From positions 8,266,501-8,330,500 of the forward strand of contig NZ_JARXYJ010000001.1 of the NCBI RefSeq assembly GCF_029894425.1: DNA of 64,000 nucleotides, given 5' to 3'. This stretch comes from Streptomyces sp. SAI-127. Lineage in GTDB: Bacteria > Actinomycetota > Actinomycetes > Streptomycetales > Streptomycetaceae. The notes below the pieces were generated by a model. The model was not told the origin of the DNA, did no database searches, and saw only the letters and a program-made list of their open reading frames with translations. Each line of letters begins with the position of its first letter. Positions within the stretch are counted from its first letter, which is position 1. Shown here piece after piece: positions 1 to 64,000 of the stretch. Position numbers and translations under genes: made by a program.

Positions 1-1532
1 AGCCCCTCGAGCGGCCAGGGCAGCGCGTTGCGGTCCACCTTGCCGGAGGTCCGCGTCGGCAGGTCGCCGACGGGAGCGATCAACGGCACGAGCGCGGCGG
101 GCAGTTCGGCCCGCAGCTTCTCCACGGCCGCGGCGTGGTCCCAGCCGTCCTGCGTGACGACGTACCCGACGAGAAGCTGGTTGCCGCTGCGGGCGGTGCG
201 GACGGCGGCGGCCGCTCCCGCGACCCCGGGCAGCGCCTGGAGAGCCGCGTCGACCTCACCCAGCTCGATCCGCCGGCCCCCGAGCTTGATCTGCTCGTCG
301 GCCCGGCCGAGGAAGACGAGCCCCTCGGGCTCCGCCTTCACGAGGTCACCGCTGCGGTACGCCCGCTCCCAGCCCAGCGACTTCAGCGGCGCGTACTTCT
401 CCGCGTCCTTGTCGGCGTCCAGGTACCGGGCCAGGCCGACCCCGCCGATCACCAGCTGCCCGCTCGCGCCCATCGGCACGGGCTCGCCGGCCTCGTCGAC
501 GACGGCCAGCTCCCAGCCGTCCAGCGGCAGCCCGATCCGGATCGGCTCCTCGCCGCTCATCAACGAGGCACAGGCCACCACGGTCGCCTCGGTGGGCCCG
601 TAGGTGTTCCACACCTCGCGCCCCTCCGTCACCAGCCGCTGCGTCAGCTCGGGCGGACAGGCCTCACCGCCGAAGATCAGCAGCCGTACGTCGTTGAGGG
701 TCTCGGGCTCCCACAGCGCGGCGAGCGTCGGCACCGTGGAGACGACGGTGATCTCCTGCTCGACCAGCCAGGGCCCGAGATCGGCCCCGCTCCTGACCTG
801 CGAACGCGGCACCGGCACCAGACAGGCCCCGTACCGCCAGGCCAGCCACATCTCCTCGCAGGACGCGTCGAAGGCGACCGACAGCCCCGCCATGACCCTG
901 TCAGCGGGACCGATGGGATCGTCGGTGAGGAACAGGGCGGCCTCGGCGTCCACGAAGGCGGCCGCGCTGCGGTGCGAGACGGCGACGCCCTTGGGCTTGC
1001 CGGTGGAGCCGGAGGTGAAGATGATCCACGCGTCGTGCTCGATGCCGGGCCGGGCGGCGGGGGAGTCGCAGCGCCCGTGGACGGTCAGCTCGTGCCCGGC
1101 GCCGACCACGGCCCGGACCTCCGCCTCCCCGAACACCAGCTCGGCCCGCTCGTCGGGGTCCTCGGCGTCGACGGGGACGTACGCGGCGCCCGCCGCCAGC
1201 ACGGCGAGGATCGCGACGTACAGGTCATTGGTGCCGGACGGGACCCGGATGCCGACCCGGTCGCCGAGTCCGACCCCGGCCCCGGCGAGCCGCCGCCGCA
1301 GCCGCTCCACCTCGACGGCCAGCGCACGGTAGGTGAGCCGGGTGGTCCCGTCGTCCAGGGCGAGCTCGTCGGGGTAGGACCGCACGGACGCGTCGAAGAC
1401 GTCGACGAGCGTGCGTGGGGAGGCGGCCGGGCCCCCGGAAAAACGGGCGGTGTCGCCGAACTGTTCGCGGATCTCTGCGCTGAGCTCTTCGTTGAGCAGG
1501 CCGAGAGCACTGCTCTCGTGTATCGCTGCCAT
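1..1532 (-). CDS. Pls/PosA-family NRPS-like protein, N-terminal adenylation domain (partial)
   Basis: The gene reads leftward and runs off the window edge. About 510 residues are present and cover essentially one complete adenylation domain. Visible core motifs are FTSGSTGKPKG (A3, about residue 173), NTYGPTEATV (A5, about 307), the GRADEQIKLGGRRIE block (A8, about 405) and PTRTSGKVDRNALP with the A10 lysine near residue 496. The N-terminal stretch with RFSGGPAASPRTLVDVF is, from memory, typical of the Pls/PosA group. Those proteins link one A domain and a carrier domain to a membrane-embedded C-terminal part, as in poly-lysine synthetase. The ATG start has GAGGA upstream. The substrate cannot be read here, and the downstream domains lie outside the window. 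An ordinary single-module NRPS remains possible. Confidence 0.82.
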   Translation of the reverse strand, partial: MAAIHESSALGLLNEELSAEIREQFGDTARFSGGPAASPRTLVDVFDASVRSYPDELALDDGTTRLTYRALAVEVERLRRRLAGAGVGLGDRVGIRVPSGTNDLYVAILAVLAAGAAYVPVDAEDPDERAELVFGEAEVRAVVGAGHELTVHGRCDSPAARPGIEHDAWIIFTSGSTGKPKGVAVSHRSAAAFVDAEAALFLTDDPIGPADRVMAGLSVAFDASCEEMWLAWRYGACLVPVPRSQVRSGADLGPWLVEQEITVVSTVPTLAALWEPETLNDVRLLIFGGEACPPELTQRLVTEGREVWNTYGPTEATVVACASLMSGEEPIRIGLPLDGWELAVVDEAGEPVPMGASGQLVIGGVGLARYLDADKDAEKYAPLKSLGWERAYRSGDLVKAEPEGLVFLGRADEQIKLGGRRIELGEVDAALQALPGVAGAAAAVRTARSGNQLLVGYVVTQDGWDHAAAVEKLRAELPAALVPLIAPVGDLPTRTSGKVDRNALPWPLEG

Positions 1533-1780
1533 CGGTCCTCGCGTCTCGATCCCGGAGCCCTCCGGGGCGCTGGCGGGCCGCAGGTCTGCCTGGGGTTGTC
1601 CGGCTCCAGCTCGTAACAAGCCGGAAATTTTAGTACGACGCTAGGTTCGACCCCCCGAAACGGCCACTGGGGACGGCTGTTCGAGGGGTGCGGCAGCTCC
1701 GCCGCGCGCCTCTGACCTGGTGATCTTTACACCGAGCGAGAGATGCCCCACATACAGCGAACGAGGGGTCGTATACGACG

Positions 1781-1813
1781 AATCCCCCCGGCCGCTGAGC
1801 GGCCGGGGGGATT
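1781..1813 (-). terminator. Hairpin terminator after tRNA-Leu
   Basis: An almost perfect inverted repeat: AATCCCCCCGGCCGCT pairs with AGCGGCCGGGGGGATT. It lies about 5 bases beyond the tRNA 3' end in the direction of tRNA transcription. Confidence 0.7.
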
Positions 1814-1817
1814 CGGC

Positions 1818-1905
1818 TGGTGTCCGAGGGGGGACTTGAACCCCCACGCCCGATAAAGGGCACTAGCACCTCAAGCTAGCGCGTCTGCCATTCCGCCACC
1901 CGGAC
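1818..1905 (-). tRNA. tRNA-Leu (anticodon GAG)
   Basis: The reverse strand folds as a class II tRNA with a long variable arm. The acceptor arms are GTCCGGG and CTCGGAC, followed by discriminator A and an encoded CCA. The anticodon stem CTAGC/GCTAG encloses loop TTGAGGT, which gives anticodon GAG (reads CUC/CUU Leu codons). The T arm is GGGGGTTCAAGTCCCCC. Length with CCA is 88 nt. Confidence 0.95.
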
Positions 1906-2103
1906 AAGGTGTCTGTCGCGCGGGGTTCCCCTCGCGGCGACGAAGGAAACATTACCAGGCTTTCGAAGGACCCCGATCACCCCCCGTCGCCTTCCCCGGC
2001 CCCGCGTGAACGGCGTGTGACGGGCCGGGTCCGGTCTTGGGGAGGACCGGTCCGCGGGGGGAGGATGAGGGGAACCACCAGCAGTGACAGCGGGAGGAAC
2101 AGC

Positions 2104-3429
2104 GTGAGCGACACGGACACGGCCAGGGGCGTCACCGGCGAGGACGAGGTCGTGGACCTCTGCCGCGAGCTGATCCGGATCGACACCAGCAACTACGGCG
2201 ACCACTCGGGCCCGGGTGAGCGCAAGGCGGCCGAGTACGTCGCGGAGAAGCTCGCCGAGGTGGGCCTCGAACCGCAGATCTTCGAGTCGCACCCCGGCCG
2301 CGCCTCCACGGTCGCCAGGATCGCGGGCGAGGACCCGTCCAGGCCCGCGCTGCTGATCCACGGACACACCGACGTGGTCCCGGCCAACGCGCAGGACTGG
2401 ACCCACCACCCCTTCTCCGGCGAGGTCGCCGACGGGTGCGTGTGGGGGCGGGGCGCCGTCGACATGAAGGACATGGACGCGATGACCCTGGCGGTCGTCC
2501 GTGACCGCCTGCGCAGTGGGCGCAGGCCGCCCCGGGACATCGTCCTCGCGTTCCTCGCCGACGAGGAGGCGGGCGGCAAGTTCGGCGCCCGGTACCTCGT
2601 CGACCACCACCCGGAGCTCTTCGAGGGCGTGACCGAGGCGATCAGCGAGGTCGGCGGCTTCTCCTTCACGGTGAGCGAGCAGCGGCGGCTCTACCTGATC
2701 CAGACGGCCGAGAAGGGCATGCACTGGATGAAGCTGACGGTGGCCGGCACCGCCGGGCACGGCTCGATGATCCACCGGGACAACGCCATCACCGAACTGT
2801 CGGAGGCGGTCGCGCGGCTCGGACGGCACACGTTCCCGGTCCGGGTCACCAAGACCACCCGCGCCTTCCTCGACGAGCTCGGCGACGCGCTCGGCACCGA
2901 GCTGGACCCGGAGGACATGGAGGGCACGCTCGCCAGGCTCGGCGGCATCGCCAAGCTCATCGGCGCCACCCTCAGCAACACCGCCAATCCCACCCAGCTC
3001 GGCGCCGGCTACAAGGTCAACGTCATCCCGGGCGAGGCCACCGCGCACGTCGACGGGCGCTTCCTGCCCGGCTTCGAGGAGGAGTTCCTCACCGACCTCG
3101 ACAAGATCCTCGGGCCCAAGGTCAAGCGGGAGGACGTGCACTCCGACAAGGCCGTCGAGACCACCTTCGACGGCGCGCTGGTGGACGCCATGCAGTCCGC
3201 GCTGGTCGCCGAGGACCCCGCCGCCAAGGCGATCCCCTACATGCTCTCCGGCGGCACCGACGCCAAGTCCTTCGACGAGCTCGGCATCCGCGGCTTCGGA
3301 TTCGCGCCGCTGAAGCTGCCCCCGGAGCTGGACTTCGCCGGGATGTTCCACGGAGTCGACGAGCGGGTGCCCGTGGACGGGCTGAAGTTCGGCGTGCGGG
3401 TGCTCGACCGGTTCATCGACGCAAGTTGA
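2104..3429 (+). CDS. M20-family metallopeptidase (ArgE/DapE-like)
   Basis: A 441-residue cytosolic hydrolase of the M20 dizinc aminoacylase/peptidase family. It carries the metal-ligand motif HGHTDVVPA, the bridging-Asp block GRGAVDMKD, the catalytic and ligand acid pair in ADEEAGGKFGA, and the C-terminal GGTDAKSF followed by FHGVDERV, which supplies the last histidine ligand. The GTG start at 2104 is chosen because GGGAGGAA lies just upstream. A longer reading frame from 1909 would run through low-complexity sequence adjoining the tRNA. The substrate (N-acyl amino acid or dipeptide) cannot be assigned from sequence. It stands alone between the tRNA and the chaplins. Confidence 0.9.
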   Translation: MSDTDTARGVTGEDEVVDLCRELIRIDTSNYGDHSGPGERKAAEYVAEKLAEVGLEPQIFESHPGRASTVARIAGEDPSRPALLIHGHTDVVPANAQDWTHHPFSGEVADGCVWGRGAVDMKDMDAMTLAVVRDRLRSGRRPPRDIVLAFLADEEAGGKFGARYLVDHHPELFEGVTEAISEVGGFSFTVSEQRRLYLIQTAEKGMHWMKLTVAGTAGHGSMIHRDNAITELSEAVARLGRHTFPVRVTKTTRAFLDELGDALGTELDPEDMEGTLARLGGIAKLIGATLSNTANPTQLGAGYKVNVIPGEATAHVDGRFLPGFEEEFLTDLDKILGPKVKREDVHSDKAVETTFDGALVDAMQSALVAEDPAAKAIPYMLSGGTDAKSFDELGIRGFGFAPLKLPPELDFAGMFHGVDERVPVDGLKFGVRVLDRFIDAS

Positions 3430-3564
3430 CGCGAGTTGACGCGGCAATTCGGCCGCTCGTGCGACATCGGTCGGGAAGAGTGAATGTGCTCATAAGCTCG
3501 TATCCCCATTACTCCCTCCTCGTTACAGGTGATGCGATCCGCTACTTGGGGTCGCTTTGCCAAC

Positions 3565-3573
3565 AAGGAGGAA
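3565..3573 (+). promoter_or_regulatory. Strong ribosome binding site of chpH
   Basis: AAGGAGGAA sits 2 nt before the ATG at 3576 and is near-perfectly complementary to the 16S tail. It fixes the start of this small gene and fits high expression of a surface protein. Confidence 0.7.
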
Positions 3574-3575
3574 TA

Positions 3576-3809
3576 ATGATCAAGAAGGTCGTCGCCGCTG
3601 CGGCTGCCACTGGTGGCCTGATTCTCGCGGGCGCGGGCCTTGCCGTCGCCGATGCGGGTGCTCAGGGTGCCGCTGTGGGCTCCCCGGGTGTTCTGTCCGG
3701 CAACGTCGTCCAGGTTCCCGTGCACGTGCCGGTGAACGTCTGCGGCAATACGGTCTCCGTGATCGGCCTGCTGAACCCCGCCTTCGGCAACACCTGCATC
3801 AACAAGTGA
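3576..3809 (+). CDS. chpH: Short chaplin (ChpH-like)
   Basis: A 77-residue secreted hydrophobin-like protein. Residues 1-26 form a Sec signal peptide (KK, then an Ala/Gly-rich core, then AVA). The mature part is a single chaplin domain, SPGVLSGN...PVHVPVNVCGNTV...LNPAFGNTC, with the two conserved cysteines at 56 and 74 that form the intradomain disulfide. Short chaplins self-assemble into amyloid fibrils that coat aerial hyphae and lower surface tension. It lies directly upstream of the long chaplin chpC, the order I recall for chpH-chpC in S. coelicolor. A hairpin separates the two genes, so they are probably transcribed separately. Confidence 0.93.
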   Translation: MIKKVVAAAAATGGLILAGAGLAVADAGAQGAAVGSPGVLSGNVVQVPVHVPVNVCGNTVSVIGLLNPAFGNTCINK

Positions 3810-3845
3810 CGTCGTGCCTCGCCCTCGGTAAAGAGGGGTGAGCCC

Positions 3846-3884
3846 GTCGGCCCCGGAGCGCGCGCCATGCGTTCCGGGGCCGAC
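3846..3884 (+). terminator. Hairpin between chpH and chpC
   Basis: GTCGGCCCCGGA pairs with TCCGGGGCCGAC across a 15-nt loop, and CCTTTT follows shortly. This is a Rho-independent-like terminator for chpH. Confidence 0.65.
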
Positions 3885-3959
3885 CGGCCTTTTCGAAAAG
3901 AAACAGAACCGCGATGCGGCGGCATTTCGAGACAAAGGTCGAAAGCAGGAATTCAGCAG

Positions 3960-4766
3960 ATGCGACAAGTCACCCGCAAGGGCCTGATGACAGTGGCGGC
4001 CGCGACCGGCGTGATCGCCGCGGCAGGAGGCGCCGCCCACGCCGACTCGGGCGCGAGCGGATCAAGCACGAACTCTCCCGGCGTGCTGTCGGGCAACACC
4101 GTGTCGGTGCCGGTGCACGTGCCGGTGAACGTGTGCGGCAACACCGTGGACGTCGTCGGGGTCCTCAACCCCGCGATGGGCAACAGCTGCGCCAACAAGG
4201 GCGGCGGCGGTCGTGGGGGTCACGGACACGGCGGGCACGGTGGTTCCGGTTCCGGCGGCTCCGGGGGTTCGCACGCCGGCGGACACACCGGTGGCTCACC
4301 CGGCGTGGGCTCGGGCAACCACGTGGAGGCGCCGATCCACGTTCCGGTGAACGCCTGCGGCAACAGCGTGGACCTCATCGGCATCGGCAACCCCGCCATG
4401 GACAACGACTGCGCAAACGGCTCCGGAAACAGCTCCGGAAACGGCTCCGGCGGCGGGCGGCACACCCCGCCCGGCGGCGGCCACCAGACTCCGCCCGGAT
4501 CGCCGGAACAGCCCGGCAACCCGGGCGACCCCGGCAATCCGGTGGAGCCCGGAAACCCCGGAAACCCGGCCACCCCACCCGGCGGCGGTCACCAGACGCC
4601 GGGCGGCGGCAACCACCCCGGTACCCAGACGGTCACCCAGCCCCTGGGCAGCGCGCAGCTCGCCCGGACCGGCAGCGACCTGCCGATCGGCCTGGCCCTC
4701 CCGGTGGGCGCCGGGGCGCTCCTGGCGGGCACGGTGCTGTACCGCAGGGCACGGGCCTCGGCCTAG
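3960..4766 (+). CDS. chpC: Long chaplin with two chaplin domains and sortase anchor (ChpC-like)
   Basis: A 268-residue cell-wall-anchored chaplin. Signal peptide 1-28 is followed by chaplin domain 1 (about 36-80, Cys59/Cys77), a Gly/His/Ser linker, chaplin domain 2 (about 110-153, Cys133/Cys151) and a long Pro/Gly-rich wall-spanning stretch with PGNPGDPGNP-like repeats. It ends with the sortase motif LARTG at 234-238, a hydrophobic helix and an RRAR tail. LAxTG is the motif used by class E sortases of Streptomyces. Long chaplins are thought to anchor short-chaplin fibrils to the hyphal wall. The ATG at 3960 follows AGGA. Confidence 0.93.
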   Translation: MRQVTRKGLMTVAAATGVIAAAGGAAHADSGASGSSTNSPGVLSGNTVSVPVHVPVNVCGNTVDVVGVLNPAMGNSCANKGGGGRGGHGHGGHGGSGSGGSGGSHAGGHTGGSPGVGSGNHVEAPIHVPVNACGNSVDLIGIGNPAMDNDCANGSGNSSGNGSGGGRHTPPGGGHQTPPGSPEQPGNPGDPGNPVEPGNPGNPATPPGGGHQTPGGGNHPGTQTVTQPLGSAQLARTGSDLPIGLALPVGAGALLAGTVLYRRARASA

Positions 4767-4780
4767 GGCGCACCGTGTGA

Positions 4781-4818
4781 AACGGAGCGGGCCCCGCCGC
4801 GGCGGGGCCCGCTCCGTT
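4781..4818. terminator. Bidirectional terminator between chpC and the convergent gene
   Basis: A perfect 38-bp palindrome: AACGGAGCGGGCCCCGCCG and its complement. It lies between the converging 3' ends of chpC and the small minus-strand gene. Confidence 0.75.
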
Positions 4819-4827
4819 CGTCCTGTC

Positions 4828-5016
4828 TCACCACGTGGCACGCACCTGGCGGATGATCCGCCGGCGCAACCGCACCCTGCGGCTGCCATCGCGCATCAGG
4901 CTCAGTCGGTCCAACTCCCAGTGTCCGTACTCGGCATGGTCCGTCAGCAGACGTGTGGCGTCCTTGCGGGAGACCCCCCGCGGTACGTACACGTCGACAA
5001 ATTCGTATTCCGGCAT
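4828..5016 (-). CDS. DUF5703-type small basic protein
   Basis: A 62-residue protein starting MPEYEFVDVYVPRGVSRK and ending in a strongly basic tail (RRVRLRRRIIRQVRATW). The fold appears to be a short strand-helix unit. From memory it matches the Streptomyces family annotated DUF5703, which has no known function. It is convergent with chpC and divergent from the acidic-protein gene. No signal peptide or membrane helix is visible. Confidence 0.75.
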   Translation of the reverse strand: MPEYEFVDVYVPRGVSRKDATRLLTDHAEYGHWELDRLSLMRDGSRRVRLRRRIIRQVRATW

Positions 5017-5050
5017 CGCATCTATTGTGCGGGCCGGGGCCCGGTACGGA

Positions 5051-5063
5051 TAGCGTCTGCCCT
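5051..5063 (+). promoter_or_regulatory. Probable -10 element for a leaderless transcript of the acidic-protein gene
   Basis: TAGCGT at 5051-5056 lies 7 nt before the ATG at 5064, the spacing expected when transcription starts at the start codon. No Shine-Dalgarno sequence is present. Confidence 0.45.
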
Positions 5064-5756
5064 ATGTCTGATGCTGTGCAGCCCACCGCTGCCGAGGTAC
5101 GTGCCGCCGCCGAGGCGGTCAAGACCGCGCTCGACCGCCACCTGGCCGCGGTCGAACGGAGGTCGGGGGAGGACGACCCCGGCGTCTACGAGGCCTTCAA
5201 CGAACTGGCCGCGGCCGCCGAGGTGTACGACGAGCTGCTCTACGACCGTTACGACGAGGTCACCCCCTTCGAGATTCCCGGCGCGGAGGACGCCCCGGCG
5301 TACACGGGCCCGGAGGAGCCGAACGCGCTGAGCGTGCTGATCCGCCGTGACTACGCCGTGGCGGAGCCGCAGCGGTTGCTGGCGCAGGCCCAGCGGGTCG
5401 AGGCGGCCGACGACGCTGTCCGTGCGGAGGCCTCCGGCACGGTGCACGGCGCGCTGGGGGTGCTGTTCGGCGAGTTCGAGCCCGACGAGATCGCATCCCG
5501 TCACAAGGAGTTCGGTCTCGAGGAGGGCGACTCCACGCTGTGGGTCACCGCGGCGGACGAACCGGCCGAGCCGGGGGAGTGGCTGGAGGCTCCGTTCGAG
5601 CAGGTCGACGTGGAGCGGGTGGTGTGCCGGTTCGACGTCAGCGCGGTCTTCGACGACGACCTTGAGGACGACCTTGAGGACGACGTCGACGACGAGGCCG
5701 ACGGGGCCGATCTCGAGGACGAGGACCTGGAACCGCTGGACGTGGATCGTCGCTGA
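5064..5756 (+). CDS. Acidic conserved hypothetical protein
   Basis: A 230-residue soluble protein of unknown function. Residues 1-170 look mainly helical with many Ala, Glu and Arg. The C-terminal 35 residues are an extremely acidic tail built from near-repeats of DLEDD/DVDDEAD. No signal peptide, catalytic motif or named domain is recognised. An ATG start preceded directly by a -10 hexamer suggests a leaderless mRNA. A strong hairpin follows the stop codon. Orthologues appear to sit at this locus in other Streptomyces, judged from recalled gene order only. Confidence 0.8.
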   Translation: MSDAVQPTAAEVRAAAEAVKTALDRHLAAVERRSGEDDPGVYEAFNELAAAAEVYDELLYDRYDEVTPFEIPGAEDAPAYTGPEEPNALSVLIRRDYAVAEPQRLLAQAQRVEAADDAVRAEASGTVHGALGVLFGEFEPDEIASRHKEFGLEEGDSTLWVTAADEPAEPGEWLEAPFEQVDVERVVCRFDVSAVFDDDLEDDLEDDVDDEADGADLEDEDLEPLDVDRR

Positions 5757-5766
5757 GACGCATGAG

Positions 5767-5801
5767 GCGCGGCCCCGGAGGAATGATCTCCGGGGCCGCG
5801 C
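5767..5801. terminator. Convergent hairpin terminator
   Basis: GCGCGGCCCCGGAG pairs with CTCCGGGGCCGCGC over a 7-nt loop, followed by CCGTTTTC. It sits between the acidic-protein gene and the convergent RecD2-like gene. Confidence 0.7.
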
Positions 5802-5818
5802 TCCGTTTTCGGGCGGAG

Positions 5819-8233
5819 TCAGCCGGCTGTCGGTGTCTGTGTCCTGAGGAGGACGGGCAGCCGAGTCGTTCGCGGCTTGGCCGGGATCTCGGCCACCGCC
5901 CTCGGCAGGGCCTGTTCCGCGCCCTGGACCACGGACAGATGGCGGTCCGCCCTGCCGAACGCCGTGTAGACCCAGGGGCGGGACAGGGCCTGGGTGGCGT
6001 CGCCGGGCAGTACCGCGACCACCGCGGGCCAGCGGCAACCCACCGCCTGGTGGGCGGTCAGGGCCCAGCCGTGGCGCACGGACTGCTCCACGCGCTCCTT
6101 CGGCACGACCACGGGCTCGCCGGCGCAGGTCAGGTGCAGGCCGTCCGCGTCGGCCCCGACCACACGGCCCGGGAGCGTACGGCCAGGTGCGGGGGAGTAG
6201 GCGACGCGGTCACCGGGGTCGAATCCGCCGAAGCGGCCCGGGCCGGGGTTGAGGCGCTCCTTCAGGGCCGCGTTGAGGGCACGGGTGCCGGCAGCGCCGC
6301 CGTGGCCCGGTGTGATCACCTGGGTCTCCTCGGCGGGCACCCCGAGCGCCCGTGGCACCGAGTCCGCGACCAGTTGCACGGTCCGGTGCACGGCCTCGCC
6401 CGCGTCCCGCACCGGCACGATCACGACCTCCTTGCCGGGGGCCTCGACCTGGTTCAGCTCACCGATGCCGATACCGGAGACCAGCTCGCCCAGGGGGCCG
6501 GGGTCCGGCCTTCGCGAGGCGACCTGCGGACAGATCCGCGCGGCGAGCAGATCCGCGAACACCCGTCCCGGCCCCGCTGACCACAGCACCGCCGGATCTC
6601 CGCCCAGCACCAGCCGCGCCCCGTCCGGCAGCGACTCCACGAGCAGCGCGGCCGTCTCGACGTCCAGCTGAGGCGCGTCGAGCACCACGAGCAGGTCGAG
6701 ATCGAACGCCCCGTCTCCATCCCGACCGGGCCCTTCAGCACCGGAGAGAAGCCCGGCGACGGTCGCGACGGGCCGGGTGCCGGCCGGGGTGCCGGTGCGG
6801 GGTTCTTCGTGCGCGGCCCCGTCCGAGCCTAGGTCGTCGCTCGGCCGGTCGGCTCGGAGCAGGTCGCTGAAGCGGTCCCGGCCCAGTGGGCTGTGCGTGG
6901 CCGCCCACGCCCGCAGCCCCAGCCCTCGCGCCGCTGTCAGCAGCGCCGCGGGTTCCGCCAGGGACGCCTGGCCGCCGGTGTGCAGGACCAGGCCGCCCGC
7001 CGCCACCGCACGGATCAGCTCGGCGGCCGAACCGCTGGCCGACGCGGCGGCACGCTCCCAGTCCTCGGCCGAACCGTCCTCCTTGGGCACGGAGTTGATC
7101 AGCCGGGCCAGACCGTCGGCGAGGCTCTCCTCCGCGAGGGCGTAGCGCTCGAGCCCGACCAGGATCCGGACCGGCCGCTCCGCACCCTCCTCGGTGTCCT
7201 CGGCCTCTTCGGCGGGTTCCGGGGCCGCCGGGTCGAGGGCGTCCTGGAAGACCAGTGCCTCGGCCTCGGCGATCGTGCTCTGTACGGCCGCTTCGGCGTC
7301 CGGCACGCCCCGCTGGGCCAGCGCGGCGGTGAGCGCCGGCATCTCCAGCGCGGTGTGCCCGGCGAGCGCCGCCTGCTCCAGGAGCCAGACGGTGACCGCC
7401 CGCCCCCGCCGCTCGTCGTCCGGCGCGCACTCCGCGCCGAGCAGCTCCCGCGCGAACCCGTCGGCCTGCTCGGGCCGTACGCCCGTCACCCGCAGCAACT
7501 GCCAGGGATCCGCCCGCAACTCCTCGTCGGCCCCTTCCCCGAGGACCCCGGCGACCTGCGACGCGAGGGCCGTGGGCGCCCCGCCCTCGGCCAGCACACG
7601 CTGTACGGCCTCCACGGTCTCCGGCGCGGCCCCGCCGACGGAACCGGTGACACCGACCGCACCGCCGGCCCCCGTCGCCTGCGCCGACACCGGCCGGGGC
7701 CGCACCGGCTCCTGGGCGGGCCGGCGCGGCGGCTCCGGCTCCCTGAAGACGGCGGCCACGGGCTTCGCCCCGCTCTCCACCGCCCGTACGGCCGCGAGGA
7801 GATCGGCCGCCTTCCCGCTGAGTTTGGCTCCGCTCTCGACGGGCTGCTGTTTCTCGGCCTTCCGCCGTGCGATCCGCTCCCGCTCGAGCCGCTGGGCCGC
7901 CAACTCGGCCTCGGCCTCGGACAACTGCGCCTTGTCCGCGCCGTCCGCGTCACCGTCGGCGGAGTCACCGCCTTCGCCCGCGTCGGCCTTCGCTTCCTCG
8001 CCGCCGGCAGGCCCGTCACTCACACCTTCACCGGCCTCGCCCCCGGCCGCCCCCGTCCCACCGCCGCCCTCACCGGCCCCGGCGCTGTCGCCCGCCCCCG
8101 CCTCGCCGCCCCCGGAGCTCGCCGCGACATCGTCCGTCGCCCGGCCCGGCGCTTCCCCCGCGCCCTCCGGCTCCGGCGCGGCGCCCCGCGTCCCCGGCTC
8201 GGTCTTCTCCGTGGGCTCCGGCTCCGTGCTCAC
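5819..8233 (-). CDS. RecD2-like helicase homologue with degenerate ATPase motifs
   Basis: An 804-residue protein. Residues 1-165 are low-complexity (Glu/Gly/Ala-rich, then a charged coiled-coil with RERIARRKAEKQQ). Residues about 200-350 resemble the helix-hairpin-helix region of RecD2 (DPWQLLRVTGV). The C-terminal half follows the RecD2 helicase fold, including GDPxxLxSxGPG (about 543), AHQAVGCRWPAVV (about 727) and VYTAFGRADRHL. The expected Walker A reads TGGQASLAEP (about 418) with no Lys or Ser/Thr. The DEASM-like Walker B reads LDAPQLD (about 516). The motif III Gln is absent. ATP-driven unwinding therefore looks unlikely, and a structural or DNA-binding role is inferred. The GTG start overlaps the upstream stop by 4 nt, indicating translational coupling. 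Confidence 0.8.
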   Translation of the reverse strand: MSTEPEPTEKTEPGTRGAAPEPEGAGEAPGRATDDVAASSGGGEAGAGDSAGAGEGGGGTGAAGGEAGEGVSDGPAGGEEAKADAGEGGDSADGDADGADKAQLSEAEAELAAQRLERERIARRKAEKQQPVESGAKLSGKAADLLAAVRAVESGAKPVAAVFREPEPPRRPAQEPVRPRPVSAQATGAGGAVGVTGSVGGAAPETVEAVQRVLAEGGAPTALASQVAGVLGEGADEELRADPWQLLRVTGVRPEQADGFARELLGAECAPDDERRGRAVTVWLLEQAALAGHTALEMPALTAALAQRGVPDAEAAVQSTIAEAEALVFQDALDPAAPEPAEEAEDTEEGAERPVRILVGLERYALAEESLADGLARLINSVPKEDGSAEDWERAAASASGSAAELIRAVAAGGLVLHTGGQASLAEPAALLTAARGLGLRAWAATHSPLGRDRFSDLLRADRPSDDLGSDGAAHEEPRTGTPAGTRPVATVAGLLSGAEGPGRDGDGAFDLDLLVVLDAPQLDVETAALLVESLPDGARLVLGGDPAVLWSAGPGRVFADLLAARICPQVASRRPDPGPLGELVSGIGIGELNQVEAPGKEVVIVPVRDAGEAVHRTVQLVADSVPRALGVPAEETQVITPGHGGAAGTRALNAALKERLNPGPGRFGGFDPGDRVAYSPAPGRTLPGRVVGADADGLHLTCAGEPVVVPKERVEQSVRHGWALTAHQAVGCRWPAVVAVLPGDATQALSRPWVYTAFGRADRHLSVVQGAEQALPRAVAEIPAKPRTTRLPVLLRTQTPTAG

Positions 8234-9213
8234 AGCGTGCTCCAGTCGTGATCGGGATAGCGGTGCACGGGCACCGACACATCGTCGAGCGCCCGGCAGA
8301 TCTCGTCAGGAAGACTAAGGGCCTCCACTGACAATGCCGCCGTGAGCTGCTGCGAGTTGCGCGCGCCGACGATCGGCGCGGCCACTCCCGGCCGGTCCCG
8401 GACCCATGCGAGGGCCACCTGGAGCGGCGTCACCGCGAGCCCGTCGGCCGCCGTGGTCACCGCGTCCACGATGCGGCTCGCGGTGTCGTCGAGGTAGGGC
8501 GCGACGAACGGCGCGAGATGCTCCGAGGCACCCCGCGAGTCGGGCGGAGTGGAGTTGCGGTACTTGCCCGTCAGGACACCGCGGCCCAGCGGCGAGGAGG
8601 GCAGCAGCCCGATGCCCAGATCGAGCGCGGCCGGCAGTACCTCCCGCTCGATCCCGCGCTGCAGCAGCGAGTACTCCAGCTGCGTGGCGGCCAGCCGAGT
8701 GCGCGTCCCGGGGGCCGCCAGCTGCCAGGTGCCCGCCTTGGCGAGCTGCCAGCCGCAGAAGTTGGACACCCCGGCATAGCGGGCGCGGCCGCTGCTGACG
8801 GCCAGGTCGAGGGCCTGGAGCGTCTCCTCCAGCGGGGTGCAGGGGTCGTAGGAGTGGATGTTCCAGATGTCGACGTAGTCCGTGCCGAGCCGGGCCAGTG
8901 AGTCGTCCAGCGCGGAGAGCAGGTGCCCGCGCGAGCAGTCGACGCGGATGTCCGGGTCGGGCACGCTGCCGGCCTTGGTGGAGATGATCAGGTCCCGGCG
9001 CGGGACCAGGCCTTCTATGAGACGTCCGAGCAGATACTCGGCCTCCCCGTCGCCGTACACGTCCGCCGTGTCGACCAGCGTCCCGCCCGCCTCCCAGAAG
9101 GTTTTCAGGAGGTCCGCCGCGTCGTGTTCGTCGGTGTCCCTGCCCCAGGTGAGGGTGCCGAGTCCGATGCGGGACACGCGCAGGCCGGTACGGCCGAGAT
9201 GCCTCTGCTCCAT
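8230..9213 (-). CDS. Aldo/keto reductase
   Basis: A 327-residue cytosolic NADPH-dependent oxidoreductase of the aldo/keto reductase superfamily. The N-terminal MEQRHLGRTGLRVSRIGLGT and the tetrad are visible: Asp in DTADVYG, Tyr in VYGDGEAE, Lys in STKAGS and His in IHSYDP. The cofactor-binding segment near the C-terminus reads PIVGARNSQQL. The natural substrate is unknown. Its stop codon overlaps the start of the RecD2-like gene (GTGA), so the two are probably co-transcribed. The ATG start faces the divergent LLM oxidoreductase gene. Confidence 0.92.
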   Translation of the reverse strand: MEQRHLGRTGLRVSRIGLGTLTWGRDTDEHDAADLLKTFWEAGGTLVDTADVYGDGEAEYLLGRLIEGLVPRRDLIISTKAGSVPDPDIRVDCSRGHLLSALDDSLARLGTDYVDIWNIHSYDPCTPLEETLQALDLAVSSGRARYAGVSNFCGWQLAKAGTWQLAAPGTRTRLAATQLEYSLLQRGIEREVLPAALDLGIGLLPSSPLGRGVLTGKYRNSTPPDSRGASEHLAPFVAPYLDDTASRIVDAVTTAADGLAVTPLQVALAWVRDRPGVAAPIVGARNSQQLTAALSVEALSLPDEICRALDDVSVPVHRYPDHDWSTL

Positions 9214-9389
9214 GAACGCCGAGATTACTGGCCAGAACCTGTCGCGTGGGGGCCTGTGGACAACGGATTGCGACAGGTGCGCGGTGATCGCCGTCCACTC
9301 ATCGGCACGGGCCGCGACCTGCCCCGGCGCGCCTTGCCGCGCTAAGGTCTGCCGACAAGGACGTTACTGATCGGTAAGGGGAATCGGCC

Positions 9390-10445
9390 ATGCAGCTCGG
9401 GATCAACCTCGGCTACTGGGGCGCCGGAATGGACGCGGACAATCTCGCCGTCGCCCAGGAGGCCGACCGGCTCGGATACGCCGTCTGCTGGGCCGCCGAG
9501 GCCTACGGCTCGGACGCGGCCACCGTGCTCACCTGGGTCGCCGCACAGACCGAGCGCATCGACGTCGGCTCGGCCATCTTCCAGATCCCGGCCCGCCAGC
9601 CGGCGATGACCGCGATGACCGCCGCCACCCTCGACTCCCTCTCCGGCGGCCGCTTCCGGCTCGGCCTCGGCGTCTCGGGACCGCAGGTCTCCGAGGGCTG
9701 GTACGGCGTCAAGTTCGACAAGCCGCTGGCACGCACGCGTGAGTACGTCGAGATCGTGCGCAAGGCCATGTCGCGCGAGCGCCTCTCCTACGAGGGACAG
9801 CACTGGACACTGCCCCTGCCCGGCGGCCCCGGCAAGCCGCTCAAGCTGACCGTGCACCCCGAGCGCGAGCACATCCCGCTGTACATCGCCGCGATCGGCC
9901 CGAAGAACCTGGAGCAGACCGGCGAGATCGCCGACGGCGCCCTGCTGATCTTCCCCTCCGCCGAGCACCTGGAGGACACCGCGATCCGGCATCTGCGCGC
10001 CGGGCGGGAGAAGGCCGGCAAGACCCTCGACGGGTTCGACATCGCCCCGACCCTCCCGCTCGCCCTCGGCGAGGACAAGGACGTGACCACGCTCGCCGAC
10101 ACCTTCCGCCCCTACACCGCGCTGTACGTGGGCGGCATGGGCAGCCGCAAGCAGAACTTCTACAACCAGCTCGCCCAGCGCATGGGCTTCGAGGCGGCGG
10201 CCGCCGAGATCCAGGACAAGTACCTGGGCGGCGACAAGGACGGCGCCGCCGCCGCCATCCCGCACGACCTGATCGACAAGACGACGCTGCTCGGCTCCGT
10301 GGACCGCATCGCGGACCGGATGAGGGAGTACGCGGCGGCCGGCGTCACCACGCTCACCCTGGCCCCCGCCGGCTTCACGCTCGACGAGCGGCTCGCCTCA
10401 CTCAGGGCCGGCACCGAGGCCCTGGAGCGGGCCGGGCTCGCATAA
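9390..10445 (+). CDS. LLM-class F420-dependent oxidoreductase
   Basis: A 351-residue luciferase-like TIM-barrel protein. It begins MQLGINLGYWGAGMD and contains the family segment TLDSLSGGRFRLGLGVSGPQVSEGWYG, expected near the F420-binding site, and TREYVEIVR, typical of the actinobacterial F420 LLM group. It is monocistronic: AAGGGG precedes the ATG and a hairpin follows the stop. Substrate not assignable. F420 rather than FMN use is inferred from family membership. Confidence 0.88.
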   Translation: MQLGINLGYWGAGMDADNLAVAQEADRLGYAVCWAAEAYGSDAATVLTWVAAQTERIDVGSAIFQIPARQPAMTAMTAATLDSLSGGRFRLGLGVSGPQVSEGWYGVKFDKPLARTREYVEIVRKAMSRERLSYEGQHWTLPLPGGPGKPLKLTVHPEREHIPLYIAAIGPKNLEQTGEIADGALLIFPSAEHLEDTAIRHLRAGREKAGKTLDGFDIAPTLPLALGEDKDVTTLADTFRPYTALYVGGMGSRKQNFYNQLAQRMGFEAAAAEIQDKYLGGDKDGAAAAIPHDLIDKTTLLGSVDRIADRMREYAAAGVTTLTLAPAGFTLDERLASLRAGTEALERAGLA

Positions 10446-10490
10446 CGGCGCCTGCGCACGGACACACGGTTCGACCGCGTGAGGTTTCCG

Positions 10491-10531
10491 CGGCCGTGGT
10501 GGGGGCTCGGGGGTCTTCCCCGCCACGGCCG
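10491..10531 (+). terminator. Hairpin terminator after the LLM oxidoreductase gene
   Basis: CGGCCGTGGTGGGG pairs (one G-T) with CCCCGCCACGGCCG about 45 nt past the stop codon. Confidence 0.6.
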
Positions 10532-10695
10532 TCATGTGCTTCAACGCGCGCGTGCCCTTCGCGGTTACGCCCCTCGCGACCCCGGACGTCATCCTTTCGG
10601 CGGAGTTGTCCGACACAGCTGTTGCAGCACCCCTCGCGCCGCATTTGACTCTTTCTTTGCGGATTGCCGCGAGTCCGGCAGAGAGGTGCCCCACG

Positions 10696-11484
10696 ATGCT
10701 TTCGGCCAAGAGTCTGTTCCAGGAGATCCTCGACAACGACGAGTCCTTCCGGCTGTTCTGCTCCATCGCGGCCAGCGGGGAGTCGCAGGGCGGCTGGGAG
10801 AACGCCCGCATCGCAGCGCTGGTGCCGTCGAGCGAGCGCGCGCTCGCCCCCAAGATCACCCGGCACGGCGCCGATGAGGACAAGCACGGGCGGATCTTCA
10901 ACGCCCTGATGAGGAAACGCGGTCTCGAACCCGTGCCCGTACCGCCCGAGACGGACTACACGATGCTTCTGGAGAAGCACGGCATCGGCCTCGCCCACGA
11001 GAAGCTCAAGAGCGACGAGCCGCTGACCGTGCAGGACATCGTCACCTACCTCGCCCACAGCAGGGTCACCGAACAGCGGGCCTCCGAGCAGATGGAGCTG
11101 CTGCGCAAGCACTTCGCCGACCACCCCGAGCTCGGCCGGGCGGTGAAGATGATCTCGGGCGACGAGGACAACCACCTCGCGTACTGCCACGAGGAACTGC
11201 TGCGCTTCACCCACGCCGGCCACGGCCACGCCATCCGGCACACGCTCAGGGAGTGCGCGCTGGCCGAGATCCGCGTCTACCGGGATGTCAGCCTCGCGGT
11301 GATGGCCCACATGGGAAGGATCCTCGGCTGGTCCCGGGCGAAGTCCGCCGTCCTCGCGGCGGGCATCCACGGCGTCTACGTCTACGAACGTGCCGCGGGC
11401 TGGCGCCGCATGGTCTCCCTGAAGCCGCCGGAGCGCCGAGACGCCCTCGGCGGACCCGCCACCTCGGCCCCCGAGTTCGCCTGA
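10696..11484 (+). CDS. Ferritin-like diiron-type protein
   Basis: A 262-residue mostly helical protein with ferritin-like carboxylate and histidine motifs: ADEDKHGR (about 55-62) and GDEDNHLAYCHEEL (about 154-167), plus E-rich helices between them. This suggests a four-helix bundle with a dinuclear metal site, as in MiaE/rubrerythrin-type or ferritin-like domain proteins. The ATG at 10696 follows GAGAGGTG. The in-frame extension upstream to 10534 is not supported by a ribosome site. The function (oxygenase, iron handling or stress protection) is not established. Confidence 0.78.
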   Translation: MLSAKSLFQEILDNDESFRLFCSIAASGESQGGWENARIAALVPSSERALAPKITRHGADEDKHGRIFNALMRKRGLEPVPVPPETDYTMLLEKHGIGLAHEKLKSDEPLTVQDIVTYLAHSRVTEQRASEQMELLRKHFADHPELGRAVKMISGDEDNHLAYCHEELLRFTHAGHGHAIRHTLRECALAEIRVYRDVSLAVMAHMGRILGWSRAKSAVLAAGIHGVYVYERAAGWRRMVSLKPPERRDALGGPATSAPEFA

Positions 11485-11492
11485 GGACCCCC

Positions 11493-12488
11493 CTACAGCC
11501 AGCCCCGGCGCTTGAACGTCCGGTACAACAGCACTTCCAGAACGCCCATCAGCGCGATCACCGCCGGATACGCCCACACCCAGTGCAGCTCCGGCATGTG
11601 GTCGAAGTTCATGCCGTAGATCCCCGCGATCATCGTGGGGACCGCCGCCATGGCCGCCCACGCGGAGATCTTCCGCATGTCGTCGTTCTGCCGGACGCTC
11701 ATCTGCGCGAGATGCGCCGACAGGACGTCCGACACCAGCCGGTCCAGGCCCTCCACCGACTCGTTCACGCGCGCGAGGTGGTCGTTGACGTCACGGAAGA
11801 AGGGCTGCGCCCTGTCGTTCACGAACGGCACCGTCCCGCCGTACGCCCCCACGCCCGCGAGCCGGGTCAGGGGCATCGAGAGCGGGACGGTGGCGCGGCG
11901 GAACTCCAGGATCTGCCGCTTGAAGGTGTAGATCCGGGACGCGGTGTGCCGTGAGCCGCCGCCGTCCGGCGAGAAGACCTCCGCCTCCAGCTCCTCCAGG
12001 TCGTTCGCCAGCTCCGTCGCCACCTCCAGGTAGTGGTCCACGACGGCGTCGGCGACCGCGTACAACACCGAGGTGGGCCCCTTGCCGAGCAACTGCGGCT
12101 CCTGCTCGAGGCGCTCCCGCACGGCCTTCAGCGGTGAGCCCACGCCATGACGGACCGTCACCACGAAGGCGTCGCCGAGGAAGAGCATGACCTCGCCGGT
12201 GGAGACGGTGTCGCTCTCCGGCTCGTACAGCACCGGCTTGAGGACCACGAACAGCGAGTCGTCGTACACCTCCAGCTTGGGCCGCTGATGTGCCTTGAGA
12301 GCGTCCTCCACCGCCAGTGGGTGCAGTCCGAACTCCCGGGTGACCAGGTCGAACTCCTTCTCCGTCGGCTCGTGCAGGCCGATCCAGACGAACCCGCCCG
12401 CCGATCGCGCCTCGTCCAGCGCGTCGGACAGGTCCTCGGGCCCCTCCGAGCGATGCCCTTCCCGGTAAATGGCACAGTCAACGATCAC
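11493..12488 (-). CDS. corA: CorA-family magnesium/cobalt transporter
   Basis: A 331-residue protein with the CorA layout. A cytoplasmic alpha/beta funnel domain (about 1-235) and a long helix precede two C-terminal membrane helices, with the signature YGMNFDHMPEL after the first. It ends in the basic tail KRRGWL. It should form a pentameric divalent-cation channel in the plasma membrane. The GTG start lies 62 bp from the divergent histidine-phosphatase gene, and its 3' end nearly abuts the ferritin-like gene, convergent with it. Confidence 0.93.
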   Translation of the reverse strand: MIVDCAIYREGHRSEGPEDLSDALDEARSAGGFVWIGLHEPTEKEFDLVTREFGLHPLAVEDALKAHQRPKLEVYDDSLFVVLKPVLYEPESDTVSTGEVMLFLGDAFVVTVRHGVGSPLKAVRERLEQEPQLLGKGPTSVLYAVADAVVDHYLEVATELANDLEELEAEVFSPDGGGSRHTASRIYTFKRQILEFRRATVPLSMPLTRLAGVGAYGGTVPFVNDRAQPFFRDVNDHLARVNESVEGLDRLVSDVLSAHLAQMSVRQNDDMRKISAWAAMAAVPTMIAGIYGMNFDHMPELHWVWAYPAVIALMGVLEVLLYRTFKRRGWL

Positions 12489-12537
12489 GGAGTGTGTTCT
12501 CCCGTCGCTCGAAGGACGCCGCGGTCCGGCGTACGCC

Positions 12538-12550
12538 TACTCTGGGCCGC
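12538..12550 (+). promoter_or_regulatory. Probable -10 element for leaderless histidine-phosphatase mRNA
   Basis: TACTCT at 12538-12543 ends 7 nt before the ATG, and no Shine-Dalgarno sequence is visible. Confidence 0.4.
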
Positions 12551-13237
12551 ATGCCCACGTTGATCCTTGTCAGGCACGGACGATCCACCGCGAACACCGA
12601 GGGGCTGCTCGCCGGGTGGACGCCCGGGGTGGCCCTCGACGAGCGCGGCACCGCACAGGCCGCCTCGCTGCCCGGACGGCTCGAAGGAGTGCCGATCTCC
12701 GAAGTCGTCGCCAGCCCCCTCCAGCGCTGTCAGGAAACGATTCAGCCGCTGCTCGACGCCCGGCCCGGCCTCCCGGCGCACAGCGAGGAACGCATCGGGG
12801 AGTGCCACTACGGCGACTGGTCCGGCCGCAAGCTCGCGGAGCTGGGGGACGAGCCGCTCATGGAGGTCGTCCAGGCGCATCCGTCGGCGGCCGCGTTTCC
12901 CGGCGGCGAGTCCATGCGAGCGATGCAGACGCGCGCGGCGGAGGCCGTACGCGAGTGGAACGCGCGCGTGGAGCGCGATCACGGAGCCGACGCCGTCTAT
13001 CTGATGTGCTCGCACGGCGACATCATCAAGTCGCTCGTCGCGGACGCACTGGGACTTCATCTCGACCTCTTCCAGAGGATCTCTGTCGAACCGTGTTCCA
13101 TCACTGTCATCCGGTACACACGTCTGCGGCCGTTTCTCGTCCGCCTCGGCGACACCGGTGACTTCGCGTCCCTGGTGCCGCGCGAGGAGGCCGCGGGCGG
13201 TGACGCCCCGGTCGGTGGTGGTGCGGGCGCACCGTGA
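12551..13237 (+). CDS. Histidine phosphatase (MSMEG_4193-type phosphoglycerate-mutase-like)
   Basis: A 228-residue histidine phosphatase. The RHG motif LVRHGRSTAN carries the nucleophilic His. The second conserved His lies in CSHGDIIKSL, and the acid lies in GECHYGDWSGR. The Ala/Gly-rich C-terminal 20 residues appear disordered. It is the first gene of a four-gene same-strand group with DUF3090, the SCO1664-type protein and mshC, recalled as conserved across actinobacteria. The substrate is unknown. Linkage with MshC hints at a phosphorylated inositol or thiol metabolite, but this is inference. Confidence 0.88.
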   Translation: MPTLILVRHGRSTANTEGLLAGWTPGVALDERGTAQAASLPGRLEGVPISEVVASPLQRCQETIQPLLDARPGLPAHSEERIGECHYGDWSGRKLAELGDEPLMEVVQAHPSAAAFPGGESMRAMQTRAAEAVREWNARVERDHGADAVYLMCSHGDIIKSLVADALGLHLDLFQRISVEPCSITVIRYTRLRPFLVRLGDTGDFASLVPREEAAGGDAPVGGGAGAP

Positions 13238-13250
13238 TCGTCGGGCGCAG

Positions 13251-13256
13251 TAGGGT
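13251..13256 (+). promoter_or_regulatory. Possible -10 element upstream of the DUF3090 gene
   Basis: TAGGGT lies 69 nt upstream of the GTG start, in the 87-bp gap after the phosphatase gene. No clear -35 was identified. Confidence 0.3.
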
Positions 13257-13324
13257 GAAGCGGTTCACGCAAGCGCGTTCACGCATGGACGTTCCCGTAC
13301 TCACGAATCCAATGGAGACAGGAC

Positions 13325-13915
13325 GTGTCCCGTCAGGTGTTCCTCTATGACCCGCCGGACCGCTTCGTGGCCGGCACGGTCGGACTGCCCGGGCGCCGTA
13401 CGTTCTTCCTCCAGGCCACGGCCGGCCCCCGAGTGACCAGCGTGGCCCTGGAGAAGACGCAGGTGGCCGCTCTCGCCGAGCGGATGGAAGAACTCCTCGA
13501 CGAGGTCGTGCGGCGCAGCGGCGGCAGCGCCCCGGTGCCGGCGGTGTCGCCCACCGAGGTCGCCGACACCGCCCCCCTCGACACCCCCATCGAGGAGGAG
13601 TTCCGGGTCGGCACCATGGCCCTCGCCTGGGACGGCGAGGAGCAGCGCATGATCGTCGAGGCGCAGGCCCTCGTGGAGCTGGAGGCCGAGTCCGAGGAGG
13701 ACCTCGCCGAGGCCGAGGAGAAGCTCCTCCAGGACGAGGAGAACGGACCCCCGATGCTGCGGGTCCGGCTCACCGGCGCGCAGGCCAGGGCCTTCGCCAA
13801 GCGTGCCCTGGACGTCGTCAACGCCGGGCGGCCGCCGTGCCCGCTGTGCAGCCTCCCGCTCGACCCGGAAGGACACGTATGTCCGCGCCAGAACGGATAC
13901 CGCCGCGGAGCGTGA
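13325..13915 (+). CDS. DUF3090 family protein
   Basis: A 196-residue protein of the actinobacterial DUF3090 family. The body begins MSRQVFLYDPPDRFVAGTVG, has a very acidic middle (EAESEEDLAEAEEK) and ends in a zinc-ribbon-like CPLCSLPLDPEGHVC motif. The GTG start has GGAGACAGGA upstream. It overlaps the next gene by 37 nt, which implies coupled translation. Function unknown. The Cys4-like tail may bind zinc or mediate partner contact with the kinase-like protein encoded next. Confidence 0.9.
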   Translation: MSRQVFLYDPPDRFVAGTVGLPGRRTFFLQATAGPRVTSVALEKTQVAALAERMEELLDEVVRRSGGSAPVPAVSPTEVADTAPLDTPIEEEFRVGTMALAWDGEEQRMIVEAQALVELEAESEEDLAEAEEKLLQDEENGPPMLRVRLTGAQARAFAKRALDVVNAGRPPCPLCSLPLDPEGHVCPRQNGYRRGA

Positions 13916-14697
13916 CCACGGCAGAGCTGCTCGCCAGGGGTGAGCTGACGGTTCGCGGCCAGATCCGGGACGCGTCCAACGCGGTGCTGCACTGCTCCGT
14001 CTCCCACGACGGCCAGGAGGCCCTCTGCGTCTACAAGCCGGTCCGCGGCGAGAGGCCCCTCTGGGACTTCCCGGACGGCACCCTCGCCCAGCGCGAGGTC
14101 GCCGCGTACGAGGTGTCCGAGGCGACCGGCTGGGGCCTGGTGCCGCCCACCGTGCTGCGGGACGGACCCTACGGCGAGGGCATGTGCCAGTTGTGGATCG
14201 AGGGCGTGCCGGGCAGCGAACTGCTCGCCCTGGTCGACGCCGAGGAACCCGAGCCCGGCTGGAAGGCCATCGGCTTCGCCGAGGTCGACGAAGGCAGGAC
14301 CGCGCTCCTGGTGCACGCGGACGACGAGCGGCTGCGCCGGCTCGCGGTCCTCGACGCGGTGATCAACAACGCGGACCGCAAGGGCGGCCATCTGCTGCCG
14401 GCCGAGGGCGGTCACCTCTACGGCATCGACCACGGAGTGACCTTCAACACCGAGAACAAGCTCCGCACGCTCCTGTGGGGCTGGGCCGGGGAACCCCTGA
14501 CGGGAGAGGCGGTCGACGTCCTCAAGAGCCTCAAGGAGACGCTCGGCCCCTCGGGAGCGCTCGCCCGGCGTCTCGCCGTACTGATCACCGCCGCCGAACT
14601 CGACGCCACGCGCGCGCGTGTCGACGCGCTGCTGGACTCCGGGAAGCACCCGGAACCGAGCGGTGAGTGGCCGGCCATTCCCTGGCCGCCCGTTTAG
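13879..14697 (+). CDS. SCO1664-family kinase-like protein
   Basis: A 272-residue protein with PI3/PI4-kinase-like signatures. NNADRKGGH acts as a catalytic-loop analogue (about 157-165) and GIDHGVTFNTENK as a DFG-loop analogue (about 180-192). VCVYKPVRGERPLWDFP supplies a likely ATP-binding lysine. The ATG at 13879 has GGAAGGA 5 nt upstream. An alternative GTG at 13912 would give the classic 4-nt GTGA overlap with DUF3090. The substrate is unknown. Proximity to a phosphatase and to mshC suggests a phosphorylation step in a shared pathway (inference). Confidence 0.87.
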   Translation: MSAPERIPPRSVTTAELLARGELTVRGQIRDASNAVLHCSVSHDGQEALCVYKPVRGERPLWDFPDGTLAQREVAAYEVSEATGWGLVPPTVLRDGPYGEGMCQLWIEGVPGSELLALVDAEEPEPGWKAIGFAEVDEGRTALLVHADDERLRRLAVLDAVINNADRKGGHLLPAEGGHLYGIDHGVTFNTENKLRTLLWGWAGEPLTGEAVDVLKSLKETLGPSGALARRLAVLITAAELDATRARVDALLDSGKHPEPSGEWPAIPWPPV

Positions 14698-14786
14698 CAG
14701 CACACTGCACACAGGCCCGTACCGCGCAAGAAGGCCTTACCGGCCATCCGGCCCGGTCCGGTTCGTATACGGAACATCCGTCCGGT

Positions 14787-14798
14787 TAGGCTCATGAC
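14787..14798 (+). promoter_or_regulatory. -10 element of leaderless mshC transcript
   Basis: TAGGCT at 14787-14792 is followed by 6 nt and then the ATG. No ribosome site is present. The identical hexamer and spacing recur before trmI. Confidence 0.5.
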
Positions 14799-16028
14799 AT
14801 GCATGCCTGGCCCGCTTCCGAGGTCCCCGCCCTGCCTGGTCAGGGCCGCGACCTGAGGATCCACGACACCGCGACCGGTGGCTTGGTCTCCCTCGACCCC
14901 GGTCCTGTCGCCCGTCTCTACGTCTGCGGCATCACGCCGTACGACGCCACCCACATAGGGCACGCGGCGACCTACAACGCGTTCGACCTCGTGCAGCGCG
15001 TGTGGCTCGACACCAAGCGCCAGGTTCACTACGTCCAGAACGTCACCGACATCGACGACCCGCTCCTCGAGCGCGCCGAGCGGGACAGCCTCGACTGGGC
15101 CGCCCTCGCCGAGAAGGAGACGGCCCTCTTCCGCGAGGACATGACCGCCCTGCGGATGCTGCCCCCGCAGCACTACATCGGCGCGGTCGAGGCGATACCC
15201 GGGATCGTGCCGCTCGTCGAGCGGCTGCGGGACGCCGGTGCCGCGTACGAGCTCGAAGGGGACGTCTACTTCTCCGTCGAGTCCGACCCGAACTTCGGCA
15301 AGGTCTCGAACCTCGACGCGGCCGCCATGCGGCTGCTGTCCGCCGAGCGCGGCGGCGACCCGGACCGTCCGGGCAAGAAGAACCCGCTGGACCCGATGCT
15401 GTGGATGGCCGCCCGGAAGGGCGAGCCCAGCTGGGACGGCGCCTCGCTCGGCCGGGGACGCCCCGGCTGGCACATCGAGTGCGTCGCGATCGCTCTCGAC
15501 CACCTGGGCATGACCTTCGACGTCCAGGGCGGCGGCTCCGATCTCGCCTTCCCGCACCACGAGATGGGCGCCTCCCACGCCCAGGTGCTGACCGGCGAGT
15601 TCCCCATGGCCAAGGCGTACGTCCATGCCGGCATGGTCGCCCTCGACGGCGAGAAGATGTCCAAGTCGAAGGGCAACCTCGTCTTCGTGTCGCGGCTGCG
15701 GCGCGAGGGCGTCGACCCCGCCGCCATCCGGCTGGCGCTGCTCGCCCACCACTACCGGGCCGACTGGGAGTGGACCGACCAGGTCCTCCAGGACGCCGTG
15801 GACCGGCTGGGCCGCTGGCGTGCCGCCGTCTCCCGGCCCGACGGGCCGTCCGCCGAGACGCTGGTCGAGGAGATCCGCGAGGCCCTCGCGAACGACCTGG
15901 ACGCCCCCACCGCGCTGGCCGCCGTCGACCGTTGGGCCGTCGCGCAGGAGGAGCGGGGCGGAGCCGACATGGGCGCGCCGGGCGTGGTGACACGTGCGGT
16001 GGACGCGCTGCTCGGCGTCGCGCTGTAA
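14799..16028 (+). CDS. mshC: Cysteine:1D-myo-inositol 2-amino-2-deoxy-glucopyranoside ligase
   Basis: A 409-residue paralogue of cysteinyl-tRNA synthetase that ATP-dependently joins cysteine to GlcN-Ins in mycothiol synthesis. It carries the class I HIGH-type motif THIGHAATY (about 50), the Zn/cysteine ligands including YVCGITPYD (Cys about 45), [10 protein letters not shown] and FPHHE, and the KMSKS motif EKMSKSKGN (about 285). It lacks the C-terminal anticodon-binding domain of CysS, consistent with MshC length. It is the last gene of the phosphatase-DUF3090-SCO1664 group but has its own -10 element. Confidence 0.95.
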
Positions 16029-16038
16029 GGCCGTACGC

Positions 16039-16077
16039 AAAGGGGCGCTTCCCTCCGCGGTGAGGAAGCGCCCCTTT
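16039..16077. terminator. Bidirectional terminator after mshC
   Basis: AAAGGGGCGCTTCC pairs with GGAAGCGCCCCTTT over an 11-nt loop. It lies between mshC and the convergent Gln-rich gene. Confidence 0.8.
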
Positions 16078-16093
16078 GTCTTTCAGCCGCCGG

Positions 16094-16663
16094 TCAGATC
16101 CGCTGGATCCGCACGCTGCGCAGGACGTTCGGGGACTGGGAGTCCCAGATGCCGATCACCTGGTGGCCGAACGCGAAGGCCTCCTGCATCTGCTGGTGGA
16201 TCTGCGGGCCCGGGTTGTTCAGGACCCGGAACTGGCCGTTGATCCGCAGGAAGACCTGCTGGGGCTGGCCCTGGAGCGGGTGCACGATGTCGATGAAGCC
16301 GTTCGCCACACCGGAGGCGAGGGCCTGCGCCTGCACCTGCTGGACGATCTGCTGGACCACCTGCTGCGCGAGCTGCGTCAGCTCCTGCTGCACCTGACGC
16401 TCCTGCTGCTGCGCCTGCTGGTCCTGCTGCTGTGCCTGCCCGAAGGGCTGCTGCTGTTGCTGCTGGCCGCCCAGCTGCTGCAACAGCTGCTGGAACGGCT
16501 GCTGCTGACCGAGCTGCTGGAGCTGCTCCATGGAGCCGGCGCCCATGCCGAAGCCCTGCTGGCCGCCCTGCTGTCCGAAGCCCTGCTGCTGGTAGGGCGA
16601 GGTCGTCGGGAACTGCTGACCCTGTTGCTGTCCGTGCTGGCCCATCTGCGGGGTGATGCTCAT
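16094..16663 (-). CDS. Glutamine-rich protein with C-terminal domain shared with the adjacent protease
   Basis: A 189-residue protein. One third of residues are Gln (63 of 189), concentrated in residues 6-115 with runs such as GQQQQQQPFGQAQQQ, and the segment 85-115 looks like a coiled coil. The C-terminal 55 residues (about 136-189) form a compact domain with NGQFRVLNNPGPQIHQQM and EAFAFG. That domain aligns with the C-terminus of the subtilisin encoded 50 bp upstream on the same strand (12 identities over 28 positions by eye). No signal peptide or membrane segment. GGAAGGTGA precedes the ATG. Function unknown; a partner or substrate of the protease is inferred. Confidence 0.82.
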   Translation of the reverse strand: MSITPQMGQHGQQQGQQFPTTSPYQQQGFGQQGGQQGFGMGAGSMEQLQQLGQQQPFQQLLQQLGGQQQQQQPFGQAQQQDQQAQQQERQVQQELTQLAQQVVQQIVQQVQAQALASGVANGFIDIVHPLQGQPQQVFLRINGQFRVLNNPGPQIHQQMQEAFAFGHQVIGIWDSQSPNVLRSVRIQRI

Positions 16664-16712
16664 GCGTGTGTCACCTTCCGTTTGATGTGACGGGACGTGC
16701 CGTGCCGGACCG

Positions 16713-18431
16713 TCAGCCGGTGATCACCAGGCCGACGATCTCGTCGTCCGAGAACCACACCCGGACGTCGGGCCGTCCGCTCGCGAAGGCGGTGTGCACC
16801 GCCTGCCGGATCTCGGGGGACGGGTGGTTGAGGTTGCGCCAGGCGCCGGCCACGAACAGCCTCAGACGCGGCGGGAGTTCACGGGGATAGGGCAGGAGCT
16901 CGTCCCAGTACCTCTCGGCCTGGCCCGAGCCGACCGCCTCCGGCAGCAGCCGGGTGACCGCCGCCTTGATGTCGGGACGGTTGCCGATCCGCTGTGAGGC
17001 GGGACGGCCCGGTGCGTCCTGCTGCGGGGAGCCCGTGGCGCGCAGCACCGCACGGGCGCGTTCCGGGGACATCGGCGGCTGGCCGGCCGCTTTGAGCATG
17101 CCCTGCAGCGCGGCCAGCGCGCCGACCACCACCGGGGAGGCGGAGGACGTCCCGGAGAACGTGTCCGTGTACCAGGCGATCTCCTCGGGCCCGCCCTGAA
17201 GGTCGCCGGGCTTGTCCCAGAAGCCGCCGGTGGTCGTGACCTCGCGTCCCCAGCCCTGCGCGTCCACGCGCGCGCCGTAGTTGGAGAACGCCAGGCGTGA
17301 GCGGTCCGGGCCGTGGTCGCGGCCGTGCGTGCCGGGCGGCGGGGCGCCCGCGCCGACCAGGACGGCACCGGAGGACTGGTTGGAGGGGTTGAACGGGTTG
17401 CGCCACCACTCGGGGAACTCGTCGGGGCGGCGCTCGTAGACGGCGTCGTCGAGGGACTCGCCGCCGTTGCCCGCGGCCGCCACGACGAGAACGCCTTTGC
17501 CGGTCGCGTACCGGATGGCCGCGTAGTCGTCCGGCCACCACTCGATCGCGATGTAGCCCTTCTGATCGTCACGGATCTCGTGGTCGAACCGCGGTCCCGG
17601 ACGGTGCAGTTCGACCAGGACGACGTCACCGGGGCCGAGCCGGTCGGCCGCCGCCTGGATCGCGGCGGCGGTGCCGATCCCCTGGAAGGACGCGGCCGCC
17701 GTCACCGCTTCCGGAACGATCCCGGTCACTCCGCGCTCGCCCTGATCACCGCCGATGACGCCGATCACGGCGGTGCCGTGGTTGCGCCAGGCCAGATCGG
17801 TCAGCGGGGTGCCGACGACCACGCCGGCGAGCTTGGCCGCCAGGTCCTCGTGGCCCAGCTGCCAGGCGCCCTCGACGTCGATCACGGTCACCCCCTGACC
17901 CGTTCCACCGGGGCGCTGCCAGGCCCAGTGGGCGTCGATCCCCTCGGGCGCGGGGCGCAGATAGCCCTGCCGGCCGGTGAAGTCGGGCGTGACGGGCGCG
18001 CCCTCCTTCAGCCGGCGGTCGTCGTCCACCGTCGCGGGCACGGCGGGCGGTTTGACGTACGCCGTGTCGATGCCCGGCAGCGCGGCGATCCGCGCCCGCA
18101 GTTCCTGCGCCCGGTCCTGTCCGCCGCGCACCCGGTAGAACCGCGCGAGATCGGACACGTCCTCGGCGCCCGGGACGGCCGACTGCTGGAGTCGCTCCTC
18201 GCTGCCGAACAGCGGCTCCAGGGCGAGCTGTTCGTCGCTGAGGAACATGTTGAGGGCCGACACGTCCGCGCCCGCCGCGGAGCGGACGCCCTCGGCCCCG
18301 GCACGCAGCCGGGCCTCGGGGCGGGCGACGACGATCAGTTCCTGTTCGGCTCCCCGGTAGGTGAATCCCGCTCCGTCGGGGCCCGGCCCGGAGGCTCCCG
18401 GGCCCTGTGGCGGCTGTACCTGCTCGGTCAT
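16713..18431 (-). CDS. Intracellular S8 (subtilisin-like) serine protease with novel C-terminal domain
   Basis: A 572-residue protease with an intact S8 triad: Asp185 in VTVIDVEG, His218 in RNHGTAV and Ser429 in FSGTSSASP, with oxyanion Asn322 in AAAGNGG. No signal peptide is present. The N-terminus (MTEQVQPPQGPGASG) is Pro/Gly-rich, and residues 25-175 form a non-standard helical pre-domain. This points to cytoplasmic action. Residues about 522-572 repeat the C-terminal domain of the downstream Gln-rich protein. The Asp motif VIDVEG departs from the usual DTG/DSG. The two genes lie 49 bp apart and are probably one operon. A role in regulated proteolysis or defence is speculative. Confidence 0.87.
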   Translation of the reverse strand: MTEQVQPPQGPGASGPGPDGAGFTYRGAEQELIVVARPEARLRAGAEGVRSAAGADVSALNMFLSDEQLALEPLFGSEERLQQSAVPGAEDVSDLARFYRVRGGQDRAQELRARIAALPGIDTAYVKPPAVPATVDDDRRLKEGAPVTPDFTGRQGYLRPAPEGIDAHWAWQRPGGTGQGVTVIDVEGAWQLGHEDLAAKLAGVVVGTPLTDLAWRNHGTAVIGVIGGDQGERGVTGIVPEAVTAAASFQGIGTAAAIQAAADRLGPGDVVLVELHRPGPRFDHEIRDDQKGYIAIEWWPDDYAAIRYATGKGVLVVAAAGNGGESLDDAVYERRPDEFPEWWRNPFNPSNQSSGAVLVGAGAPPPGTHGRDHGPDRSRLAFSNYGARVDAQGWGREVTTTGGFWDKPGDLQGGPEEIAWYTDTFSGTSSASPVVVGALAALQGMLKAAGQPPMSPERARAVLRATGSPQQDAPGRPASQRIGNRPDIKAAVTRLLPEAVGSGQAERYWDELLPYPRELPPRLRLFVAGAWRNLNHPSPEIRQAVHTAFASGRPDVRVWFSDDEIVGLVITG

Positions 18432-18705
18432 CGGGTACCGCTCCCTTCGTCCGTGCGGGTTCTGCGGGTGCCTTCAGTGCCTTCCGGGGGACAACCAAGC
18501 ACCGCAACGGCGGCTCGTCCAGCCCTGTTTCACCAACTCGGTTTGGAAACAAGTTGAATTGGGTAACGGGTGCAATCCGTCCGGAAACCGATGTCCCGTC
18601 ACAATCCGGCCAAAGGCTGTGGAGACAGCCGTCATGTGATGGGGTGGGAGCTTCGCTCGTCTGTTCGGCCGGCCGTGCGCCGGCCCCCTCGCGGAAGGAC
18701 GCACC

Positions 18706-19635
18706 GTGGCACCCGCAGACCGTTCCTTCGCACGTCGCACACTCCTGACCACGACCGCCGCGCTGACCGGAGCAGCCGTGCTCGGCGGCACCGCGCACGC
18801 GGCCGAGACCCGGCAGGCCGCGTGGCCCGCGCAGTTCCCCCTCCCCGACGGCTTCCAGCCCGAGGGCATCACCATCGGCTCCGAGCCGTATGCCTACTTC
18901 GGCTCCCTCGCGAACGGAGACATCTACCGGGCCAGCCTCGCCACCGGCCGCGGCAGGATCGTCGCCAAGGGCGCCGGACGTCCGACGGTCGGCCTGAAGA
19001 TCGACCGGCACGGCAGACTCTTCCTCGCCGGCGGCGACAGCGGCGAGATACGGACCGTCGACGCCCGCTCCGGCGAGACCGAACAGGTGTACGCCACCGG
19101 CGGCACCTTCGTGAACGACGTGATCCTCACCCCGGGCGCCGCCTGGTTCACCGACTCCTTCAAGCCGGTGCTCTACAAGCTGGCCAAGGGAGCGGTGGCG
19201 ACCGTACCGCTGACCGGGGAATGGCAGCAGGGCCCCGACTTCACGGCCAACGGCATCGAGCGCACCCCCGACGGCCGCGCCCTGCTCGTGGTGAACGCCT
19301 TCGCGAACGGCGGCGGCCTCATGCGGGTCGACCCGCGCACCGGCGCCGCCCGCGCCGTCGACCTGGGCGCAGCGAAACTGCCCAACGGCGACGGCCTGCT
19401 CCTGCTCGGCCGGATCCTCTACGCCGTCCAGCAGCAGCAGAACGCGATCGACGTGTTCCGGCTGAACGACGCCGGCACCCGGGGCACCGCGATCACCCGG
19501 ATCACCGACCCGCGCTTCCGCATCCCGACGACGGTGGCGGCCTGGGGCAGTCGCCTGTATCTGCCCAACGCGCGCTTCGACGTGGAGCCGACGCCCACCA
19601 CCGAGTACGACGCGGTGGCGGTGCGGCAGGTCTGA
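18706..19635 (+). CDS. Tat-exported SMP-30/gluconolactonase-like beta-propeller protein
   Basis: A 309-residue protein. The N-terminal signal contains twin Arg (SFARRTLLTTTAA), a hydrophobic core and AHA|AE cleavage near residue 33, so export by Tat is expected. The mature part has six repeating strands with segments such as GLKIDRHGRLFLAGGD, NGIERTPDGRALLVVN and ITDPRFRIPTTVAAWGSRLYLPNARF. These are typical of SMP-30/NHL-type propellers that bind Ca2+ and sometimes hydrolyse lactones. Enzymatic activity is not evident. GTG start with GAAGGA upstream. It is divergent from the S8 protease gene. Confidence 0.82.
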   Translation: MAPADRSFARRTLLTTTAALTGAAVLGGTAHAAETRQAAWPAQFPLPDGFQPEGITIGSEPYAYFGSLANGDIYRASLATGRGRIVAKGAGRPTVGLKIDRHGRLFLAGGDSGEIRTVDARSGETEQVYATGGTFVNDVILTPGAAWFTDSFKPVLYKLAKGAVATVPLTGEWQQGPDFTANGIERTPDGRALLVVNAFANGGGLMRVDPRTGAARAVDLGAAKLPNGDGLLLLGRILYAVQQQQNAIDVFRLNDAGTRGTAITRITDPRFRIPTTVAAWGSRLYLPNARFDVEPTPTTEYDAVAVRQV

Positions 19636-19642
19636 CACGGCC

Positions 19643-19673
19643 GAGGGCGGTGCGCGTCCCGCGCACCGCCCTC
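19643..19673. terminator. Bidirectional terminator
   Basis: GAGGGCGGTGCGCG pairs with CGCGCACCGCCCTC around a 3-nt loop, between the propeller gene and convergent parJ. Confidence 0.75.
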
Positions 19674-19691
19674 ACCGGCCCGGTCCTCGGC

Positions 19692-20702
19692 TCAGTCCTC
19701 CGACGACGAGTCCTCGTCGTCCGTCTCCGGTTCCGTCTCGGCCTCTGCCTCCGGCTTCGGCGGCTTGGGAGGCTTCGCTCGACCGCTGGGGCTGTCCCGC
19801 AGATAGGCCGCGCTGTCACTGCCGTCCGCGGTCGCGTGACCGCCCGGCTGCCCCGGCTGGCCGCCGTCCCGGCGCCGTAGATACCGCTCGAACTCCCGGG
19901 CGATCGCCTCGCCCGAGGCCTCCGGCAGCTCCGCGGTGTCCCGGGCCTCCTCCAGCGTCTGGACGTACTCCGCGACCTCGGTGTCCTCGGCGGCCAGCTG
20001 GTCCACGCCCACCTGCCAGGCGCGCGCGTCCTCGGCCAGCTCGCCCAGCGGGATCCGTACGTCGATCAGGTCCTCCAGACGGTTCAGGAGGGCCAGCGTC
20101 GCCTTCGGGTTCGGCGGCTGCGACACGTAGTGCGGTACGGCCGCCCACAAGGACACCGCGGGCACGCCCGCGTGGGTGCAGGCCTCCTGGAGGATGCCGA
20201 CGATGCCCGTCGGGCCCTCGTACTTGGTCTCCTCCAGGTCCATCCGCTGGGCCAGGTCCGCGTCGGACGTGGTCCCGCTGATCGGAACCGGACGGGTGTG
20301 CGGGGTGTCGCCGAGCAGCGCGCCCAGGATCACCACCAGCTCCACGCCCAGTTCGTGGGCGAAGCCCAGCAGCTCGTTGCAGAACGAGCGCCATCGCATC
20401 GACGGTTCGATGCCTCGGACGAGTACCAGATCGCGCGGCTTGTCGCCGCCGACGCGGACCACCGACAACCTTGTCGTCGGCCACGTGATCTTGCGCACTC
20501 CGCCGTCCAGCCACACGGTGGGGCGGTTCACCTGGAAGTCGTAGTAGTCCTCGGCGTCGAGCGCCGCGAACACCTCGCCCTTCCACTCCTTGTCCAGATG
20601 TGCGACCGCGGTGGAGGCGGCGTCGCCGGCGTCGTTCCAGCCCTCGAACGCGGCCACCATGACCGGGTCGATCAGCTCGGGAACCCCCTCGAGCTCGATC
20701 AC
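19692..20702 (-). CDS. parJ: PAC2-family protein, ParJ orthologue
   Basis: A 336-residue PAC2 (proteasome-assembly-chaperone-2-like) protein. The PAC2 fold covers about 1-250, with MVAAFEGWNDAGDAAS, LVLVRGIEPSMRWRSFCNELL and GILQEACTHAGVPAVSLWAAVPHYV. The C-terminal 60 residues are disordered and acidic (PKPEAEAETEPETDDEDSSSED). In S. coelicolor the orthologue beside mshC was described as ParJ, a regulator of ParA polymerisation in sporulation septation (recalled literature). The proteasome genes lie about 30 kb away in the same window, and any link to 20S assembly is untested here. Confidence 0.88.
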   Translation of the reverse strand: MIELEGVPELIDPVMVAAFEGWNDAGDAASTAVAHLDKEWKGEVFAALDAEDYYDFQVNRPTVWLDGGVRKITWPTTRLSVVRVGGDKPRDLVLVRGIEPSMRWRSFCNELLGFAHELGVELVVILGALLGDTPHTRPVPISGTTSDADLAQRMDLEETKYEGPTGIVGILQEACTHAGVPAVSLWAAVPHYVSQPPNPKATLALLNRLEDLIDVRIPLGELAEDARAWQVGVDQLAAEDTEVAEYVQTLEEARDTAELPEASGEAIAREFERYLRRRDGGQPGQPGGHATADGSDSAAYLRDSPSGRAKPPKPPKPEAEAETEPETDDEDSSSED

Positions 20703-20968
20703 CCAGCGCCTCCTTCCGACGTGCCCTCGCTTAACGCACCAACCTTACGGCGTCCGGCGGGGGCGCCCGCAGCCCCCTCGCACGGGGGAGTGAACGGATC
20801 ACTGCCCCGTTCGCCGCCCTGAAACACCCGGGCCTCTCACCCGGGGGTTGTCCCGACCTCAGGGGCGAGGGCCGTGTCGATATGCCGCTCCGCCGCGTGG
20901 GCGCGACCAGCCACAACGAGCCGGCACCCGCAAAAGGACACCCACCCCCACGGTCCCCGCCGCGAAAC

Positions 20969-21640
20969 TCACAGAGTGGATCGCAGCCACTGCTCCACGC
21001 TCGCGATGTGCACCGTCGCCCACGACCGGGCCGCCTCGCCGTCCCGGTCGCGCAGGGCGGCGAGGATCGCGCGGTGCTCGTGAAGGGTGCGGCTGACCGC
21101 GTCCTCCTGGGTCAGTCCGCGCCAGATCCGGGCCCGGGTGGTGGGACCTGACAGTCCGTCAAGCAGCGAGCACAGTACGGAGTTTCCGGAGCTCTGCACG
21201 ATCCCGCGGTGGAAGTCCAGGTCGCAGGCCACCAGCTCCTCCACCGACGGGCTGTCGCCGAGCTTGTCCAACTGGGCGGAGAGCGCGTCCAGTTGCTGCT
21301 CGCTGATCCGGGAGGCGGCCATCGCCGTGGCGGCCGGCTCCAGGATGCGGCGCACGGCCAGGAACTCCAGGACCGTGTCGTCGCGGTGGAAGTCGACGAC
21401 GAAGCTCATCGCCTCCAGCAGGAGTTGCGGATCCAGGCTGGTCACATACGTGCCGTCGCCCTGCCGTACGTCCAGGATGCGGATCAGCGACAGCGCCCGC
21501 ACGGCCTCGCGCAGCGAGTTGCGGGACAGCCCCAGCTCGGAGGCGAGCTCGCTCTCCTTGGGGAGCCGGTCGCCGGGGCGCAGCGCGCCAGAGACGATCA
21601 TGCCCTTGATCTTCTCGATCGCCTCGTCGGTGACAGCCAT
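20969..21640 (-). CDS. FadR-subfamily GntR transcriptional regulator
   Basis: A 223-residue regulator. The N-terminal winged helix is typical GntR (LRPGDRLPKESELASELGLSRNSLREAVRAL, about 20-50). The C-terminal all-helical FCD domain has metal-ligand positions in CDLDFHRGIV and EHRAILAAL. It probably senses a small carboxylate or nucleoside-derived metabolite and represses the operon it belongs to. Upstream lie the remnant amidohydrolase and a nucleoside phosphorylase on the same strand. A 23-bp palindrome 29 bp before its start is a likely autoregulatory site. Confidence 0.9.
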   Translation of the reverse strand: MAVTDEAIEKIKGMIVSGALRPGDRLPKESELASELGLSRNSLREAVRALSLIRILDVRQGDGTYVTSLDPQLLLEAMSFVVDFHRDDTVLEFLAVRRILEPAATAMAASRISEQQLDALSAQLDKLGDSPSVEELVACDLDFHRGIVQSSGNSVLCSLLDGLSGPTTRARIWRGLTQEDAVSRTLHEHRAILAALRDRDGEAARSWATVHIASVEQWLRSTL

Positions 21641-21668
21641 GTCCGGCCTCCTTCTCGCCCCGCATTGC

Positions 21669-21691
21669 GCTGAGACGTCGGATGTCTCAGC
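21669..21691. promoter_or_regulatory. Palindromic operator candidate for the FadR-type regulator
   Basis: GCTGAGAC and GTCTCAGC form perfect 8-bp arms around a 7-bp spacer, 29 bp upstream of the regulator start codon. Confidence 0.5.
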
Positions 21692-21707
21692 TCATTATGA
21701 GGTCTGC

Positions 21708-21918
21708 TCAGACGAGCGCCTCCAGATCGGCGATCACGGCCCGCTCGTCGAGCGTGCGCGGCTCCCGGTCCCGCATCAGCATCCGCCCGTCCACGACGGT
21801 GTCACGGACGTCCGCCGAGTGCGCCGCGTGCGCCGTGTCGACCAGGGGTCGTGCAGTGGCCGCAGATGCGGCGCGTCCAGGTCCAGGACGATCAGGTCGC
21901 CGTGCAGCACGGGTCGAT
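21708..21918 (-). pseudogene. C-terminal remnant of an amidohydrolase (MTA/SAH-deaminase-like), frameshifted
   Basis: Between the phosphorylase stop and the regulator, two reading frames together encode the C-terminal end of a TRZ/ATZ-type amidohydrolase. One frame gives HGDLIVLDLDAPHLRPLHDP. The other continues LVDTAHAAHSADVRDTVVDG, then RMLMRDREPRTLDERAV, and ends at the TGA at 21708-21710. The join lies near 21840 and appears to be a small deletion. Everything N-terminal, including the metal-binding barrel, is missing. The family deaminates methylthioadenosine, S-adenosylhomocysteine or related purines, which fits the neighbouring phosphorylase. Confidence 0.7.
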
Positions 21919-21920
21919 GT

Positions 21921-22673
21921 TCACAGCGTGTCCCCCTCGGCGAGCAGCCGCAGTGCCTCCAGGGAGACCACCGCACCCCGCTCGACACCGGCCGCGACGA
22001 CCTCCCGGTGCGGGTCGTAGACGCTGGTGCCCTCCTGGTCCACCAGCTCGTCCGCGTTCGCCCCGTCGATCACGAGCACACCACCGGCGACGAGCCCTCG
22101 CAGCGAGGCGGCGACCAGCAGCGCCGACAGCTCCATCTCGATCGCCGCGAGCCCGGCGCCGTCGTAGGAGAAGAGGGGGAGGAGCCCGGGCTGGAAGGCC
22201 GCCCGTGTCCAGACGATGCCCCGGTGGTGCGGTGCCCCGGTCTCACGGGCCGCGCGCTGGAGTGCGAGGACCGCCTCGGGTGCCGAGACGGCCGGGTACT
22301 CGGGCGGCATCAGCTGCTGGGTGACCCCGTCGTCCCGTACGGCCGCCTCCGCGATGACGAGATCGCCGTCGCAGATCCCGGGCTTGATCGCGCCCGCCGT
22401 GCCGAACCGCAGGATCGTGCCGGCCCCCGCGTCGGCCAGCTCCTGGAACAGCAGCATCGCACCGGGGCCGCCCACCCCGTGCGAGGCGACCGTGACCGGC
22501 ACGCCCTTCCAACTGCCGCTGAACACGCGGTATTCGCGGTGGAACGACACCTCCTCGGCGCCGTCGAGGAGGGCGGCGACGGTGGCCGCGCGGGCGGGGT
22601 CACCGACGACGACCGCGCGCGCCGGGAGCCCGGTGCGGGGTATGCGGGTGACGGGCAGCAGGTCCTGGCTCAT
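21921..22673 (-). CDS. Nucleoside phosphorylase (PNP/UDP family)
   Basis: A 250-residue phosphorylase of the uridine/purine nucleoside phosphorylase superfamily. Visible features are the phosphate-binding VVVGDPARA (about 21-29), LRFGTAGAIKPGICDGDLVIAEAAVR with the central GTAG turn, and the ribose-binding AIEMELSALLVAA. It reversibly cleaves nucleosides with phosphate to base and ribose-1-phosphate. The base specificity cannot be read. The ATG at 22673 follows GGAG. It is apparently the only intact enzyme of a decayed operon with permease and deaminase remnants on either side. Whether it acts on methylthioadenosine for the adjacent mtn genes is open. Confidence 0.85.
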   Translation of the reverse strand: MSQDLLPVTRIPRTGLPARAVVVGDPARAATVAALLDGAEEVSFHREYRVFSGSWKGVPVTVASHGVGGPGAMLLFQELADAGAGTILRFGTAGAIKPGICDGDLVIAEAAVRDDGVTQQLMPPEYPAVSAPEAVLALQRAARETGAPHHRGIVWTRAAFQPGLLPLFSYDGAGLAAIEMELSALLVAASLRGLVAGGVLVIDGANADELVDQEGTSVYDPHREVVAAGVERGAVVSLEALRLLAEGDTL

Positions 22674-22726
22674 GAGGTGGCTCCGGAAGGGCGGACACGG
22701 CGAGGCGGCGGGCCGGTGACGGATCG

Positions 22727-22815
22727 TCAAAAGAGTGCCTGCACACCGAAGACCGTACGCAAGAGGAAGCCGGTGAGGCCCACGGCGAGCAGATTCATGG
22801 CCAGTCCGAGTGCCA
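22727..22815 (-). pseudogene. Fragment of a sugar/nucleoside ABC permease
   Basis: In one minus-strand frame the segment reads VALGLAMNLLAVGLTGFLLR followed by TVFGVQALF and a stop. This resembles the conserved GxAxNLLAxGLT transmembrane block of NupQ-type (BPD_transp_2) permeases, which normally lies in the N-terminal third of an intact protein of about 300 residues. No start codon or further homologous sequence is present, and an in-frame stop lies about 20 codons upstream. It reads as a deletion remnant just upstream of the nucleoside phosphorylase. The assignment rests on pattern memory. Confidence 0.45.
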
Positions 22816-22826
22816 CCCCCGCTTTT

Positions 22827-22840
22827 CGTACATCTGTACG
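22827..22840. promoter_or_regulatory. Small inverted repeat in the mtnA promoter region
   Basis: CGTAC-ATCT-GTACG lies about 75 bp upstream of mtnA. It could be an operator, but no second copy was seen in the window. Confidence 0.25.
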
Positions 22841-22913
22841 ACTGTCTCGAACTGTGGTTCCCCCAGGTCATGTACGGTGGCGAGACCCACCGGAACATCA
22901 GGAGTGCCCCGAA

Positions 22914-23945
22914 ATGCCCCAGGAACTGCGCGCTGTCGAATGGACCGGATCCGGCCTCGCGCTCATCGACCAGACGCTGCTGCCGCACCGCGCCGAGACG
23001 AGGGATGTCCGCGATGTGGACACCTTGGTCGACGCGATCCAGCGCCTCGTGGTGCGGGGCGCGCCCGCGATCGGGGCGGCGGGGGCCTACGGCGTCGCGC
23101 TGGCTCTCCTGCAGGGGAAGCGGGAGGGATGGTCGGAGGCCGAGGTGCGGGCGGCCGTCGCCCGCGTCCGGGAGGCCCGGCCCACCGCCGTCAACCTCAT
23201 GGTGTGCGTGGACCGGGTCATGACCCGGTTCGGCGAGGGGCTCGGCGCGGTGCTCGAGGAGGCCGCGGCCGTCCAGCGCGAGGACGTCTCGGCGAACCGC
23301 GCGATGGGCGTGTTCGGCGCCGACTGGCTGCTCGAACGGGTCGGTGTGGACCGGCCGTTGAGGATCCTGACGCACTGCAACACGGGCGCGCTCGCGACGG
23401 CCGGATGGGGGACGGCGCTCGGCGTCATCCGTGAACTGCACGCGCGCGGACGCCTGGAGGTCGTCTACGCCGACGAGACGCGTCCCCTGCTGCAGGGATC
23501 CCGGCTGACCGCCTGGGAGCTGGTCCAGGAGGGCATCCCGCACTACGTCCAGGTGGACGGGGCCGCCGCAGGAACGATTCTGCGCGGGGAGGTCGACGCG
23601 GCGATCGTCGGCGCGGACCGCATCGCGGCGAACGGCGACACGGCGAACAAGGTGGGCACCGTGGGCGTCGCCCTGGCCTGCGCCGACGCGGGCATCCCGT
23701 TCCTGGTGGCGGCACCGACGACCACGGTGGACCGCTCCACCGCGACCGGCGACGAGATCCACATCGAGCTCCGCGGCGAGACTGAGGTGCTGGAGTGGGG
23801 TGGGATACGGACGGCACCAGCACAGTCCCGCGGCCACAATCCGGCCTTCGACGTGACCCCGGGGCGCCTGGTGACCGGCCTGGTGACCGAGCGGGGCGTG
23901 CTGGAGGTCTCGGCGGGCGAACTCCCGGGCGACCGACTGAAGTAG
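22914..23945 (+). CDS. mtnA: S-methyl-5-thioribose-1-phosphate isomerase
   Basis: A 343-residue enzyme of methionine salvage that converts MTR-1-phosphate to MTRu-1-phosphate. Family motifs are RGAPAIGAAGAYG (about 46-58), the catalytic-Cys region LTHCNTGALATAGWGTALG (about 147-165), the catalytic Asp in IVGADRIAANGD and NKVGTVGVALA. Length is normal. The ATG at 22914 with AGGAG upstream gives the expected N-terminus MPQELRAVEWTG. It is transcribed toward mtnB, with a strong hairpin between the two. Confidence 0.96.
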   Translation: MPQELRAVEWTGSGLALIDQTLLPHRAETRDVRDVDTLVDAIQRLVVRGAPAIGAAGAYGVALALLQGKREGWSEAEVRAAVARVREARPTAVNLMVCVDRVMTRFGEGLGAVLEEAAAVQREDVSANRAMGVFGADWLLERVGVDRPLRILTHCNTGALATAGWGTALGVIRELHARGRLEVVYADETRPLLQGSRLTAWELVQEGIPHYVQVDGAAAGTILRGEVDAAIVGADRIAANGDTANKVGTVGVALACADAGIPFLVAAPTTTVDRSTATGDEIHIELRGETEVLEWGGIRTAPAQSRGHNPAFDVTPGRLVTGLVTERGVLEVSAGELPGDRLK

Positions 23946-23964
23946 CCCCCCCCCGAAACAGCGC

Positions 23965-23992
23965 AAGGGATCCCCGGCACCGGGGATCCCTT
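23965..23992. terminator. Bidirectional terminator between mtnA and mtnB
   Basis: AAGGGATCCCCG pairs perfectly with CGGGGATCCCTT around a 4-nt loop. Confidence 0.8.
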
Positions 23993-24000
23993 CCGTCGGG

Positions 24001-24609
24001 TCAGCGGGCAGTCAGCTCCAACTCCAGCAGCCACTCCACCACTTCGGTGTGATGCCGGGCCTGCCGGGGATCCGAACCCCACACGTACAGCCCGTGCCCG
24101 GCCACCACCACCGCCGGCATCCGCGGGTCCCGCGCCGCCTCCAGGCGGTCCCCGAGCACCTTCATGTCCTGGCTGTTGGCGATGACCGGCAGGGGCACCT
24201 CGACGTCGTGGGCCGGCTGGCCGACGCCCTTCAGCATCTCCAGGTCCTTGAAGACGATCCCGCCCGGGTGCCGGTGCCCCATCGCGACGGAGGCGACCGT
24301 GTGGACGTGCACCACGGCGCCCGCCCCCGTCAACGTGGCGACCCGCGCGTGCAGTTCGGCCTCCGCCGACGGCTTGCCGCCGTTCACCGCGGCGCCCCGG
24401 CCGTCCACCAGCACCACGTCCGCGGGCGTCAGTTCACCCTTGTCGTGGCCGCTGGCGGTGACGGCGAGCCGCAGCGGATCACGGGAGAGCACCACGGACA
24501 GGTTCCCGGACGTCCCCCGCATCCAGCCGAAAGAGGCGAAACGGGCGGACTCGGCGGCGAGGACCGCCCCCGCCTCCTCGAGGTCGAGTGCGCTGATGTC
24601 GGCGGTCAC
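24001..24609 (-). CDS. mtnB: Methylthioribulose-1-phosphate dehydratase
   Basis: A 202-residue class II aldolase/dehydratase-fold enzyme that dehydrates MTRu-1-P. It shows RGTSGNLSV (about 31-39), the catalytic-Glu region SAEAELHARV, the zinc ligands HVHT (about 100) and the third His in AGHGLYVWG. It is the last gene of the mtnD-mtnC-mtnB operon. Its start overlaps the mtnC stop by 4 nt, so translation is coupled. Confidence 0.95.
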   Translation of the reverse strand: MTADISALDLEEAGAVLAAESARFASFGWMRGTSGNLSVVLSRDPLRLAVTASGHDKGELTPADVVLVDGRGAAVNGGKPSAEAELHARVATLTGAGAVVHVHTVASVAMGHRHPGGIVFKDLEMLKGVGQPAHDVEVPLPVIANSQDMKVLGDRLEAARDPRMPAVVVAGHGLYVWGSDPRQARHHTEVVEWLLELELTAR

Positions 24610-25325
24610 GAAGTGCTCCTTGAAACGGTGATCTCGTCGAACGTCCCCGCCGCAGCGTGGTCGCCGACGCCTTGCTCGAAGTACGGCTCCCCGGGCCGAC
24701 GTATCCCGACGGCATGCCAGCCCGCCGCACGGGCCGCGTCCAACTCGCCGGGGCGGTCGGAGAGGAAGAGGAGCTTCGCGGGCGCGATGCCGGTCGAAGC
24801 GGAGATGCGGCGGTACGACTCCGCCTCCTGCTTGGGCCCGGCGTTCTCGGTGTCATAGAGACCGGAGAGCAGCCAAGTGAGGTCGCCCGCAGGGCTGTTG
24901 GTGAACCAGGCCCGCTGCGCCGCGACGGACCCGGACGAGTACACGTAGAGCCGCACGCCCGAGGAGTGCCAGGCGCGCAACTCCGGTACGACGTCGTCGT
25001 AGAAGTGCGAGACGAGGTCGCCGCGGGCGAAGCCCTCGGCCCAGATGACGCCCTGCAGGGTCTTGAGCGGGGTCGCCTTGCGGTCCTCGTCGAGCCAGGC
25101 GTTCAGCGCCTTCTCGACCCGCACGGCGTCGGCCCCGGGTTCGCCGATCGCCTCGCGTACCTGGGCGACGGCCCGCGCCACCTCGGGGTCGCCGGACCGC
25201 TCGGAGAGCAGTGCCGCGAACCGTGAGCGCGCGTACGGGTAGAGCACGTCGACGACGAACCCCGTGGCGCTCGTGGTGCCCTCGATGTCGAGCACCACGG
25301 CGTCGACGGCGTGGCGCAACGTCAT
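24606..25325 (-). CDS. mtnC: Enolase-phosphatase E1 (2,3-diketo-5-methylthio-1-phosphopentane phosphatase)
   Basis: A 239-residue HAD-superfamily enzyme that enolises and dephosphorylates DK-MTP-1-P to the acireductone. The nucleophile motif is [11 protein letters not shown] (DxEGT variant typical of MtnC, about 10-20). The second motif is [10 protein letters not shown] (about 125). The remaining motifs are the Lys region [12 protein letters not shown] and [14 protein letters not shown] (about 188). It overlaps mtnD and mtnB by 4 nt at each end, giving a tightly coupled operon. Confidence 0.95.
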
Positions 25326-25921
25326 GCGGCGGCCCTGTCGGCCTCGTAGCCCGCCGCGATGGTGTCGTAGTCCGGGAAACGGGAGGCGATGGTGGAGCCG
25401 GTGAAGTTGCCGATCCAGCCGTCCTCCTCGTGGAAGAAGCGGATCGCGGTGAAGGACGGGTTGGTGCCCATGTCGAACCAGTGGGTGGTCCCGCGCGGGA
25501 CGCCGAGGAGATCGCCCTTCTCGCAGAAGACCGCGTGCACCTCGCCGTTGACGTGCAGGTAGAAGATGCCCGAGCCGGAGACGAAGAAGCGGACCTCGTC
25601 ATCGTCGTCGTGCGTGTGCTCCTGGAGGAACTTCTCGCGGGCCGCCTTGGCCTTCGCCGGGAACTCCGGGTCCTCGCTCGGATGCAGACCGAGGACATCG
25701 ACGGTGGTGAAGCCCTCCTCGGCGTTCAGCTTGTCGATCTCGGGGCCGTAGGCGGCGAACACCGTCTCGCTGCCGGCGTCGAACGGAACGTCCTCGCGGA
25801 CCGGCCACTGCTCGTAGCGCACACCGATCGGCTTCAGCGCCTCCGCGATCTCGGCGGGGTCCGAGGTGCGGCGGACCAGGGTCTCGGGGCCGGACTCGGA
25901 CCAGGTGGTCAGCAGCGTCAT
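25322..25921 (-). CDS. mtnD: Acireductone dioxygenase
   Basis: A 199-residue cupin that oxidises the acireductone to the keto acid precursor of methionine (Fe form). Metal ligands are visible in [13 protein letters not shown] (HxH and Glu, about 100-110), with the second cupin His in GTTHWFDMG. The start is set at the ATG at 25921 with GGAG upstream. The open frame continues upstream to 26089 but runs through the leader region and a dispersed hairpin repeat, so it is not used. First gene of mtnDCB. Confidence 0.95.
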
Positions 25922-26024
25922 GGGAGCAACTCCAGGAGTCTGGAAGGAAAGTCCGGATACCGAGACAAGCACCGGACGGGCGGGGCAGGAAGAGGGGCGG
26001 CGGAGGACGGTCGGCGGCGGTCGG

Positions 26025-26069
26025 TCAGCCGCGACACGGCGCGCAGGGACAGCGGTGCATGCGGGGCAT
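26025..26069 (-). CDS. Candidate cysteine-rich leader peptide upstream of mtnD
   Basis: A 14-codon [17 protein letters not shown], with three Cys codons, about 100 bp upstream of mtnD on the same strand. Cys-codon-rich short ORFs upstream of sulfur genes are known in actinobacteria as ribosome-mediated sensors of cysteine supply. The ribosome site is weak (GAAAG), and an internal ATG at codon 4 could be used instead. Neither expression nor an attenuator structure is demonstrated. Confidence 0.35.
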
Positions 26070-26087
26070 ACACGTCGCTTTCGCGCC

Positions 26088-26135
26088 ATGGGGGTGCCCC
26101 CGCTCGAGCGGAGTCGAGAGTGGGGGAGTCGTCAT
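26088..26135. repeat. Dispersed Streptomyces-type hairpin repeat
   Basis: TGGGGGTGCCCCCGCTCGA followed by GCGGAGTCGAGAGTGGGGG folds into a stem (CCCCC-GCTCGA with TCGAG-TGGGGG) flanked by direct G-tracts. I recall near-identical elements scattered in intergenic DNA of many Streptomyces. Only one copy was noticed here. Confidence 0.5.
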
Positions 26136-26285
26136 CGGGCCTCACGGTGCCGGGTCGGGTGCCGGTCCTGCGATGGTAACTCCAGGCAGGAAGGCGGTCC
26201 GGTGTGACGTAGTCGTTGTCTCACCTGGTGAGAAAGCGGTTCCATATCTTTGACGTGTGGCTGAAAACGTTCTCATGATCAGCGT

Positions 26286-26357
26286 ATGAAGACGCTGCTG
26301 CTCGTGCGGCGGCTGTACGTGGACTTGCTCCGGTCGACCACAGCCAGCTGTCGCTGA
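26286..26357 (+). CDS. Putative leader peptide of the importer operon
   Basis: A 23-codon ORF beginning MKTLLLVRRLYVDLLR and ending SCR, 115 bp upstream of the substrate-binding lipoprotein gene. It matches the recalled pattern of actinomycete leader peptides found before sulfur-assimilation genes (Arg-Arg-x-x-Val-Asp-Leu followed by a C-terminal Cys-Arg). It is too small for normal gene calling. This suggests control of the importer by sulfur or cysteine status. Confidence 0.55.
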   Translation: MKTLLLVRRLYVDLLRSTTASCR

Positions 26358-26472
26358 CCCCTCCCGGAGCCCTCGCGCGCCCTCGCCACCCCTGACATCG
26401 GTGGCGCATTCCTTTCCCTCGCTCCGGGACCCGCACTCCCTCTGTCTTCCCACCTCGTACCTGGAGCCCCTC

Positions 26473-27570
26473 GTGTCCCGTGCCCGCCTCCCGCTCGCCG
26501 CGCTCTCGCTGGCCTCCGTCTCCGCCCTCGTGCTCTCCGGCTGCTCGCAGTCCACGGACGCGTCGACGAACACCGACGACACCGCCGCCTCGGCCTCGGC
26601 GGCCACCGGCAAGAAGCCCGCCCCCTTCAGCGCGGGCGCGGTCAAGGTGGCCCTGGTCCGGCAGAGCGGCGCCGGCGACTACTTCGAGCAGTGGGGCAAC
26701 GGCGCCAAGGCCCAGGCCAAGGCCCTCGGTATCGACCTGACCGTGTACGACGCCCAGGCGGACAACGCCAAGCAGGCCACCGACCTGTCCTCGGCGATCA
26801 ACTCCGGCGCCCAGGCGATCATCATCGACCACGGCTTCCCGGCGACGATCCAGCCGGAGATCGACAAGGCCGTGAAGAAGGGCATCAAGGTCGTCGTCTA
26901 CGACGTCGAGACCCCCACCAAGGGCGTGGTGAGCACCGAGCAGGACGACGCGAGCATGGCCCAGGCCGTCCTCGACGTGATGACGAAGGACCTCGGCAAG
27001 AACGCCAAGGTCGGGTACGTCAACGTCGCCGGCTACGCGGCCCTGGACAAGCGGAACACCGTCTGGGCGAAGGAACTCGCCGCGCAGGGCTGGAAGCAGC
27101 AGTTCAAGGTCGGCAAGGTCACCGACTCCACCGCCACCGACAACGTTCCCCTGGTCTCCGCCGCGCTCACCCAGCACTCGGACGTGACCGGCGTCTTCGC
27201 CCCCTACGACGAACTCGCCAAGGGCACGGTCCTCGCCGTCCAGAACAAGAAGCTCCAGGACAAGGTGAAGGTCTTCGGCGCGGACGTCTCCAACGCCGAC
27301 ATCCAGCAGATGACCGCCGCCGACAGCCCGTGGGTCGCCACGGCGGGCACCGATCCGTCCGCGGTCGGCGCCGCCGTCGTCCGTACGGCCGCCCTGGAGC
27401 TGGCCGGTCAACTCCACAAGAGCTCGGTGGAGTTCCCGGCCGTCGCCATCACCCAGGACTTCCTGCGCGAGAAGAAGATCGAGAACATGGACCAGCTGCG
27501 TCAGGCGCTGCCCGCGCTGAACCTGTCGCAGGTCTCGACCGCCGACTGGATCTCGAATGTCGCCCACTGA
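26473..27570 (+). CDS. Sugar-type ABC transporter substrate-binding lipoprotein (probable methylthioribose)
   Basis: A 365-residue periplasmic-binding-protein type 1 lipoprotein. The signal ends in lipobox LSGC with Cys24, followed by an Ala/Ser/Thr linker. The mature domain reads VKVALVRQSGAGDYFEQW, NSGAQAIIIDHGF and GVFAPYDELAKGTVLAV, as in ribose/rhizopine-binding proteins. The GTG at 26473 with GGAG 6 nt upstream is preferred over the longer frame from 26401. Its 3' end overlaps the ATPase gene by 14 nt. Linkage to mtnK suggests methylthioribose as ligand; this is inference. Confidence 0.87.
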   Translation: MSRARLPLAALSLASVSALVLSGCSQSTDASTNTDDTAASASAATGKKPAPFSAGAVKVALVRQSGAGDYFEQWGNGAKAQAKALGIDLTVYDAQADNAKQATDLSSAINSGAQAIIIDHGFPATIQPEIDKAVKKGIKVVVYDVETPTKGVVSTEQDDASMAQAVLDVMTKDLGKNAKVGYVNVAGYAALDKRNTVWAKELAAQGWKQQFKVGKVTDSTATDNVPLVSAALTQHSDVTGVFAPYDELAKGTVLAVQNKKLQDKVKVFGADVSNADIQQMTAADSPWVATAGTDPSAVGAAVVRTAALELAGQLHKSSVEFPAVAITQDFLREKKIENMDQLRQALPALNLSQVSTADWISNVAH

Positions 27571-29077
27571 GACGCCCGCGGTCGGTCTCACCGACGTCAG
27601 CATGGCCTTCGGCGGCAAGACCGTGCTCGCCTCCGTCACCCTCGACATCGCCCCGGGCAGTGTGGTCGCGCTGCTCGGCGCGAACGGCGCCGGAAAGTCC
27701 ACGCTGATCAAGATCCTGTCGGGCGTGCACACCGGCCACGGGGGCCAGGTACGGGTCGCGGGGGAGACCGCGGCCCTCCAGTCCCCGCTCGCCGCCCGGC
27801 AGTTGGGCATCCAGACCGTGCACCAGCGCATCGGCGAGGGCATCGTGCCGGGCCTCTCGGTCGCCGAGAACCTGGTCTTCGAGGAGCTGGCGCAGAAGCG
27901 CGGGAACCCGTTCCTGAACGGGCGCCGGGTCCTGGCGCGCGCCCGCGAGATCCAGGCAGGTCTCGATCTCGGCTGGAGCGACTCCGTGCTGCGCCGCGAG
28001 GTCGGCGAACTCGGCATCTCCGACCGCCAGTTGCTGATCCTCGCCCGCGCCCTCGCGACCCGCCCCCGGCTGCTGATCCTCGACGAACCGACCTCCGCCC
28101 TGTCCGCCGCCGAGGCCCAACGCCTTTTCGCACTCGTCGAGAAGATGCGGGACGACGGCATAGCGGTCCTCTACGTCTCCCACCGCCTCGGCGAGATCGA
28201 CGCGCTCGCCGACCGCCTGGTCGTCCTGCGGGACGGCCGTCTCACCGAGGACCAGACCAAACCCTTCGACTGGGACAGCGCCCTGCGCGCGATGCTGGCC
28301 CAGGCGCAGGAGGTGACGACGGCACGGCCGGTGCGGGAAGCGGCTCTCGGCGATGTCGCCCTGTCCCTGCGAGGAGTCCGACTCCTCGCGGGCCGGGCAC
28401 CTCTCGACCTCGACCTCCGCGCGGGCGAAGTCACCGGTGTGGTCGGACTGTTGGGCGCCGGCAAGACCGAGCTGGCCCGCGGCCTGTTCGGCGCCGAGCC
28501 CTTCGCGACCGGTTCCGCCGAACTGGACGGCAGGCCGTACGAGCCGAAAAGGCCCTCCGACGCGATCCGCGCGGGCATTCACCTGGTCCCCGAGGACCGG
28601 CACGCCGACGCGCTCGTCCCCGGCTGGTCGCTGGCCCAGAACATCTCGCTGCCGTTCCTGAAGTCGCTGTCCCGGGCCGGTCTCGTCCAGCGGTCGAGGG
28701 AGGACGCCCTCGGCCGCGAGACCATCGAGGCACTCGGCGTCGTCGCCCGCGACGAGCACAGCACCGTGGAGGAACTCTCCGGCGGCAACCAGCAGAAGGT
28801 CGTCGTGGGCCGCTGGCTCGCCGAGACACCCCGTGTCCTGATCCTGGACGAGCCGTTCCGAGGCGTGGACATCGGTGCCCGCCGGGACATCGGCCGCCGT
28901 GCCAGGGCCCTCGCCGCCGAGGGCGCCGCCGTACTCGTGCTGTCCGCCGACGTCGACGAGGTCCTCGAGATCGCCGACCGGGTCGTCGTGCTCGCCGCCG
29001 GAGAGATCCACCTCGACGCGTACGGCGAGGACGCGGAACGCGACCGCGTCATCCAGACCATCTCCGCGTCCGTGTGA
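27557..29077 (+). CDS. Sugar-type ABC transporter ATP-binding protein (two ATPase domains, RbsA-like)
   Basis: A 506-residue tandem ABC ATPase. Domain 1 has Walker A GANGAGKST (about 39-47), a weak signature GELGISDRQ and Walker B LLILDEPTSAL. Domain 2 has Walker A GLLGAGKTE, signature LSGGNQQK and Walker B VLILDEPFRGVD. This two-domain layout is that of ribose/autoinducer-2 importers. It should energise uptake with the permease encoded next. The start overlaps the binding-protein gene, indicating a coupled operon. Confidence 0.93.
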   Translation: MSPTETPAVGLTDVSMAFGGKTVLASVTLDIAPGSVVALLGANGAGKSTLIKILSGVHTGHGGQVRVAGETAALQSPLAARQLGIQTVHQRIGEGIVPGLSVAENLVFEELAQKRGNPFLNGRRVLARAREIQAGLDLGWSDSVLRREVGELGISDRQLLILARALATRPRLLILDEPTSALSAAEAQRLFALVEKMRDDGIAVLYVSHRLGEIDALADRLVVLRDGRLTEDQTKPFDWDSALRAMLAQAQEVTTARPVREAALGDVALSLRGVRLLAGRAPLDLDLRAGEVTGVVGLLGAGKTELARGLFGAEPFATGSAELDGRPYEPKRPSDAIRAGIHLVPEDRHADALVPGWSLAQNISLPFLKSLSRAGLVQRSREDALGRETIEALGVVARDEHSTVEELSGGNQQKVVVGRWLAETPRVLILDEPFRGVDIGARRDIGRRARALAAEGAAVLVLSADVDEVLEIADRVVVLAAGEIHLDAYGEDAERDRVIQTISASV

Positions 29078-29102
29078 CCCCGGCTCCCTGAGGAACTACG
29101 CC

Positions 29103-30149
29103 ATGACCACCACCCAGAGCACCGAGGTCCCCACGAAGTCGGCGACCGCCCCGGCGAGCTCGACCGCCGTACGCGTCCAGAACGCCGTCATCAAGTACGG
29201 CTTCATCTTCGTCACGGTCGCGCTGTTCCTGTACTTCGCGCTGAGCGAGGGCTCCTTCCGCGAGTCGGCGACCCTCCTCGACACCCTCCGCTACGTCTCC
29301 GTCGCCGCGATCCTCGGCCTCGGCGTCACCCTCACCATGGCCGTCGGCGGAATGGACATGTCCGTCGGCGCGGTCGCGGGCCTCGGCGTCTCGGTCGCCG
29401 CCCAGACGATGGTCGTCTTCAACCAGGTCGGCGCGGTCGCCATCATCGCGGTGCTGGCGGCGGGCGCCCTCGCCGGCCTCCTCAACGCCCTGCTGATCGT
29501 CGTACTGAAGATCCCCGACATGCTCGCCACCCTCGGCACCATGTTCGTGATCCAGGGCAGCAAGCTCATCCTGGTCGACGGCCAGTCCATCACCCCCGGC
29601 ATGACCCTGGACGACGGCACCACGGCCCCCGGCAAATTCACCGCCGGCTTCCTGAAGATCGACCGCGGCACGGTCCTCGGCATCCCCATCTCGGTCCTCG
29701 TCTTCGGCGGCCTGACGGTCGCCGCCTGGGTCTTCCTCGCCCGCACCCGCTGGGGCCGCGTGCTGTACGCCATCGGCGCCAACCCCGAGGCCTCCCGCCT
29801 GGCCGGCATCCGCGTCGGCGCGTACCGGGCCCTGGCCTACGTCCTCTCCGGCGTCCTCGCCTCGATCGGCGGCCTGATCCTGGCCGCCCGCATCGGCCAG
29901 GGCGACGTCTCCGCCGGAACCTCCCAGCTGCTCGAGGCGGTGGCCGTGGCGCTGGTCGGCACCTCCGTGCTCGGGCGGGGCCGCCCGAACGTCTGGGGCA
30001 CGGCCCTGGGCGCGGTGCTCATCGGCATCATCACCACCGGTCTGACCATCAAGGGCCTGCCGTACTACACCCAGGACGTCGTCGAGGGCGCGGTCCTCAT
30101 CCTCGCCCTGGTGTTCAGCTTCACTCTGTCCAAGCGCCGTTCGTCCTGA
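29103..30149 (+). CDS. Sugar-type ABC transporter permease (RbsC-like)
   Basis: A 348-residue integral membrane protein of the BPD_transp_2 family. It has about nine or ten hydrophobic segments and the family blocks GVTLTMAVGGMDMSVGAVAGL and RTRWGRVLYAIGANPEASRLAGIRV, the cytoplasmic loop contacting the ATPase. The ATG at 29103 follows GAGGAAC. It lies 25 bp after the ATPase and 8 bp before mtnK, in one operon. Confidence 0.93.
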   Translation: MTTTQSTEVPTKSATAPASSTAVRVQNAVIKYGFIFVTVALFLYFALSEGSFRESATLLDTLRYVSVAAILGLGVTLTMAVGGMDMSVGAVAGLGVSVAAQTMVVFNQVGAVAIIAVLAAGALAGLLNALLIVVLKIPDMLATLGTMFVIQGSKLILVDGQSITPGMTLDDGTTAPGKFTAGFLKIDRGTVLGIPISVLVFGGLTVAAWVFLARTRWGRVLYAIGANPEASRLAGIRVGAYRALAYVLSGVLASIGGLILAARIGQGDVSAGTSQLLEAVAVALVGTSVLGRGRPNVWGTALGAVLIGIITTGLTIKGLPYYTQDVVEGAVLILALVFSFTLSKRRSS

Positions 30150-30157
30150 GGAGACAC

Positions 30158-31327
30158 ATGGGCTACCGCATCCTGGAGACCGACGACATCCCGGCGTACC
30201 TGAGCGAGCGCGGGCACTGGGAGGACCTGGGCGACATCGCCGTACGGGAGGTCTCCGACGGCAACATGAACCGGGTCTTCCTCGCCTCCTCGGCGGACGG
30301 CACCCGCAGCCTCGCCGTGAAGCAGGCCCTGCCCTGGGTGCGGGTGGCGGGCCCGTCCTGGCCGATGAACCCCGACCGCGCCGACGCCGAGGCCCGCGCC
30401 TACGAGCAGATCGCGAAGGTCGCCCCCGACGAGATCCCGTCGATTCACGGCTACGACTCCGAGAACTACGCACTCGTCATGGAGGACATGTCGGACCTGG
30501 AGGTCCTGCGCACCCTCCTGAACGAGGGAGCGTCGTACGGCCCCCACACCTCGGCCCGCATCGGCGAACTGGTCGCCCGGCTCTCCTTCGCCACGAGCGA
30601 CTTCGGCATGCCGTCGGCGGAGCGCAAGGCGCAGATCGCGGCCTCGGTGAGCCCGGAGCTCTGCAAGATCACGGAAGACGTGGTGTTGTCGGAGCCGTAC
30701 ATCGAACACGAACACAACCACTGGCACGAGGGCGTGGCCGACCTGGCGCTGTCCTTCCGGGCGGACGCGGAGCTCCGCACGGAGGTGGCCGAGCTCAGGC
30801 ACCTGTTCATGACCGGCGCCCAGGCCCTCCTCCACGGTGACCTCCACACCGGCAGCGTCATGGTCGGCACCCGTGACGGCGCCCCCGTGGTACGGGTCTT
30901 CGACCCCGAGTTCTCCTTCGTGGGCCCCATCGGCTTCGACCTGGGCCTGTACTGGGCCAACGCCCTGGTCTCGGAGGAACGGGCCCGCGCGCTGGGCGGC
31001 TTGACCGACCACGCCGACCAACTCCGGCTGTCCTGGGAGGCGTTCGAGACGGAGTTCCGCCGCCTGTGGCCGACCCGGGTGGACACGTTCTTCGACGACG
31101 CCTACCTGGACCGCTTCCTGGGGAAGGTCTGGACGGAGTCCCTCGGCTACGCGGGCACGGAAATCATCCGCAGGATCATCGGCTTCGCCCACCTGACCGA
31201 CCTGACGACGCTGGAGGACCCGGTCCAGGCGTCACGCAGGGCTCTGCTCATCGGCCGCGAACTGATCGTGAAGCGCCGGGAGTTGACCGTGGTGGAGTCA
31301 GTGCGGGCGGTCGTAGAGGCCATGTAG
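30158..31327 (+). CDS. mtnK: 5-methylthioribose kinase
   Basis: A 389-residue kinase of the APH-like fold that phosphorylates methylthioribose to MTR-1-P, the substrate of MtnA. Diagnostic motifs are REVSDGNMNRVF (about 29-40), the catalytic loop LLHGDLHTGSVMVG (about 224-237, HGDLHTGS being characteristic of MtnK) and the DFG-equivalent VFDPEFSFVGPIGFDLG. GAGGAG precedes the ATG. Fusion into the importer operon argues that the transporter brings in methylthioribose. Confidence 0.95.
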   Translation: MGYRILETDDIPAYLSERGHWEDLGDIAVREVSDGNMNRVFLASSADGTRSLAVKQALPWVRVAGPSWPMNPDRADAEARAYEQIAKVAPDEIPSIHGYDSENYALVMEDMSDLEVLRTLLNEGASYGPHTSARIGELVARLSFATSDFGMPSAERKAQIAASVSPELCKITEDVVLSEPYIEHEHNHWHEGVADLALSFRADAELRTEVAELRHLFMTGAQALLHGDLHTGSVMVGTRDGAPVVRVFDPEFSFVGPIGFDLGLYWANALVSEERARALGGLTDHADQLRLSWEAFETEFRRLWPTRVDTFFDDAYLDRFLGKVWTESLGYAGTEIIRRIIGFAHLTDLTTLEDPVQASRRALLIGRELIVKRRELTVVESVRAVVEAM

Positions 31328-31358
31328 GCGGGGCCGCATCGACTTGCGGCTTCCGAGA

Positions 31359-31391
31359 AAAGGGCGGCCCCTCGTCGAGGGGCCGCCCTTT
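31359..31391. terminator. Bidirectional terminator between mtnK and glpD
   Basis: A 15-bp perfect stem, AAAGGGCGGCCCCTC with GAGGGGCCGCCCTTT, around a 3-nt loop. Confidence 0.85.
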
Positions 31392-31403
31392 CCGTGTCAC
31401 CGC

Positions 31404-33020
31404 TCACTTCTTGTCGAGCAGATCCTGCACCTTCGCCCGGACGTCGTCCGTGGCAAGCCCGCGAATCGTCAACGTGGTCCTGCGCCGCAGCACGTCATCC
31501 GCGGTCTCGGCCCATTCGTTGTCCCGCGCGTAGACGACCTGCGCCCAGATCTCCGGCGCGTCCGGATGCACCCGCTGACCCAGTTCGGGGCTCTCGTTGG
31601 CCAGTCGGGCGATGTCGAAGGCCAACGACCCGTAATGCGTGGCCAGATGCTTCGCCGTGTCGGCGGCCATGCGCGGACCCGGTGCCGGGTTGTCCACCAG
31701 CAGGCGGTGCGCGATCGCGCGCGGGTTGGCGACACCGGGCAGCGGAAGCTTCTTCGGCAGGGACGCGATGGGCTCGTAGTCGTCGCCGAGCGGAGCGCCC
31801 GGCAGCGCCTCCAGCTTCTGCATGACCGTACGGCCGATGTGCCGGAAGGTCGTCCACTTGCCGCCCGCGACGGACAGCATGCCGCCACGGCCCTCCGTGA
31901 CCACGGTCTCGCGCTTGGCCTTGGCCGTGCTGCCGGGGCCGCCCGGCAGCACACGCAGACCGGCGAAGGAGTACGTGATCAGATCGCGGGACAGCTGCTG
32001 GTCGCGGACGGAGAACGCGGCCTCGTCGAGTATCTGGGCCGTGTCCTTCTCGGTGACCGCGACCTCGGCCGGGTCGCCCTCGAACTCCTCGTCGGTCGTG
32101 CCGAGCAGGAGCATGTCCTCCCACGGGAGGGCGAAGGTGATCCGGTACTTGTCGATCGGGGTGGCCAGCGCGGCCCTCCACGGAGACGTCCGCTTCAGGA
32201 CCAGGTGCGCGCCCTTGGACAGGCGGATGGACGGAGCCGCGTTCGGGTCCTCCATCTTGCGCAGGTGGTCCACCCACGGCCCGGTCGCGTTCAGCACGAG
32301 CCGTGCGTTCACGCCGAACTCGTCACCGGACTGCCGGTCGCGCAGATCCGCGCCCGTCACCCGGCCCTTGGTGAACCTGAGGCCGGTCACCTCGGCGTGG
32401 TTGAGCACGACCGCGCCCGCCTCGACGGCCGCGCGGACCGTCATCAGCGCCATGCGCGCGTCGTTCATCTGGTCGTCGCCGTACACGGCCACGGCCTTGA
32501 GATTCTCGGTGCGCAGCTCGGGCACGTCCTGCGCCGCCTTGGCGGGGGACAGGAGGTGACCGACGCCGTCACCGAACGCCGAGAGCGCGGAGTAGGCGAA
32601 GACGCCCGCCCCGAGCTTCGCGGCGCCGTGCGGCCCGCCCTTGTACACGGGGAGGTAGAAGGTGAGCGGGTTCGCCAGGTGGGGAGCCACCTGGCGGGAG
32701 ACCGCACGGCGCTCGAAGTGGTTCTCCGCCACCAGCTTCACCGCGCCGGTCTGCAGATAGCGCAGACCGCCGTGGAGCAGCTTGGAGGAGGCGGAGGAGG
32801 TGGCGCCGGCGAAGTCGCCGGCGTCGACCAGTGCCACCCTGAGGCCGGACTGCGCGGCGTGCCAGGCGGTGGAGATGCCCAGGATGCCGCCGCCGATCAC
32901 GAGAAGGTCGTACGACGCCTTGGAGAGCTGCTCCCGGGTCTCGGCGCGGCTCGGGTGGGAGCCGGAGGCCGGGCGCGTACCGAGGGCAGGCACGGACTGC
33001 AGGGTGGACTGACTGGTCAT
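31404..33020 (-). CDS. glpD: Glycerol-3-phosphate dehydrogenase (FAD, respiratory type)
   Basis: A 538-residue flavoprotein oxidising sn-glycerol-3-phosphate to dihydroxyacetone phosphate at the membrane. The N-terminal FAD dinucleotide fold is LVIGGGILGISTAWHAA (about 40-56), followed by the GlpD block SSASSKLLHGGLRYL (about 76-90). Active-site motifs GGKWTTFRHIG and KYRITFALPWEDMLLLGTTD are present. Third structural gene of the glpF-glpK-glpD order, 55 bp after glpK. It corresponds to gylB of S. coelicolor. Confidence 0.95.
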   Translation of the reverse strand: MTSQSTLQSVPALGTRPASGSHPSRAETREQLSKASYDLLVIGGGILGISTAWHAAQSGLRVALVDAGDFAGATSSASSKLLHGGLRYLQTGAVKLVAENHFERRAVSRQVAPHLANPLTFYLPVYKGGPHGAAKLGAGVFAYSALSAFGDGVGHLLSPAKAAQDVPELRTENLKAVAVYGDDQMNDARMALMTVRAAVEAGAVVLNHAEVTGLRFTKGRVTGADLRDRQSGDEFGVNARLVLNATGPWVDHLRKMEDPNAAPSIRLSKGAHLVLKRTSPWRAALATPIDKYRITFALPWEDMLLLGTTDEEFEGDPAEVAVTEKDTAQILDEAAFSVRDQQLSRDLITYSFAGLRVLPGGPGSTAKAKRETVVTEGRGGMLSVAGGKWTTFRHIGRTVMQKLEALPGAPLGDDYEPIASLPKKLPLPGVANPRAIAHRLLVDNPAPGPRMAADTAKHLATHYGSLAFDIARLANESPELGQRVHPDAPEIWAQVVYARDNEWAETADDVLRRRTTLTIRGLATDDVRAKVQDLLDKK

Positions 33021-33075
33021 GTGGGGTTCTTACTCCTCATCAGAACTTCGAGATGAGCTTGGGTGAGCGCTCTCG

Positions 33076-34614
33076 TCAGTTCTCGTCCTCGAGCCAGCCC
33101 ATGGTCCGCTCGACGGCCTTGAGCCAGCTCTTGTACTCACGGTCGCGCTTCTCCGCGGCCATGTTGGGGGTCCACTCGGCGGCCCGGCGCCAGTTGGCGC
33201 GCAGGTCGTCGGTGCTGGTCCAGAAGCCGACGGCGAGACCGGCGGCGTAGGCGGCGCCGAGGCAGGTGGTCTCGGCGACCATCGGGCGCACCACGGGGGC
33301 GTCCAGGAAGTCCGAGAGCGTCTGCATCAGCAGGTTGTTGGAGGTCATGCCGCCGTCGACCTTGAGAGCTGCCAGCTCGACACCGGAGTCCTTGGTCATG
33401 GCGTCGCTGATCTCACGGGTCTGCCAGGCGGTGGCCTCCAGGACGGCACGGGCGATGTGCGCCTTGGTGACGTACCGGGTGAGGCCGGCGATCACACCGC
33501 GGGCGTCCGGGCGCCAGTACGGGGCGAAGAGCCCGGAGAACGCCGGCACGAAGTACGCGCCGCCGTTGTCCTCGACCGAGAGCGCGAGCGTCTCGATCTC
33601 GGCGGCGGTGGAGATCAGGCCCATCTGGTCGCGCATCCACTGCACCAGCGAACCGGTGACGGCGATCGAGCCCTCCAGGGCGTAGACCGGTGCCTCGTCG
33701 CCGATGCGGTAGCCGACCGTGGTCAGCAGTCCCGAGTACGAGTTGATGATCTTGTCACCGGTGTTCATCAGCATGAACGTGCCGGTGCCGTACGTCGACT
33801 TGGCCTCGCCCTCGGCGAAACAGGTCTGGCCGAACAGGGCCGCCTGCTGGTCACCGAGCGCCGAGGCGACCGGGATGCCGCCGAGCAGGTCGCCCAGCTT
33901 GCCGCCGGTGACCTCGCCGTAGACCTCGGCGGAGGAGCGGATCTCGGGGAGCATCGACAGCGGCACACCGATGGACTCGGCGATCTTCTCGTCCCACTCC
34001 AGCGTGTGGAGGTTCATCAGCATGGTGCGGGAGGCGTTGGTGACGTCGGTGACGTGGTGACCGCCGTTCACACCGCCCGTCAGGTTCCAGATGACCCAGC
34101 TGTCCATGGTGCCGAAGAGGATCTCGCCGCGCTCGGCGCGCTCACGCAGCCCCTCGACGTTGTCGAGCAGCCAGCGGGCCTTCGGGCCGGCGAAGTACGA
34201 GGCGAGGGGAAGACCGGTCTCGCGGCGGAAGCGGTCCTGACCGACGTTGCGGCCGAGCTCCCGGCACAGGGCGTCGGTGCGGGTGTCCTGCCAGACGATG
34301 GCGTTGTGGACGGGCTCACCGGTGTTCTTGTCCCAGAGGAGAGTGGTCTCGCGCTGGTTGGTGATGCCGATGGCCTTGATGTCGTCGCGGGTGATGCCGG
34401 CCTTCTGGATGGCTCCGGCGACGACTTCCTCGACGTTGGTCCAGATCTCGGTGGCGTTGTGCTCGACCCAGCCCGGCTTCGGGAAGATCTGCTCGTGCTC
34501 CTTCTGGTCGACCGAGACGATACGGCCGTCCCTGTCGAAGACGATGCAGCGGCTGGAGGTGGTGCCCTGGTCGATGGCGGCGATGAAGGGGCCGGCGGTG
34601 TGGGCGTCGGTCAC
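33076..34614 (-). CDS. glpK: Glycerol kinase
   Basis: A 512-residue FGGY-family kinase making sn-glycerol-3-phosphate. Motifs are [17 protein letters not shown] (about 10-26), the glycerol-binding [24 protein letters not shown] and the C-terminal ATP-binding [14 protein letters not shown]. Length is standard. GTG start with GGGAG upstream. It corresponds to gylA. Expression should be GylR-controlled through the promoter before glpF. Confidence 0.96.
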
Positions 34615-34697
34615 TGTGTGCTCCCGGGGTTCCGTGAGTAAGGGGACTGGTTACGACTGATCTACTACGGCTTTGCTCTGCGACTGCGTCAGATGGT

Positions 34698-35498
34698 CTA
34701 AGCGAAAGCGATGTTGTAGATGCCTGCAGCGATCGCGCCGCCGATCAGCGGACCGACGACCGGGACCCAGGCGTAGCTCCAGTCGGAGCCGCCCTTGTTG
34801 GGCAGGGGCAGGAGGGCGTGCACGACACGCGGACCGAGGTCACGGGCCGGGTTGATCGCGTACCCGGTCGGGCCGCCGAGGGACAGACCGATGGAGACGA
34901 CGACGAGCGCGGTGATCAGGGCGCCCAGGGTGCCCAGGCCCTTGCCGTCACCGTTGAGACCCTGCGTGAGAACGGCGAGCACCAGCACGATCGTGCCGAT
35001 GACCTCGGTGGCGACGTTCTGCCAGGCGACCCGGACCTCGGGGCCGGTGGAGAAGATGCCCAGCACCGGGCCGGCGCCCTTCTCCTGTGCCTCGACGGCC
35101 TTGGCGGTCGTGGCCTGCGCGCCCGGAGCGCCGACGATCTCCTTGTCGGTCAGGTGAGCGTGGAACTGGCCGTAGTAGGCGATCCAGACCAGCGCCGCAC
35201 CGATCATGGCGCCGAGCAGCTGCCCGCCCCAGTAGATCGGGACGTCACTCCAGGGGATGCCGTCCTTCTTGAGCGCGAGCGCCAGCGTGACGGCCGGGTT
35301 GAGGTGGGCGCCGGAGAGCGGCGCCGAGGTGTAGACGGCCGTCAGAACGGCGAAGCCCCACCCGAAGGTGATGGCGAGCCAGCCGGCGTTGCGCGCCTTG
35401 GAGGCCTTCAGCGTGACGGCGGCGCACACGCCGCCACCGAGCAGGATGAGTATGGCGGTACCGATGGTCTCGCCGATGAAGATGTCGGAGCTGGACAC
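34698..35498 (-). CDS. glpF: Glycerol uptake facilitator (aquaglyceroporin)
   Basis: A 266-residue MIP channel with six membrane helices and both NPA half-helices: SGAHLNPAV and GYAINPARD. The Asp after the second NPAR is typical of glycerol-conducting channels. The GTG at 35498 with AAGGAGT upstream is preferred. The longer frame to 35603 adds a hydrophilic stretch incompatible with the family. First structural gene of the gyl operon (gylC equivalent). Confidence 0.95.
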
Positions 35499-35626
35499 CC
35501 GCGACTCCTTTGTCCTTCGTCCAGGGGACCGAACCCCGGGTCCCTCCGGAGGTTCGAGCTTGCCCTCGGGGGTGAGAGCGATGCCGGCCCTTGGCGTTGT
35601 CACACTCTAGCGCGTATTGCCGGTAG

Positions 35627-35645
35627 GTGTTCGACAATGCCGACC
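35627..35645. promoter_or_regulatory. Probable GylR operator upstream of glpF
   Basis: GTGTTCGACAATGCCGACC matches the palindrome upstream of gylR at 18 of 20 positions when that site is read on the opposite strand. It lies about 130 bp upstream of the glpF start. Confidence 0.6.
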
Positions 35646-35816
35646 GATGGACGGGAGTCTTGCTCCGGCGTTACGCGCACGTCAAGGGTTCTGTTATCGA
35701 AAACGCGATCGTTATTGATCGCTGTGAGCTGTCGATCTTGTGGGGTGACTGCGCAGGGCGCGACGCCGGACACGCTGTGTGCCGACCGGACGGTATGCCC
35801 GTTGTGTCAGCGTACG

Positions 35817-35853
35817 GCGAGGGCCGGGACGTCGCCCGACGCCCGGCCCTCGC
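35817..35853 (-). terminator. Hairpin terminator after gylR
   Basis: GCGAGGGCCGGG pairs with CCCGGCCCTCGC over a 13-nt loop, 22 bp beyond the gylR stop. Confidence 0.6.
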
Positions 35854-35874
35854 CCGCTGACTCCCACGTACCTC

Positions 35875-36648
35875 TCAGAACCGCCCGGCGCCCAGGTCCC
35901 GCGAGACCGCGCGGGCGCAGTCCCGCACGGCCGCGATCAGCTCCGGGCGCAGCGCGCCCTCTTCCTCGGGCCGGCACAGCCGCTCCACGGCGCCCGTGAT
36001 GCCGACCGCGCCGACCGGCATGCGCCGCCGGTCGTGGATGGGCGCGGCGATGGACGCGACACCCTCCCAGGTCTCCTCCACGTCCGCCGCGTACCCACGC
36101 GCGCGCGTGACGTCGAGGATCTGCTCGAACTCCTCCAGCTCGCACACCGTCCGGTCGGTGAACGCCTTGCGGTCGCTCTCCAGCGCCTCGCTGTGCGCGA
36201 CCGGGTCGTACGCCGAGAGCACCTTGCCCAGCGCCGTGCAGTGCAGGGGCTGCATGGCCCCGATCTCCAGCACCTGCCGGCTGTCGTCGGGCCGGAAGAC
36301 GTGGTGCACGATGAGCACGCCGTGCTGGTGCAGCACGCCCAGATGGACGCTCTCGCCGCTGGAGCGGGCCAGGTCGTCCGTCCAGACGAGCGCCCGCGCG
36401 CGCAGCTCGTGCACGTCCAGATAGGTGGTGCCCAGGCGCAGCAGCTCGGCGCCCAGCTGATACCGCCCGGAGGCCTCGTCCTGTTCCACGAACCCCTCCT
36501 GCTGGAGGGTGCGCAGGATGCCGTGCGCGGTGCCCTTGGCGAGGCCCAGGGACGAGGCGATGTCCGACAGGCCGAGTCTCCGCTCGCCGCCCGCGAGGAG
36601 CCGCAGCATCGCGGCCGCCCGTTCGAGCGACTGGATGTTCCGTGCCAT
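35875..36648 (-). CDS. gylR: IclR-family regulator of the glycerol operon
   Basis: A 257-residue IclR-type repressor. The N-terminal winged helix is QSLERAAAMLRLL...GLSDIASSLGLAKGTAHGILRTL (about 6-50). The C-terminal effector domain contains MQPLHCTALGKVLSAYDP and GVASIAAPIHDRRRMPVGAVGITG. In Streptomyces GylR represses gylCABX and itself and responds to glycerol-3-phosphate (established for S. coelicolor and S. griseus). The position immediately upstream of glpF-glpK-glpD on the same strand, with shared operator-like sites, supports this assignment. Confidence 0.95.
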   Translation of the reverse strand: MARNIQSLERAAAMLRLLAGGERRLGLSDIASSLGLAKGTAHGILRTLQQEGFVEQDEASGRYQLGAELLRLGTTYLDVHELRARALVWTDDLARSSGESVHLGVLHQHGVLIVHHVFRPDDSRQVLEIGAMQPLHCTALGKVLSAYDPVAHSEALESDRKAFTDRTVCELEEFEQILDVTRARGYAADVEETWEGVASIAAPIHDRRRMPVGAVGITGAVERLCRPEEEGALRPELIAAVRDCARAVSRDLGAGRF

Positions 36649-36702
36649 CGCCGTCCTGCCTCCGTCCGCTTCGACACCCGAGTGTTACGGCGCCGCTGCC
36701 GC

Positions 36703-36722
36703 TGTTCGGCAATGTCGAACAC
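36703..36722. promoter_or_regulatory. Probable GylR operator upstream of gylR
   Basis: A palindrome, TGTTCGGCAATGTCGAACAC, 55 bp upstream of the gylR start in the gylR-metH divergent region. Its reverse complement matches the site before glpF. Confidence 0.65.
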
Positions 36723-36932
36723 TACCGGTCCATGCCGACCTCCCGCTAATGGTCGGTCGGCAACTGTTGTGTCACTGGTATCCCGTTGGTGACCTGGCCG
36801 CCAACCTCGTCCGTCCCGTGGACGTGCCGAACATCCCGGCGGGGACCCGGCTACCCTGGCGTGGTGCGCCCGGCGTGGGACGTCTCGCGGGCGCCTGAAG
36901 CCGACAGCCGTCGCAACTGAGGGAGCCCCTTC

Positions 36933-39900
36933 ATGGCCTCGTCGCCACTGACCCCTTCCGCCGACAGCCGGACCCGTGTGTCCGCGCTCCGTGAGGCACT
37001 CGCCACCAGAGTGGTGGTCGCCGACGGAGCGATGGGCACCATGCTGCAGGCCCAGGACCCCACTCTTGAGGACTTCGAGAATCTCGAGGGCTGCAACGAG
37101 ATCCTCAACGTGACCCGCCCGGACATCGTCCGCTCCGTCCACGACGCGTACTTCGCGGTGGGCGTCGACTGCGTCGAGACCAACACCTTCGGGTCCAACC
37201 ACACGGCCGCGTCGGAGTACGACATCGCCGACCGCGTGCACGAGCTGTCCGAGGCGGGTGCCCGGATCGCCCGCGAGGCGGCCGACGAGTACGCCGCCCG
37301 CGACGGCCGCCCGCGCTGGGTCCTGGGTTCGGTCGGGCCGGGCACCAAGCTGCCCACCCTCGGCCACATCGACTACGCCACGATCCGCGACGGCTACCAG
37401 GCCAACGTCGAGGGACTGCTCGCCGGCGGCGCCGACGCCCTGATCGTCGAGACCACGCAGGACCTGCTCCAGACGAAGGCCTCCGTACTGGGCGCCCGCC
37501 GCGCACTGGAGGCGACCGGCGCCGATGTGCCCCTGGTGGTCTCCATGGCGTTCGAGACCACCGGCACCATGCTGCTCGGCTCCGAGATCGGCGCCGCGCT
37601 GACCGCGCTGGAGCCGCTCGGCATCGACATGATCGGCCTGAACTGCTCGACCGGCCCGGCCGAGATGAGCGAGCACCTGCGGTACCTCGCCCGGCACTCC
37701 CGCATCCCGCTGCTGTGCATGCCGAACGCGGGCCTGCCGATCCTCACGAAGGACGGCGCGCACTTCCCGCTCGATCCCGAGGGCCTGGCCGACGCCCAGG
37801 AGAACTTCGTCCGCGACTACGGCCTCTCCCTGATCGGCGGCTGCTGCGGCACCACCCCCGAGCACCTGCGCCAGGTCGTCGAACGCGTCCGCGACCTCAC
37901 GCCCTCCGAGCGCACCCCACAGCCCGAGCCCGGCGCCGCCTCCCTCTACCAGACGGTCCCGTTCCGTCAGGACACCTCCTACCTGGCCATCGGCGAGCGC
38001 ACCAACGCCAACGGCTCGAAGAAGTTCCGCGAGGCCATGCTGGAGGCCCGCTGGGACGACTGTGTGGAGATGGCCCGCGAGCAGATCCGCGAGGGCGCCC
38101 ACATGCTGGACCTCTGCGTGGACTACGTCGGCCGCGACGGTGTGGCGGACATGAAGGAGCTGGCCGGCCGTTTCGCCACCGCCTCCACCCTGCCGATCGT
38201 CCTGGACTCCACCGAGGTCCCCGTCATCCGGGCCGGTCTGGAGAAGCTCGGCGGCCGCGCGGTCATCAACTCCGTCAACTACGAGGACGGCGACGGCCCG
38301 GAGTCCCGCTTCGCGAAGGTCACCAAGCTCGCCCAGGAGCACGGCGCCGCGCTGATCGCCCTCACGATCGACGAGGAGGGCCAGGCCCGCACCCCCGAGC
38401 ACAAGGTCGCCATCGCCGAACGGCTCATCGAGGACCTGACCGGCAACTGGGGCATCCACGAGTCGGACATCCTCATCGACACCCTGACCTTCACCATCTG
38501 CACCGGTCAGGAGGAGTCCCGCAAGGACGGCCTCGCCACCATCGAGGCGATCCGCGAACTCAAGCGCCGCCACCCGGACGTCCAGACCACGCTGGGTCTG
38601 TCCAACATCTCCTTCGGCCTCAACCCGGCCGCCCGCGTCCTGCTCAACTCGGTCTTCCTCGACGAGTGCGTCAAGGCGGGCCTGGACTCGGCGATCGTCC
38701 ACGCGTCGAAGATCCTGCCCATCGCCCGCTTCAGCGAGGAAGAGGTCCAGACGGCCCTCGACCTCATCTACGACCGCCGCGCCGAGGGCTACGACCCCCT
38801 CCAGAAGCTGATGGCCCTGTTCGAGGGCGCCACCACCAAGTCCCTGAAGGCGGGCCGCGCCGAGGAACTGGCCGCCCTGCCCCTGGACGAGCGCCTCAAG
38901 CGCCGCATCATCGACGGCGAGAAGAACGGCCTGGAGGCCGACCTCGACGAGGCCCTCCAGTCCCGCCCCGCCCTCGACATCGTCAACGACACCCTCCTGG
39001 ACGGCATGAAGGTCGTCGGCGAGCTGTTCGGCTCCGGCCAGATGCAGCTGCCGTTCGTCCTCCAGTCCGCCGAGGTGATGAAGACCGCGGTGGCCTACCT
39101 GGAACCGCACATGGAGAAGGTCGAGGGCGACGAGGCCGGCAAGGGCACCATCGTGCTCGCCACCGTCCGCGGCGACGTCCACGACATCGGCAAGAACCTC
39201 GTCGACATCATCCTGTCCAACAACGGCTACAACGTCGTCAACCTCGGCATCAAGCAGCCGGTCTCCGCGATCCTGGAGGCCGCCGCCGAGCACCGCGCCG
39301 ACGTCATCGGCATGTCCGGCCTGCTGGTCAAGTCAACGGTGATCATGAAGGAGAACCTGGAGGAGCTCAACCAGCGCGGCATGGCCGCCGACTTCCCGGT
39401 CATCCTGGGCGGAGCCGCGCTGACCCGGGCGTACGTCGAACAGGACCTGCACGAGATCTACCAGGGCGAGGTCCGCTACGCCCGCGACGCGTTCGAGGGC
39501 CTGCGCCTCATGGACGCCCTCATCGGCGTCAAGCGGGGCGTGCCCGGCGCCAAGCTGCCCGAGCTCAAGCAGCGCCGGGTGCGCGCGAGTGCCGTGACCG
39601 TCGAGGAGGAGCGGCCCGAAGAGGGGCATGTCCGCTCCGACGTGGCCACCGACAACCCGGTGCCCACCCCGCCGTTCTGGGACACCCGTGTCATCAAGGG
39701 CATCCAGCTCAAGGAGTACGCCTCCTGGCTCGACGAAGGTGCCCTGTTCAAGGGCCAGTGGGGGCTCAAGCAGGCCCGCACCGGCGAGGGACCGACGTAC
39801 GAGGAGCTCGTCGAGACCGACGGGCGGCCCCGGCTGCGCGGTCTGCTGGACCGGCTGCAGACCGACAACCTGCTGGAAGCCGCCGTCGTCTACGGCTACT

Positions 39901-40454
39901 TCCCGTGCGTGTCCAAGGACGACGACCTGATCATCCTGGACCAGGAGGGCAACGAGCGCACCCGCTTCACCTTCCCGCGCCAGCGCCGCGGCCGCCGGCT
40001 CTGCCTCGCCGACTTCTTCCGCCCGGAGGAGTCGGGGGAGACCGACGTGGTCGGCCTCCAGGTCGTCACCGTCGGCTCGCGGATCGGCGAGCAGACCGCC
40101 AAGCTCTTCGAGGCCAACGCCTACCGCGACTACCTCGAACTGCACGGCCTGTCCGTCCAGTTGGCCGAGGCGCTCGCCGAGTACTGGCACGCGCGCGTGC
40201 GTTCGGAACTCGGCTTCTCCGGCGAGGACCCCGCCGACGTAGAGGACATGTTCGCCCTCAAGTACCGGGGCGCCCGCTTCTCCCTCGGCTACGGCGCCTG
40301 CCCCAACCTGGAGGACCGCGCCAAGATCGCCGACCTGCTCCAGCCCGAGCGCATCGGCGTCCACCTGAGCGAGGAGTTCCAGCTCCACCCCGAGCAGTCC
40401 ACCGACGCGATCGTCATCCACCACCCGGAGGCGAAGTACTTCAACGCCCGCTGA
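36933..40454 (+). CDS. metH: Cobalamin-dependent methionine synthase
   Basis: A 1173-residue four-module enzyme transferring methyl from methyl-THF to homocysteine. The homocysteine/zinc domain (about 20-330) has TNTFGSNH, LNCSTGP (Cys about 235) and GGCCGTTPEHL (about 303). The pterin domain (about 350-640) has IGERTNANGSKKF. The B12 domain (about 660-900) has the cobalt ligand in DVHDIGKNL (His about 751). The C-terminal AdoMet activation domain has RRGRRLCLADFF and QLHPEQSTDAIVIHH. No cobalamin riboswitch was recognised in the 284 bp upstream. GAGGGAG precedes the ATG. Confidence 0.97.
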   Translation: MASSPLTPSADSRTRVSALREALATRVVVADGAMGTMLQAQDPTLEDFENLEGCNEILNVTRPDIVRSVHDAYFAVGVDCVETNTFGSNHTAASEYDIADRVHELSEAGARIAREAADEYAARDGRPRWVLGSVGPGTKLPTLGHIDYATIRDGYQANVEGLLAGGADALIVETTQDLLQTKASVLGARRALEATGADVPLVVSMAFETTGTMLLGSEIGAALTALEPLGIDMIGLNCSTGPAEMSEHLRYLARHSRIPLLCMPNAGLPILTKDGAHFPLDPEGLADAQENFVRDYGLSLIGGCCGTTPEHLRQVVERVRDLTPSERTPQPEPGAASLYQTVPFRQDTSYLAIGERTNANGSKKFREAMLEARWDDCVEMAREQIREGAHMLDLCVDYVGRDGVADMKELAGRFATASTLPIVLDSTEVPVIRAGLEKLGGRAVINSVNYEDGDGPESRFAKVTKLAQEHGAALIALTIDEEGQARTPEHKVAIAERLIEDLTGNWGIHESDILIDTLTFTICTGQEESRKDGLATIEAIRELKRRHPDVQTTLGLSNISFGLNPAARVLLNSVFLDECVKAGLDSAIVHASKILPIARFSEEEVQTALDLIYDRRAEGYDPLQKLMALFEGATTKSLKAGRAEELAALPLDERLKRRIIDGEKNGLEADLDEALQSRPALDIVNDTLLDGMKVVGELFGSGQMQLPFVLQSAEVMKTAVAYLEPHMEKVEGDEAGKGTIVLATVRGDVHDIGKNLVDIILSNNGYNVVNLGIKQPVSAILEAAAEHRADVIGMSGLLVKSTVIMKENLEELNQRGMAADFPVILGGAALTRAYVEQDLHEIYQGEVRYARDAFEGLRLMDALIGVKRGVPGAKLPELKQRRVRASAVTVEEERPEEGHVRSDVATDNPVPTPPFWDTRVIKGIQLKEYASWLDEGALFKGQWGLKQARTGEGPTYEELVETDGRPRLRGLLDRLQTDNLLEAAVVYGYFPCVSKDDDLIILDQEGNERTRFTFPRQRRGRRLCLADFFRPEESGETDVVGLQVVTVGSRIGEQTAKLFEANAYRDYLELHGLSVQLAEALAEYWHARVRSELGFSGEDPADVEDMFALKYRGARFSLGYGACPNLEDRAKIADLLQPERIGVHLSEEFQLHPEQSTDAIVIHHPEAKYFNAR

Positions 40455-40515
40455 GCCGCCGCATCCCGGCTCGCCGAGCACACTGATCGGATAAGTCGTA
40501 CACTGGTCGGTCCAC

Positions 40516-40550
40516 AGCAGGCCGGTTCCCTTCGTGGGAACCGGCCTGCT
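40516..40550 (+). terminator. Hairpin after metH
   Basis: AGCAGGCCGGTTCCC pairs perfectly with GGGAACCGGCCTGCT over 5 nt. Confidence 0.75.
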
Positions 40551-40572
40551 CGTCCCTCAAGGAGGTACGTGG

Positions 40573-41271
40573 ATGACCAGCACGGTCCCCGCGCCATTGA
40601 CCCGTACGGCAGACGGCTCCGCCCTCCAGGCCGTACTCCTCGACATGGACGGCACCCTGGTGGACACCGAGGGCTTCTGGTGGGACGTCGAAGTCGAGAT
40701 CTTCGCGCGCCTCGGCCACACCCTCGACGACTCCTGGCGCCATGTCGTGGTCGGCGGCCCCATGACCCGCAGCGCGGGCTTCCTGATCGAGGCCACCGGC
40801 GCCGACATCACGCTCGCCGAGCTCACCGTCCTGCTCAACCAGGGCTTCGAGGACCGTATCGGCCACGCCCTGCCCCTGATGCCCGGGGCCACCCGGCTGC
40901 TGGCCGAGCTGTCCGCGCACCGGATCCCCACCGCCCTGGTCTCCGCCTCGCACCGGCGCATCATCGACCGGGTCCTCACCTCCCTGGGCCCCCAGCACTT
41001 CGCCCTCACGGTCGCCGGGGACGAGGTGCCGCGCACCAAGCCGCACCCGGACCCCTACCTGTTCGCCGCCGCCGGACTCGGCGCCGATCCGGCCAGATGC
41101 GCGGTGGTCGAGGACACCGCCACCGGTGTCGCAGCGGCCGAGGCCGCCGGCTGCCAGGTCGTGGTCGTGCCCTCGGTCGCTCCCATCGCCCAGGCCCCCG
41201 GACGCACCGTCGTCGGCTCCCTCGAAGAGGTCGACCTGACATTTCTGCGCGGCCTGATCACCCTTCGATGA
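40573..41271 (+). CDS. HAD-superfamily phosphatase/phosphoglucomutase-like hydrolase
   Basis: A 232-residue HAD hydrolase with an alpha-helical cap. Motif I is LLDMDGTLVDTEG (about 17-29), motif II is ALVSASHRRI (about 121), motif III is the Lys in RTKPHPDPYL, and motif IV is AVVEDTATGVAAA. Closest in style to PGM-like/GPH-type phosphatases. Substrate unknown. AAGGAGG precedes the ATG. It lies after the metH terminator, so it is probably separately transcribed. Confidence 0.9.
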   Translation: MTSTVPAPLTRTADGSALQAVLLDMDGTLVDTEGFWWDVEVEIFARLGHTLDDSWRHVVVGGPMTRSAGFLIEATGADITLAELTVLLNQGFEDRIGHALPLMPGATRLLAELSAHRIPTALVSASHRRIIDRVLTSLGPQHFALTVAGDEVPRTKPHPDPYLFAAAGLGADPARCAVVEDTATGVAAAEAAGCQVVVVPSVAPIAQAPGRTVVGSLEEVDLTFLRGLITLR

Positions 41272-41705
41272 CGGAAATGCCTCAGCTGTTCACCCAGCGT
41301 GCAGCGCGGATAACGCGGTAATTCCCGAGGTCCCTGTCGCAATAATTCGAAGCACGCCGGATGGCCGAATTCCGGTCCGCCGCCGTCCTGTTACGGGTGT
41401 GAGGTTCCCCACTCGGCGGGGTCTCGACAGGTGACCGAGGCTGTGCCGGACGCCCCGTTTCGAGGGGTGCGGACGCGCCCATGTGTCCCGATTGGTGAAA
41501 CCCTGCACCAATCCTTCCCCTGACGGGTTTTCGGTGCGTCCACACCCGGTTCCGCTGTGTGATGGAAGCCCAACTCCGGTGGCTGCGAACCCTCCTGCAG
41601 GTGCGGACTAATCTCCTGGTGAGAACATCGCCCTAACCCCGTGATCCGCCGCACCACCCATGCATGCCGGGTACACGGACTGAACAGCTGTGGAGAAACT
41701 CGAGC
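41272..41705. other. Intergenic region upstream of the binding-lipoprotein pair
   Basis: 434 bp without a credible gene. It is more AT-rich than the surroundings between 41310 and 41360 and between 41595 and 41640. It probably holds the promoter for the two lipoprotein genes. A minus-strand frame at 41282-41545 has no coding character. No riboswitch or leader peptide was recognised. Confidence 0.5.
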
Positions 41706-43310
41706 ATGAACCGCAAGACTTTGGTGCTGCCGGCCGTCATCGGTCTGCTCGCGCCGGTGCTCGCCGCCTGCGGCGGCTCCGACAGCGGCAGCGGCGCAAG
41801 TGACGCGATAGCTGTCGGCACCACGGACCGGTTCACCGCCACGAAGGAAGCTCCTGCGCCGCTCGACCCCGCCTACGCCTACGACGTCGGCACCTGGAAC
41901 GTCCTGCGCCAGACCGTGCAGACCCTGATGATCCAGCCCAAGGGCGACGGCGACCCCGTGCCCGAGGCGGCCCAGTCCTGCGGCTTCAGCGACAGCGGCA
42001 ACGAACGCTACGTCTGCACCCTGCGCGACGGCCTGAAGTTCGCGAGCGGCGATGCCATCACCGCGGCGGACGTGAAGTACTCCATCGACCGCGCCCGCGC
42101 CCTCAAGGCGGACTCCGGCGTCTTCGCCCTGCTGTCCACCATCGACACCGTGGAGACCAAGGGCGACCGCGAGGTCATCTTCCACCTCAAGACCGCCGAC
42201 GCCACCTTCCCGTACAAGCTGTCGACCCCGGTCGCCGGCATCGTCAACCCCGACGACTACGCGAAGGACAAGCTCCGCGACGGCTTCGACGTCGACGGCT
42301 CCGGCCCCTACACCATGAAGCCCGACGTCAAGAACGACGAGCTCGTCGACGCCGTGTTCACCAAGAACCCCAACTACAAGGGGTCGTTGACGGTGAACAA
42401 CGACAAGGTCGAACTGCGCTCCTACCCGGACGCCGACGACATGGGCACCGCCCTCGAAAAGGGCGACATCGACCTCATCACCCGCACCATGTCGCCGCAG
42501 CAGATCAACAAGCTCTCGGACGAGTCCGGCGGCGACGTCGACCTCGTCGAAATGGCCGGCCTGGAGATCCGCTACCTCGCCTTCAACACCAACGCCCCGG
42601 CCGTGAAGTCCCGTGCCGTGCGCCAGGCGATGGCTCAGCTCATCAACCGCAGCGAACTCGTCTCCAAGGTCTACGGCACCCAGGCCCAGCCGCTCTTCTC
42701 GCTGGTCCCGGCCACCATCACCGGCCACTCCAACGCGTTCTTCAACAAGTACGGCGACCCGAGCGTCACCAAGGCCAAGTCCCTGCTGGCCCAGGCCGAC
42801 ATCACCACCCCGGTGAAGCTGACCCTCCATTACACGACCGACCACTACGGCTCGGCCACCAAGGAGGAGTTCGAGGACCTGCAGAAGCAGCTCAACGACA
42901 GCGGGCTCTTCGATGTCAGCATCCAGGGCGCGCCCTGGGCCACCTTCCGCCCGGCCGAGCAGAAGGGCAAGTACGACGTCTACGGCATGGGCTGGTTCCC
43001 GGACTTCCCCGACGCCGACAACTACCTCGCCCCGTTCCTCGACAAGGACAACTTCCTCGGATCGCCGTACGACAACAGCGAGATCCGCAACACCCTGATC
43101 CCGGACTCCCGCCGCGAGGCCGACCGCATCGCCGCGTCCGGAAGCCTGACCAAGATCCAGGACATCGTCGCCGACGACGTCCCCGTGCTCCCGCTGTGGC
43201 AGGGCAACCAGTACGTCGCCGCACGCGACGACGTCACGGGCACCGCCTACGCGCTCAACTCCTCGTCGACGCTGCAGCTGTGGGAACTCGGCCGAGGCGT
43301 GAGCGGCTGA
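41706..43310 (+). CDS. ABC transporter substrate-binding lipoprotein, family 5 (peptide/nickel type)
   Basis: A 534-residue SBP_bac_5 protein. The lipoprotein signal has lipobox LAAC (Cys22). Family features are RDGLKFASGDAITAADVKYSIDRA (about 108-131), ETKGDREVIFHLKTADATFPY and RQAMAQLINRSELVSKVYGTQAQPL. It binds oligopeptides or similar solutes outside the membrane. No permease or ATPase gene lies nearby, so it must use a transporter encoded elsewhere. Followed by a paralogue of the same family after 82 bp. Confidence 0.92.
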   Translation: MNRKTLVLPAVIGLLAPVLAACGGSDSGSGASDAIAVGTTDRFTATKEAPAPLDPAYAYDVGTWNVLRQTVQTLMIQPKGDGDPVPEAAQSCGFSDSGNERYVCTLRDGLKFASGDAITAADVKYSIDRARALKADSGVFALLSTIDTVETKGDREVIFHLKTADATFPYKLSTPVAGIVNPDDYAKDKLRDGFDVDGSGPYTMKPDVKNDELVDAVFTKNPNYKGSLTVNNDKVELRSYPDADDMGTALEKGDIDLITRTMSPQQINKLSDESGGDVDLVEMAGLEIRYLAFNTNAPAVKSRAVRQAMAQLINRSELVSKVYGTQAQPLFSLVPATITGHSNAFFNKYGDPSVTKAKSLLAQADITTPVKLTLHYTTDHYGSATKEEFEDLQKQLNDSGLFDVSIQGAPWATFRPAEQKGKYDVYGMGWFPDFPDADNYLAPFLDKDNFLGSPYDNSEIRNTLIPDSRREADRIAASGSLTKIQDIVADDVPVLPLWQGNQYVAARDDVTGTAYALNSSSTLQLWELGRGVSG

Positions 43311-43392
43311 CCGTCCGCGACGCCTCCAGCACCCCGGGTCTCGGCGGACAGGCCCGGGGATTCCACAAGAATCGACGACAAGGCACTCGCAC

Positions 43393-44973
43393 GTGAACAA
43401 GCGCATCCAGTGGCAGGTCCTGCCCATCGTGGCGGGCCTGGGCGCCGGTCTGCTGACCGGCTGCGGCACGGAGTCGGGGGACTCCGGCTCGGGCGGCTCC
43501 TCCGTGGTCATGGGGATGTCCGACGACGTCCTCGCCACCGACCCGGCCTCCGGCTACGACCCCGGCTCCTGGCTGTTGTTCAACAACGTCTTCCAGTCGC
43601 TGCTCAGCTTCCCCAAGGGCGGCACGGAACCGGAGCCCGACGCCGCCCAGAGCTGCGAGTTCACCGACACCAAGACCCAGGTGTACGAGTGCACGCTCAA
43701 GGGCGGCCTCAAGTTCAGCAACGGCGACCCGCTGACCTCCGAGGACGTCAAGTTCTCCTTCGACCGCACGTTGAAGATCAACGACGACGCCGGTCCCGCG
43801 ATCATGTTCCCGATGCTCGACAAGGTCGAGACACCGGACGAGAAGACGGTCGTCTTCAAGCTCAACACCCCGGACGCCACCTTCCCGAGCAAGATCGCCT
43901 CCGGCGCCGGGGCGATCGTCGACCACACGCAGTACGACGCCGACAGCCTCCGCAAGGACGGCAAGGCGGTCGGTTCCGGCCCCTACCAGCTCGACTCGTT
44001 CGACGACGACCAGGCCGTGTTCTCCGTCAACGAGAACTACAAGGGCACCGCCGACCCCCAGAACTCCGGCGTCACGCTGAAGTTCTTCCACGGCGACCAG
44101 AGCGCCCTGAAGACCGCCCTGACCGACAAGAAGGTCGACATCGCCTACCGCGGCCTGACCGCGGGGGACATCACCGACATCGAGAACGCCTCGCCCGACT
44201 CCGGTGTCGAGGTCGTCGAGGGCACCAGCGCCGAGGTCCAGCACCTCGTCTTCAACATGGACGACCCGGTCGCGGGCCGGCTCGGCGTCCGCAAGGCGAT
44301 CGCCTACCTGATCGACCGTGAAGCCCTCATCCACGACGTCTACCAGGGCACGGCGACCCCGCTCTACTCGATCATCCCGGCCGGTGTCGCGGGCCACAAC
44401 ACGGCCTTCTTCGACACCTACGGCGCCCAGCCCTCCAAGTCCAAGGCGGCCGCCGCCCTCGCCGACGACAACATCACCGGCAAGGTGAAGCTGACCCTGT
44501 GGTCGACGCCGTCCCGCTACGGCCCGGCCACCGACCAGGAACTCAAGACGATCGCCCGGCAGCTCAACGCCAGCGGCCTGTTCGACGCCGACGTGAAGTC
44601 CGTGGCCTTCGACCAGTACGAGAAGGACATCGCCGCCGGAAAGTACGGCGTCTACGTCAAGGGCTGGGTGCCCGACTACCCGGACGCCGACAACTTCACG
44701 GCCCCCTTCTTCGGCAAGGGCAACGTGCTGGACAACAACTACAGCAACAACGAGATCACCGGCTCGCTCATCCCGGAGACCGCTGCCCAGCCGGACCGCT
44801 CCGCGACGGACGACCCCTTCGGCACGCTCCAGGACATCGTCGCCGAGGACGTCCCCGTCCTGCCGGTCTGGCAGGCCAAGCAGTACGCCGTCGTCCGTGA
44901 CGACGTCTACGGCCTGGAGTACTGCCTCGACGCCTCCACGGTGTTCCGCTTCTGGGAGCTCAGCAAGGGCTGA
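43393..44973 (+). CDS. ABC transporter substrate-binding lipoprotein, family 5 (paralogue)
   Basis: A 526-residue SBP_bac_5 lipoprotein with lipobox LTGC (Cys24). It shares the layout of the preceding gene: LKGGLKFSNGDPLTSEDVKFSFDRT, FKLNTPDATFPSK, RKAIAYLIDREALIHDVYQGTATPL and WVPDYPDADNFTAPFFGKGN. The start is GTG at 43393. The pair looks like a tandem duplication that diverged in the binding lobes. A strong hairpin follows. The transported substrate is unknown. Confidence 0.92.
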   Translation: MNKRIQWQVLPIVAGLGAGLLTGCGTESGDSGSGGSSVVMGMSDDVLATDPASGYDPGSWLLFNNVFQSLLSFPKGGTEPEPDAAQSCEFTDTKTQVYECTLKGGLKFSNGDPLTSEDVKFSFDRTLKINDDAGPAIMFPMLDKVETPDEKTVVFKLNTPDATFPSKIASGAGAIVDHTQYDADSLRKDGKAVGSGPYQLDSFDDDQAVFSVNENYKGTADPQNSGVTLKFFHGDQSALKTALTDKKVDIAYRGLTAGDITDIENASPDSGVEVVEGTSAEVQHLVFNMDDPVAGRLGVRKAIAYLIDREALIHDVYQGTATPLYSIIPAGVAGHNTAFFDTYGAQPSKSKAAAALADDNITGKVKLTLWSTPSRYGPATDQELKTIARQLNASGLFDADVKSVAFDQYEKDIAAGKYGVYVKGWVPDYPDADNFTAPFFGKGNVLDNNYSNNEITGSLIPETAAQPDRSATDDPFGTLQDIVAEDVPVLPVWQAKQYAVVRDDVYGLEYCLDASTVFRFWELSKG

Positions 44974-44991
44974 TCCGACGGCCGGCAGACA

Positions 44992-45032
44992 CGAAGAGGG
45001 CGCCCCCAGTCAGGCAGGGGACGCCCTCTTCG
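44992..45032. terminator. Convergent terminator hairpin
   Basis: CGAAGAGGGCGCCCC pairs imperfectly with GGGGACGCCCTCTTCG between the second lipoprotein gene and the convergent response regulator. Confidence 0.75.
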
Positions 45033-45047
45033 CTCGTACCGCTCCCG

Positions 45048-45719
45048 CTACTGCGCGCCGGGACGCACCAGCCCGCTCTCGTACGCGTACACCGCGGCCT
45101 GCACCCGGTCCCTGAGCCCCAGCTTGGTCAGGACGTGACCGACATGCGTCTTCACGGTGGTCTCACTGACGAACAGATCCGCGGCGATCTCCGCGTTGGA
45201 CAGCCCGCGCGCCACCAGCTTCAGCACCTCGACCTCGCGGTCGGTGAGCGTGTGCAGCGTGTCCGGCACCGGCTCGTCGCCGGACGGCAGATGCGTGGCG
45301 TACTTGTCGAGGAGCCGACGCGTGATGCTCGGCGCGAGCATCGCCTCACCCGCGGCCACCACCCGGATCGCCTGCACGAGCTCGTTGGCCGGGGCGTCCT
45401 TGAGCAGGAAGCCGCTGGCCCCCGCCCGCAGCGCCTCCACCACGTACTCGTCGAGGTCGAAGGTGGTCAGCACGAGCACCTTGGCCGGGCCGTCCCGCCC
45501 GGGCCCGGTGATCTGCCGAGTCGCCTCGACACCGTCCATCCGAGGCATACGGATGTCCATGAGGACCACGTCGGGCTGGAGGGCCCGTACCTGGTCGAGA
45601 GCCTGAAGGCCGTCTCCGGCCTCGCCCACGACCGCGATGTCCTGCTCGGCCTCCAGGATCATCCGGAAGCCGGTGCGCAGCAGCGGCTGGTCGTCGACCA
45701 GTAGGACGCGGATGGCCAC
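45048..45719 (-). CDS. NarL/FixJ-type response regulator (orphan)
   Basis: A 223-residue two-domain regulator. The receiver domain has the acidic pair in LLVDDQPLL, the phospho-acceptor Asp in DVVLMDIRMPRMDGVE (about 55) and Lys in FLLKDAPA. The C-terminal LuxR-type helix-turn-helix is LTDREVEVLKLVARGLSNAEIAADLFVSETTVKTHV (about 155-190). GTG start. No sensor kinase is adjacent, so it may pair with a distant kinase. The 14-bp gap from the nuclease gene upstream suggests possible co-transcription with it. Confidence 0.92.
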   Translation of the reverse strand: MAIRVLLVDDQPLLRTGFRMILEAEQDIAVVGEAGDGLQALDQVRALQPDVVLMDIRMPRMDGVEATRQITGPGRDGPAKVLVLTTFDLDEYVVEALRAGASGFLLKDAPANELVQAIRVVAAGEAMLAPSITRRLLDKYATHLPSGDEPVPDTLHTLTDREVEVLKLVARGLSNAEIAADLFVSETTVKTHVGHVLTKLGLRDRVQAAVYAYESGLVRPGAQ

Positions 45720-45733
45720 GTAAGTCTCCTTCG

Positions 45734-46705
45734 CTAGTCCGGCCCCATTCTGCCCTGCTCACCGATCTCGGACGTCACCGGCAGTGGGTAGGGCGGGGGA
45801 GTGCCGCCGAACTCCGGGCAGTGCTCCTGGTGGTCGCACCAGCCGCACAGCTTGGTCGGGCGCGGCCGCCAGTCGCCCGTCTCCGTCGCCTGCCGGATCG
45901 CCTCCCACAGCGCCAGCAGCTTGCGCTCGACGCGCTCCAGGTCGGCGAGGACGGGGTCGTACGTCAGCACGTCACCGCTGCCGAGGTAGACGAGCTGGAG
46001 CCGGCGCGGGATCACGTTCTTCAGCCGCCACACCACCAGGGCGTAGAACTTCATCTGGAACAGCGCGCCCTCGGCGTACTCGGGCCGGGGCGCCTTGCCG
46101 GTCTTGTAGTCGACGATCCGCACCTCACCGGTCGGCGCCACGTCGACCCGGTCGATGATCCCGCGCAGCCTCAGCCCCGAGTCCAGCTCCGCCTCGACGA
46201 ACAGCTCCCGCTCCGCGGGCTCCAGGCGTGTCGGATCCTCCAGCGTGAACCACCGCTCGACCAGCCGCTCCGCCTCACCGAGCCACAGCGCCAGCCGCTC
46301 GCCGTCCGGATCGTCGGCGAACAGCTCCACCACCTCGGGCCGGCTCTCCCTGAGCCGGTCCCACTGGCCGGGGACGAGCGACTTGGCCCGGGGCGCGGTG
46401 CGCTCGGTGGCCGGGGCGTCGAAGAGCCGCTCCAGGACCGAGTGCACCAGGGTCCCCCGGGTCGCCGCCTCGCTCGGCTTCTCCGGAAGCCGGTCGATCA
46501 CCCGGAACCGGTAGAGCAGCGGACACTGCATGAAGTCATTGGCACGAGAGGGGGAGAGGGAGGCCGGCGCTATGGCGGCAGGCCGCGATACCTCTACAGC
46601 CCCCTCCGCCGTACCCTCTGCCGTCGGTTCGGCCGTGACCGGCTCCACCGCCGCCCCCGGGTCGCCGCTCGCGGCTTCCGCCGTGTCCTCGGTGCTCGTC
46701 TCCAT
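45734..46705 (-). CDS. RecB-family PD-(D/E)XK nuclease with Fe-S cluster motif
   Basis: A 323-residue nuclease. The N-terminal 45 residues are Glu/Ala-rich and disordered. The RecB-like core shows SPSRANDFMQCPLLYRFRV (first cluster Cys), the His region RGTLVHSVLERLF, the catalytic GIIDRVDVAPTGEVRIVDYKTGKAP (Asp, Asp, Lys) and the C-terminal CGWCDHQEHC, which with the first Cys gives a four-cysteine Fe-S site as in AddB and Cas4. Probably acts on DNA ends. The ATG at 46705 is chosen. The open frame continues upstream antisense to the site-2 protease gene and is not coding there. Confidence 0.88.
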   Translation of the reverse strand: METSTEDTAEAASGDPGAAVEPVTAEPTAEGTAEGAVEVSRPAAIAPASLSPSRANDFMQCPLLYRFRVIDRLPEKPSEAATRGTLVHSVLERLFDAPATERTAPRAKSLVPGQWDRLRESRPEVVELFADDPDGERLALWLGEAERLVERWFTLEDPTRLEPAERELFVEAELDSGLRLRGIIDRVDVAPTGEVRIVDYKTGKAPRPEYAEGALFQMKFYALVVWRLKNVIPRRLQLVYLGSGDVLTYDPVLADLERVERKLLALWEAIRQATETGDWRPRPTKLCGWCDHQEHCPEFGGTPPPYPLPVTSEIGEQGRMGPD

Positions 46706-46880
46706 GACCACAGACCATACGGCCCGCCACTGACAGTGACCCACTCGCGGCCGTGACCGCCGTGCCCCCTGAGGAAACACGGGGGGTGCCGGGGCGGAAC
46801 GCGTCGCGACCGCCGCATACCATCGACCCGAGACCCTTCCGCACGGCAGGCGCGGAAGACGCTTCGAACGAGGGGACATC

Positions 46881-48842
46881 GTGGACGAGAGCGGCGGGAG
46901 CGGGCAGCCGCGGTCCGGCAAGGACCGGCCGGCCAAGCCCCACGCAGGGCACACGGCCCACACCACCGACCCCACGACCCCCGACCCGCACGAGAACGGA
47001 ACCGGGGCGTCCACCACGAACCCCGCCGGTGCTTCCGCACAGGACGCCGACACACCCCGACCCGGCGGGGCCACTGACGCCGCCCCGGCCGACCGACCCA
47101 CCGCGGATGACAACCCCGCCCAGGAACCGCCAGCGACCACCTCCGAGGCCGGCGCCGGGCCCGAGGGGAGCCGCCGCCCGTCGGAACCGCCGATGTCCGA
47201 CGACACCGGCCCTTCGCCACGAGCGGCCGACGACCCGGTCGAAGCCGACGCTGCCTCCGCGGCGGGCGGCCCGGAGACCGCCACCGAGCCCGAGGGGAGT
47301 CGGCGCCCGTCGGAACCGTCAACGGCCGACGACACCGGCCCCGTGGCACGAGCGGCCGACGACCCTTCCGAGGCCGGCGGCGGCCCCGTTGAAGCCGACG
47401 CAGTTCACGCGGCGGGCGGTCTCCCGGAGACGGGCGCTGAGCCCGGGGAGAGTCGGCGCCCGTCCGACGCCCCCGTACCCGCCCCGGAGGCCGACGCGTC
47501 GGCAAGCGAGGGCGCGAGTGCGGCTGATGGGCACGACCGCACCCAGGGCGGTCACCGACAGCCCTCACCCCCCGCCGACCCGCACAAACCCGAAGGGCCG
47601 GACGCAGGCCACACCCCTGCGGCCTTCCACGACGAGCACCGCACCCTCGCCCACTCCGGCGCCCCCAAGAACCCCCCGCCCCCGTCCCCCCAGCCCCGCG
47701 GCGGCCTGCTGATGGGACGCCCCTTCGGTGTGCCCGTCTACGTCGCCCCCAGCTGGTTCCTCGTCGCCGCGCTCATCACCTGGGTGTTCGGCGGCCAGCT
47801 GGACCGCGTGCTGCCGGAGCTCGGCGCCGCCCGCTACCTCGTCTCCCTCTTCTTCGCGGTCGCCTTCTACGCCTCCGTCCTCATCCACGAACTGGCGCAC
47901 ACCGTCGCCGCACTGCGCTTCAAGCTCCCCGTCCGCCGCATCCAGCTCCAGTTCTTCGGCGGCGTCTCCGAGATCGAGAAAGAGGCCGAGACCCCCGGCC
48001 GGGAGTTCGTACTGGCCTTCGTCGGCCCGCTGCTCTCCCTGATCCTCGCCGGCCTCTTCTACCTCGCCATGCAGCCCGTCGAACCCGGCACCGTCCCGGG
48101 CGTCCTGCTCGCCGGCCTGATGGTCTCCAACCTCATCGTGGCCGCCTTCAACCTCCTGCCCGGCCTCCCCCTCGACGGCGGCCGCATGCTCCGCGCCGTC
48201 GTCTGGAAGATCACCGGCAGGCCCATGAGCGGCACCATCGCCGCCGCCTGGGTCGGCCGCGCCCTCGCCGTCTGCGTCCTCATCGGCCTCCCCCTGCTCA
48301 CCCAGTCCGGAGCGCTCGGCTCCTCCGCCGAGGACAACGTCGGCATGGACACGGTCATGGACGCCCTGCTCGCCGCGATCCTCGCCGCGATCATCTGGAC
48401 CGGCGCCGGCAACAGCCTGCGCATGGCACGCCTGCGCGAACACCTCCCCGACCTGCGCGCCCGCACCCTCACCCGCCGCGCCGTCCCCGTGGAGACCGAC
48501 ACCCCCCTCTCCGAGGCCCTGCGCCGCGCCAACGCCGCCGGTGCCCGCGCCCTGGTCGTCGTCGACGCCGAGGGCACCCCGCTCTCCCTCGTCCGCGAGG
48601 CCGCCATCGTCGGCGTACCCGAACACCGCCGACCCTGGGTCGCCGTCAGCGGCCTCGCCCAGGACCTCACCGACGGCATGCGCGTCTCCGCGGAGCTCGC
48701 GGGCGAGGACCTGCTGGACACCCTGCGCGCGACCCCCGCCACCGAATACCTCGTGGTCGAGCAGACCGGCGAGATCTACGGCGTCCTGTCCGCGGCCGAC
48801 GTGGAACGCGCCTTCGTGAAGGCCATGGCCAGACCGTCCTAG
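46881..48842 (+). CDS. M50 site-2 protease with CBS pair and long repetitive N-terminal extension
   Basis: A 653-residue intramembrane metalloprotease. Residues 1-270 are disordered and Pro/Asp/Ala-rich with imperfect tandem repeats keyed by PEGSRRPSEP and AADDPxEA. Residues about 280-530 carry the membrane protease with zinc motif HELAHTVAAL (about 337) and the second ligand motif NLLPGLPLDGGRML. The C-terminus has a CBS-domain pair (SEALRRANAAGARALVVVD). It probably cleaves a membrane-bound regulator such as an anti-sigma factor. The GTG start follows GAGGGGAC. The repeats are unusual for the family. Confidence 0.9.
   Translation: MDESGGSGQPRSGKDRPAKPHAGHTAHTTDPTTPDPHENGTGASTTNPAGASAQDADTPRPGGATDAAPADRPTADDNPAQEPPATTSEAGAGPEGSRRPSEPPMSDDTGPSPRAADDPVEADAASAAGGPETATEPEGSRRPSEPSTADDTGPVARAADDPSEAGGGPVEADAVHAAGGLPETGAEPGESRRPSDAPVPAPEADASASEGASAADGHDRTQGGHRQPSPPADPHKPEGPDAGHTPAAFHDEHRTLAHSGAPKNPPPPSPQPRGGLLMGRPFGVPVYVAPSWFLVAALITWVFGGQLDRVLPELGAARYLVSLFFAVAFYASVLIHELAHTVAALRFKLPVRRIQLQFFGGVSEIEKEAETPGREFVLAFVGPLLSLILAGLFYLAMQPVEPGTVPGVLLAGLMVSNLIVAAFNLLPGLPLDGGRMLRAVVWKITGRPMSGTIAAAWVGRALAVCVLIGLPLLTQSGALGSSAEDNVGMDTVMDALLAAILAAIIWTGAGNSLRMARLREHLPDLRARTLTRRAVPVETDTPLSEALRRANAAGARALVVVDAEGTPLSLVREAAIVGVPEHRRPWVAVSGLAQDLTDGMRVSAELAGEDLLDTLRATPATEYLVVEQTGEIYGVLSAADVERAFVKAMARPS
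47160..47480 (+). repeat. Imperfect tandem repeats inside the site-2 protease gene
   Basis: Units begin at 47160, 47289 and 47442 (periods 129 and 153 nt, all in frame; the third is partial). Each starts with codons for P-E-G-S-R-R-P-S or a close variant and includes DDTGP and RAADDP. Confidence 0.7.
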
Positions 48843-48868
48843 TGGTCGGCGGCCCCTCCGGGGACCGG

Positions 48869-48880
48869 TAGGCTGTTCAC
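48869..48880 (+). promoter_or_regulatory. -10 element of leaderless trmI transcript
   Basis: TAGGCT at 48869-48874 ends 6 nt before the ATG at 48881. No ribosome site is present. Confidence 0.5.
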
Positions 48881-49783
48881 ATGTCCGAACCGACCGGTGC
48901 CGCCCGCAGGCGCGGGCCCTTCAAGGTCGGGGACCAGGTTCAGCTGACCGACCCCAAGGGCCGCCACTACACGTTCACGCTCGAAGAGGGAAAGAACTTC
49001 CACACCCACAAGGGTTCCTTCCCGCACGACGAGCTGATCGGCGCACCCGAGGGCAGCGTTGTCCGCACCACCGGTAACGTCGCCTACCTCGCGCTGCGCC
49101 CCCTGCTCCCCGACTACGTCCTGTCCATGCCCCGCGGCGCCGCCGTGGTCTACCCCAAGGACGCGGGGCAGATCCTCGCCTTCGCCGACATCTTCCCCGG
49201 CGCCCGCGTCGTGGAAGCCGGCGTCGGCTCCGGCTCGCTCAGCAGCTTCCTGCTGCGCGCCATCGGCGACCAGGGCATGCTGCACAGCTACGAGCGCCGC
49301 GAGGACTTCGCCGAGATCGCCCAGCAGAACGTGGAGCGCTACTTCGGCGGCCCGCACCCCGCCTGGCAGCTCACCGTAGGCGACCTCCAGGACAACCTCT
49401 CCGACGCCGACGTCGACCGCGTCATCCTCGACATGCTCGCCCCCTGGGAGTGCCTCGAGGCCGTCTCCAAGGCGCTCGTCCCCGGCGGCATCCTGTGCTG
49501 CTACGTCGCCACCACCACCCAGCTCGCCCGGACCGTCGAGTCCATCCGCGAGATCGGCTCCTTCAACGAGCCGACCTCCTGGGAGTCGATGATCCGCAAC
49601 TGGCACGTGGAAGGCCTGGCCGTCCGCCCGGACCACCGCATGATCGGCCACACCGGCTTCCTGCTCACCGCCCGCCGCCTCGCCGACGGCGTCGAGCCCC
49701 CCATGCGCCGACGCCGCCCCGCCAAGGGCGCCTACGGCGAGGACTACACCGGCCCCAACGCCGACGGGGGCTCCGGCCGCTAG
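48881..49783 (+). CDS. trmI: tRNA (adenine-58-N1)-methyltransferase
   Basis: A 300-residue SAM-dependent enzyme making m1A58 in the tRNA T loop. The N-terminal small barrel (about 10-60) precedes the Rossmann domain with VVEAGVGSGSLSSFLLRA (SAM motif I, about 107-124), YERREDFAEIAQ (motif II) and DVDRVILDMLAPWE (motif IV, about 180-193). The basic C-terminal tail (RRRRPAKGAYGED) is likely a tRNA contact. It sits near the proteasome genes, as recalled for actinobacteria. Confidence 0.93.
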   Translation: MSEPTGAARRRGPFKVGDQVQLTDPKGRHYTFTLEEGKNFHTHKGSFPHDELIGAPEGSVVRTTGNVAYLALRPLLPDYVLSMPRGAAVVYPKDAGQILAFADIFPGARVVEAGVGSGSLSSFLLRAIGDQGMLHSYERREDFAEIAQQNVERYFGGPHPAWQLTVGDLQDNLSDADVDRVILDMLAPWECLEAVSKALVPGGILCCYVATTTQLARTVESIREIGSFNEPTSWESMIRNWHVEGLAVRPDHRMIGHTGFLLTARRLADGVEPPMRRRRPAKGAYGEDYTGPNADGGSGR

Positions 49784-49810
49784 GGCGGCCCCGTGCCGCA
49801 GTCAACGTAC

Positions 49811-49861
49811 AGGCGCCGGGGTGGAGTTCCCGCAGACCAGGGGAACTCCACCCCGGCGCCT
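49811..49861 (+). terminator. Strong terminator after trmI
   Basis: A long near-perfect stem: GGCGCCGGGGTGGAGTTCCC with its complement at 49840-49860, then TTCGTG. Confidence 0.8.
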
Positions 49862-49999
49862 TCGTGTTGAGGGAGCGACGGAAACCGCCGTACGGCAACC
49901 CGGACAAGTACCCACCCCGCCGTTTCCCCGACCTGTGACGTGTGGCACCATGCTGGCCACCCCACCCCCACCGGCACGCCCTCACAGGAGACGCTCCTA

Positions 50000-50578
50000 G
50001 TGCAGCAATCCGCCGTCCCGGAACTGGCACACACGCACACCCGCCCGATCCACTGGGTCGCCACCGCCACCGCCGTGGCAGGCGTCGTGGCCTTCTCCTC
50101 GGTCCTGCAGCCCAACCCGGCAACGGCGGCCCAGGCGGCCGGCCACGAGGCCAGAACCGCCCCCGTGGTCGCGACCGCCCCCGATCCCGCGGACGTCCAC
50201 TTCCCGATCGACTGCGGACCCGTCAAGGCGAAGATCCAGAAACAGGTCTCCGGAGACCTCGACGGCGACGGACGGCCGGAAACAGTCGTCGTGGTGCACT
50301 GCGACGCCCCCATGGGCACCCCGCCCGACGCCGTCTACGTCATCACACGCGCGAAGGACACCGGTGAACCCCGTGTCGTCGCCACCCTGCTGAGCCCGAA
50401 GACCCGCAACACCGTCACCGACTTCACGGTGAGCGACGGCAGCGTCCTCGCGACCCTGCTCGGCTACTCCACGTCCGACGTACCCAGTTGCTGTCCGGAC
50501 GTGAAGGACAAGGCGAAGTGGCAGTGGAAGGACGGCGCGTTCGTCCGCTCGACCCCCGCGGGCACGCACACCGTCTGA
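50000..50578 (+). CDS. Small exported or membrane-anchored hypothetical protein
   Basis: A 192-residue protein. A single hydrophobic helix (about 18-34, WVATATAVAGVVAFSS) follows a short His/Arg N-terminus, consistent with a signal or anchor. The extracellular part has a Ca2+-binding-like FG-GAP motif, SGDLDGDGRPETVVVVHC, and a Cys-Cys pair (PSCCPDV). The GTG at 50000 is preferred (GGAG at 49987). No catalytic motif; function unknown. Confidence 0.72.
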   Translation: MQQSAVPELAHTHTRPIHWVATATAVAGVVAFSSVLQPNPATAAQAAGHEARTAPVVATAPDPADVHFPIDCGPVKAKIQKQVSGDLDGDGRPETVVVVHCDAPMGTPPDAVYVITRAKDTGEPRVVATLLSPKTRNTVTDFTVSDGSVLATLLGYSTSDVPSCCPDVKDKAKWQWKDGAFVRSTPAGTHTV

Positions 50579-50635
50579 CCGAAGCGATCACATCTGTGAG
50601 AAATCAGACAGCGGTCACGCACGGTGGCTTTGTCG

Positions 50636-50941
50636 TCACTCTGCGTCCGGTCCGTAGATCTCGACCCTGTCCGAAACTCGACGTACATGGATGCAGTCGC
50701 CAGGACACTCCTTCGCCGAGTCGACCACATCGTTGAGAAGCGGCAGCGGTACGGGCGTTGTGGCGCCCCTGTCCTGCAGAAGCTCGTCGTCCGAGCCCTT
50801 CACATAGGCCAGACCGTCGATGTCCAGCTCGAACACCTCGGGCGCGTACTGGGCACAGATGCCGTCACCGGTACAGAGATCCTGGTCGATCCAGACCTCC
50901 AGGGTCTCGCCGTCGGCCCCGACCTCCTGCTGCACTCTCAT
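50636..50941 (-). CDS. Ferredoxin ([3Fe-4S] type)
   Basis: A 101-residue electron carrier. The cluster motif is CTGDGIC (a CxxDxxC variant in which Asp replaces the second Cys), with the remaining ligand in ECPGDCIHV. This pattern fits [3Fe-4S] ferredoxins that serve cytochromes P450 and other oxidoreductases, though no P450 gene is adjacent. It is divergent from arc, and the two genes share a 244-bp promoter region. Confidence 0.88.
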   Translation of the reverse strand: MRVQQEVGADGETLEVWIDQDLCTGDGICAQYAPEVFELDIDGLAYVKGSDDELLQDRGATTPVPLPLLNDVVDSAKECPGDCIHVRRVSDRVEIYGPDAE

Positions 50942-51141
50942 CTCTCCTGCCGTTTATGCGCCGGGCCGAACGGGAATCCGGCCAGCTCTGACGGGTGTTG
51001 AACACTTCGACCCTACCTTCGGCAGCTTTCCAATCTTGTTCGGTGGGTATTCCCCTGGCGTGAGGGAGAGCGCAAGGGTGAAGATCGGACACACCTCGAC
51101 AGTCTTTGTGATCTAGGGGTTTCAATCGACACCCACCCAGG

Positions 51142-51147
51142 TAGGGT
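51142..51147 (+). promoter_or_regulatory. Probable -10 element of arc
   Basis: TAGGGT lies within the decamer GTAGGGTCTG (51141-51150), which also occurs upstream of pup (54821-54830). The start codon follows 39 nt downstream. Confidence 0.4.
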
Positions 51148-51185
51148 CTGGAAGCGTCCAGCTCCCCTTGGAGGAGGTGAGGACC

Positions 51186-52952
51186 GTGGCAGCCCACGAC
51201 GACGACATGAACCGCGGCATCCGCCCGGGACGAGGGTCCGACGACCCGTCCGGGCAGATTGCCTACCTTGAGCAGGAGATCGCCGTCCTGCGACGCAAGC
51301 TCGCCGACTCTCCGCGACACACGAGGATTCTCGAAGAGCGGATCGTCGAGCTGCAGACCAACCTGGCCGGCGTGTCCGCCCAGAACGAGCGACTCGCCAA
51401 CACGCTCCGTGAGGCCCGCGACCAGATCGTGGCCCTCAAGGAGGAGGTCGACCGGCTCGCACAGCCGCCGGCCGGCTTCGGCGTCTTCCTCGAAGCGAAC
51501 GAGGACGGCACCGCCGACATCTTCACCGGCGGCCGCAAACTGCGGGTGAACGTCAGCCCCAGCGTCGAACTCGAAGAGCTCCGGCGCGGCCAGGAAGTGA
51601 TGCTCAACGAAGCTCTCAACGTGGTCGAGGCCATGGAGTACGAGAGCGTCGGCGACATCGTCACCCTCAAGGAGATCCTCGAGGACGGCGAGCGCGCCCT
51701 GGTGCAGGGCCACACGGACGAGGAGCGGGTGGTGCGGCTCGCCGAACCGCTGCTCGACGTGACCATCCGCCCCGGCGACGCCTTGCTCCTCGAACCGCGC
51801 TCCGGCTACGTCTACGAGGTCGTGCCCAAGAGCGAGGTCGAGGAACTCGTCCTCGAAGAAGTCCCCGACATCGGCTACGAACAGATCGGCGGACTCGGCG
51901 GCCAGATCGAGGCCATCCGAGACGCCGTCGAGCTCCCGTACCTCTACCCGGACCTGTTCAAGGAGCACGAACTGCGCCCGCCCAAGGGCGTCCTGCTCTA
52001 CGGACCCCCCGGATGCGGCAAGACGCTCATCGCCAAGGCCGTCGCCAACTCGCTGGCCAAGAAGGTCGCCGAGGTCACCGGCCAGGCCACCGGCAAGAGC
52101 TTCTTCCTCAACATCAAGGGCCCCGAGCTCCTCAACAAGTACGTCGGTGAGACCGAGCGGCAGATCCGCCTCGTCTTCCAGCGTGCGAGGGAGAAGGCCA
52201 GCGAGGGCACACCCGTCATCGTCTTCTTCGACGAGATGGAATCCCTCTTCCGCACCCGCGGCTCCGGTGTCAGCTCGGACGTGGAGAACACCATCGTCCC
52301 CCAGCTGCTCGCCGAGATCGACGGCGTGGAAGGCCTGCAGAACGTGGTCGTGATCGGCGCCTCCAACCGTGAGGACATGATCGACCCCGCCATCCTGCGC
52401 CCCGGCCGCCTGGACGTGAAGATCAAGATCGAGCGTCCCGACGCCGAGGCCGCCAAGGACATCTTCGCCAAGTACCTCACCGAGCGCCTCCCGCTGCACT
52501 CCGACGACGTCGGCGAGCACGGCGGCAGCAAGGCCACCACCGTCCAGAGCATGATCCAGACGGCCGTGGAACACATGTACGCCGAATCCGAGGAAAACCG
52601 CTTCCTGGAAGTCACCTACGCCAACGGCGACAAGGAAGTCCTCTACTTCAAGGACTTCAACTCCGGCGCCATGATCGAGAACATCGTGGGCCGCGCCAAG
52701 AAGATGGCGATCAAGGACTTCCTCGATCACAACGCCAAGGGTCTCCGCGTCTCCCACCTCCTCCAGGCCTGCGTGGACGAGTTCAAGGAGAACGAGGACC
52801 TGCCCAACACCACCAACCCCGACGACTGGGCCCGCATCTCCGGCAAGAAGGGCGAGCGGATCGTCTACATCCGTACGCTCATCACCGGAAAGCAGGGCGC
52901 CGACACCGGGCGCTCCATCGACACGGTGGCGAACACCGGTCAGTACCTGTAA
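51186..52952 (+). CDS. arc: Proteasome-associated AAA+ ATPase (ARC/Mpa)
   Basis: A 588-residue hexameric unfoldase that recruits Pup and feeds pupylated proteins into the 20S core. An N-terminal coiled coil (about 15-85, [15 protein letters not shown]...[15 protein letters not shown]) is followed by two OB folds (about 90-240). The AAA module has Walker A GPPGCGKT (about 275), Walker [10 protein letters not shown] and sensor [15 protein letters not shown]. The C-terminus ends GQYL, the tail that docks on the 20S alpha ring. The GTG at 51186 with GGAGGTGAGG upstream is preferred over a TTG at 51168. Confidence 0.96.
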
Positions 52953-52960
52953 AGACAGGG

Positions 52961-53005
52961 CGGCTGCGGGTGCCCTCACCGGGGTACCCGCAGCCGACTG
53001 TTTTT
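52961..53005 (+). terminator. Rho-independent terminator after arc
   Basis: CGGCTGCGGGTGCCC pairs with GGGTACCCGCAGCCG, followed by ACTGTTTTTC, a rare genuine U-tract in this window. Confidence 0.85.
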
Positions 53006-53197
53006 CAGGCAACTAACCGGACCAAAGGCGAGCAAGGCAATGACGCAAATGATCTCCCCACCAGCGCAGAGCCGTTCTAGGCTCTTCGGTACCGCCGAGT
53101 CGCGCAGTGCGGGGACGGGCACCGCACACGCACCGGAGCGCCAGCGGTACTTGAGCGGCGCCCCCGACCGAGGGCGCCGCCGGGCAAGGAGGGCCGC

Positions 53198-54709
53198 ATG
53201 ACCGTACGGCGAGTAATGGGCATCGAGACGGAGTACGGGATCTCCGTCCCCGGCCACCCCAACGCCAATGCCATGCTCACCTCATCCCAGATCGTCAACG
53301 CCTACGCGGCGGCGATGCACCGGGCCCGCCGGGCCCGCTGGGACTTCGAGGAGGAGAATCCGCTGCGGGACGCACGGGGCTTCGACCTCGCCCGCGAGGC
53401 CGCCGACTCCAGCCAGCTCACCGACGAGGACATCGGCCTGGCCAACGTCATCCTCACCAACGGCGCACGGCTCTACGTCGACCACGCGCACCCCGAATAC
53501 AGCTCTCCCGAGGTCACCAACCCCTGGGACGCCGTCCTGTGGGACAAGGCCGGCGAGCGGATCATGGCCGAGGCCGCCGAGCGTGCCGCCCAGCTCCCGG
53601 GCGCACAACCGATCCACCTCTACAAGAACAACACCGACAACAAGGGCGCCTCCTACGGCACGCACGAGAACTACCTGATGAAGCGGGAAACCCCCTTCTC
53701 GGACATCGTGCGCCACCTCACGCCCTTCTTCGTCTCCCGCCAGGTCTTCGCAGGCGCCGGCCGCGTCGGCATCGGCCAGGACGGACACGAACACGGCTTC
53801 CAGCTCAGCCAGCGCGCCGACTACTTCGAGGTCGAGGTCGGCCTCGAGACCACCCTCAAGCGGCCGATCATCAACACCCGCGACGAACCCCACGCCGACG
53901 CCGAGAAGTACCGCCGCCTCCACGTGATCATCGGCGACGCGAACCTCTCGGAGATCTCGACCTACCTCAAGCTCGGCACCACGGCCCTCGTCCTGTCCAT
54001 GATCGAGGACGGCTTCATCGCGGTGGACCTCGCGGTCGACCAGCCGGTACGGACCCTGCACCAGGTGTCGCACGACCCCACCCTCCAGCGCCTGGTCACC
54101 CTCCGCAGCGGCCGCACACTCACCGCGGTCCAGCTCCAGATGGAGTACTACGAGCTCTCCCGCAAATACGTCGAAGAACGCTTCGGCGCCGACGCGGACG
54201 ACCAGACCAAGGACATCCTGGCCCGCTGGGAGGACACCCTCAACCGCCTCGAGAACAACCCCATGAGCCTCGCCGGCGAGCTCGACTGGGTCGCCAAGCG
54301 CGAACTCATGGAGGGCTACCGGCGCCGCGACGACCTCGACTGGGACGCCGCGAAACTGCACCTGCTGGACCTCCAGTACGCCGACGTGCGCGCCGACAAG
54401 GGCCTCTACAACCGACTGGCGGCCCGCGGCCGCATCAAGCGCCTGCTGGACGAGAACGAGGTCGAGCGAGCCCGCACCAAGCCCCCGGAGGACACCCGCG
54501 CGTACTTCCGCGGCCGCTGCCTGGAGCAGTACGCCGACGACGTCGCCGCGGCCTCCTGGGACTCGGTGATCTTCGACCTCCCGGGCCGGGACTCGCTCCA
54601 ACGGGTCCCAACCCTCGAACCGCTTCGCGGAACGCGAAATCACGTCAAGGAGCTCCTGGACCGCTGTCGCACGGCAGAAGACCTGGTCAGGGTGCTGTCG
54701 GGCGGCTGA
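53198..54709 (+). CDS. dop: Pup deamidase/depupylase
   Basis: A 503-residue carboxylate-amine-ligase-fold enzyme, homologous to PafA, that removes Pup from substrates and, where Pup ends in Gln, deamidates it. It starts with the nucleotide-site motif [15 protein letters not shown]. The catalytic Asp lies in [15 protein letters not shown]. An insertion after RKYVEER is typical for Dop. [23 protein letters not shown] is shared with PafA. AAGGAGG precedes the ATG. Since this Pup ends in Glu, the main role here should be depupylation. Confidence 0.95.
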
Positions 54710-54807
54710 GCGGGTCCTCGGGCCGAGCAGTCCGACAGGGTGGAAAGCCCGGCCAGAGGGAATCATCGAGATGGCCCCCGTACGTTGTAGGAACTGCGGG
54801 GCCGATG

Positions 54808-54831
54808 TCAGACCCTGCTTGTAGGGTCTGA
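54808..54831. promoter_or_regulatory. 24-bp inverted repeat over the pup promoter
   Basis: TCAGACCCT and AGGGTCTGA form perfect 9-bp arms around a 6-nt spacer. The right arm overlaps a -10-like TAGGGT (54822-54827). It lies 34 nt before the pup start. It could be an operator or an mRNA hairpin. Confidence 0.5.
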
Positions 54832-54864
54832 TCAAGAACGTCGAACCGAGCGGGGTGAGGGGTT

Positions 54865-55083
54865 ATGGCGACCAAGGACACCGGCGGCGGACAGCAGAAG
54901 GCCACGCGCAACACCGAGGAGGTCGAGGAGCAGACTGCGGAGACGCAGGGTTCCGAGGACCTCAAGGAGCGCCAGGAGAAGCTCAGCGACGACGTGGACT
55001 CCGTCCTGGACGAGATCGACGACGTACTCGAGGAAAATGCCGAGGATTTCGTGCGGAGCTTCGTGCAAAAAGGTGGAGAGTAG
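54865..55083 (+). CDS. pup: Prokaryotic ubiquitin-like protein Pup
   Basis: A 72-residue intrinsically disordered modifier that is ligated by PafA to lysines of target proteins. It is Glu/Asp/Gln-rich, with the ARC-binding helix region DLKERQEKLSDDVDSVLDEI and the conserved C-terminus FVRSFVQKGGE. It ends in Gly-Gly-Glu, the ligation-ready form, rather than Gly-Gly-Gln. GTGAGGGG lies before the ATG. First gene of the pup-endoVII-prcB-prcA run. Confidence 0.97.
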   Translation: MATKDTGGGQQKATRNTEEVEEQTAETQGSEDLKERQEKLSDDVDSVLDEIDDVLEENAEDFVRSFVQKGGE

Positions 55084-55132
55084 AGGCTGATAAGTCACTT
55101 TGCCTTCGAAGTGAAGGTTGCGGGGGAATTGA

Positions 55133-55738
55133 GTGGCTGAAGAGCTCGACGCCAAGGAATGCAGGAAGTGCGGGCGGGATCTACCTCTTGCGGCCTTTGC
55201 GCGTGACAGGAATCGGCGTGACGGCCTCCAGGTGCACTGCCGGGAGTGCGTGGCGGAGTACAGCGCCACGCACTACCGGCGGCGCCGGGAGGCCATGGGT
55301 AAGTCGGTCCGGGAGCATGTTGACGTCCCGGACGGGCACAAGCTCTGCCGCACGTGTGGAGACATCAAGCCGTGGAGCGAATGGCATCGCAACGCGACGG
55401 CCTCGGACGGGTTGTCGACGCGCTGCAAGGCGTGCCGCGCAGCTCGGGGTCGGCGAGACCATTTGAAGCGTCAGTACGGCCTCACCGAAGCCGAGCGTGA
55501 CGAGTTGATCGCCTCTCAAGGGGGCGTCTGCTGCATATGTTTGGCGGCTGTGCCCGAGCATGTGGATCACTGCCACAAGACGGGTAGGGTCCGAGGCGTA
55601 CTGTGCTTCAGCTGCAATGCCGCACTGGGGCAGTTCAAGGATCGGCCCGATGCCATAAGGCGGGCTGCTGCTTACGTGGAAGGAATCGCGTGGAAGCCAA
55701 CACTCGTAGCACCGGGCGTCTACCAGCTGCCTTCCTGA
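55133..55738 (+). CDS. Endonuclease VII-like HNH nuclease between pup and prcB
   Basis: A 201-residue zinc-rich protein. Two N-terminal zinc-finger-like repeats (CRKCGRDLP...CREC and CRTCGDIKP...CKAC) precede a recombination-endonuclease-VII HNH domain: [36 protein letters not shown] with His/His/Asn active-site residues. It should cleave branched or other DNA. GTG start. Codon use is less GC-biased than its neighbours, hinting at later acquisition. Its 3' end overlaps prcB by 49 nt, so it is locked into the operon. Confidence 0.88.
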
Positions 55739-56535
55739 CGCCTGGGTCGTCGTCCTTCATGGACTTCCTGTCCGAGCACCAGCCGGAGATGCTGCCGGGC
55801 AACCGGCAGCTGCCGCCCATGCAGGGTGTGATCGAGGCGCCGCACGGCACCACGATCGTGGCGGTCACCTTCCCCGGTGGTGTCGTGCTCGCCGGTGACC
55901 GTCGCGCCACGATGGGCAACGTCATCGCTCAGCGCGACATCGAGAAGGTGTTCCCCGCCGACGAGTACTCCGCCGTCGGGATCGCCGGCACCGCCGGTCT
56001 CGCCGTCGAGATGGTGAAGCTGTTCCAGCTGGAGCTGGAGCACTTCGAGAAGGTCGAGGGCGCCCAGCTGTCGCTCGAGGGCAAGGCGAACCGGCTGTCC
56101 ACCATGATCCGTTCCAACCTCGGTATGGCGATGCAGGGGCTGGCCGTGGTGCCGCTGTTCGCGGGGTACGACGTGGACCGCGGCAGGGGGCGGATCTTCT
56201 CCTACGACGTCACCGGCGGCCGTTCCGAGGAGCACCACTTCGCCGCCACCGGTTCCGGCTCGATCTTCGCGCGCGGTGCCATGAAGAAGTTCTTCCACGA
56301 CGGTCTGAGCGAGGCCGAGGCCACGATGCTGGTGGTGCAGGCCCTGTACGACGCGGCCGACGACGACTCGGCGACCGGTGGTCCCGATGTCGCGCGCCGG
56401 ATCTACCCGATCGTCACCGTGATCACCGAGGACGGCTTCCGCCGGCTCACCGACGACGAGTCCTCCGAGATCGCCCGTTCGATTCTCGAGCGGCGGCTGG
56501 AGCAGCCCGACGGCCCGCGGGCCGCGTTGCTCTAG
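55690..56535 (+). CDS. prcB: 20S proteasome beta subunit
   Basis: A 281-residue precursor. Residues 1-53 are the propeptide that is autocleaved to expose Thr54 as nucleophile ([13 protein letters not shown]). The catalytic Lys lies in GDRRATMGN and Asp and Ser in the usual Ntn positions ([15 protein letters not shown]). It forms the two inner heptameric rings of the core. The GTG start with GGAAGGA upstream gives N-terminus [10 protein letters not shown]. Overlaps the endonuclease gene, followed by prcA after 60 bp. Confidence 0.97.
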
Positions 56536-56595
56536 GCGCCACCCGTCTTGTTCAAGGTGATCGCAGTGACTTCCACAGAAAGGGACGGATAACCG

Positions 56596-57351
56596 GTGTC
56601 GACGCCGTTCTATGTCTCCCCCCAGCAGGCCATGGCCGACCGGGCGGAGTATGCCCGTAAGGGCATCGCCCGTGGTCGCAGCCTGGTCGTGCTGCAGTAT
56701 GCCGACGGCATCGTGTTCGTCGGCGAGAATCCGTCCCGCGCGCTGCACAAGTTCAGTGAGATCTACGACCGGATCGGCTTCGCGGCCGCCGGCAAGTACA
56801 ACGAGTACGAGAACCTGCGGATCGGCGGCGTCCGGTATGCCGACCTGCGTGGTTACACCTATGACCGTGACGACGTGACCGCCCGTGGTCTCGCCAACGT
56901 GTACGCCCAGACGCTGGGCACGATCTTCTCCTCGGCCGGTGAGAAGCCGTACGAGGTGGAGCTGGTCGTGGCCGAGGTCGGTGAGACGCCGGACGGCGAC
57001 CAGATCTACCGGCTGCCGCACGACGGTTCCATCGTGGACGAGCACGGCTCGGTCGCGGTGGGCGGCAACGCCGAGACGATCAGCAGCTATCTGGACCAGC
57101 GTCACCAGGACGGCATGAGCCTGGCGGAGGCGCTGAAGCTGGCCGTGCAGGCGCTGTCCCGTGACACGAACGGCAGTGAGCGGGAGATCCCCGCGGAGCG
57201 GCTGGAGGTCGCGGTGCTGGACCGTACGCGTCCCCAGCAGCGCAAGTTCAAGCGCATCGTGGGGCGTCAGCTCGGTCGGTTGCTGGAGGCCGGCGGTGCG
57301 TCCACCGAGGCGGAGAGCGCGGATGAGGCGGAGGGTTCCGAGGACGAGTAG
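56596..57351 (+). CDS. prcA: 20S proteasome alpha subunit
   Basis: A 251-residue non-catalytic subunit forming the outer rings and gate. It begins [29 protein letters not shown], the gating N-terminus and H0 helix. [23 protein letters not shown] and [15 protein letters not shown] are family blocks. The C-terminal tail is acidic ([13 protein letters not shown]). GTG start. It follows prcB in one operon and is ended by a convergent hairpin. Confidence 0.97.
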
Positions 57352-57383
57352 TCCCGGGGCGTCCCGCCCGACGATCACCCCTT

Positions 57384-57417
57384 CTGTGCCCCGGCCGATC
57401 ACCAGGCCGGGGCACAG
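57384..57417. terminator. Convergent terminator after prcA
   Basis: CTGTGCCCCGGCC pairs perfectly with GGCCGGGGCACAG over an 8-nt loop, between prcA and the LacI-type gene. Confidence 0.8.
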
Positions 57418-57422
57418 GGCGT

Positions 57423-58439
57423 TCAGGGGGTGCTGGGCGGGGCCGTGGAGCCTCGTACGACCAACTCGACGGGGATGTCCCCCGCCTGCGGTGTGCGGCC
57501 TTCCAGGACGGCCAGGAGGGCTTCCATGCCGCGTTCGCCGAACAGCTCGGCGTCCAGTCGTACGGTCGTCAGCTCCGGGTCGATGGCGGTGGCGAGGCCG
57601 AGGTCGTCCAGGCCGGTGACGGAGATGTCGTCGGGGATGCGCAGGCCGAGTCGTCGTACGGCCTTGTAGGCGCCGGCGGCGAGTTTGTCGTCGTCGCAGA
57701 CGAGGGCGGTGGGCCGGGGGCCCGGGGTGGCGAGGGCGGCCTCTGTGGCGGTCAGGGCGCCGTCGATCGAGATGGGTGCGTGGGCGGTGCGGACGGAGGT
57801 GCCGGGGACCGTGTCGAGCCGTGCGGCCAGTTCGCGCGCGCGGATCTCGAAGGTCCAGGAGGGCACGTCGGCCGCGAGGTGCAGGAAGCGGCGGTGGCCG
57901 AGGTCCAGGAGGTGGGCGGCGACCTGGCGGATGCCGTCGGTGATGTCGAGGTTGACGGTGGCGGCGCCGAGGCTGCCCGAGGGGTCGCTGTCGAGCATGA
58001 CGAGCGGGAGCTGGTCGCCGCGGATGGCGGTGAGGGCGTCGGCGGCCATGGAGGAGGCGATGACGCCGTCCAGGGCGGCCTGGGCGGAGGCGAAGGGGTC
58101 GCGGGCGGGGCCGATGCCTTCGGGGGAGGGGTACAGGACGACGCCGAAGCCGTGGTCGGCGGCCACGCGGGCGGCGCCGGTGTAGACGCCGGCGAAGAAC
58201 TCCGTGGTCAGGGCCGGGACGACGAGCAGGACCGTGCGGGTGTGGCCGAGGCGGAGGTTGCGGGCGGCCAGGTTGGGCCGGTAGCCGAGGTCGCGGGCGG
58301 CTTCCCTGACCCGCTCGGCGGTGGCCTCGGAGACCCGGCCGCGCCACTTGTCGCCGAGCACGAGCGAGACGGCCGCCTGGGACACCCCGGCCGCCTGTGC
58401 GACGTCACGGCTGGTCGGGCGCGTACTGCTGCGTGCCAC
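57423..58439 (-). CDS. LacI-family transcriptional regulator
   Basis: A 338-residue repressor. The N-terminal LacI helix-turn-helix is TSRDVAQAAGVSQAAVSLVL with hinge RPNLAARNLR. The sugar-type effector domain contains LLVVPALTTEFFAGVYTGA and ISVTGLDDLGLATAIDPELTTV. The GTG at 58439 is preferred. The frame to 58706 would overlap the divergent promoter. It is divergent from an MFS gene. The duplicated TACGTATG sites between them are the likely operator. Confidence 0.9.
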   Translation of the reverse strand: MARSSTRPTSRDVAQAAGVSQAAVSLVLGDKWRGRVSEATAERVREAARDLGYRPNLAARNLRLGHTRTVLLVVPALTTEFFAGVYTGAARVAADHGFGVVLYPSPEGIGPARDPFASAQAALDGVIASSMAADALTAIRGDQLPLVMLDSDPSGSLGAATVNLDITDGIRQVAAHLLDLGHRRFLHLAADVPSWTFEIRARELAARLDTVPGTSVRTAHAPISIDGALTATEAALATPGPRPTALVCDDDKLAAGAYKAVRRLGLRIPDDISVTGLDDLGLATAIDPELTTVRLDAELFGERGMEALLAVLEGRTPQAGDIPVELVVRGSTAPPSTP

Positions 58440-58483
58440 CGTGGGTCCGCTCCTTCGTCTGGACGTCCGAACAGCGCACATGG

Positions 58484-58512
58484 TACGTATGGGAGTCAGC
58501 GTTATACGTATG
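58484..58512. promoter_or_regulatory. Tandem operator candidate in the LacI-MFS divergent region
   Basis: TACGTATG occurs at 58484-58491 and 58505-58512, 21 bp apart (two helical turns), each with a TACGTA palindromic core. Confidence 0.5.
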
Positions 58513-58527
58513 ACTTGGAGGCGGGAC

Positions 58528-59787
58528 ATGGCCGCGGGATACCTGGAGATCCTCAGGGCGAGGCACGCGGCGCGCCTGCTGGCGGGAACCCTGGTGGGCC
58601 GGCTGCCGAACGCCACCGCTGCGATCGCGATCGTGCTGTTCGTCCGGGCGCAGGGCGGCACGTACAGCCTCGCCGGCGGTCTCGCGGCCGTGTACGGCGT
58701 GGCCAACGCCGTGGGGCAGCCGCTGCTCGGGCGGCTCGTCGACCTTCACGGCCAGCCCCGTGTCCAGCTCCCTGCTGCCGTGCTGTCGGCCCTCGCGATG
58801 GCTCTCTTCGCCTTCAACGGCACCGACCCGCTCCCGCTCGCCTACGCGGCTGTGGCCGCCGCCGGGCTCTTCACACCGCCCCTGGAGGGCGGCCTGCGGG
58901 CCCTGTGGCCGAGCGTGCTGCGCAAGGAGGACCAGGTGCACACGGCGTACGCCATGGACGCCGTGGCGCAGGAAGTCATGTTCACCGTGGGGCCCTTGCT
59001 GGTGACGTTGTGCGCGTCGCTGTGGTCGGCGCAGGCGGCACTGCTGGTGCTGAACGTCATCGGGGTGCTGGGCGCTCTCTCGGTCGTCGTGTCGCCGCCT
59101 TCGCGCGCGTGGCGCTCCGCACCGCGGGAGGCGCACTGGCTCGGCGCGCTGCGCTCGCCGGGACTCCTGGCGATGCTCGGCGCGTTCCTGTTCGTCGGCG
59201 TCGCGCTCGGGTCCATCACGGTCGCCTCCGTGCCGTACGCGGACGAGCACGGCGGGGACGCGGTGTACGGCTGGCTGATGGCCGGGATCGGTCTGGGCGC
59301 CCTTGTGGGCGGCATGGCGTACGGCGCGCGGCAGTGGGCCGGTGAGCCCGCGCGGCGACTCCAGGTCCTGGTGGGCTTCCTGGCGGTGTGTTACCTGCCG
59401 CTCACTCTGATGCCGGGAGCGGTCGCCATGACGCTGCTGGTGGTGCTCGCGGGTGTGTTCCTGGCGCCCGTCATCGCCTGTGCCTTCGTCCTCGTCGACC
59501 GGCACGCGCCTGCCGGGACGGTCACCGAGGCATTCTCCTGGCTCGTGACGACGTTCACGGTCGGTGCCTCGGTCGGAACGGGACTCGCGGGCCCGGTCGT
59601 CGAGCGGGGCGGGGCCCTGTGGGGCTTCGCCGTGCCGGGTGTCGCAGGGGGTGTGTCGCTGCTGGTTCTGCTGGTCACGGGAGGCGTCCTCACAGCTCCC
59701 GCGGGGCGGGCGGTGGTTGCGTCTTCATCGGAAAATGATCCAAACCGTGCTGCCGAACCCCGTTTCAGCTCGGGGGATCGGGCGTAA
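58528..59787 (+). CDS. MFS transporter
   Basis: A 419-residue protein with about 12 hydrophobic helices. It starts MAAGYLEILRARHAARLLAG and carries GQPLLGRLVDLHGQPR, the loop 2-3 MFS signature (GxxxDRxGRR-like). GVALGSITVASVPYADEHGG is typical of a small actinobacterial drug/sugar-efflux-like group. The start is placed at 58528 with GGAGG upstream; 58510 is an alternative. The soluble tail is Ser/Arg-rich. Probably controlled by the divergent LacI regulator. Substrate unknown. Confidence 0.87.
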   Translation: MAAGYLEILRARHAARLLAGTLVGRLPNATAAIAIVLFVRAQGGTYSLAGGLAAVYGVANAVGQPLLGRLVDLHGQPRVQLPAAVLSALAMALFAFNGTDPLPLAYAAVAAAGLFTPPLEGGLRALWPSVLRKEDQVHTAYAMDAVAQEVMFTVGPLLVTLCASLWSAQAALLVLNVIGVLGALSVVVSPPSRAWRSAPREAHWLGALRSPGLLAMLGAFLFVGVALGSITVASVPYADEHGGDAVYGWLMAGIGLGALVGGMAYGARQWAGEPARRLQVLVGFLAVCYLPLTLMPGAVAMTLLVVLAGVFLAPVIACAFVLVDRHAPAGTVTEAFSWLVTTFTVGASVGTGLAGPVVERGGALWGFAVPGVAGGVSLLVLLVTGGVLTAPAGRAVVASSSENDPNRAAEPRFSSGDRA

Positions 59788-59796
59788 TGTTCACTC
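59785..59796 (+). promoter_or_regulatory. -10 element of leaderless pafA transcript
   Basis: TAATGT at 59785-59790 ends 6 nt before the ATG at 59797. TTTCAG at 59763-59768 could serve as -35 (16-nt spacer). Confidence 0.5.
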
Positions 59797-61158
59797 ATGG
59801 ACCGCCGCATTTTCGGGCTGGAGAACGAGTACGGCGTCACGTGTACGTTCAGGGGACAGCGACGCCTGTCTCCCGACGAGGTGGCGCGGTACCTCTTCCG
59901 CCGTGTCGTGTCATGGGGCCGCAGCAGCAATGTCTTTCTGCGAAACGGCGCCCGCCTCTATCTCGATGTCGGGTCACATCCGGAATACGCGACACCCGAA
60001 TGTGACAACGTGACCGAACTGGTCACGCACGACAAAGCGGGCGAGCGCATTCTCGAAGGACTCCTGGTGGACGCCGAACGACGCCTGCACGAGGAAGGAA
60101 TCGCGGGCGACGTCTACCTCTTCAAGAACAACACGGACTCGGCCGGCAACTCCTACGGCTGCCACGAGAACTATCTCGTCGCACGCCACGGGGAGTTCTC
60201 CCGGCTCGCGGACATCCTCATTCCCTTCCTTGTCACCCGCCAGCTGCTGTGCGGCGCGGGCAAGGTTCTGCAGACCCCGCGGGGCGCCGTGTACTGCGTC
60301 AGCCAGCGGGCCGAGCACATCTGGGAGGGCGTCTCCTCGGCGACGACCCGTTCCCGGCCGATCATCAACACCCGCGACGAACCGCACGCCGACGCCGAGC
60401 GCTACCGCCGCCTGCACGTCATCGTGGGCGACTCGAACATGTCCGAGACGACCATGCTGCTGAAGGTCGGTGCGACCGACCTGGTGCTGCGCATGATCGA
60501 GGCGGGCACCGTGATGCGTGACCTGACCCTGGAGAACCCGATCCGGGCGATCCGCGAGGTCAGCCACGACATCACCGGTCGGCGCAAGGTGCGTCTGGCC
60601 AGCGGCCGGGAGGCCTCCGCGCTGGAGGTGCAGCGCGAGTACTACGAGAAGGCCGTGGACTTCTGTGAGCGCCGGGGCATCCGTACCGGCACCGTCGAGC
60701 AGGTCCTGGAGCTGTGGGGCCGCACGCTGGACTCGATCGAGGCCGAGGACCTCGACCGGATCGGCACCGAGATCGACTGGGTCATGAAGTACAAGCTCAT
60801 CGAGCGGTACCGGGCCAAGCACAACATGACCATGTCCCACCCGCGGGTCGCGCAGATAGATCTCGCGTATCACGACATTCACCGCCGTCGTGGCCTCTAC
60901 TACCTTCTGGAGAGGAAGGGCCAAGCCGCCCGTATCTGCAACGACTTGAAGATCTTCGAGGGCAAGTCGGTTCCGCCGCAGACCACTCGGGCCCGGCTGC
61001 GCGGTGACTTCATCCGCAGGGCCCAGGAACAGCGCCGGGACTTCACCGTCGACTGGGTTCACCTCAAGCTCAACGACCAGGCGCAGCGCACTGTGTTGTG
61101 CAAGGACCCGTTCCGTTCGGTCGACGACCGGGTCGAGAAACTGATCGCCGGAATGTGA
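59797..61158 (+). CDS. pafA: Pup ligase
   Basis: A 453-residue ATP-dependent ligase joining the C-terminal Glu of Pup to substrate lysines. It starts with the ATP-site motif [14 protein letters not shown]. The catalytic Asp lies in [36 protein letters not shown] and [23 protein letters not shown] are shared with Dop. The C-terminal domain (about 400-453) is PafA-specific. It lies downstream of the MFS gene rather than in the pup-prcBA operon, as recalled for Streptomyces. Confidence 0.96.
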
Positions 61159-61193
61159 TCGACGCGTTCCACATCAGTGTCGGAACGCAACAC

Positions 61194-61222
61194 GGGCGCC
61201 GTACGTTTCACGTACGGCGCCC
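61194..61222 (+). terminator. Hairpin terminator after pafA
   Basis: GGGCGCCGTACGT pairs perfectly with ACGTACGGCGCCC around a 3-nt loop, followed by TTCTC. Confidence 0.8.
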
Positions 61223-61285
61223 TTCTCACGCCGTAGAGTTGCGCGGACGCCATCAACAAGATCGACCGATTACGAGGCCCCCACC

Positions 61286-62290
61286 GTGCGCCGACGCTCA
61301 CTCCTCATTGCCGTTCCCGCAGGACTGGCCACACTCGCCGCATGCGGTGATGACAAGTCCGACTCGAGCAAGGCGAGCGACAGCGCGTCACCCTCGGCGT
61401 CGTCCTCGGCCTCGCAGGCGCCGCCGCCGAAGATCGTCGACGGTCCGCTGCCGGCGATCACGGCGGGCACGAAGTTCGGTGAGAAGCCGACGGTCGCCAA
61501 GGGCAGCGGCGATCCGTCGAAGGATCTCGCGGTCAAGACGGTCATCGCGGGCGGCGGCACCACCATCGCCGAGGGCGACTACATCCAGGCCCACTACCTC
61601 GGACAGGTCTGGAGCACGGCCAAGGTCTTCGACAACTCCTACGACCGTAAGACGGCGCTGGTCATCCAGCTCGCGCAGAACAGCATCATCGACGGCTGGC
61701 GGTACGCCCTGACGGGCAAGAAGGCCGGCAGCCGGGTCCAGTTCTCCATCCCGCCCACCTGGGGGTACGGCAAGGAGGGCAACGCGCAGGCGGGTATCAA
61801 GGGCACCGACACGCTGGTGTTCGTCGTCGACGTCCAGGACACGTTCAACGCGAAGAGCTCCGCCAAGGGCAAGAACGTCGCGCAGAGCGACGCGGACCTG
61901 CCCAAGGTGGGCACCAACACCGACGGCAAGGCCCCCTCCATCGAGATCCCCAAGGCGGACGCGCCCACCAAACTGGTGTCGGAGTACGTCATCGAGGGCG
62001 ACGGCGACGAGGTGGCGGCCGACAGCACCCTGCTCGTGCAGTACAAGGGCGTGGTGTGGGACACCGGCAAGGAGTTCGACTCGACGTACAGCCGCAAGCA
62101 GTTGGCGTCGTTCTCGCTCCAGCAGGTCGTCAAGGGCTGGGCGCAGGGCCTGACCGGCAAGAAGGTCGGCAGCCGGGTGCTGATCTCCATTCCGCCGAAG
62201 CTGGGCTACGGCGACAAGCCGCCGGCCGGCAGCGGTATCGAGAAGGACTCCACGCTGGTCTTCACCGTGGACATCCTGGCGAAGATGTGA
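61286..62290 (+). CDS. Lipoprotein with two FKBP peptidyl-prolyl isomerase domains
   Basis: A 334-residue exported protein. The lipoprotein signal has lipobox LAAC (Cys20), then a Ser/Asp-rich linker to about residue 50. FKBP domain 1 (about 80-190) has GDYIQAHYLGQVW and SRVQFSIPPTWGYGKEG. FKBP domain 2 (about 230-334) has DSTLLVQYKGVVWDTGKEFDSTY and SRVLISIPPKLGYGDKP. Domain 1 carries substitutions in the catalytic pocket region (ALVIQLAQNSIIDGW). It probably folds secreted proteins at the membrane surface. GTG start. Confidence 0.92.
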   Translation: MRRRSLLIAVPAGLATLAACGDDKSDSSKASDSASPSASSSASQAPPPKIVDGPLPAITAGTKFGEKPTVAKGSGDPSKDLAVKTVIAGGGTTIAEGDYIQAHYLGQVWSTAKVFDNSYDRKTALVIQLAQNSIIDGWRYALTGKKAGSRVQFSIPPTWGYGKEGNAQAGIKGTDTLVFVVDVQDTFNAKSSAKGKNVAQSDADLPKVGTNTDGKAPSIEIPKADAPTKLVSEYVIEGDGDEVAADSTLLVQYKGVVWDTGKEFDSTYSRKQLASFSLQQVVKGWAQGLTGKKVGSRVLISIPPKLGYGDKPPAGSGIEKDSTLVFTVDILAKM

Positions 62291-62378
62291 CGCACGGGGG
62301 ACATGCGCGAAGGTCCCGGCCGCGGGGATGTAAGACTGGTCCCTGTTGCCTTTCCGTGAACCAGCAGGAGCGAGTGAC

Positions 62379-62750
62379 GTGAGCATCGACAAGCCCGAGA
62401 TCGACTTCCCGGGCGGCGAGCCCCCGGCGGACCTGGAGATCAAGGACATCTGGGAGGGCGACGGCGAGGTTGCGCAGGCCGGCCAGACCGTCACCGTCCA
62501 CTACGTGGGCGTCGCCTTCAGCACCGGCGAGGAGTTCGACGCCAGCTGGAACCGTGGTCAGCCGTTCCGCTTCCCGCTGGGCGGCGGGCGGGTCATCAAG
62601 GGCTGGGACCAGGGCGTGCAGGGCATGAAGGTCGGCGGCCGCCGCCAGCTGACCATCCCCGCCCACCTCGCCTACGGCAACCAGAGCCCGACCCCGGCGA
62701 TCAAGCCCGGTGAGACCTTGATCTTCGTGGTCGACCTGCTCGGCGTCTGA
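62379..62750 (+). CDS. FKBP-type peptidyl-prolyl cis-trans isomerase
   Basis: A 123-residue single-domain cytosolic FKBP. It has VTVHYVGVAFSTGEEFDASW, the pocket motif RVIKGWDQGVQGMKVGGRRQLTIPAHLAYG and the closing strand ETLIFVVDLL. GTG start with CAGGAG upstream. It lies 88 bp after the two-domain lipoprotein and likely arose by related duplication. The pafBC genes follow. Confidence 0.94.
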   Translation: MSIDKPEIDFPGGEPPADLEIKDIWEGDGEVAQAGQTVTVHYVGVAFSTGEEFDASWNRGQPFRFPLGGGRVIKGWDQGVQGMKVGGRRQLTIPAHLAYGNQSPTPAIKPGETLIFVVDLLGV

Positions 62751-62926
62751 TCGTCGTACCGGAGTCATAAGGGATCGCGTCGCGGTCGGATCGTCGTACG
62801 ACTTCCGACCGGACCTGATCAACCGGGGTCCATGCCTGTCCGGGCATGGGCCCTCGGCTTTTGCCCTGCTCCTTCGGGGCGGTACGGTCATCGTCCGTAA
62901 GCACCATAGGGAGGCGAAGGGCGTCG

Positions 62927-63880
62927 ATGGCCATTGCCAAGGCCGAGCGGCTGATGAACCTGGCGCTGTGTCTGCTCGGGACGCGACGGCCGCTCAGCAA
63001 GCGTGAGCTTCGGGAGTCCATCGAGGCCTACCTGGAGGCGAATTCCGACGACTCCTTCAACCGGATGTTCGAGCGCGACAAGGACGATCTGCGTGAACTC
63101 GGGCTCGTGATCGAGACCGTTGAGAACCTGGACGGCGAAGTCGGCTACCTCGCGCGCCGCGACAGCAACCGGCTGCCGCCCGTCACCCTCGACGCCGAGG
63201 AGGCCGCCGCCCTGGGGCTGGCCGCCAAGGTGTGGCAGCAGGCCCGGCTCGCCGGCGCGGCCAGCGGTGCCCTGCAGAAACTGCGCGCGGCGGGGCTGCC
63301 CGAGGACTTCGACCCGTACGAGGCGCACGGCGCCCTGGAGCCGCGCATCCCGGTGCACGAGGCCTCCTTCGAGCCGCTGATGCTCGCCTGCCGGGACCGC
63401 CGCCCGGTCGTCTTCGACTACCGCAAGGCCACCGCCGCCCGCCCCGAGCCCCGCCATGTCGAACCCTGGGCGCTGGAGTGCTGGCGCGGCCACTGGTACC
63501 TGGCCGGATTCGACCGGGACCGGGGTGCCGAGCGGGTCTTCCGGCTCTCCCGCATCACCGGCAAGGTGCGCTCACGCGGCACGCGTTACACGGCCCCGGT
63601 CCCCGACGTCGTGACCGTCCGCGAGACCGTCGCGAGCTGGGCGGGGGAGACCGCCGACCGCAGCGCGCTGATCCGGCTGCGCACGGGTGCCGGGTACCCC
63701 TTGCGGGCGAAGGCCACCTCGGTGCGGGAACTGGGCGACGGCTGGGACGAGTTGGAGATTCCGTACGGCCACGGTCTGGACGCCTGGCTGGTGGAGTTCG
63801 GTCCGGACGTGGTGGTCCTGGAGCCCGCCGAGTTGCGGGCCGACGTGGTGGACCGGCTGCGTGCCGTGGCCAAGGGCTGA
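62927..63880 (+). CDS. pafB: WYL-domain transcriptional regulator PafB
   Basis: A 317-residue regulator. The N-terminal winged helix is ERLMNLALCLLGTRRPLSKRELRESIEAY. A WYL domain (about 145-230) carries PVVFDYRKATAARPEPRHVEPWALECWRGHWYLAGFDRDR, with the W-Y-L motif as HWYLAG. A WCX C-terminal extension follows. With PafC it forms the activator of the LexA-independent DNA-damage response in actinobacteria (established in mycobacteria). Despite the name it is not a ligase accessory. GGGAGG precedes the ATG at 62927. Confidence 0.94.
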   Translation: MAIAKAERLMNLALCLLGTRRPLSKRELRESIEAYLEANSDDSFNRMFERDKDDLRELGLVIETVENLDGEVGYLARRDSNRLPPVTLDAEEAAALGLAAKVWQQARLAGAASGALQKLRAAGLPEDFDPYEAHGALEPRIPVHEASFEPLMLACRDRRPVVFDYRKATAARPEPRHVEPWALECWRGHWYLAGFDRDRGAERVFRLSRITGKVRSRGTRYTAPVPDVVTVRETVASWAGETADRSALIRLRTGAGYPLRAKATSVRELGDGWDELEIPYGHGLDAWLVEFGPDVVVLEPAELRADVVDRLRAVAKG

Positions 63881-63898
63881 GGGGGAGCGGAAGAGATC

Positions 63899-64000
63899 AT
63901 GGCAGGCAAACCGGTCAGGCCGGCGAACGCCATCGACCAGACCCGGCGGATGCTCTCCCTGGTGACCTATCTCAGGGAGCGCCCCGGCGCCCGGGTCGAG
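63899..64000 (+). CDS. pafC: WYL-domain regulator PafC (5' end only)
   Basis: The first 34 codons are present before the window edge: MAGKPVRPANAIDQTRRMLS then LVTYLRERPGARVE. This is the start of the winged-helix domain of PafC, the partner of PafB. It begins 18 bp after the pafB stop, with GGGGGAGCGGAAGAG as ribosome site, so the two are co-translated from one operon. Confidence 0.85.
   Translation, partial: MAGKPVRPANAIDQTRRMLSLVTYLRERPGARVE

Follow-up and report, generated by a model that had tools for sequence, protein, structure and literature searches.

In the 64,000-nucleotide stretch of Streptomyces sp. SAI-127 DNA analyzed here (the window), a gene for a subtilisin-like S8 protease is followed by a gene for a glutamine-rich protein, and both products end in the same domain. 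The locus raises the question whether these two genes form a real unit, what a domain common to an enzyme and a low-complexity neighbor may serve, and whether the two copies evolve together. We find that the pair is genuine and that the terminal domain of the Gln-rich partner is an exchanged, diversified module. This module had escaped the first-pass annotation of the DNA, and exchange at the scale of a domain is a stronger result than the docking or co-assembly of the two proteins put forward there, which is possible. The gene coordinates given by that annotation, and its description of the partner as one-third glutamine, agree with Table 1.

Table 1. Features of the protease-partner locus by position in the window
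Feature	Position	Strand	Evidence and remarks
Presumed mshC (mycothiol ligase)	14799..16028	+	tRNA-synt_1e 1.5e-81; flank, outside the unit
Strong hairpin in the interval where the partner gene and mshC converge	16039..16078		RNA fold of 16030-16098 (-): -36 kcal/mol, z -3.6
Gln-rich partner gene, 189 aa	16094..16663	-	63/189 Gln (33%); adjoins the protease gene in 78/80 loci (best 80 of 123)
Shared C-terminal domain, partner copy, residues 114-189	16097..16324	-	Fast-evolving, exchanged between lineages
Recurrent segment LQQLGQQQPFQQLLQQLGG, residues 48-66, within the Gln-rich region of the partner	16466..16522	-	Seen by eye
Spacer from protease gene to partner gene, 49 nt	16664..16712		Both genes on the same strand
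S8 (subtilisin-like) protease gene, 572 aa	16713..18431	-	Open reading frame and translation
Shared C-terminal domain, protease copy, residues ~500-572	16716..16934	-	Nearly invariant
Catalytic domain of the protease, residues ~150-497	16941..17984	-	D185 = 17877-17879, H218 = 17778-17780, S429 = 17145-17147, plus N322
N-terminal propeptide-like domain of the protease, residues ~31-127	18051..18341	-	Predicted domain; pro-Tk-subtilisin alignment
SMP-30/gluconolactonase-like gene, divergent from the unit	18706-19635		Pfam score below cut-off; twin-arginine-like N-terminus (by eye)
Putative parJ, PAC2-family gene	19692..20702	-	PF09754 1.2e-64; flank, outside the unit

A gene pair at one chromosomal site

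The short same-strand spacer makes co-transcription of the protease and partner genes likely. Downstream, the hairpin is likely a terminator shared by the partner gene and the gene that we take to be mshC; it is absent from the output of a simple terminator scan. On the other side of the unit, the PAC2-family gene would correspond to parJ, to which the first-pass annotation had assigned no gene of the window, as a passage of one study describes ParJ (SCO1662) as structurally related to PAC2 proteins (PMC4255298).

A scan of genome contigs yielded 123 relatives; the analysis of loci covers the best 80 of them. Among these best 80 of 123, the Gln-rich gene lies beside the protease gene in 78, and the protease stands alone in two (L058 and L072). 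At the same 80 loci, parJ was found in all and mshC in 78 (at the two others the contig stops short of it), and the SMP-30-like gene is present in 39. The pair had been suspected to be inserted between mshC and parJ, and 17 Streptomyces genomes without the domain support this: 14 have no other window gene between mshC and parJ, two have the SMP-30 gene there, and one could not be judged. In L154 and L163, the SMP-30-like gene occupies the interval from mshC to parJ and the pair is absent. Where mshC was found, its distance from the partner gene is greater by about 3 kb in 14 of the 78 loci. At the four of these examined, the extra space is taken up by a secreted-looking protein of about 1000 aa (L052:8596-12081, L061:8393-11428, L064:8520-11603 and L078:8329-11373), and Pfam identifies the two such proteins scanned as GH31 glycosidases that include an NPCBM domain.

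A profile of the shared domain matched 66 of 392 Streptomyces genomes, two of them weakly, which leaves 64 strong matches. Two adjacent copies, 535-863 nt apart, are present in 59 of these 64; the expectation that the pair would be found together rather than apart is thus borne out by loci and genomes alike. Among the remaining five, G256 (whose contig carries L072) and G346 encode the protease at the same site without the partner. G404 retains just the last 73 protease residues between parJ and mshC (L127:4377-4595), an eroded unit. In G262 and G487, the protease is divergent, shows no Gln-rich neighbor and lies at another chromosomal position, next to MreB/Mbl and TerB genes (identified with Pfam for the G262 copy; the G487 neighbors were read by likeness to G262). 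In the class search (246 genomes), the pair was found in five Streptomyces, and one other genome gave a chance-level match; in the family search (249 genomes), 14 Streptomyces carry two copies, and two further genomes gave weak matches. These counts exclude the weak matches G337, G539 and G672, and rest on 23 (class), 14 (Streptomyces) and 22 (family) candidates scored per genome, a part only, with which divergent copies could be missed. The class-search match outside Streptomyces (G037, E 0.00175) was rejected as chance, as it is a TIR-type protein by eye and the protease query found nothing in that genome.

S8 proteases of divergent sequence that carry the shared C-terminal domain were seen directly beside MreB/Mbl and TerB genes at L122:1881-5632 and L124:5791-9394 (Pfam for L122), with a gene read as a type III polyketide synthase nearby. 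By eye, no Gln-rich partner was seen beside either of them, and the L124 protease appears to carry a frameshift near its end. G528 holds the usual pair and, at another chromosomal site, a second, divergent protease-Gln-rich pair (L123:4441-6758). The partner of this second pair had five relatives at E 0.001 in the protein collection and no Pfam match at 0.01.

The dependence within the pair is one-sided. No partner without a protease was seen in the loci and genomes examined, and three genomes encode a protease with intact catalytic residues and no partner (L058; L072, on the same contig as L125; and L126). A toxin-antitoxin pair was therefore rejected, the enzyme being tolerated alone, and the inhibitor role that had been considered for the Gln-rich protein is unlikely in an obligatory form. 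That the partner depends on the protease and not the reverse speaks for an accessory subunit over an antitoxin. The same three genomes oppose an essential inhibitor in another reading, which sees in the Gln-rich protein a substrate or decoy inhibitor dedicated to the protease that diversifies since presentation to, or cleavage by, a conserved enzyme is all it requires. Gene adjacency, the shared domain and the finding of partners only with proteases in the loci and genomes examined agree with such a role, which we nevertheless consider unlikely.

Two proteins with one terminal domain

The C-termini of the protease and the partner have 23 of 76 residues in common (BLASTP E 1e-9, single comparison). 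Compared profile against profile (31 partner versus 15 protease sequences), they match with 98.0% probability and an E-value of 2e-13 over 68 columns. The first-pass annotation had proposed a shared domain of roughly 50 residues and had made its case depend on a significant match of this kind; the sharing stands, and the length is actually about 73-76 residues. A domain search in the window's own genome, with all 105 candidates scored, returned these two copies and one chance-level match at E 1.6. Both are predicted to adopt the same small β-β-β-α-β-β barrel, with a possible likeness to the OB-fold, a five-stranded barrel with a helix between strands 3 and 4; in the model of the partner domain, 64 of 89 modelled residues have a pLDDT of at least 90. 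Partner copies resemble one another more, as do protease copies, and adjacent copies are not each other's closest relatives. The partner's domain may have arisen through duplication of that of the protease. Mean column entropy is 0.36 in the protease domain versus 1.27 in the partner domain, where a core is conserved (GxA, PL.G, R, P, AF, V, D) and many other positions vary.

For the partner as a whole, neither Pfam nor NCBIfam gave a match above cut-offs, nor did the PADLOC models at 0.01, and a protein search with it found 309 homologues. Its N-terminus mostly reads MSTTPQM or MSITPQM (exceptions L073, L076 and L077). A segment like LGQQQPFQQLLQQLG recurs across the partners examined, and a variant of the segment LQQLGQQQPFQQLLQQLGG was seen by eye in the divergent second pair as well. 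The sequence before the domain is otherwise Gln-rich and variable in length, with a median of 43% Gln outside the last 85 residues (78 sequences, including a few open frames extended upstream).

The protease carries the D185/H218/S429 triad that had been read as intact, together with N322; these are the catalytic residues of S8 peptidases (MEROPS), the oxyanion Asn included. Across 89 aligned sequences (the window's own among them), H218, N322 and S429 are identical in all and D185 in 87. That the protein has no signal peptide was likewise read from its N-terminus, MTEQVQPPQGPGASGPG, and judged by this sequence alone the enzyme apparently stays in the cytoplasm. Its predicted fold matches pro-Tk-subtilisin, propeptide included, over model residues 31-497, and we predict a subtilase of the zymogen type; parts of the modelled catalytic domain have a pLDDT <50. 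The protease thus resembles intracellular and pro-subtilisins (Tk-subtilisin, B. clausii ISP) in its S8 catalytic fold, triad and N-terminal propeptide-like domain, and differs from them by the additional C-terminal domain and the linked Gln-rich partner. The best NCBIfam match is the model of type VII secretion mycosins, TIGR03921, at 42.9 bits, far below its cut-off of 278.75; an assignment as mycosin (MycP) was rejected, and by eye no ESX genes were noticed among the neighboring reading frames. Distant S8 homologues (L145-L149) have C-termini of other kinds, and no Gln-rich neighbor was seen by eye among the reading frames listed for these five loci (long ones shortened). The homologue at L145:5609-7746, which comes from another family, has about 56% identity and no C-terminal domain of this kind; the gene after it encodes a 195-aa protein that has no Pfam match.

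Exchange of the partner domain

Divergence differs greatly between the protease copy and the partner copy. Over 76 loci (L021 and L030, where the contig ends before mshC, and two loci without a partner were left out), the mean aa distance is 0.743 in the partner domain, 0.155 in the protease domain, 0.18 in the catalytic part, 0.095 in mshC and 0.063 in parJ. This constancy of the protease domain while that of the partner varies would also suit a substrate or decoy. By C-terminal motif, 78 partner sequences fall into four types (VR 29, NK 19, IQ 17, IT 13), labelled from their last 14-15 residues. At least one label is wrong, that of L066, with a domain 94% identical to that of an IQ-type neighbor, and the label of L076 is doubtful. 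On the protease tree (78 rows), the types require 18 changes (41.0 for shuffled labels, minimum 3). With 76 loci each, 18 changes are required on the mshC tree and five on the domain's own tree. Mislabelling probably explains why the domain's own tree requires five changes rather than three, and the 18 changes on the other trees would then be somewhat too high.

Tree comparisons point in the same direction. The 228-nt partner domain fits the protease tree 1647 log units and the mshC tree 1551 log units worse than its own tree, and the 228-nt domain of the protease itself fits the protease tree 62 log units worse. The mshC sequence loses 265 log units on the protease tree, a significant rejection, and as the protease and mshC trees reject each other, background recombination exists at the locus. 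Scaled by ten tip-shuffled trees, the signal lost under the protease tree amounts to 36% for the partner domain, 4% for the protease domain and 5% for mshC. Quick searches gave the trees, and 5000 resamplings went into the AU tests, too few according to the program.

Eight close pairs of loci with different type labels were aligned. In L011/L014, L010/L015 and L018/L020, identity is 94-97% in the protease body, 97-99% in the protease C-domain, 93% downstream and 77-79% in the partner domain, where dS is 0.27-0.38 versus 0.03-0.18 around it. The partner domains of L030/L032 are 80% identical, with 95-96% in the protease and a poorly aligned downstream stretch. In L005/L008, L025/L026 and L056/L065, partner domain identity is 73%, 63% and 55%, respectively, versus 90-95% in the protease domain; L056/L065 differ downstream too, and mshC lies at a different distance there. 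The eighth pair, L034/L066, has 94% identical partner domains and proved to be mislabelled. The reverse pattern also occurs: L065/L009 are 92% identical in the partner domain, 82% in the protease and 90% in mshC. Six pairs were chosen in which the partner domain is closer than the protease (from the top of the list that gave L065/L009, or by this pattern). Their partner domains are 89-97% identical, the stretch just before 84-89%, the protease body 82-90%, the first 150 nt of the partner gene 72-82% and the 250 nt downstream 73-84%; further downstream, in mshC, they are again as alike as in the partner domain (89-94%). Such local tracts indicate that the partner domain is exchanged as a small module. 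That exchange centers on the folded domain would be unexpected if the disordered region of the partner were a protease substrate.

Synonymous divergence alone shows no general excess of exchange, as the spread of dS ratios (sd) in the partner domain (0.44) is close to that in the protease domain (0.43) and lower than in a 228-nt mshC window (0.52). Neither six switch pairs nor correlation tests revealed a link of partner type to the residues of the protease. Upon a type switch, 1, 0, 1, 1, 1 and 5 residues of the protease C-domain changed in the six pairs, compared with 1-4 in six same-type controls, and co-adaptation of the protease is not visible. Given mshC and parJ, the partial Mantel correlation of the partner domain is 0.06 with the protease domain (60 of 500 permutations as high) and 0.115 with the catalytic domain (5 of 500); the two shared domains show no clear correlation beyond that of neighboring genes. 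Within types, dN/dS is 0.51 in the partner domain (424 pairs) versus 0.16 in the protease domain, and it reaches 0.85 in the partner domain overall (2998 of 3003 pairs); neither 0.51 nor 0.85 shows positive selection on the partner domain.

A further reading, with which the higher within-type dN/dS of the partner domain compared with the protease domain agrees, makes the partner a structural or developmental protein of low complexity under weak constraint; relaxed constraint would account for its divergence and ordinary repeat-aided homologous recombination for its exchange. The absence of the partner in L058, L072 and L126 would fit, as would the repetitive Gln-rich sequence adjoining the exchanged domain at a locus with background recombination. 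This background is comparatively small, however, to judge by the 5% of signal that mshC loses on the protease tree. Moreover, the partner reading frame is open at 78 of 80 loci (best 80 of 123), and relaxed drift alone does not give deeply different types that recur in close relatives. We therefore hold weak constraint to be a doubtful explanation.

Likeness to known systems and a possible role

A one-sided pattern of exchange is common where proteins must recognize something that changes. A constant protease domain, together with a partner domain that keeps its core and varies elsewhere, fits an outer face that recognizes a thing differing between lineages. The reading that we favor, tentatively and with less than even confidence, is a single two-gene unit of a cytoplasmic zymogen-type subtilase and a Gln-rich accessory protein, the latter acting as a lineage-variable recognition or adaptor subunit. 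The conserved core of the partner domain would keep its association with the protease or with itself, and the variable positions may let it recognize a ligand or target in a lineage-specific way. The Gln-rich region could cluster or scaffold the complex and could also supply repetitive DNA for domain exchange by recombination. Clustering or ligand binding would gather the zymogens and start cleavage of the propeptide, after which the protease might act on cell proteins under the partner's control, with growth control or defense as the output.

Literature searches, at the level of the titles and abstract openings listed, gave no description of the protease and Gln-rich pair. Its architecture has a parallel in the effector-associated domains (EADs). 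According to passages of Kaur et al. (2020, PMC7159879; 2021, PMC8195603), EADs are small, non-enzymatic, terminal and often duplicated in adjacent genes, one copy being fused to a peptidase or other effector; coupling by homotypic contacts is proposed, and they are preponderant in multicellular bacteria. In the pair studied here, a small non-catalytic terminal domain likewise stands in both adjacent products, one of them a peptidase. Of the ten EADs that were the first to be described, seven consist of helices alone (passages of PMC7159879 and PMC8195603), whereas an OB-type small β-barrel is predicted here. Two further differences are that in the window's genome no core component (vWA-MoxR, STAND, GTPase or similar) was seen to carry the domain and that the adjacent copies are not each other's closest relatives. 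By analogy, the pair resembles EAD systems in architecture, and neither fold nor core component establishes its membership.

The EAD pattern of an adaptor-like domain common to adjacent genes, as set out in passages of the same two papers (PMC7159879, PMC8195603), also bears on a more specific alternative: a bacterial conflict or allorecognition unit in which the partner is the polymorphic recognition subunit and the protease the executioner. Types shared across species, the exchange of one small variable domain and a patchy presence (64 of 392 Streptomyces) are in keeping with it. Against this stand the lack of a core NTPase with the domain in the window's genome and the single conserved chromosomal site between housekeeping genes. 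The defense library gave no match beyond a generic subtilase: none of its named models covers the unit, and the generic subtilase model alone matched, at 2.7e-4. We judge a conflict unit to be very unlikely. In its fullest form, the unit would be a polymorphic recognition system with divergent barrel types swapped across species by recombination, where the subtilase executes upon meeting a mismatched or foreign partner; this counterpart of fungal incompatibility in logic, not in ancestry, seems to us a long shot.

Returning to the accessory-subunit reading, protease-adaptor pairs with a common small terminal domain have been proposed as a recurring design in bacterial stress, death and defense. 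In the present pair, the protease half hardly varies, and species exchange a single domain of the partner half. Should this domain be a recognition surface, the locus would be a compact two-gene system with a specificity part that can be exchanged in the laboratory, and it would offer a well-defined setting for the question whether balanced recognition alleles are maintained in filamentous bacteria.

The Podospora het-Q1/het-Q2 system is a precedent, not a relative, as regards allorecognition by a subtilisin-like protease. As reported there (PMC12881547), the protease acts on its partner in self/non-self recognition, and gasdermin and protease are idiomorphs at one locus; in Streptomyces, by contrast, both genes occur together and the partner has no Pfam match above cut-off.
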